DNA from: a virus
DNA length: 23,653 bases
Virus record (IMG/VR): IMGVR_UViG_3300021368_000879
Span: 1-23,653 of that record
Direction: 5' to 3' (one strand)
The notes below the pieces were generated by a model. That model saw nothing but the letters and a program-made list of their open reading frames with translations, was not told the origin of the DNA and did not search any database. The position numbers were made by a program, and so were the translations under genes. This document shows positions 1 through 23,653 of this stretch, piece after piece (position 1 is the stretch's first letter; each line of letters opens with the position of its first letter).

Positions 1-1
1 A

Positions 2-1474
2 AAGAAATCTCCTGAAACTTCAATCGACTTGGAAGCATTTGCGAAGAAAGTTGCAGAGGACACTGCAGCTAAAATCGCTATGAAACAAGCCGAAGCTAAA
101 GCAGCAGAAGAAAAGCAATTACAAGAGCAGGCTGAAAAGCAAGCTCAAGTAGACGCTGAAGCAAAAGCTGCTCAAGAAGCAAAGGAAATTGAAACAAAAA
201 CTATAGTGGAAGCTGGTTTGACAGGAGCTGAAAGGCTAATGGAAGACCTAGAAACTAGAGTTAATGAAAAACAAGAAGACTTAAAATCAGTAGTCGACTC
301 ATTAGAAAAGCAACTCGCTGAGAAATCAGAAGAAATCATGAATATTCGTGAATCTAAAAGAGTATTTGCTAACAGAAATGGTTCTGGCGACTGGAAAAAA
401 GACTTCGAGCAAGACGTTATTGACGCAAAATTTGCTGGTTTAGCTACTGGTAAAGGTTGGGATAACAGCTATGCTAAAGGTGTAATGGAAAAAGTAAACG
501 TTCAAGCAGGTGTCGAAGTATCTGGTGCTGAATTTGAACAGTTAGTTTCAACATCTATTGAAAGAGATATTCAAAATGAGCTAGTCTTAGCACCTCTATT
601 TAGAGAAATTGCTATGAGTTCTGCTAATATGATTATCCCAGTATTACCAGATGCTGGTTATGCCGAATTTACAGGTAACCAAACAGCTTCAGGTAGTGCA
701 CCAAAAGGTAACTTAGACCCTAGAGGGGACGCTTACGACCCAGGTAATGCCGCAGGTGTTGATATGACAGATATCACATTATCAACCAAAAAGCTTATTT
801 CACAATCATACTTAGGTAATGAGACTGAAGAAGATGCTATCTTACCAATCCTTCCTTTAATTAGAGAGTCAATGGTAAGGTCTCATGCAAGAGCTATGGA
901 AAATGCGTTACTATTAGGTAACCATGCAGACGGCGCTTTTGGAACTTCAAATGCAGCATTTGAAGGCTTAGTTGAGCATGCTGACAATGGTTCATTCTTT
1001 ACGAGTGACGTTGGTGGCGGTTCAGGTGGAATCTATGCAGCTGGTGATAAATTAACTGCAGCAGACTTACTTGGTCTAAGAAAGAATATGGGTAAATATG
1101 GTATTAACCCATCAGAAGTTGTATACATTGTTTCACAAGAAGGTTACTACAACCTACTTGAAGATGCAGAGTTCCAAGATGCTAACCTAGTTGGCGACAT
1201 GGCAACTAAGCTATCTGGAGAAATCGGACAAGTATTCGGTACAAGAGTACTATTATGTGATGAGTTCCCAGGAAAAGCAGCGACTAAAGTTGGTGCTATA
1301 GCAGTATATCCTAGAAACTATGTAATGCCAAGACTTAGAGGTGTGACAATTGAGTCAGACTACGAAGTAGCACAACAAAGAAGAGTACTAGTTGCTTCAC
1401 AAAGAATCGGTTTTGCCGAGTTAATTGAGAACGCTCATACAGTACACGGATGGAAATACGCAGCAGCTAGTTAA
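2..1474 (+). CDS. Major capsid protein, HK97 fold (5' end outside window)
   Basis: This is the main shell subunit of the phage head, of the HK97-like Phage_capsid family. The frame is open to the left edge of the window, and the first possible start inside it (TTG at 29) has no ribosome binding site, so the true start lies upstream. The first ~110 visible residues are rich in Ala, Lys, Glu and Gln and look like the coiled-coil scaffolding 'delta' domain that HK97-type capsids remove by proteolysis. The mature domain probably begins near nucleotide 360 (around VFANRNGSG). It then shows the expected N-arm, long helix and E-loop (about nt 650-780, Gly/Asp rich), and a C-terminal part with a pattern of the type RVLVASQRIGFAELI. 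Delta-domain cleavage is inferred from the family; the protease would be upstream or fused. The gene ends just before a strong hairpin terminator. Confidence 0.93.
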   Translation, partial: KKSPETSIDLEAFAKKVAEDTAAKIAMKQAEAKAAEEKQLQEQAEKQAQVDAEAKAAQEAKEIETKTIVEAGLTGAERLMEDLETRVNEKQEDLKSVVDSLEKQLAEKSEEIMNIRESKRVFANRNGSGDWKKDFEQDVIDAKFAGLATGKGWDNSYAKGVMEKVNVQAGVEVSGAEFEQLVSTSIERDIQNELVLAPLFREIAMSSANMIIPVLPDAGYAEFTGNQTASGSAPKGNLDPRGDAYDPGNAAGVDMTDITLSTKKLISQSYLGNETEEDAILPILPLIRESMVRSHARAMENALLLGNHADGAFGTSNAAFEGLVEHADNGSFFTSDVGGGSGGIYAAGDKLTAADLLGLRKNMGKYGINPSEVVYIVSQEGYYNLLEDAEFQDANLVGDMATKLSGEIGQVFGTRVLLCDEFPGKAATKVGAIAVYPRNYVMPRLRGVTIESDYEVAQQRRVLVASQRIGFAELIENAHTVHGWKYAAAS

Positions 1475-1491
1475 TAGCTCATAACGGTTTT

Positions 1492-1519
1492 GGTGGGTTT
1501 CCTTAAACCCACCCTTTTT
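1492..1519 (+). terminator. Intrinsic terminator after the capsid gene
   Basis: A perfect 9-bp stem (GGTGGGTTT at 1492-1500 with AAACCCACC at 1505-1513) encloses a 4-base loop and is followed by C and five T (1515-1519). It sits 18 bases after the capsid stop codon and only 10 bases before the next start codon. It may be a partial terminator that lowers downstream expression, or a 3' stabiliser of the capsid mRNA. Confidence 0.85.
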
Positions 1520-1523
1520 AACT

Positions 1524-2120
1524 ATGGCAGACTTAATAACAGTAAACGAATACAAAGACGCAGAAGGCCTTCGAGGGGAGAAGGACGACGACCGTCTCGC
1601 TGTTATAGTACCTCAGGTATCTGATTTAGTTAAGAAGTATTGTGGAATAAGTTTTATAGATTACTATAGCACTTCTAAAGTAGAAACTTTTTCAATCGAA
1701 GATAATTTTACCTATTCGATTATTCTTAGTGAAAGTCCAATAGTTGAAGTTTCTAAAGTAGAAGAAAGAGAAACTTATTCAGATAGTTACAAAGAGTTAA
1801 CTACAGGAAAATACCAGTATTACGTAGACGAAGAAGCAGACGCAATCATTAGAACTAACGAAACTGGTAATCAGATAAGTTGGAAGAAAGGTGTAGGTGC
1901 AGTTAGAATTACATATAAAGCTGGCTACGCTTCAACACCAAAAGATTTACAATTAGCACTGTTTGACTTAGTAAACTATTACATAAAAGACGAACATAAA
2001 GAAAGAAGAACTTTGGGCGGAGCAGTCCAACAGAATCAAGGTACTGCTGGAATCAGAAATAGTACTGACTTTCCAGACCATATAAAAAGAGTACTTGATT
2101 TATATAAAGTGGTTATTTAA
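1524..2120 (+). CDS. Head-tail connector protein (gp6-like family)
   Basis: This 198-residue protein probably forms the adaptor ring below the portal, joining head and tail. It follows the pattern of the Phage_connect_1/HK97 gp6-like family: a short N-terminal helix (LITVNEYKDAEGL), an acidic DDDR turn, a helix ending in KKYCGISF, and a later VRITYKAGYA strand before a helix (DLQLALFDLVNYYIKDEHKERR) typical of these adaptors. The position directly after the capsid gene fits. The start at 1524 keeps the conserved N-terminus, yet there is no Shine-Dalgarno sequence: the bases before ATG are the T-tract of the terminator. The first codons are GC-rich and use CGN arginine codons, unlike the rest of the gene. 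The stop overlaps the next start by one base (TAATG). Family assignment is by recalled pattern, not by search. Confidence 0.75.
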   Translation: MADLITVNEYKDAEGLRGEKDDDRLAVIVPQVSDLVKKYCGISFIDYYSTSKVETFSIEDNFTYSIILSESPIVEVSKVEERETYSDSYKELTTGKYQYYVDEEADAIIRTNETGNQISWKKGVGAVRITYKAGYASTPKDLQLALFDLVNYYIKDEHKERRTLGGAVQQNQGTAGIRNSTDFPDHIKRVLDLYKVVI

Positions 2121-3601
2121 TGTCTTCAACACTCAGAGCGAAGTTAGTAGAAGAAATAAAAAGTAATGTTGACGGTCGTATAAGTGGAGGTTACTTTACT
2201 TATGGAGAGTATAAACTACATAAAGCGAGATGGGAAGGAGAACTAGCACAAGCACACGTGGCACAAATAGAATCATCCCCAGATCTTACACCTTTTGATA
2301 GTGGAAGCGGAAGAGTTGGTGGCTCAATATATGGAAGCTGGACAGCTTTAGGAGAAAAGTTATTAACGCATCTAAGAAAAAATGCAAATAAGAAAACTTA
2401 TAAGCTTGTAAAAGGTACAAAAATAACAGCTGATACATTTGAAATACATTATAAAAGAAACCCAGACAATCAAAAAGCAATTAATGGTGCACACATAGAA
2501 AACGCTATTGATGCAGCGATTAAAGAGTTTATGAAAAAAGAACTCCGAGATATAGCAATGGAGTATGTACATGGTAGAACAGGTACAGGACAGTTTGATA
2601 ATGCCTTATTTAGAGGTAATAAAGCAGAAGTAAGAGCCGACATAAGAAACAGAAGAGGTTCTCAAGCTGGTGGACAAGGTATTAACGTAGACCAGGGTAT
2701 AGCAAAAGCAATAGATGAAGTAGTAATGGATAAAGCTAACTATCATATATTCTCAACTATACTAGATTATTATAATCATGTATTTGGCTATGACCATGAA
2801 GTAAAAGATTTTTCAAAAGGGAATACTTTTAAACAAAAACTAATAATGAGAGGCTCTCTTGATACTAAAGAAGCAGCAGATAATGCTAGTACTTACGATA
2901 AAGCAATTAAAGAAGAAGCAATAGCTTTCTTAGAAGATGCAGACGGTGAGATGGCTATTGAGATAATGAAAAGACTCAAAAAGGCAAAACCCAATGATTG
3001 GAAAGGTATTGGCCCAGCAAAAATGCAAACTTTATGGGCAGATAGTCCAGGACCAATAGAAAAACTTGATAAATTGGGTAAAGCAAAAGTAATAGAAAAT
3101 TTTTTAAAGGCAGTAAAAACAAAACCTGATTTAAGATTAAAAATTAATAAAAAAATATTACAAGAAGCCAAAAAGAAAACACAAGGTACAAAAGTAAAAC
3201 ACAAAGGTAAAAAAGCTTTTAGAAGTAATACTAAACGAGCAGGAACAGCAAGAGCAGCAGCAAGCAAAGTACAACAAAAAGCAGGTAAAAATCCTTTAGC
3301 ATTAAGAAATATGTTAAATGAAATGTTGCCAGTAGCAGTTGCACAAAATATGCAAAGTCCTGCACTAAACTATAGAACAGGTAGATTTGCAAACTCAGTA
3401 AGAGTAACAAATGTAACTCAAGGGCCAAGAGGTGGAAACACAATGATTGATGCAACTTATATGACAAATCCATATGAGACATTTGCACCAGGAGGAGATA
3501 AATATACTCCTCAGAGAAACCCTGAAAGATTAATTAGGAGAACATTAAGAGAAGTAGCCACAGGAATAATTGGCAACAAATTCGGAGTTAATATAAGATA
3601 A
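2120..3601 (+). CDS. Large putative neck / head-tail joining protein
   Basis: I do not recognise this 493-residue protein over its full length. Its place between the connector and the tail terminator is where head-closure proteins of the HK97 gp10-like type are coded. Its last ~110 residues contain a pattern reminiscent of such proteins: a helix, then LNYRTGRFANSVRV, strands, YMTNPYETFAPGG and a helix (PERLIRRTLREVATGI). That would make it a neck protein with a long N-terminal extension, since head-closure proteins usually have 100-150 residues. Residues ~285-400 are very Lys/Ala/Arg rich and could touch DNA or RNA. No signal peptide, membrane segment or enzyme motif is visible. It starts and ends with one-base TAATG overlaps, so it is probably translationally coupled to both neighbours. 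A virion protein injected with the DNA is an alternative. Confidence 0.5.
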   Translation: MSSTLRAKLVEEIKSNVDGRISGGYFTYGEYKLHKARWEGELAQAHVAQIESSPDLTPFDSGSGRVGGSIYGSWTALGEKLLTHLRKNANKKTYKLVKGTKITADTFEIHYKRNPDNQKAINGAHIENAIDAAIKEFMKKELRDIAMEYVHGRTGTGQFDNALFRGNKAEVRADIRNRRGSQAGGQGINVDQGIAKAIDEVVMDKANYHIFSTILDYYNHVFGYDHEVKDFSKGNTFKQKLIMRGSLDTKEAADNASTYDKAIKEEAIAFLEDADGEMAIEIMKRLKKAKPNDWKGIGPAKMQTLWADSPGPIEKLDKLGKAKVIENFLKAVKTKPDLRLKINKKILQEAKKKTQGTKVKHKGKKAFRSNTKRAGTARAAASKVQQKAGKNPLALRNMLNEMLPVAVAQNMQSPALNYRTGRFANSVRVTNVTQGPRGGNTMIDATYMTNPYETFAPGGDKYTPQRNPERLIRRTLREVATGIIGNKFGVNIR

Positions 3602-4062
3602 TGGAAACGACACTAGCAAGGAAACATACCACGCGACGTCGCGCCATAGTAGAGGCATTATGCCAAAAACTTGAGAATATTAATGGAAGTCCCCCATTCA
3701 GAACTTCAGTCGCAAAAGTAGAAAGACGACTAAAATTTTGGGACGAAGTAAACGAATTCCCTACTATTCATGTAGGAGCGGGAGCAGAAACTCGCGAGTA
3801 CGATGGTGGCGGATTCAGATTTAGATTTTTACAATTAACAGTTCGATGTTATGTTTCAGATGATAGTGATGTTATCGAAGCACTCGAAGAACTGTTAGAA
3901 GATGTTGAGACAGTAATAGAGGATAATGATCCGCTAACTTACTATGATTCAACAGGAACATCTCAATCTACAGTACAAACATCAATTATTACTGTAGATA
4001 CAGATGAAGGCGTATTAGAACCTCTAGGTGTAGGAGAAATCACCTGCGAGATTCGATATTAA
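3601..4062 (+). CDS. Tail terminator protein (gpU-like)
   Basis: This 153-residue protein probably forms the ring that caps the finished tail tube and docks it to the neck. It shows the alpha/beta pattern of this family: an N-terminal helix (RAIVEALCQKLENI), a conserved FPTIHVGAGAETRE segment, the strand-rich FRFLQLTVRCYV, an acidic helix (DVIEALEELLEDVETVIED), and a closing strand pair ending in GVGEITCEIRY. Its position just before the tail tube gene is the usual one. Seven of its twelve arginines use CGN codons, unlike most neighbours. A 12-bp CG-rich palindrome lies in codons 11-15 (3632-3643). The start overlaps the previous stop by one base, and no good ribosome binding site is placed for independent initiation. 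Confidence 0.75.
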   Translation: METTLARKHTTRRRAIVEALCQKLENINGSPPFRTSVAKVERRLKFWDEVNEFPTIHVGAGAETREYDGGGFRFRFLQLTVRCYVSDDSDVIEALEELLEDVETVIEDNDPLTYYDSTGTSQSTVQTSIITVDTDEGVLEPLGVGEITCEIRY

Positions 4063-4075
4063 TTAGGAGAAAATA

Positions 4076-5302
4076 ATGGCATTTTTCTTTAGTAGAGATA
4101 CCAAAGTATTTATGGAATGGTCAGAAGACGGCACAACTGCTAACACAGCTCTCTATGAGATACCTGTTTTAGACGGTTTTTCTTTTAGCCAAGGCACAAA
4201 TACTTCAGAGGTTACATTAAGTGAAGCAGCTACTTCCGCAGGAGCAACGAAAAGAGGTAGAGCAATGTTTACTGACTCTTTCGCACCAGCAGAGTGGAGC
4301 TTCTCAACTTATATGAGACCAACTGTATCAGGTTCAAATGCAAAATATGTAAGTGGAGACCACGCTGATAGTGGTGGACACTTTGCAGTAGAAGGCCCAC
4401 TTTGGGCAGCTATGAGTGCATCAGATTATGATAAAGCTTGTGGCGGAGACGCATTTGGCGATACAGCTAAACAAGAATTTAACTTTGCAAATTCAAATAA
4501 CGTAACACTTGGTGCATTTAATATGTACTTTGTATTAGGAGCTGCAAAAGATACAGCTACAACTGAGTACGAAACAGGTACAGACGGTGTAACAGTATAT
4601 AAACTAGCTAACTGTTCAGTAGGTTCAGCATCAATTGATTTTGATATTGAAGGTATTGCACAAATCGGCTGGGCTGGAAACGGTCAAACAGTTGAAGAGT
4701 TAAATACAGCTTTGAATACAGCAGCTACCGGAACAACTGCAAAAGGTTTAATCAGAGAAGGTGTAGACACAACATCAAACTTCATCAGACAGAAACTAAC
4801 TGACTTAACAATTAGTTTCAAACCAGGAAGTTCGACAGGAACACTAGGCACTCTAGATTCAAACTCTAATTCAGACCAAGCTTACACTATAACATTAACA
4901 GGTGGTAATATTACAATCGAAAATAATCTTACATACTTAACACCTGAGACTTTAGGACAAGTTAACTTGCCACTAGGTCATGTTATGGGAACAAGAAGTG
5001 TCTCAGGTAACTTTACTTGTTACTTGAATGACGCGGCAAATAGTTCATTAGACTTATTTGAAAGACTACAAGAGTCAAGAGGTGTTATTACTAACGCATT
5101 TGGCTTAACATTTGGTATAGGCGGCTCCGGCGGCACACCAAGATGTAATGTTGAACTAGCAACAGCGCATTTAGAACTACCATCTCACAGTTTTGAAGAT
5201 GTAGTTTCAGTTGACGTAGCTTTCCATGGTTTACCAGGAGACCTATCAGCAACTGATGCAACAGCAACCAATGAAGTAAAAGTAACTTACGTAGGTGCTT
5301 AA
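4076..5302 (+). CDS. Major tail tube protein
   Basis: This 408-residue protein is probably the subunit that stacks to form the tail tube. It is Gly/Ser/Thr/Ala rich with few Lys and Cys, has a beta-rich pattern, and sits between the tail terminator and the chaperone pair, the standard place for this gene. The N-terminus FFFSRDTKVFMEWSED and the mid-protein segment around GHVMGTRSVSGNFTCYLND resemble siphovirus tube proteins. At ~400 residues it is longer than a minimal tube protein (150-250), so extra surface domains are likely. It has a good ribosome binding site (TTAGGAGA, 7-8 bases before ATG), fitting a highly expressed protein, and is followed by a strong terminator. No Ig-like domain can be assigned with confidence. 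Confidence 0.85.
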   Translation: MAFFFSRDTKVFMEWSEDGTTANTALYEIPVLDGFSFSQGTNTSEVTLSEAATSAGATKRGRAMFTDSFAPAEWSFSTYMRPTVSGSNAKYVSGDHADSGGHFAVEGPLWAAMSASDYDKACGGDAFGDTAKQEFNFANSNNVTLGAFNMYFVLGAAKDTATTEYETGTDGVTVYKLANCSVGSASIDFDIEGIAQIGWAGNGQTVEELNTALNTAATGTTAKGLIREGVDTTSNFIRQKLTDLTISFKPGSSTGTLGTLDSNSNSDQAYTITLTGGNITIENNLTYLTPETLGQVNLPLGHVMGTRSVSGNFTCYLNDAANSSLDLFERLQESRGVITNAFGLTFGIGGSGGTPRCNVELATAHLELPSHSFEDVVSVDVAFHGLPGDLSATDATATNEVKVTYVGA

Positions 5303-5315
5303 TTAAAATAAAACT

Positions 5316-5343
5316 CGGGAGGGTTTCGACCCTCCCACTTTTT
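5316..5343 (+). terminator. Intrinsic terminator after the tail tube gene, UUCG loop
   Basis: An 8-bp perfect stem (GGGAGGGT at 5317-5324 with ACCCTCCC at 5329-5336) closes a TTCG tetraloop (5325-5328) and is followed by AC and five T (5339-5343). In RNA this is a very stable UUCG hairpin with a U-tract. It lies 14 bases after the tail tube stop and directly before the AAGGA ribosome binding site of the next gene. Confidence 0.9.
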
Positions 5344-5353
5344 AAGGAATAAT

Positions 5354-5782
5354 ATGACAGAAACTAAACAACCAGTATCACTTAAGAGTTTATTAACTCC
5401 AAGCAAAACTGTTTCAATAGAGTTTCCAGGACTAGACGGATTTGAAGTTAAATTAACTTATCTTGCTAGAGAGGAACTACTTAAATTAAGAAACAGAAGT
5501 GTAAAACAAGTTTTAAATAAAAAAACTAGGGCTTACGAAGAACAGCTAGATAATGATAGATTCTTAACCGAATACTGTAAAGCAATTATCAAAGGCTGGA
5601 AAGGCTTAAAGTATAAATACTTAGAAGAGCTTCTATTAGTAGATACAAGTGATGTAAACCCTGAAGACGAACTTGTCTGGAATGATGAAAACGCAGAACT
5701 TCTTATGAAGAACTCTGGCGATTTCGACAACTGGGTTTCTGAAACTGTTGGAGAACTAGAAAATTTTACCAAAGTCAAGTAG
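5354..5782 (+). CDS. Tail assembly chaperone, short form (gpG-like)
   Basis: This 142-residue protein probably coats the tape measure protein during tail assembly and is absent from the mature virion, as for lambda gpG. It sits between tail tube and tape measure. The N-terminus (PVSLKSLLTPSKTVSIEFPG, then FEVKLTYLAREELLKLRNRS) follows the pattern of siphovirus chaperones, and the protein is acidic toward its C-terminus. A clear AAGGA ribosome binding site lies 8 bases before ATG. Near its 3' end the gene contains a canonical -1 slippery heptamer (5761-5767), and an overlapping frame continues to 6162. The TAG stop at 5780-5782 lies in the loop of the predicted stimulatory structure. Confidence 0.87.
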   Translation: MTETKQPVSLKSLLTPSKTVSIEFPGLDGFEVKLTYLAREELLKLRNRSVKQVLNKKTRAYEEQLDNDRFLTEYCKAIIKGWKGLKYKYLEELLLVDTSDVNPEDELVWNDENAELLMKNSGDFDNWVSETVGELENFTKVK

Positions 5783-6162
5783 AACAGATTCTTGACCTAT
5801 TTGACAAACAGTTCTCAGACAAATATCTCGATGTAGATAAATATCTAGCAGTATGTGAACAGTTAGGCGAAGACCCTGACCCCGAAAAGATGCCTCCCGA
5901 ATATTCTGACTATCCGTTAGAAGTTCAGCAGGCATTTTTGTTACATAGCTACTTACACGACCAATGGGATGGTATGTCAGGTATGTATATGGGTAAAGAC
6001 CAAGCACCTCTAGGAACATTACTAGACATTTTAGAAATCGAAGATAAAAAAACAGTCCTCTTTTTTCTAAAATGTATTGAAGATAGAAACGCAAATCAAA
6101 TCAATCATAAAGTCGCAGAACGACAAAAGGCAGCCCAAAGAAAGGCTAAATTAGGAAAATAG
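5354..6162 (+). CDS. Tail assembly chaperone, -1 frameshift product (gpGT-like)
   Basis: The predicted product is 269 residues: 138 codons from 5354 to 5767, then a -1 shift and 131 codons from 5767 to the TAG at 6160-6162. The -1 frame is open from 5743 and has no well-placed start of its own. An ATG at 5890 would cut off ~40 plausible residues such as VEQILDLFDKQFSDKYLDVD. The T-like part is helical, has conserved-looking PPEYSDYPLEVQQAFLLHSY, and ends in a basic tail (AERQKAAQRKAKLGK). In lambda, G coats the tape measure while the T part recruits tail tube subunits. Here the ATG of the tape measure gene follows the stop directly. The shift itself is inferred from frame layout, slippery site and gene order. 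Confidence 0.83.
5761..5815 (+). promoter_or_regulatory. Programmed -1 ribosomal frameshift signal with pseudoknot candidate
   Basis: The heptamer AAATTTT at 5761-5767 reads A AAT TTT in the zero frame and so fits X XXY YYZ. After a 6-base spacer, GTCAAG (5774-5779) pairs perfectly with CTTGAC (5791-5796). Inside that loop, AGAAC (5781-5785) can pair with GTTCT (5811-5815), giving an H-type pseudoknot topology. The zero-frame stop TAG (5780-5782) lies in the loop. Heptamer and frame geometry are read directly; the pseudoknot is a manual prediction. Confidence 0.8.
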
Positions 6163-9100
6163 ATGGCAAAAGTAAAAGGCGGAGAACTTACCTTTATCCT
6201 CAGTGATGACGGAAGTCTTAAACTAGTAGAGCAAAAAGCTAAGAAAACCGCAGGTGCAATGAATAAAGTCGGGCAGACTGCTCACAGTGCTGACCGTTCG
6301 TTAAAAGGAGCAGCTAATGCTTCTTCAGGTGCATCTAAAAACTTTTCAAAACTATCTCAAGGTATTACAGGAGGACTTGTTCCTGCTTATGCAACATTAG
6401 CAGCTAACCTCTTTGCCGTAGACGCATTATTCAGATTCCTGAAATCATCCGCAGATTTTCGTGTATTAACCCAAGGGCAGGAGGCTTTCGCCGCTGCAAC
6501 TGGTGTTGCTTATAAATCTTTAGCACACGACTTACAATCAGCTACTCGAAATATGATTAACTTCAGAGATGCAGCACAGGCAGGTGCGATTGGTAGAGCT
6601 GCAGGACTATCAGCAGGACAACTTACAGAACTATCAGAAGCCGCTTTCAAAGTTTCAATGGCACTTGGTAGAGATGTTACAGATTCATTTAACAGATTAA
6701 TTCGAGGTGTTACAAAAGCGGAACCAGAATTACTAGACGAATTAGGTATCGTGTTAAGACTAGAAGAGGCAACGACAAAATATGCAGCGTCTCTCGGTTT
6801 AAATAAGAACCAGCTGTCTATCTATCAAAAATCACAAGCAGTAGTAAACGAAGTACTTGACCAAGCAGAAAGAAAGTTTGGTAAGATTAATGCTATCATG
6901 GAGCCGCAAGCTAACTCTATCGCACAGTTAGGAGTAGCTTTTGAGAAAACTATTGATAGTATAAGACCATTTATATCTGCGCTAGTAGAACCTGCAGCTG
7001 ATTTCTTTAGTAATAATATTACGGCAGCCGCAATTGCAATGGGTCTTTTTGCTACTACAATTATATCTTCTGTGATTCCTTCCCATCAAGAATTATTGAT
7101 AAAACAAGCAGAACAAACAGAAGCACATGAAGCACAATTAGACCGATTAAAACTAAAAACAGAAACCTTAGAAAAAGCAAGAGCAAAACTCGCAAAAACT
7201 CCTATAGCCCAAGAAAAGTTTACAAAAAGAATGGGTAAAGATGGATTAGATATGAGTAAACTAGGAGGAGCTAGTGGAGAAGCATTAAAAGCTGGAAAAG
7301 CACTTACAAATAAACAAATTGGTGTTATTAAATCTCAAGTAACTAGAGGTGTAGGCGCATTTACTGGAATGACCAAACAAATGAAAGCAAAGTATACTGC
7401 AATGCTTACAGATATGCAAGGTAAAACAAGTGTTGCTCAACAAAAAATACTTTTAAATTGGGAAGGTATAAAAAACGGTGTTCAAATAAAAACTACTCAA
7501 ATGCAAATACACTGGCAAAGAGCTATGGGCGTGATGGCTGGCGCTACAAGAACTGTAACGATGGCTATGACAGGACTAATGAGTTTTATGTCTTATATAG
7601 GTATTGCAATTTTAATATTTCAAGCAGGTAAAGCAGCTTATGATAAATTTTTTGGACCTGACCAAGCTCAATTAGATGCTTTTAATGATAGAATAGGAAA
7701 AATTACAGAATCTACAAAAAATTTAAACACAGAATTAGTAAAAATGGGAGAAGTAGCCAGACTAGGATTACTAGAGACAGTTGTTGAACAAGTAGAGCAT
7801 TTAGGAGAAGCAGTAGCAAGTGCTAACTTAAAGAAAATGTTCTCAGAATTTAAACTTCTAGAAGGAGATAAAGACGTAAATCCTGAAGCTTTTCAAGACT
7901 TATCAGATAGTTTAGTATCTTCTTTAAATGCCTTATCAAACTTAGATGATGGATTTACTAAATATGCTAATACATTAAAATATACAGGAACACTAACTCC
8001 TAAACAAATTCAAGATATGAGAAAAATGGCAGACGGCTTTATGGAAGCAGGAAATGCCGCAAAAGGACTAAGAGAAGTACAAGGAGAGTTAGTTAAAGAA
8101 CAAAATAGACTTGTACAAAGTTTACCTAAAATTCCTTATCAAAATATGTTATCATTGATTGAAACCCAAATTAAACATTATAAAACGTTAGGAGATTCAC
8201 ACAAAGCGTTCGCAGAAGAAGCCTCAACAAGATTAGAATATTTTAATAAGTTACAAGAAAGAAGTATTGCACTTCAATTAGAAGAAATGCAATTAAAAAA
8301 ATTACAAAAGAAACAAAGTTTAGGGGGCGCAGGAACCACTTCACAAGAGTTAAAATTTGCTCAGGATGTAATAAAACTAAGACAAGAAGAGTATAAAATT
8401 GATGATTTAATGCTACAAATCAAAACAAGTAAATTAGAAAAAGATAGTATAGCAAGAAAAGGTATGGAACAACAATTAGTACTCGCAAAAGAAAACTTAG
8501 AAGTTTTAAAAATGCAAGCAACTGTTTCAGGCCTAATGTCTAGTCAACTTTTTTCAACATATAATAAAGCATTTACTCAAGTTTATACTGATTTTGGAGC
8601 AGGAATAGGAAAAGCCATAAGAGGAGAAGAGGGAGCTTTTGATGCCTTAGGTAAAAACTTAAAAAATACAGTATCTAATGCAATTGGAGATGCATTAGCA
8701 AAACAATTTTTAGATGATGTTTTACCAGATGGAATGAAACCAGCAAATATAGCAGAAGAGATAAACAAAGCAGGCTCTTATCATGCAGAACTAGTAAAAA
8801 ATAAAATTATGCAAGGAGGAGAGCATCATGCAAATTCACTAGTAGGAGTTGCGAATGATATGACTAAAGCTCTTGCTTCAATACAAAATAAACAAAATGT
8901 TGCAAGAATAAATGTACTAAAAGCAGAGCAAGGAACTCTATCAGACCAGAGAGACAAAATTAATAAAAGACTAGATACACTTAGAAAGCAAACAAGCCCA
9001 AATGCAATTGATAATTTTGTGGCTAGTTCAGAAGGAAAAAGAGCTAAACTTGACTATGCTAGAGGTCAATTATCAGGAGACGATTTAGTAGAATACAATG

Positions 9101-10095
9101 ATAGACAAAAGAAACTCGAGAGATTAATTGCAAGAAGAAGCCAACTGCAAATGGAAGCACAAGACCCTGCAAATATGCTCAATGGTAAAGCTTATTATAA
9201 AATGCCCAATGCTCATAACCAAGGCGGTCAAACATATCAAAGTAGAATTGCTTTAAGAACAAAAGAAATAGAGGCCTTATTAGAAGAACAAACAGATGTG
9301 CTTGATGATTTAGGCGGAAGTTTTACAAAACATTTAACTGACAATATTTATAATACAAAAGAAGATATACTTGACTTAGAAAATAGAGTAACAGGTATAG
9401 ATGCACTAATAACTAGTAAGTCAGTAGAAGAAGCAGGTTTACAAGATATAGTCGACAACAAGGACACTGGTAATATTAAAACGGTTAAGAAAACTGAAGA
9501 TTACGTACCTGGCCAAGAAGATGAAAACCCTTACGCAAAATATGATGGACAAGGATTTATGAGCGACGATATGAGTGAAAAAGTCAATCAGTTTGGTGGA
9601 GTAGTATCTATGTTAGGTGCTGTAGCAGGTGAAGACGAAAAAGTTGCTAAACTTATGACTGTTGTTGCAAAACTGCAAATGGCAAATGCTTTAATGGAAA
9701 GAGTAAATATAGCAATGCAAGCTAAGAAAGATGGACTTAGTTTTATAGGAGCTTTCTTAGGCGCACCTTCAGGAAGACAAGGTGGCATCATGTCAAAACA
9801 TGCTAGAGGTTACTCACAAGGTGGAGTAGCAGACGGCCCCACAGCAGGATATCCTGCAGTACTACATGGTAGAGAAGCAGTAGTACCACTACCAAATGGA
9901 AGAAGTATTCCTGTAGATATGGGCAAAGGCGCTGGAGGAACTAACAACGTTTCTATCAATGTAAACATGGCAGAAGGTACTACGGAAACAGTATCAGATA
10001 GAGAAGAAGCAAAAGCACTCGGAGTAGCAATTAATCAAGCAGTTTACCAAGTATTAGAAAAAGAACAAAGACAAGGCGGACTTTTAGGAGGATAA
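6163..10095 (+). CDS. Tape measure protein
   Basis: This 1310-residue protein probably sets tail length and fills the tail lumen before DNA ejection. It is the longest gene between the chaperones and the tip genes. It is largely helical with extended Lys/Glu/Gln/Ala segments (for example residues ~660-790). Three hydrophobic stretches are visible at about residues 67-96, 286-307 and 467-490; such segments are proposed to enter the host membrane during DNA delivery. The C-terminal part has a Gly-rich block and the signature GGVADGPTAGYPAVLHG followed by EAVVPLPNG (residues ~1220-1250), common near the end of tape measure proteins. At about 1.5 angstrom per residue, 1310 residues suggest a tail near 195 nm, if the whole chain acts as ruler. 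No lysozyme or peptidase motif is recognised. Beyond ~nt 7150 nearly all Arg codons are AGA, unlike the first quarter. Confidence 0.96.
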   Translation: MAKVKGGELTFILSDDGSLKLVEQKAKKTAGAMNKVGQTAHSADRSLKGAANASSGASKNFSKLSQGITGGLVPAYATLAANLFAVDALFRFLKSSADFRVLTQGQEAFAAATGVAYKSLAHDLQSATRNMINFRDAAQAGAIGRAAGLSAGQLTELSEAAFKVSMALGRDVTDSFNRLIRGVTKAEPELLDELGIVLRLEEATTKYAASLGLNKNQLSIYQKSQAVVNEVLDQAERKFGKINAIMEPQANSIAQLGVAFEKTIDSIRPFISALVEPAADFFSNNITAAAIAMGLFATTIISSVIPSHQELLIKQAEQTEAHEAQLDRLKLKTETLEKARAKLAKTPIAQEKFTKRMGKDGLDMSKLGGASGEALKAGKALTNKQIGVIKSQVTRGVGAFTGMTKQMKAKYTAMLTDMQGKTSVAQQKILLNWEGIKNGVQIKTTQMQIHWQRAMGVMAGATRTVTMAMTGLMSFMSYIGIAILIFQAGKAAYDKFFGPDQAQLDAFNDRIGKITESTKNLNTELVKMGEVARLGLLETVVEQVEHLGEAVASANLKKMFSEFKLLEGDKDVNPEAFQDLSDSLVSSLNALSNLDDGFTKYANTLKYTGTLTPKQIQDMRKMADGFMEAGNAAKGLREVQGELVKEQNRLVQSLPKIPYQNMLSLIETQIKHYKTLGDSHKAFAEEASTRLEYFNKLQERSIALQLEEMQLKKLQKKQSLGGAGTTSQELKFAQDVIKLRQEEYKIDDLMLQIKTSKLEKDSIARKGMEQQLVLAKENLEVLKMQATVSGLMSSQLFSTYNKAFTQVYTDFGAGIGKAIRGEEGAFDALGKNLKNTVSNAIGDALAKQFLDDVLPDGMKPANIAEEINKAGSYHAELVKNKIMQGGEHHANSLVGVANDMTKALASIQNKQNVARINVLKAEQGTLSDQRDKINKRLDTLRKQTSPNAIDNFVASSEGKRAKLDYARGQLSGDDLVEYNDRQKKLERLIARRSQLQMEAQDPANMLNGKAYYKMPNAHNQGGQTYQSRIALRTKEIEALLEEQTDVLDDLGGSFTKHLTDNIYNTKEDILDLENRVTGIDALITSKSVEEAGLQDIVDNKDTGNIKTVKKTEDYVPGQEDENPYAKYDGQGFMSDDMSEKVNQFGGVVSMLGAVAGEDEKVAKLMTVVAKLQMANALMERVNIAMQAKKDGLSFIGAFLGAPSGRQGGIMSKHARGYSQGGVADGPTAGYPAVLHGREAVVPLPNGRSIPVDMGKGAGGTNNVSINVNMAEGTTETVSDREEAKALGVAINQAVYQVLEKEQRQGGLLGG

Positions 10096-10096
10096 T

Positions 10097-10474
10097 ATGG
10101 CACTAGGATTTGATGTAGGAGGAACACTGGGAGTAGTAAATCCCGACAAAGGCTTTAGTGTAAAAAGAACTCCACAAGTATATGAAGTATCTTTTGGAGA
10201 CGGCTACCAGCAAAGAGCATCTAGAGGACTGAATCCTATGACAGAAGAAATTTCTGTAAACTTTGCAACTAGACCAAAAGATGAAATAGACGACATAGAA
10301 GCATTTTTTGAAACAAAAGCAGGGATAACAAAATTTAATTTTACTTACGCTGATTCAAATGAGTCAGGCAACGAAAAAACAATCAAAGTAGTATGCAGTA
10401 ATTGGAATGTAACTTACAATTATGATGATTACTACAGTTTATCAGCAACACTTAAAAGAGTATACGAGGCATAA
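10097..10474 (+). CDS. Minor tail protein, gpM-like (distal tail)
   Basis: This 125-residue protein resembles lambda gpM (109 residues) of the phage minor tail family. In that system it forms the ring that joins the tube to the tip after tape measure assembly. Pattern features are FSVKRTPQVYEVSFGDGYQQ, then GLNPMTEEISVNFATRP, an acidic helix (DEIDDIEAFFETKAG), and the closing WNVTYNYDDYYSLSATLKRV. A near-perfect AGGAGG ribosome binding site lies 6 bases before ATG and overlaps the end of the tape measure gene. Its stop overlaps the start of the gpL-like gene by one base. The order tape measure-M-L-K-I-J is that of lambda. Confidence 0.92.
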   Translation: MALGFDVGGTLGVVNPDKGFSVKRTPQVYEVSFGDGYQQRASRGLNPMTEEISVNFATRPKDEIDDIEAFFETKAGITKFNFTYADSNESGNEKTIKVVCSNWNVTYNYDDYYSLSATLKRVYEA

Positions 10475-11676
10475 TGGCAGACAAACCAATAGTAGAAGAT
10501 TTACAAAAGTTAGAAGTAACAGATGCTATAGTGCATCTATATGAATTAGAAGTTACTAAAGGTAACTTTTTCTACTTTACAAATCAAATAGAAAACGATT
10601 TATCAAATGTTCAAATGAGAGATTATGACTCAAATAATACGATTAGAACATATGTACCTATGCCTGTTCAAGCAAATGGCTTTGAGGCAAAAAATGATGG
10701 CGCTATACCAAGACCAACTATAGTTATGGCAAATGTTACAGATACTTTAAGTAATGCAGTAGGTAATTTTGACTATCAAACACTACTAGGACTAAAAGTA
10801 ATACGAAGAACTACATTAGCAAAGTATTTAGATGATGGTACAGGAAATAGTACTTCACCACCTGTAGAATTTCCTAGACAAGTGTTCTATGTAGATAGAA
10901 TAAAAACAAGAACAAAATTTTCTGTAGAACTTGAACTCGTATCACCATTCGATTTAGAGAATGTAAAGATACCAGCTAGAGTTGTTCATGCAAATAGATG
11001 TTCTTTTAAATATCAAGGAGCTTCTAGACATTTACCAGCATATAAAAGAGCTCAATCTGGCTGTGTTTGGGATGTTGAAAGTAAACCTGCAGGAAGTGAA
11101 AACCATGTTGCTTATGTAAATATGGATGATGAATACGTAATAGACTCAGGAGTTACTTTTACTACATACTCTACAGGTTCTGTTACTAAAGATGCTTACT
11201 ATAAAACAACACAAGTATTATCAAGAAATAACCCTGATGGAACATCAAGTAGTGTAACTGTAAATAATTATTGGCAGGCAACTACAAGTACCTCCAGTCC
11301 AGGAACACCTACTGATACAAATGTGAATTTTAATAGAATACGAGTATACTCTGATTATAATAGCTCACTTGATTATCATACATATAGCGATGATAGACAT
11401 AATAGTTATGTAAGATTTACAAATGCTACTAGTGGACATGAAAACAATGGCAAAGTAGAATTATGGAAAGCGGTAAAACCAAGTAAAGATGAAACTCCTA
11501 GCAATGAAAACGCTTTTTGGGAAAAAGGAGACTCTTGTAGTAAAACAACTATAGGATGTAAGATGAGATTTGCGGCAAATAAAATATCTGGAGATAACTC
11601 TACTAATTCTACTTCAATCAATAACAATAAAACTTATCCTTTTGGTGGATTCCCAGCAGCAAGGAGATTTAATTAA
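10474..11676 (+). CDS. Minor tail protein, gpL-like iron-sulfur tip protein with insertion
   Basis: This 400-residue protein corresponds to lambda gpL (232 residues), a tail-tip hub protein whose C-terminal domain is known to coordinate an iron-sulfur cluster. Residues 1-165 match the hub-like N-terminal domain (for example FPRQVFYVDRI and FSVELELVSPFD). Four cysteines fit the cluster ligands: Cys176 (ANRCSF), Cys197 (SGCVWD), Cys355 and Cys362 (DSCSKTTIGCKMRF, C-x6-C), followed by the family-typical FGGFPA ending. An insertion of ~157 residues separates Cys197 from Cys355. It is Ser/Thr/Asn/Tyr rich and contains aromatic patterns such as NNYWQATTST and LWKAVKPSKDETPSNENAFW, which recall small carbohydrate-binding modules. 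That last point is inference only. The stop overlaps the next start by one base. Confidence 0.9.
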   Translation: MADKPIVEDLQKLEVTDAIVHLYELEVTKGNFFYFTNQIENDLSNVQMRDYDSNNTIRTYVPMPVQANGFEAKNDGAIPRPTIVMANVTDTLSNAVGNFDYQTLLGLKVIRRTTLAKYLDDGTGNSTSPPVEFPRQVFYVDRIKTRTKFSVELELVSPFDLENVKIPARVVHANRCSFKYQGASRHLPAYKRAQSGCVWDVESKPAGSENHVAYVNMDDEYVIDSGVTFTTYSTGSVTKDAYYKTTQVLSRNNPDGTSSSVTVNNYWQATTSTSSPGTPTDTNVNFNRIRVYSDYNSSLDYHTYSDDRHNSYVRFTNATSGHENNGKVELWKAVKPSKDETPSNENAFWEKGDSCSKTTIGCKMRFAANKISGDNSTNSTSINNNKTYPFGGFPAARRFN

Positions 11677-11993
11677 TGTTTGAAGCAATATTCAATCATG
11701 CAGAACAAGAAGCCCCGCGTGAGTGTTGTGGACTTGTTGTACAAGATGGGAATGACAAACGATATATTCGCATGGAAAATATTTCTGAATTTGAAGATGA
11801 CTTTAAAATGGACGGATTAGCTTTCGCAACATATCAAGCGATTTCAAAAATATTATATGTAGTCCATAGTCACTACGAAGAAGATTGTCGCCCGAGTCAG
11901 CATGATATAGATAATTGCAATGCGTTAGGTATACCATATTTAATCGTATCATATCCAGACAAAGAACACTATATTTTGGAACCAAATACATGA
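11676..11993 (+). CDS. gpK-like JAMM/JAB metalloprotease, single domain
   Basis: This 105-residue protein is a JAB1/MPN/Mov34 (JAMM) metallo-isopeptidase-type protein, like the N-terminal half of lambda gpK. The zinc motif is complete: Glu16 in the PRECCGL segment, then His64-Ser65-His66, seven residues, Ser74 and Asp77 (HSHYEEDCRPSQHD). The NlpC/P60 cell-wall peptidase domain that follows in lambda gpK is absent, because the gene stops 28 residues after Asp77. All four Arg codons are CGN (CGT, CGA, CGC, CGC), whereas the adjacent gpL-like gene uses almost only AGA, hinting at a different history. A strong AAGGAGA ribosome binding site lies 8 bases before ATG. Its substrate is unknown; roles in tip maturation or peptidoglycan processing have been suggested for the family. 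Confidence 0.9.
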   Translation: MFEAIFNHAEQEAPRECCGLVVQDGNDKRYIRMENISEFEDDFKMDGLAFATYQAISKILYVVHSHYEEDCRPSQHDIDNCNALGIPYLIVSYPDKEHYILEPNT

Positions 11994-12748
11994 AAACTTT
12001 ATTATTCAAAGGGCAATTAGCTAAACTTTTCGGAGAGAAGCATAGATTAAGCGTAAAGACTATCCAAGAGGGTATGCTTGCTATCGACTCAATGAAAGGT
12101 GGATTAAGACGTTATATAATGGAGTGCCAAGACCAAGGAATACACTTTACTGTACAAAAAGGCAGTGAAGTAAAAGAATATGCTAAAAACGAAGAACTAT
12201 ATTTAGACATGAATGATATGACTGAGCAAGAGTTTGATGAAGATACTTATATAATTACACCATTACCTGCTGGTTCTATAAAAGATGCGATTAAAAAAAT
12301 AATAGTAGCTATTATTCTTATAGTGATAGCTATTAAGTTTGGCCCAGAAGCAGCAACAGAAGCATCAGGTTTTATTGAACATGTAGCTGTAGGGTTAGGA
12401 TACTTAGGTGCAAGTTTGGCAACACAAGGATTACTAGAACTTATGATGGGCGACCCCGATAGTAATGCTGATGGAGAAAAGAGTAGTTTATTTAACGGCC
12501 CAGTAAACACTACTAAACCAGGAGTACCTATACCTTTAGCGTATGGAGAAATAGACGCAGGTGGAGCAGTTATAAATTTTGCTTTTACTAAATCAACATT
12601 AAAATCAGCTTATGGATATAGATTTGCTTCAGGTTCATCATCCTCTTCTTCCACTTACTCTTCAGCAGACGACAGTACAGGATATGATTATGGAAACTCA
12701 GAAGCCGAAGCGGCAGCAACAGATTATAAAGGACACGAGGAATACTAA
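11990..12748 (+). CDS. Tail tip assembly protein, gpI-like
   Basis: This 252-residue protein resembles lambda gpI (223 residues), needed to complete the tail tip before J. The start at ATG 11990 overlaps the previous stop as ATGA and gives the family-like N-terminus MKTLLFKGQLAKLFGEKHRL. An upstream in-frame ATG at 11915 would overlap the JAMM gene by 79 bases and adds an unrelated leader, so it is rejected. The N-terminal ~90 residues look ubiquitin-like (beta-grasp), as known for gpI. A hydrophobic helix follows at residues ~98-113 (KKIIVAIILIVIAIKF), then a second Ala/Gly-rich helix. The segment NTTKPGVPIPLAYGE is typical of the family. The tail end is Ser/Tyr/Asp rich. Two bases separate its stop from the J start. 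Confidence 0.87.
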   Translation: MKTLLFKGQLAKLFGEKHRLSVKTIQEGMLAIDSMKGGLRRYIMECQDQGIHFTVQKGSEVKEYAKNEELYLDMNDMTEQEFDEDTYIITPLPAGSIKDAIKKIIVAIILIVIAIKFGPEAATEASGFIEHVAVGLGYLGASLATQGLLELMMGDPDSNADGEKSSLFNGPVNTTKPGVPIPLAYGEIDAGGAVINFAFTKSTLKSAYGYRFASGSSSSSSTYSSADDSTGYDYGNSEAEAAATDYKGHEEY

Positions 12749-12750
12749 GA

Positions 12751-15700
12751 ATGAGTTACGCAAAAAAGACAATGCAAGAAGCAGAAAAAGCCAGGGAAGC
12801 AGCAACATCTGCAGCAGCGGCCGCTGATACTAGAACTGGACAATATCTAAATTTATCAGGAGAAACAAAAAATCAATCTGCTGTAGTATTTGATGCAATA
12901 TCAGAAGGTCCAATTGAAGGACTAAAGTATCAGGGTGCTAGTATAAAATTAAACGGAGATAGAGCATACTCTTTAGGGTCATATACAGCCAAAGGTATAT
13001 CATATTCTGCAAATGCTAGTTATAACTCTACAACTGGAGTAATTACAGACCATAACAGTCCTGGATTTATGAAAGATTCAAAAGTATCTCATGGTACTAG
13101 AAAAATGTTAATCCAAGGGGCAGCTAAAAATGGTACTGCAAATACAGTAGCAGGAAATACAACAATTATTGGAACAAATATAGTATTTGCAAGTAGTGAT
13201 GTAGCAGAGCCAAGTAATCTTACTCCAATGCTTAGAATAGAAGGTGCTGGATTAGATGGAGCAGATTTTTCTTCCCATATCGTAAGACACATTAACACTT
13301 CAGCAGTAGAAGTAGCATATGCCCCGAGTTCAAACACTACTAATGCCACAATGACATTAGACCTTATAAAAACAATCAGTTCAATAAATACAGCAAACAA
13401 TACTGTCACAGTAGAATCACCTTCTGGAAATGATGTAAATAATGGTAGAGTAGTAATGTCTACTCCAACAGATACTACAAATATAATACCTTCAGCAAAA
13501 TATGATAACTTCGGTTGGGCTTTTAGAAATGGACATGGCTCAGAGGAAGAAGGACAAACTTATATACCTACCCCAGCAGGAGTTGGTAGTGCAGGTATAT
13601 CTTATAAAGTACAAAGTGGAGAACTAAAACAAGTACCTAACACAGGATACCCAAGCCTAAGCGCCTTAGGACATACTATAGATGGCGCAACACCAACACC
13701 AACAGGAAGCCCTGTTATAGTAACTGCAAGTCAAATGGGAGTAGACAATCCAGGAGAAGTAGATACAGTAAAAGTAACTGTAAAATTCTCATCACTTATA
13801 GTTCAAAAAGAAAATGGTGCAAAAAGAGAAACAGGTTCAGAAAACAGAATAACATTTGAATATTCTAGAGATGGAGGGAATAATTACGAGTCTACTGTTG
13901 TTGTAGGTAGAGCTACTATATCTAGTAGCACCAACTTATACTCAAAAAGAGGTGGTTTTTATGAATATGGTAATGCAAATGGTGGTTTAGTAAAAGCTAG
14001 AAGTACTCAGCCTTTTAACTATATTTACGCATTTGATGTAACAAGATTTCAACCCTTTGATGATTACAGAATAAAAATAGAAAGAGTATCTCCAGACTCA
14101 GCGGTTAAAAAAGATAAATGGGAAACTTCTTCCGCATCTACAGTAGTAGCTGTAGAAAACTTAATAACAGATAAATTAATATATCCATATACAGCAATTG
14201 GAGGAATAATAGTAGACGCTGCAGAATTTTCAAGCGTTCCAGGAAGGTCTTACGAAATTTATGGACTTAAAGTAAAAGTACCTACTAACTATTTCCCTAT
14301 GAGCGAAAAAATAGGAGACACAGGGGAGAGAAGAAGCGCAGCGGCTTATACTAGAAATGTAACAACAGGTGTAGATACTTCTTCTTATGTAGACTGGGAC
14401 GGCAATTTTAGGGGAGATAAAAAAACATTCACAGACCCTACACATGTTAACTATGATACAGTGTACACAAGTAATCCTGTATGGATTTTTATGGACTTAG
14501 TAACTAATCCAAGATATGGACTAGGTAAATACATTGACCCAGAATTTGATTTTTCACAAATAGATAAATACTCTTTATATGCCCTTGCAAAATACTGCGA
14601 TGAGTTAGTACCAGATGGAAAAGGAGGTCTAGAGCCTCGATTTACTTGTAATGTTTACATAGCAAAACAAGATAACGCAATAAAAGTTTTAAAAGATTTC
14701 TCTTCAACTATCAGGTCTATGCTATTATGGCAGAATGGACAAGTAGGCCTAGGCGCAATGATTCAAAAAGGAGCTGTTTACACTTTTAGTAAATCAAATG
14801 TTGTAGATGGACAGTTTGCATACTCAGGGTCTTCAAATAGAACTAGATGTAATCAGGTAAAAGTAACTTGGATTGACCCTAAAAAGAATTATAAACAACA
14901 AGTAGAAGTTATAGAAGATACAGACCAAATTGCAAAAGATGGAAAAATTAAAACAAAAAGTGTAACTGCATTTGGCTGTACCTCAAAAGGACAAGCTATA
15001 AGATATGGTAAATTTCATTTACTATCAAGTAAGCTAGAGCAAGAAGTTGCTACATTTAGCACTGGATTAAATGGTGCAATGTTAAGACCTGGTGATGTCA
15101 TAAATATAGCAGACGGAGATAGAGAAGGAGTAGTTACAGCAGGTAGAGTTACAAGTACTAGTGCTTCTACTACTACTGTTATAAAAACAGATAGAGATTT
15201 AAGTGTTTATTTAAACCAAACTGCAGCTTATAAATTACATTTAATTTATCCAAAAGGAGGCGCATACTTAGCACAACCTACTGCAACAATAAATTCAACA
15301 ACATACTACCAAGGAGATTTAGTACTACTTGATGAAGCTGGAGGTGCAGTAGACACTGAAGCTAAAGCTGCAAATGTAAAAGACGATACAGGAAGTGTTG
15401 TAGTTTTAAACTGGAGTGAGCAAGGAAGAATAGAAACACAGTCAGTATCTTCTTACAATACTACTTCAGTAACAGTATCATCAGCATTTAGTGAAGCCCC
15501 TAATTCAGAGGTAATATTTAGTATATCAGGAGAGAACGAAGAAGGCTCAGACTTACAAGGCAGTTTAAAAACTTATATGATTACTTCTATCAAAGAAGAT
15601 AGTGATACGATGACTTATCAAATAAATGCAAGTGATTACTCACTAGATAAGTTTGATACTATAGATAGAGGATATGTTTTAGAGCCAGAAGAAGTATTTG

Positions 15701-18700
15701 AAGTGCCTGATTCTACTATAGATGTACCAGTACCAACAAATTTAGTAGTTACAATAGTTCCCGAATCAACAGATACCCCGGATGCGGAAGGCGTTGGTAA
15801 AACACAACCTTTTGATGTTTTAGCACAATGGCAACATCCTAAAAGTCAAAGAACAGATAGCACAACATTTACAGAAGGTAACGGTGCAATAGATGCAGAT
15901 GGAGAGTTAGATGATATATACGAACATTTATCTCATTATGAACTATCAACCAATTTAGGATTTAAGAGCATAGGACAACAAGGAAATCTTAAACTTAGAA
16001 GTATACCTGGAGATGAAAACAGCTACACAATAGAAAATGCAATGCCTGTCAAAATTGGACGAGTAAGAATAAGAACTGTAAATACAGCAGGGCATAAATC
16101 AGACTGGGTAGAAAGAAGAATAACAATTAGCGGTAAACACATACAAGTTACTGACCAAGGTGTAAATGGTGGTATGAATGGAAGTCTTATGAGAGGTGGT
16201 ATTCTAACCACTAGTATGTCTATAGATAGTTCTAATGGTACAGTTACTCTTGCCTCTAATGATTATGTGTTCCAGCCGCCTTCAGAAGTAGACCCAGTAA
16301 TAATATCAAACGGTGATTCAAGTACAACAACCCAAGCTTTTAACGGAATGTCAGACGGAGATACTGCATTCCTTATGATTGACTATGATACTGCTGATAA
16401 ATTAAGACCTTTGATAGTTTCTCAAGATACAACAGCAACAGATGCAGATGGCAATAAGTTAAACTTTAGATATTTCAAACGAGTAGGTCAGTCAGGAGAA
16501 GATTTTACTGAACTATCAGGTACAGTAACAATGGCTGCAGAATCTGTAGAATTAACTGGTAGCAGTACTACTTTTGAAACTGACTTTGAAGCAGGAGATG
16601 TTGTAATTATAGGAGAGGGTGCAGATAGACATATATCTACAGTAGGATTTGTAGATAGTAATACTGCTATGACAATTACTACCTCATCTACAAAATCACA
16701 TTCAGCAGAAAAAATATTCAAACAAGCACAAGATTATGATGGCGCTAGAGATAGTATAATAGCCCAAATAGATAGAACTGGAAGTACTTATACTTTAGCA
16801 CCTTTTACAAACAAACAAGTGGCAGAACAAGGAGAAATAGGTGCAAATGCTATCACATCAGTACAGATAGCTGCAAACGCAATAGGAAGTGTAGAAATAG
16901 CTACTAACTCTATAGGTGCTGTACAGATATCAGCTTGTTCTATAGACTCAAGTCATATTTCAGCAAACTCAATAGGAACAACAGCAATTTCAGCAAATGC
17001 TATTACTTCTTCAGAAATATCATCAAATAGTATTGATACTATAAATATTACAGCAAATGCAATTACATCTTCAGAGATATCAGCAAACGCTATAGGAACA
17101 GTAGCAATTGAAGCAAACTCTATTACGGCAGCTCAACTTACATCAGATGCAGTAGGAGCCTTTACAGTTACAGCAAACTCTATTACAGCAGTAGAACTAG
17201 CAGCTAACTCAGTAGAAGCAGTTGCTATAGCAGCCAACGCAATTACTAGCATAGAATTATCAGGAAACTCTGTAGATTCATCAGAAATAAAAGCAAACTC
17301 TGTAAATGGTACTATACTTGCAGGAAACTCTGTAAGTGGTACTCAGATTACTGCAGGAAGTGTAAATGGTATAATTATAGCAGACAACGCAGTAGTAGGT
17401 ACAAAGATAGCACAAAATGCTGTAGATACTGCACAACTACTAACAGGAGCAGTAGAAACTTTACAAATAGCCAACAATGCAATCAACAATGCTAAAATAG
17501 CTCTGAATTCTGTAGACACAGCAGAAATTATATCAGATGCAATCACAGGAGACTTGATAGCAGCAAATGCTGTAGATACTGCTCAAATAAAAGCAAACTC
17601 CATAACTTCAGCAGCAATTGTAGCAGGTGCTATTGGAAGTTCACAAATAGCGACAAATAGTATTGGCACAGCAAATATTATAGCAGGAACTATTGATTCC
17701 TCTCATATTTCTGCAAACAGTATTGAGAATACAGCAATTGTAGCAGGGGCTATAGGTACTAGTGAAATAGCTACAAATAGTATCGGAGTAGCAGCAATTA
17801 TAGCAGGTACTATCGATAACACCCACATGTCAGCAAACAGTATTACAGCAGCTCAAATAGTTGCAGGAGAGATAGATAGTACACACATTGGGGCGAATCA
17901 AATCACAGCAGCAGCTATACTCGCAGGAACAATAACAAATAACGAAATTCAAGCAAACACAATCAATAGTGTCGTTGTAGATTCTAGTGGAATCGAAGAA
18001 AATAATATTGCAGCAAATGCAATTGTTAATGCTAAAATTAAAACAGGTGCAGTTACAAATGCGAGTATTAATTCAAACGCAAGTATTGACTTTGCAAAAA
18101 TAAATGCATCAAACTCTATCACAAACGCAGACATTAGTGCAGGAACAAGTATAGACTTTGCAAAAATTAGTGTAGGTAATGGAGACATTAATAACGCTAT
18201 GATTAGTGCTGTGGGTACAGATAAACTAACAGGAACAATAAACAACGCACAAATAGCTGCGGGTTCTATTAATAATGCACAGATAGCCGCTGGTGGTATT
18301 ACGTTTGCAAAAATTACTGGTGTAAATGTAACTACGGCTCAAATAGCTGCAGACGCAATTACAAACGCAAAAATATCTTCTACAGATAACATGACAATCA
18401 CACTGACTGATGGTTCAGCAGGTGGTTGGAATGTAAACGCATCAGACTTTTCTAGTACAAACGCAAGTGGCGGTGGTAATGCAGCATACACAACAGCAGG
18501 TATAAAACTAGGTGCGGCAGGATATATTTCAGCAAAGAACTTCTACATTGACACAGCAGGTAATGCTAAGTTCAAAGGTGAATTAGCAGGTGCAACAGGA
18601 ACTTTCTCAGGAAGTATCACAGTTGGAGCATTTAACGCTGTATCAGGATCTTCCACTCTAGCGAGTTCAGTATCGGCCGCACAAAGTTCAGCTTCAGCAG

Positions 18701-20484
18701 CCGGGGTAGCAGCTAACTCAGCAGCTTCAGCAGCTTCAGCAGCACAAGGAACAGCTAACAATGCAAACACCGCAGCTGGAGTAGCTCAAAATTCAGCAAC
18801 AAGTGCTGGAGTTGCCGCAAACTCAGCAGCAGCAGCAGCTTCTACAGCAGATGGAAAAGCAGTAACAGCACAAGGAACAGCTGCTAATGCAGCTACAGCA
18901 GCTTCAGCAGCTCAATCTACAGCAGATTCAAAAGTCACTCATGCCGCAGTAAACTCATCCTCTACAATAGTAGGTGGTGGAATAGGTGGATGGGGTATAA
19001 CTACCTATCACTTAGGCGGCGGTGCACAGGCAAATCCTTCGACTAGAGACTTTAGTATAGGTACATCAACTTCAGGTAATGCAACTTTCTTATCGAATGG
19101 TGGTATAGTAATGGGGTCAGACGGTTTTATATCTTCAAATACCTTCACCATTGATACAGCAGGTAATGCTAAATTTAAAGGTACACTAGAAGGAGATGAC
19201 GTAACTGTAAATGGAACACTTGTATTACCATCAGAGGGTGCTAATGTAAGTGGAGTTGTTATTGGTGCATGGCAAACAAACACTATGGACAATAGATTTG
19301 TAACAGAAGTAGGAAGTGGCCCAGGTTTCTATCAAGGTTTTGTAAGAGTCACAGGTGGAACACACTATGTAAAAAGTGTAAGTATTCAGATTAGAACAGG
19401 TACTTCTACTGGACTTGAAGGAAATCTAATATATGAAACTCCACAACTTCATGAGTATACAGCAGGAAATTTAAAAGATAATAATGCTACAAGATTATAC
19501 ACTAATACCTCACCAGTAGCTTCAGGTAATATGCCAATAGCATTTACTTACACAGGCTCAGGTAGTGTATCAGTATTTGTTAGAGCACAGGCAGATACCG
19601 GACCTGACACATTAGGTATAGGTGAAGCTAGATTTATTAAGTTCGGTACAACAGACCCAGTATATAGTTTTGCTAACCAATCAGGTGTAGCATTAAATAC
19701 AGCATTTTATTCAAATACACAAGTTGTTGGAGGATTTGCAGGAACTAAAACTGTAAATATATCTAACACTTCATTTACACGATTTAAGATTGATAATGGA
19801 AGTTTTGGCACAGCAAACTCTCAAATTGCAAACGGAAGTTATATCAATGTAGAGATAACATCATCAGGTGTTAATTTAACTCAAAGGTCTAGTATTGTAT
19901 CTATAGGAGAGTCTTCAGAGGTATTTTCAATAACAACTGGTGGCACAACTGGTGGCGGCGGAGACCCCGGAGACGGACCTGGCGGCGGAGGTTGTTTCGT
20001 ACAAGGAACTCCTGTAGTTATGGCTGATGGAACTACTAAAGCAATCGAAGATGTAAATGTTGGAGAAAGTGTAAAATCATTTAGACATTCAAGTTTCTCA
20101 ACAGGTGAAAATGCTTGGAAAACTTGGTCAAGTTCAGAAATAGGAAGTGGAAGTTTTGGAACTTCAAATGTCGTTGCACTAACAGACCCTCACGCACATA
20201 CAAATTATTATTGGATTAATTACAATCTAAAAGTTACTAACGAACATCCTATGTTAGCCTTTAAAGATGGAGTATTTAAATTTGTAAAAGTAGAAGACTT
20301 AGCAGAAGGAGATTATCTAATCAGAGAAAACGGCACTAGAGAAGAAATATTTGCTATACCGCATATAACAACAAGTTGTATTACACATAACATGGATGTA
20401 GAAGATGATGATACTTATGTTGTAAGAGGTGGAAATGGTACTGGGTATATAGCACATAACGTACAACAGGAGATAAAAGTTTAA
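12751..20484 (+). CDS. gpJ-like central tail fibre / host-specificity protein, giant, with C-terminal Hint domain
   Basis: This 2577-residue protein is the central tip fibre that would recognise the host receptor; lambda gpJ has 1132 residues. Order of parts: an N-terminal helix; AISEGPIEGL (~49-58), a gpJ hallmark; a hub and tail-protein core to ~990, including WIFMDLVTNPRYGLG (~575); a fibronectin-III-like region (~994-1125); a linker domain to ~1364; 40 decapeptide repeats (1365-1764) and a looser continuation to ~1876; a 'GYISAKNFYIDTAGNAKFKG' module; an Ala-rich coiled coil (~1971-2061); a second copy of the module (to ~2150); a beta-rich domain (~2150-2390); a Gly-rich linker; and a Hint domain (2415-2570). 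The start has a GAGGAA ribosome binding site. The gpJ core is certain by pattern; the receptor-binding part is inferred to be C-terminal. Confidence 0.95.
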   Translation: MSYAKKTMQEAEKAREAATSAAAAADTRTGQYLNLSGETKNQSAVVFDAISEGPIEGLKYQGASIKLNGDRAYSLGSYTAKGISYSANASYNSTTGVITDHNSPGFMKDSKVSHGTRKMLIQGAAKNGTANTVAGNTTIIGTNIVFASSDVAEPSNLTPMLRIEGAGLDGADFSSHIVRHINTSAVEVAYAPSSNTTNATMTLDLIKTISSINTANNTVTVESPSGNDVNNGRVVMSTPTDTTNIIPSAKYDNFGWAFRNGHGSEEEGQTYIPTPAGVGSAGISYKVQSGELKQVPNTGYPSLSALGHTIDGATPTPTGSPVIVTASQMGVDNPGEVDTVKVTVKFSSLIVQKENGAKRETGSENRITFEYSRDGGNNYESTVVVGRATISSSTNLYSKRGGFYEYGNANGGLVKARSTQPFNYIYAFDVTRFQPFDDYRIKIERVSPDSAVKKDKWETSSASTVVAVENLITDKLIYPYTAIGGIIVDAAEFSSVPGRSYEIYGLKVKVPTNYFPMSEKIGDTGERRSAAAYTRNVTTGVDTSSYVDWDGNFRGDKKTFTDPTHVNYDTVYTSNPVWIFMDLVTNPRYGLGKYIDPEFDFSQIDKYSLYALAKYCDELVPDGKGGLEPRFTCNVYIAKQDNAIKVLKDFSSTIRSMLLWQNGQVGLGAMIQKGAVYTFSKSNVVDGQFAYSGSSNRTRCNQVKVTWIDPKKNYKQQVEVIEDTDQIAKDGKIKTKSVTAFGCTSKGQAIRYGKFHLLSSKLEQEVATFSTGLNGAMLRPGDVINIADGDREGVVTAGRVTSTSASTTTVIKTDRDLSVYLNQTAAYKLHLIYPKGGAYLAQPTATINSTTYYQGDLVLLDEAGGAVDTEAKAANVKDDTGSVVVLNWSEQGRIETQSVSSYNTTSVTVSSAFSEAPNSEVIFSISGENEEGSDLQGSLKTYMITSIKEDSDTMTYQINASDYSLDKFDTIDRGYVLEPEEVFEVPDSTIDVPVPTNLVVTIVPESTDTPDAEGVGKTQPFDVLAQWQHPKSQRTDSTTFTEGNGAIDADGELDDIYEHLSHYELSTNLGFKSIGQQGNLKLRSIPGDENSYTIENAMPVKIGRVRIRTVNTAGHKSDWVERRITISGKHIQVTDQGVNGGMNGSLMRGGILTTSMSIDSSNGTVTLASNDYVFQPPSEVDPVIISNGDSSTTTQAFNGMSDGDTAFLMIDYDTADKLRPLIVSQDTTATDADGNKLNFRYFKRVGQSGEDFTELSGTVTMAAESVELTGSSTTFETDFEAGDVVIIGEGADRHISTVGFVDSNTAMTITTSSTKSHSAEKIFKQAQDYDGARDSIIAQIDRTGSTYTLAPFTNKQVAEQGEIGANAITSVQIAANAIGSVEIATNSIGAVQISACSIDSSHISANSIGTTAISANAITSSEISSNSIDTINITANAITSSEISANAIGTVAIEANSITAAQLTSDAVGAFTVTANSITAVELAANSVEAVAIAANAITSIELSGNSVDSSEIKANSVNGTILAGNSVSGTQITAGSVNGIIIADNAVVGTKIAQNAVDTAQLLTGAVETLQIANNAINNAKIALNSVDTAEIISDAITGDLIAANAVDTAQIKANSITSAAIVAGAIGSSQIATNSIGTANIIAGTIDSSHISANSIENTAIVAGAIGTSEIATNSIGVAAIIAGTIDNTHMSANSITAAQIVAGEIDSTHIGANQITAAAILAGTITNNEIQANTINSVVVDSSGIEENNIAANAIVNAKIKTGAVTNASINSNASIDFAKINASNSITNADISAGTSIDFAKISVGNGDINNAMISAVGTDKLTGTINNAQIAAGSINNAQIAAGGITFAKITGVNVTTAQIAADAITNAKISSTDNMTITLTDGSAGGWNVNASDFSSTNASGGGNAAYTTAGIKLGAAGYISAKNFYIDTAGNAKFKGELAGATGTFSGSITVGAFNAVSGSSTLASSVSAAQSSASAAGVAANSAASAASAAQGTANNANTAAGVAQNSATSAGVAANSAAAAASTADGKAVTAQGTAANAATAASAAQSTADSKVTHAAVNSSSTIVGGGIGGWGITTYHLGGGAQANPSTRDFSIGTSTSGNATFLSNGGIVMGSDGFISSNTFTIDTAGNAKFKGTLEGDDVTVNGTLVLPSEGANVSGVVIGAWQTNTMDNRFVTEVGSGPGFYQGFVRVTGGTHYVKSVSIQIRTGTSTGLEGNLIYETPQLHEYTAGNLKDNNATRLYTNTSPVASGNMPIAFTYTGSGSVSVFVRAQADTGPDTLGIGEARFIKFGTTDPVYSFANQSGVALNTAFYSNTQVVGGFAGTKTVNISNTSFTRFKIDNGSFGTANSQIANGSYINVEITSSGVNLTQRSSIVSIGESSEVFSITTGGTTGGGGDPGDGPGGGGCFVQGTPVVMADGTTKAIEDVNVGESVKSFRHSSFSTGENAWKTWSSSEIGSGSFGTSNVVALTDPHAHTNYYWINYNLKVTNEHPMLAFKDGVFKFVKVEDLAEGDYLIRENGTREEIFAIPHITTSCITHNMDVEDDDTYVVRGGNGTGYIAHNVQQEIKV
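16843..18042 (+). repeat. Forty in-frame 30-bp (decapeptide) repeats in the J fibre
   Basis: The coding sequence here translates into exactly 40 consecutive ten-residue units without an insertion or deletion. The consensus is about [AGT]-N-[AS]-[IV]-x-[STG]-x-x-[IL]-[AS]; examples are ANAITSVQIA, ANSIGTTAIS and AGTIDSSHIS. Ile/Val/Leu at positions 4 and 9 give a five-residue hydrophobic rhythm, suggesting a beta-helical or trimeric beta-spiral shaft. DNA copies are diverged, so this is an old array. A looser continuation (TGTINNAQIA, AGSINNAQIA) runs to 18378. Confidence 0.93.
18541..18579 (+). repeat. Direct repeat, copy 1 (fibre module IDTAGNAKFKG)
   Basis: This in-frame 39-bp segment encodes FYIDTAGNAKFKG. 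It is the most conserved part of a duplicated module in the J fibre, and its copy lies 603 bp downstream at nearly identical DNA sequence. Confidence 0.85.
18661..18933 (+). repeat. Ala/Ser-rich coiled-coil repeat region in the J fibre
   Basis: About 90 residues are mostly Ala, Ser, Thr, Gln and Asn, with recurring AANSAA, AAQGTA and ADGKAV units, and almost no aromatic or bulky residue. Such segments form trimeric Ala-rich coiled coils in phage tail fibres. The region lies between the two copies of the IDTAGNAKFKG module. Confidence 0.8.
19144..19182 (+). repeat. Direct repeat, copy 2 (fibre module IDTAGNAKFKG)
   Basis: This in-frame 39-bp segment encodes FTIDTAGNAKFKG and differs from copy 1 at a few bases, mostly synonymous. 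The flanks also correspond: both modules have a GGW segment, then a G-[FY]-I-S strand before the repeat and a beta-rich continuation after it. Confidence 0.85.
19993..20481 (+). other. Hint (hedgehog/intein) autoprocessing domain at the C-terminus of J
   Basis: Domain-level annotation of J residues 2415-2577. The N-terminal nucleophile is Cys2415 in GGGGCFVQGTPVVMADG (intein block A), preceded by a Gly/Pro-rich linker. Block B is seen as Thr2496-Asn-Glu-His2499-Pro in NLKVTNEHPML. Block F corresponds to HNMDVEDDDTYVV, and block G to GYIAHN with His2569-Asn2570. The expected catalytic residues are all present, at mini-intein size (156 residues). Only seven residues (VQQEIKV) follow, starting with Val instead of Cys, Ser or Thr, so normal protein splicing is not expected. 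N-terminal thioester cleavage and Asn-dependent release of the short tail are possible. This matches bacterial-intein-like or hedgehog-like Hint domains. Confidence 0.88.
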
Positions 20485-20933
20485 TGAATCATATAATACA
20501 AACAGGAACAGATAGCGAAGGAAACGCAATAACAACAACACTAGATGTGCAGTTTACTTTTACTTATGAATTTGTAGGTCATGAAACACAAAATTTTGTG
20601 AATAATCAAGAGATGCCTAGAATAAGAGAAAACGATATGGTAAAAACTGTAAGAGTAAAAGTAACAGGAACTGATGGAACATCAGCAAACGCTTCACATT
20701 TAGTCGAAGGACAAACAGACCAGGTATACTCAGAAACACTTGCAGTACCTTTGCCTTGGAGGTCAAAAGCAAATGGTCAGCTTTCCGGATTTATAACTCC
20801 TTATGAAAATGTAACTGAAACTATGATGTTAAATTGGGCTAAAAGCATACTGTTAGAACAAGGTCAAGTCGATGCACTAAATATAAATTTTGCTACTGCT
20901 CTATATGGGCATAGATATCATGTTCCCCAGTAA
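20484..20933 (+). CDS. Unassigned protein encoded directly after J
   Basis: I do not recognise this 149-residue protein. Its start overlaps the stop of J by one base, and a CAGGAGAT ribosome binding site lies about 9 bases upstream, so it is the last gene of the J transcript unit. It begins with a beta-rich segment (TTTLDVQFTFTYEFVGHETQ), has a middle with VKTVRVKVTGTDGTSANASH, and ends in a helix (MMLNWAKSILLEQGQVDALN) before an aromatic end. There is no signal peptide, membrane segment or enzyme motif. Position suggests a small structural protein or a chaperone for J or the fibres. The 84 bases after it hold no convincing terminator but carry a promoter. Confidence 0.8.
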   Translation: MNHIIQTGTDSEGNAITTTLDVQFTFTYEFVGHETQNFVNNQEMPRIRENDMVKTVRVKVTGTDGTSANASHLVEGQTDQVYSETLAVPLPWRSKANGQLSGFITPYENVTETMMLNWAKSILLEQGQVDALNINFATALYGHRYHVPQ

Positions 20934-20967
20934 TTTTGGTCTAATAACTACCCCCCAAAAATAGTTC

Positions 20968-20996
20968 TTGACACCACCTCAAGTTTTTGATATAAT
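20968..20996 (+). promoter_or_regulatory. Perfect-consensus sigma70 promoter for the fibre cassette
   Basis: The -35 box TTGACA (20968-20973), a 17-bp spacer and the -10 box TATAAT (20991-20996) all equal the consensus, and TGA just before the -10 box gives an extended -10 (TGn). Transcription would begin near 21003, only ~15 bases before the next ATG, with the ribosome binding site TAGGAG at 21005-21010. It lies in the largest intergenic gap of the window (84 bases). Confidence 0.9.
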
Positions 20997-21017
20997 TTAG
21001 CATATAGGAGTACAAAT

Positions 21018-21356
21018 ATGGCAGCAGGAAAATATGATATAGTTATTGACCAAGGAGCAGACTTTGCCCTTGAGATTGCGCTTGCCGAAGATGGAAGTGC
21101 AATTAATCTATCAAATCATACCGCATCAGCACAGTTGCGTCCTACTCCCACTTCAAATACTCTTACAGCAACTTTTACTTGTCAGGTAACACAACCAACC
21201 CAAGGAAAACTAACAATGAACCTAGGGTATGCTCTTACAGCAAATATAGCGGCAGGAAAATATTATTATGATTTAGAGATTCATAATACTACAGCAAACA
21301 GTATTACTAGAGTAATCGAGGGTGTAGCAAGAGTTACACCAAATGTAACGAGATAA
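21018..21356 (+). CDS. Small beta-rich virion protein, first gene of the fibre cassette
   Basis: This 112-residue protein follows a pattern I know from small structural proteins in phage tail or fibre regions: DIVIDQGADFALEIAL, a NLSNHTASAQLR strand, a GKLTMNLGYALTANI turn, then GKYYYDLEIHNT and RVIEGVARVTPNVTR. The fold looks like a small beta-sandwich, similar to the N-terminal part of baseplate or fibre-attachment proteins, but no precise function can be given. A consensus sigma70 promoter starts 50 bases upstream, and TAGGAG precedes the ATG by 7 bases. The stop overlaps the next start by one base. Confidence 0.75.
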   Translation: MAAGKYDIVIDQGADFALEIALAEDGSAINLSNHTASAQLRPTPTSNTLTATFTCQVTQPTQGKLTMNLGYALTANIAAGKYYYDLEIHNTTANSITRVIEGVARVTPNVTR

Positions 21357-21736
21357 TGGCAACAACAGTAACTATAACTCCTAGCACAACTTCTATAAAT
21401 GCCACTGCTCAAACAACAACTCTTACTATATCTTCAGCTATAGCTAGTACAACTAATGAGGCATCTACGATTACTTTCAGCAATCCTGTAGGAAGTCTTA
21501 GTGGTACAGACAATGTAGAAGATGCTCTTAACTTTTTAGCAAATCAATTTTATGTTGCTACATCGGCTCCATCTGCAGATACAACAAATCTAGCAGAAGG
21601 AGATTTATTTTATGATACTGATGACAATCAGTTAAAGATCTACCGAGAAACATCGTCAGGAAACTTTGAATTTGTCCCTATAATGATAGGTAACGATTCA
21701 GCGGACTCAGACACGGTAGACGCAGGGAGCTTTTAA
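21356..21736 (+). CDS. Small fibre-associated structural protein
   Basis: This 126-residue protein is almost free of Cys and very rich in Thr and Ser in its first 50 residues, then has a helix (NVEDALNFLANQFYVA) and the motif LAEGDLFYDTDDNQLKIYRE. That motif (Gly-Asp/Glu-x-x-[FY], then a short Asp/Asn turn, then Leu-Lys-[IV]-[FY]) is common at attachment or folding points of phage fibre proteins, and a related pattern occurs in the next gene. It probably is a fibre subunit or connector. It starts in a one-base overlap with the previous stop and lacks a good ribosome binding site of its own, so it is likely translationally coupled. Confidence 0.72.
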   Translation: MATTVTITPSTTSINATAQTTTLTISSAIASTTNEASTITFSNPVGSLSGTDNVEDALNFLANQFYVATSAPSADTTNLAEGDLFYDTDDNQLKIYRETSSGNFEFVPIMIGNDSADSDTVDAGSF

Positions 21737-21756
21737 TAGCTCGATAGGAAATAATC

Positions 21757-23379
21757 ATGGCACAAACCATTAAAATCAAAAGAAGTAGCTCCTCCGCTGC
21801 TCCTACCTCGTTAGGTGCTGGTGAATTAGCATATTCTTCTAATTCGCAAAAGCTATTTATAGGCTCACCAGCAGTTGGTAACGCAGTAACAACAATCGGA
21901 GGAGATTTATATGTTGCAATGCTTGACCATTCAGCAGGTACGCTTACTGCAAGTTCAGCAGTAGTTGTTGGCTCAGACAGTAAAATAGATAGAATACTAA
22001 CAGGCTCAACAGCTTTAACAGGTGCTAATAATACTTTAGCAACCACCTCAGCTGCCTTAACAATTAAAACAGTAACAAGTGGTAACTTAACTATTAGTTC
22101 AGTTGCAGACTTAATACTACAACACGGTGGAACTCTTAATTTAGCAACTCAGGCTAACTCAGTAACTATACTAGATGATAACGCAGCCGCTTTAGATATT
22201 AATGAAGGCGGTACTTCTTATATTAAATTAGTAACTACCAACGGTGGCGAAAAAATAGAATTAGGCAAAAATGTAGAAGTAACTGGTACTTTAGATGTAT
22301 CAAGTTCTGCAACAGTAAATTCACTAAGTGCTAATGGTGCTATTGCAGCAGCAGGTAATCTTACAATAAATACTAATAAATTCTCTGTAGCAAGTGGAAC
22401 TGGTAATACTATTATAGCAGGTACATTAAATGGTCAGGGAGACGTAGACTTTGATGCAGCACTAAATGTAGATGGCGCTACAACCTTAAATGGAAACGTT
22501 ACTTTAGGTAATGCATCAGGTGATACAATAACCGTTACAGGTACACCAACATTCGGAACGTCAGCAGACTTTGATGGCGGCTTTACAGTTGCTGGTTCAC
22601 AAACTGTTGATGTAGGCGGAAACAAAATTTTAAATGTAGGAACTCCTACACAAACAACAGACGCTGCAAACAAAGGATATGTTGATAGTGTAAAACAAGC
22701 ACTTGATATTAAAGATTCAGTAAGAGTTGCTTCAGAGTCAAACTTATCAGCAACTTATAATAATGGAACAAGTGGTGTAGGTGCTACACTTACAGCAGAT
22801 GCCAATGGTGCAGTATCAATTGATAGTACTTCATTAACATCAGGAGATAGAGTACTTGTAAAAGCACAGACAGATGCAAGTGAAAACGGTATTTACTCCG
22901 TAACAACAGTTGGTGATGTTTCAAACCCATACGTTCTTACAAGAACAACAGACGCAGATAGTTCATCAGAAGTTACTGGCGGTATGTTTACATTCGTTGA
23001 AGAAGGAAGTAATGCAGATGCAGGTTTTGTACTTTCAAACATAACTGGCTCAGCAACACTTGGTACTGATGACTTAACATATACACAGTTCTCAGGAGCT
23101 GGTAGTGTTACTGCAGGAACTGGTTTAGCAAAATCAGGAAATACTTTATCTCTAAATGTAGATGATACTACAATAGAAATAAACTCAGACACAGCAAGAT
23201 TAAAAGGAGTAACTTCTCTACCTGAAGGTACAATACTATACGGTGCAAATGGTGGTAGTTCTTTTGCTTCTTTATCAATAGGAACATATGATTCATCCAA
23301 CTCAGTAGGGCAAGTACTACAAGTTGGTGCGAATGGAACAATAGCATGGAGCAATAATATAGATGGGGGCACATTCTAA
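21757..23379 (+). CDS. Tail fibre protein
   Basis: This 540-residue protein looks like a tail fibre. Its N-terminus (MAQTIKIKRSSSSAAPTSLG then AGELAYSSNSQKLFIG) follows an attachment motif shared by many phage fibres and resembling the N-terminal domain of major tropism determinant proteins. Residues ~60-300 are Gly/Asn/Thr-rich repeats of the beta-helical type (for example TLDVSSSATVNSLSANGAI). A linker with DAANKGYVDSVKQALDIKDS follows at ~305-325. The C-terminal part has the common fibre block SGDRVLVKAQTDASENGIYS, then VLTRTTDADSSSEVTGGMFT, before a Gly/Ser-rich end. The ribosome binding site AGGAAA is ~7 bases before ATG. Its receptor is unknown. No peptidase or depolymerase motif is seen. 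Confidence 0.85.
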   Translation: MAQTIKIKRSSSSAAPTSLGAGELAYSSNSQKLFIGSPAVGNAVTTIGGDLYVAMLDHSAGTLTASSAVVVGSDSKIDRILTGSTALTGANNTLATTSAALTIKTVTSGNLTISSVADLILQHGGTLNLATQANSVTILDDNAAALDINEGGTSYIKLVTTNGGEKIELGKNVEVTGTLDVSSSATVNSLSANGAIAAAGNLTINTNKFSVASGTGNTIIAGTLNGQGDVDFDAALNVDGATTLNGNVTLGNASGDTITVTGTPTFGTSADFDGGFTVAGSQTVDVGGNKILNVGTPTQTTDAANKGYVDSVKQALDIKDSVRVASESNLSATYNNGTSGVGATLTADANGAVSIDSTSLTSGDRVLVKAQTDASENGIYSVTTVGDVSNPYVLTRTTDADSSSEVTGGMFTFVEEGSNADAGFVLSNITGSATLGTDDLTYTQFSGAGSVTAGTGLAKSGNTLSLNVDDTTIEINSDTARLKGVTSLPEGTILYGANGGSSFASLSIGTYDSSNSVGQVLQVGANGTIAWSNNIDGGTF

Positions 23380-23381
23380 GA

Positions 23382-23591
23382 ATGGCTCAAATTATTAAAC
23401 CAAAAAGGTCAGAAACAGCATTATCTGTGCCACAGACAAGTGATTTACAAACACATGAAATCGCTATGAATGTGGCTGACCAAAAGATTTATACGAAAGC
23501 AGCTAATGGCTCAGTAGTAGTACTAGCAAGTCATGTACCAGGAGCGTTAACAACAGACGACCTGGTTGCTTTCTCAATAGCATTAGGATAG
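23382..23591 (+). CDS. Mini fibre-like protein, paralogue of the fibre N-terminus
   Basis: This 69-residue protein begins MAQIIKPKRSETALSVPQTS and continues with HEIAMNVADQKIYTK, matching the N-terminal attachment motif of the preceding fibre (MAQTIKIKRS, GELAYSSNSQKLFIG), but it ends shortly after. It could be an adaptor that occupies or caps the same attachment site, a fibre subunit without distal part, or the remainder of a once longer fibre. The gap to the fibre stop is two bases. There is no clear ribosome binding site, so translation is likely coupled. Confidence 0.75.
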   Translation: MAQIIKPKRSETALSVPQTSDLQTHEIAMNVADQKIYTKAANGSVVVLASHVPGALTTDDLVAFSIALG

Positions 23592-23595
23592 AGAT

Positions 23596-23653
23596 ATGGC
23601 ATCAGCATTTAAAACAGCGACAGGAGTTGACGTAGGTACAAGTTTAACCTCTG
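23596..23653 (+). CDS. Start of a further fibre-cassette gene (cut by the right edge)
   Basis: The reading frame begins at ATG 23596, four bases after the previous stop, with a weak AGGATAGA ribosome binding site. The 19 visible codons encode MASAFKTATGVDVGTSLTS, open to the window edge. The start resembles the short leader of other fibre genes, but too little is visible to assign a function. Confidence 0.55.
   Translation, partial: MASAFKTATGVDVGTSLTS

Follow-up and report, generated by a model that had tools for sequence, protein, structure and literature searches.

The central tail fibre protein J encoded in the window (the whole stretch of 23,653 nucleotides of viral DNA that was analysed) ends in a complete Hint domain. 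This assignment is not a chance match, since Pfam, profile, profile–profile and structure-model matches all fall on the same C-terminal region. Phages with this Hint probably rely on self-processing of the protein to complete the tips of their fibres. The course that we favour, and judge likely on balance, is that the Hint, which resembles type A BIL domains, cuts itself off the fibre tip by way of a thioester at Gly2414-Cys2415 and cyclisation of Asn2570.

The window protein is a lambda-type central tail fibre J, as seen from its J core and from the J gene neighbourhood. It matches the profile of PHROG 31, “central tail fiber J”, with E 5e-125, as well as Phage-tail_3 (Pfam), and the lambda_TipJ region profile matches it with E 2e-64, under that profile's cut-off. 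The order of genes is L-K-I-J, with L, a JAB-type K and I located upstream of J. The source phage is marine. The features of this region are as follows, all on the plus strand:

12751–20484, + strand: central tail fibre J, precursor with the Hint, 2577 aa (ORF; PHROG 31)
19132–19932, + strand: distal fibre domain, aa 2128–2394, ahead of the linker; kept in all relatives
19933–19992, + strand: Gly/Pro-rich linker, aa 2395–2414, with GGGG at its end (from the sequence)
19993–20460, + strand: Hint domain, aa 2415–2570, Cys1 to Asn156 (profile and structure-model matches)
19993–19995, + strand: Cys2415, the position 1 nucleophile; Ser in one clade
20236–20247, + strand: block B Thr2496-x-x-His2499, invariant (T2496 at 20236–20238, H2499 at 20245–20247)
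20455–20460, + strand: block G His2569-Asn2570, invariant (alignment)
20461–20481, + strand: C-terminal tail VQQEIKV, V2571–V2577, followed by TAA
20484–20933, + strand: DUF7936 gene, 149 aa, overlapping the J stop codon; found after J-Hint in every relative

The Hint comprises 156 residues, from C2415 through N2570, and TTGGTTGGGGDPGDGPGGGG directly precedes C2415. In relatives the linker is poly-Gly, or acidic (EEEA) in the clade with Ser at position 1. Neither the distal fibre domain nor DUF7936 has matches among cultured phages. The first-pass annotation had read a complete Hint, with no catalytic position missing, at the far C-terminal end of J, and profiles, the AlphaFold2 fold and selection agree with it; C2415, T2496, H2499 and H2569-N2570 all lie at the numbers it gave in the 2577-aa ORF.

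Two of the checks that it had suggested, a profile search and a structure prediction, yielded a Hint. Pfam PT-HINT, the longest Pfam match in the J C-terminus, covers most of the domain and scores 28.1 bits against the isolated C-terminus (cut-off 27.7, E 2.6e-6), and 21 bits, below the cut-off, against the whole protein. A profile built only from J-type Hints retrieved BUBL1 BIL2 from the PDB with E 1.4e-5, a wider Hint profile did so with E 2.3e-21, and profile–profile comparison with Hints outside the J family gave a probability of 99.8%. The AlphaFold2 model (pLDDT 88.2, pTM 0.85) adopts the Hint fold; the alignment of close relatives alone gave a poor model (pLDDT 58.5), and the higher value was reached when distant phage Hints were added. 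The model aligns with BUBL1 BIL2 with Z 19.3 and rmsd 1.8 over 139 residues, and among the 85 PDB chains with Z ≥ 5 the best listed are all BIL, intein or Hedgehog. The characters of the Hint superfamily seen here are the fold, in the model, Cys or Ser at position 1 and the TxxH of block B.

BUBL1 BIL2 of Tetrahymena thermophila (PDB 6y75, 6tmm), the best match by both fold and profile, shares with the J Hint Cys1, TxxH, HN and a glycine before Cys1. In the ciliate it is flanked on both sides by ubiquitin-like domains, whereas the J Hint is preceded by the fibre and followed by a tail of seven residues, and the formation of lysine isopeptides is a feature of BUBL1 BIL2 (PMC8616854), the J Hint being known here from sequence and model. 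The type A BIL of C. thermocellum (PDB 2lwy) is similar in fold (Z 18.5), size and terminal His-Asn, and both type A BILs and the J Hint of the window have a residue other than Cys, Ser or Thr at +1. Type A BILs lie inside bacterial proteins, in regions that vary and with further protein before and after them, whereas the J Hint closes a phage structural protein; as only seven residues follow it in a phage fibre, we call it BIL-like and not a type A BIL. Regarding inteins, the J Hint has neither a C-extein that completes a host protein nor a +1 nucleophile, and its VQQEIKV tail is variable in relatives. Hedgehog contains a sterol-recognition region and lacks a terminal His-Asn; the J Hint is the reverse, with a terminal His-Asn and no sterol-recognition region. 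The Hedgehog Hog domain (PDB 1at0) nevertheless resembles it in its Hint fold (Z 16.6), its Gly-Cys-Phe junction and its position as a C-terminal module. A sugar or lipid as acceptor, as had been suggested from the first reading of the DNA, found no support, there being no sterol-recognition or other acceptor-binding region past the Hint.

In about 40 phage contigs from metagenomes, J carries the Hint at the same C-terminal place, and no intact J allele without it was found among relatives. Five candidates for such an allele were discarded, as their contigs stop before or at the linker (L176, L193, L204, L205 and L208), and a sixth, L210, matches weakly and lies in another protein. Across 20 J-type Hints, TxxH and HN are invariant, with synonymous codon changes, and dN/dS is 0.21. 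Cys1 is substituted by Ser only, in a single clade (L030, L031, L078 and L081), Ser being the other residue able to work at position 1 (PMC7664689). Judged from these sequences, purifying selection keeps the Hint and its catalytic residues. Redox control through the conserved Cys2543 of block F was dropped because this residue does not follow Cys1: it is kept in the Ser1 member L078 and lost in L030 and L031.

The Hint might be retained as a folded cap at the fibre end, or as a help in assembly, that reacts little or not at all, acting through its fold on every J copy, since cutting of the bond is a prediction; we consider this improbable, as the catalytic residues are the best-kept part of the domain, including a nucleophile-for-nucleophile change, and Cys1, TxxH and HN together would be needless. 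The domain might otherwise be what is left of a selfish intein, or a Hint of pretoxin type that has shed its toxin. PT-HINT belongs to the pretoxin family, and plasmid-borne relatives are mostly Hints of Streptomyces proteins that carry the annotation polymorphic toxin or RHS protein. Pretoxin HINT (PF07591) also offers a possible analogue, with release by autoproteolysis close to the C-terminal end of a long fibrous protein (PMC3482391), although it is followed by a toxin domain and J has no residues past its tail. Such an origin is very doubtful in view of the absence of endonuclease, C-extein and toxin, the same place in every relative with no intact empty allele found, the purifying selection, and the recurrence of the short-tailed terminal form on unrelated fibres.

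This recurrence is found in isolated phages, where members of one Hint subfamily end gp111 of Erwinia phage pEa_SNUABM_3 and gp132 and gp136 of phage NCTB, so that a terminal Hint is not unique to J. As in J, the Hint closes a fibre-like protein and shares a W-rich insertion and a short Lys-bearing tail, with the Lys close to the end, whereas the fibre bodies are unrelated (collagen-like, Calx-beta) and Hint identity is 21–30%. By sequence comparison, the Hint is a portable terminal module of phage fibres. A search of open-licence full texts turned up neither a C-terminal Hint on phage fibres nor fibre autoprocessing by Hint chemistry, which does not imply absence elsewhere. The position of the Hint at the fibre tip, and the fact that acyl transfer lies within Hint chemistry (PMC4031507, PMC8616854), would also suit covalent adsorption, in which virions would keep an activated Gly2414 until a nucleophile on the host surface takes it over. 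We regard this as highly unlikely: it requires a thioester stable enough to last in the virion, the Hint has no acceptor-binding region behind it, and terminal Hints occur too on proteins without a known receptor-binding role.

In the favoured reading, self-removal, J would be synthesised as a precursor whose final 163 residues form a removable processing module. Once the fibre has folded, Cys2415 (Ser in one clade) would attack the Gly2414 carbonyl, assisted by Thr2496 and His2499, to give a (thio)ester; Asn2570 would cyclise with the help of His2569, cutting off the seven-residue tail; and resolution of the acyl bond, mainly by water, would let the Hint leave, so that mature J would terminate at Gly2414, with a Gly-rich and flexible arm. 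Direct support exists for the Hint domain and its predicted fold, the catalytic residues and the purifying selection on them, the terminal position and the recurrence on unrelated fibres; that the reactions occur, their order, water as main acceptor and the trimmed tip are what we infer from them. Removal is favoured because the motif set is complete and the fold is nearest to BIL domains, because TxxH and HN are invariant and Cys1 is exchanged only for Ser, and because the Hint is always C-terminal in J and ends unrelated fibres; the variable linker of flexible residues before Cys1 also suits a cut site. Autoprocessing of phage fibres is already known for S74-type chaperones. With a portable terminal Hint that selection keeps on the receptor-binding fibres of several phage lineages, fibre tips would have a second chemistry of autoprocessing. 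Two precedents also favour removal: cleavage dominates in type A BILs (PMC4031507), and S74 intramolecular chaperones, likewise C-terminal fibre modules, are thought to leave by autoproteolysis (PMC7824862), although they have another fold and Ser-Lys chemistry, and J has no Pfam match to Peptidase_S74.

Against removal stand the invariant His-Asn and the conserved tail Lys, which would be needless for plain N-terminal release. N-terminal cleavage alone does not need His-Asn, as Hedgehog, which lacks it, illustrates, and its invariance suggests that the C-terminal end is also used. After Asn the window has Val, and close relatives have V, I, A, N or K; L201, however, has Ser and Erwinia gp111 has Thr, so that the absence of a +1 nucleophile is not universal in the wider group. 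The tails after HN, of 4–10 residues, are variable apart from Lys, which in J is Lys2576 (20476–20478), the conserved penultimate residue. Lys is present in 22/22 distinct J tails and penultimate in 20 of them, against a base rate of 12–16% for penultimate Lys, counts that are not independent because the tails are related; its distance from HN is 5–7 residues, or 1. The DNA of the VQQEIKV tail contains AGGAG, likely the ribosome-binding site for the next gene, and the idea that the tail Lys is a mere effect of this site is weakened by L209, where the next ATG lies 8 bases past the TAG stop and Lys is still penultimate.

It had been argued from the Val after Asn that splicing is not expected. 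This was too strong, because type A BILs without a +1 nucleophile can join their flanks, the freed amine attacking the thioester (PMC4031507), and the invariant His-Asn and conserved tail Lys leave room for transfer of Gly to an amine. In such a transfer the (thio)ester of Gly2414 would pass to an amine, giving an isopeptide- or peptide-linked addition at the tip rather than a loss, made without ATP; the acceptor would most simply be Lys2576 or the freed alpha-amine of the tail, on the same or a neighbouring chain, or else a lysine of another tail-tip protein. We regard this transfer as rather unlikely, although BUBL1 BIL2, the nearest solved structure, is reported to make lysine isopeptides (PMC8616854), His-Asn is invariant in J even though the tail after it is just 4–8 residues long, and Lys persists in J tails, in L209 with its displaced start codon, and near the end of the NCTB and Erwinia tails. 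The Lys may stem from translation termination, protein stability or, in part, the ribosome-binding site; its variable distance from HN and the relatedness of the sequences also count against transfer, as does the prevalence of cleavage in known type A BILs (PMC4031507). Somewhat more tentative still is the wider proposal of a virion analogue of BUBL, a cassette spread between unrelated fibres in which the phage Hint would pass the acyl group to a Lys in its own short tail or in an adjacent chain of the tail tip, leaving ATP-free isopeptides at the tips of receptor-binding fibres. If Gly does go to an amine, the covalent isopeptides in these virions would form with neither ATP nor a separate enzyme, which would be useful for bioconjugation as well. 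As Hint fibres occur in isolated phages, these readings can be tested now.

DUF7936, which always lies after J, was also considered as a dedicated partner of the Hint; it is not a general one, the scanned neighbours of the Erwinia and NCTB Hints matching other families (collagen-like tail fibre PHROGs).

The window record is one contig, and the middle part of its lambda-type central tail fibre, J, matches PHROG 31 (lambda-type central tail fibre J; E 5e-125). The best J matches in cultured phages are 43–47% identical across a 213-residue core stretch, and the genes upstream match minor tail protein L, JAB-domain K and tail assembly protein I. The K-position gene (11676–11993) encodes a 105-residue JAB domain only, the NlpC/P60 part being absent from the open reading frame, and the J shaft (about 16900–18400, residues about 1390–1880) contains a long stretch of NSI-xxxx-I-xA-type repeats that differs among relatives. 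The first-pass annotation had placed a complete Hint autoprocessing domain at the C-terminus of J, and all its residue numbers were correct on the translated frame:

12751–20484, + strand: J, open reading frame of 2577 residues
19993, + strand: Cys2415, Hint position 1
20236 and 20245, + strand: Thr2496 and His2499, the TxxH of block B
20455–20460, + strand: His2569-Asn2570, the terminal His-Asn
20482–20484, + strand: stop codon, directly after the tail VQQEIKV

Profile searches and structure prediction both gave matches to Hint and bacterial intein-like (BIL) domains, bearing out the assignment. The isolated J C-terminus scored 28.1 bits against the Pfam family PT-HINT (cut-off 27.7), with most of the domain covered, and its block A matched Hom_end_hint (Pfam). 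A profile of J-type Hints only had BIL2 of the Tetrahymena thermophila BUBL1 locus as its top match among PDB sequences (E 1.4e-5); with other phage Hints added, BIL2 (2.3e-21) and the C. thermocellum BIL (8.2e-21) led, inteins coming next. Profile–profile comparison of the J Hint with 14 non-J Hints (12 from viral contigs and two from bacterial MAGs) gave a probability of 99.8%. A first AlphaFold2 model, with close relatives only as input, was poor (pLDDT 58.5); a model with 35 diverse sequences reached a pLDDT of 88.2 and a pTM of 0.85. Its nearest solved structure is BIL2 (6y75; Foldseek E 2.5e-9; Z 19.3, rmsd 1.8, 139 aligned), followed by the C. thermocellum BIL (2lwy; Z 18.5), with inteins and Hedgehog ranking after. 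BIL2 residues C1 and N143 correspond to Cys1 and Asn156 of the model, as judged by aligned ranges rather than coordinates.

The best evidence that the predicted chemistry may be in use is residue conservation. In a set of 20 J-type Hints, dN/dS has a median of 0.21, against 0.23 for the fibre stretch upstream. TxxH and His-Asn are unchanged in all 20, and the codons for Thr, the block-B His and Asn show synonymous changes. Seventeen of the 20 have Cys at position 1 (codon TGT or TGC) and three have Ser (AGT); Ser looks derived, since all relatives outside the clade that carries it have Cys, and class 1 inteins are known with either Cys or Ser in this position (PMC7664689). When 35 phage and bacterial Hints were aligned, just eight columns were invariant, including the block-B Thr and His and the terminal His-Asn. 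A second Cys in block F, Cys2543 (20377–20379), is present in 18 of the 20 J-type Hints and is Ala in two members of the Ser clade.

Searching IMG/VR with the Hint, the distal fibre domain (residues 2128–2394) and the DUF7936 gene yielded about 40 contigs of the J-Hint family. Wherever the contig is long enough to show it, J terminates in the Hint and the DUF7936 gene comes next. No intact Hint-less J allele was found among these contigs, including divergent ones (L201–L203, L206 and L209) whose distal domain is just 51–53% and Hint 31–34% identical; five with the distal domain and no Hint (L176, L193, L204, L205 and L208) break off at or before the linker and so provide no such allele. Eight long records (28–105 kb) have one Hint match each. 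The DUF7936 gene (20484–20933) follows J-Hint in all relatives found, and a search for cultured-phage matches to its product found none.

Hint domains are widely annotated in phage proteins, and C-terminal autoprocessing of fibres is already known from the S74 chaperone family (PMC7824862); searches of the open literature turned up no phage fibre described as ending in a Hint. Three cultured-phage proteins also end in a Hint, 21–30% identical to the window's: gp111 of the isolated Erwinia phage pEa_SNUABM_3 (YP_010301224.1, annotated as a virion structural protein; collagen repeats, ending VLVHN-TDIVAKAEKN), and BN7874_132 (Calx-beta match; GGGGGG-C...VLVHN-APVDQKH) and BN7874_136 (collagen repeats; GGGG-C...CIHN-AVMVAKK) of phage NCTB. 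A W-containing insertion before block B is common to J (A-[WY]-K-T-W-[ST]) and these Hints (WEDWTT, WKDWKA, FRQWSS) and is missing from the internal phage Hints in the alignment. The alignment suggests that the J, Erwinia and NCTB domains are one subfamily that moved between unrelated fibre bodies. Directly after BN7874_136 comes BN7874_135 (L149:701–1159, − strand), a Hint-like protein that stands alone and does not begin with the usual Cys1; it may be a split or decayed copy.

From the conserved residues and the fold, processing would begin with an acyl shift from Gly2414 to Cys2415, and the His-Asn points to cyclisation of Asn2570 as the second step. Water would then probably resolve the acyl bond, with loss of the Hint; it is our first choice of acceptor because type A BILs mainly cleave, which at the same time weighs against the main rival, resolution by an amine (PMC4031507). 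Type A BILs can nevertheless ligate via a freed amine (PMC4031507), and the closest relative of known structure, BIL2, reportedly makes lysine isopeptides (PMC8616854). Sugar or lipid attachment at Gly2414, also proposed in the first-pass annotation, gained no support here.

The conserved His-Asn plus the tail Lys would fit the amine rival better than plain release. The residues after His-Asn are 4–8 long and variable in the J family, yet all 22 distinct tails contain Lys, penultimate in 20 and at +1 in two of the Ser clade. Among other ORFs of the fetched contigs, a partly redundant set with J genes included, a penultimate Lys occurs in 12% (51/435), or 16% with an ATG near the stop. The downstream gene's probable ribosome-binding site falls within the tail DNA; in L209, where the stop is TAG and the next ATG lies eight bases on, the Lys position is unchanged, which speaks against the ribosome-binding site as the sole cause. 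Lys is present in all three cultured tails as well. Its conservation could also reflect a translation-termination or protein-stability constraint, and the tail sequences are related. Candidate roles for the Lys near the end of these tails (window 20461–20481 and relatives) are acyl acceptor, termination context and stability.

Hints occupy two further placements in tail-tip genes. In L142–L145 (e.g. L143:5686–6798), a Hint ending HN-K lies within tail assembly protein I, between N- and C-terminal parts, and the protein has two separate PHROG 32-matching stretches; in L130:5977–8457, a J-like tail protein carries one at its N-terminus. If the N-terminal domain of protein I is ubiquitin-like, as in lambda, the arrangement in L142–L145 would resemble the ubiquitin-like–BIL order of ciliate BUBL. 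The adjoining K gene of L142–L145 encodes a protein that begins with a JAB-like stretch. Internal Hints ending YLVHN-K occur in many other phage proteins, some in tandem. In L088, L089 and L112–L119, a complete Hint ending YLVHN-K is followed by a Gly-rich linker and a second GCFxxGT start, whose domain is without the terminal His-Asn. Other phage proteins (L082–L085, L087, L090–L092 and L095) end in a domain with a Hint-like start (GCFVEGTPIQMADG) and, as in Hedgehog, without the terminal His-Asn. L163–L166 (L163:3135–5408) carry three Hints in direct tandem (HN-AP-C..., HN-R-C...), the last ending VHN-K before the stop.
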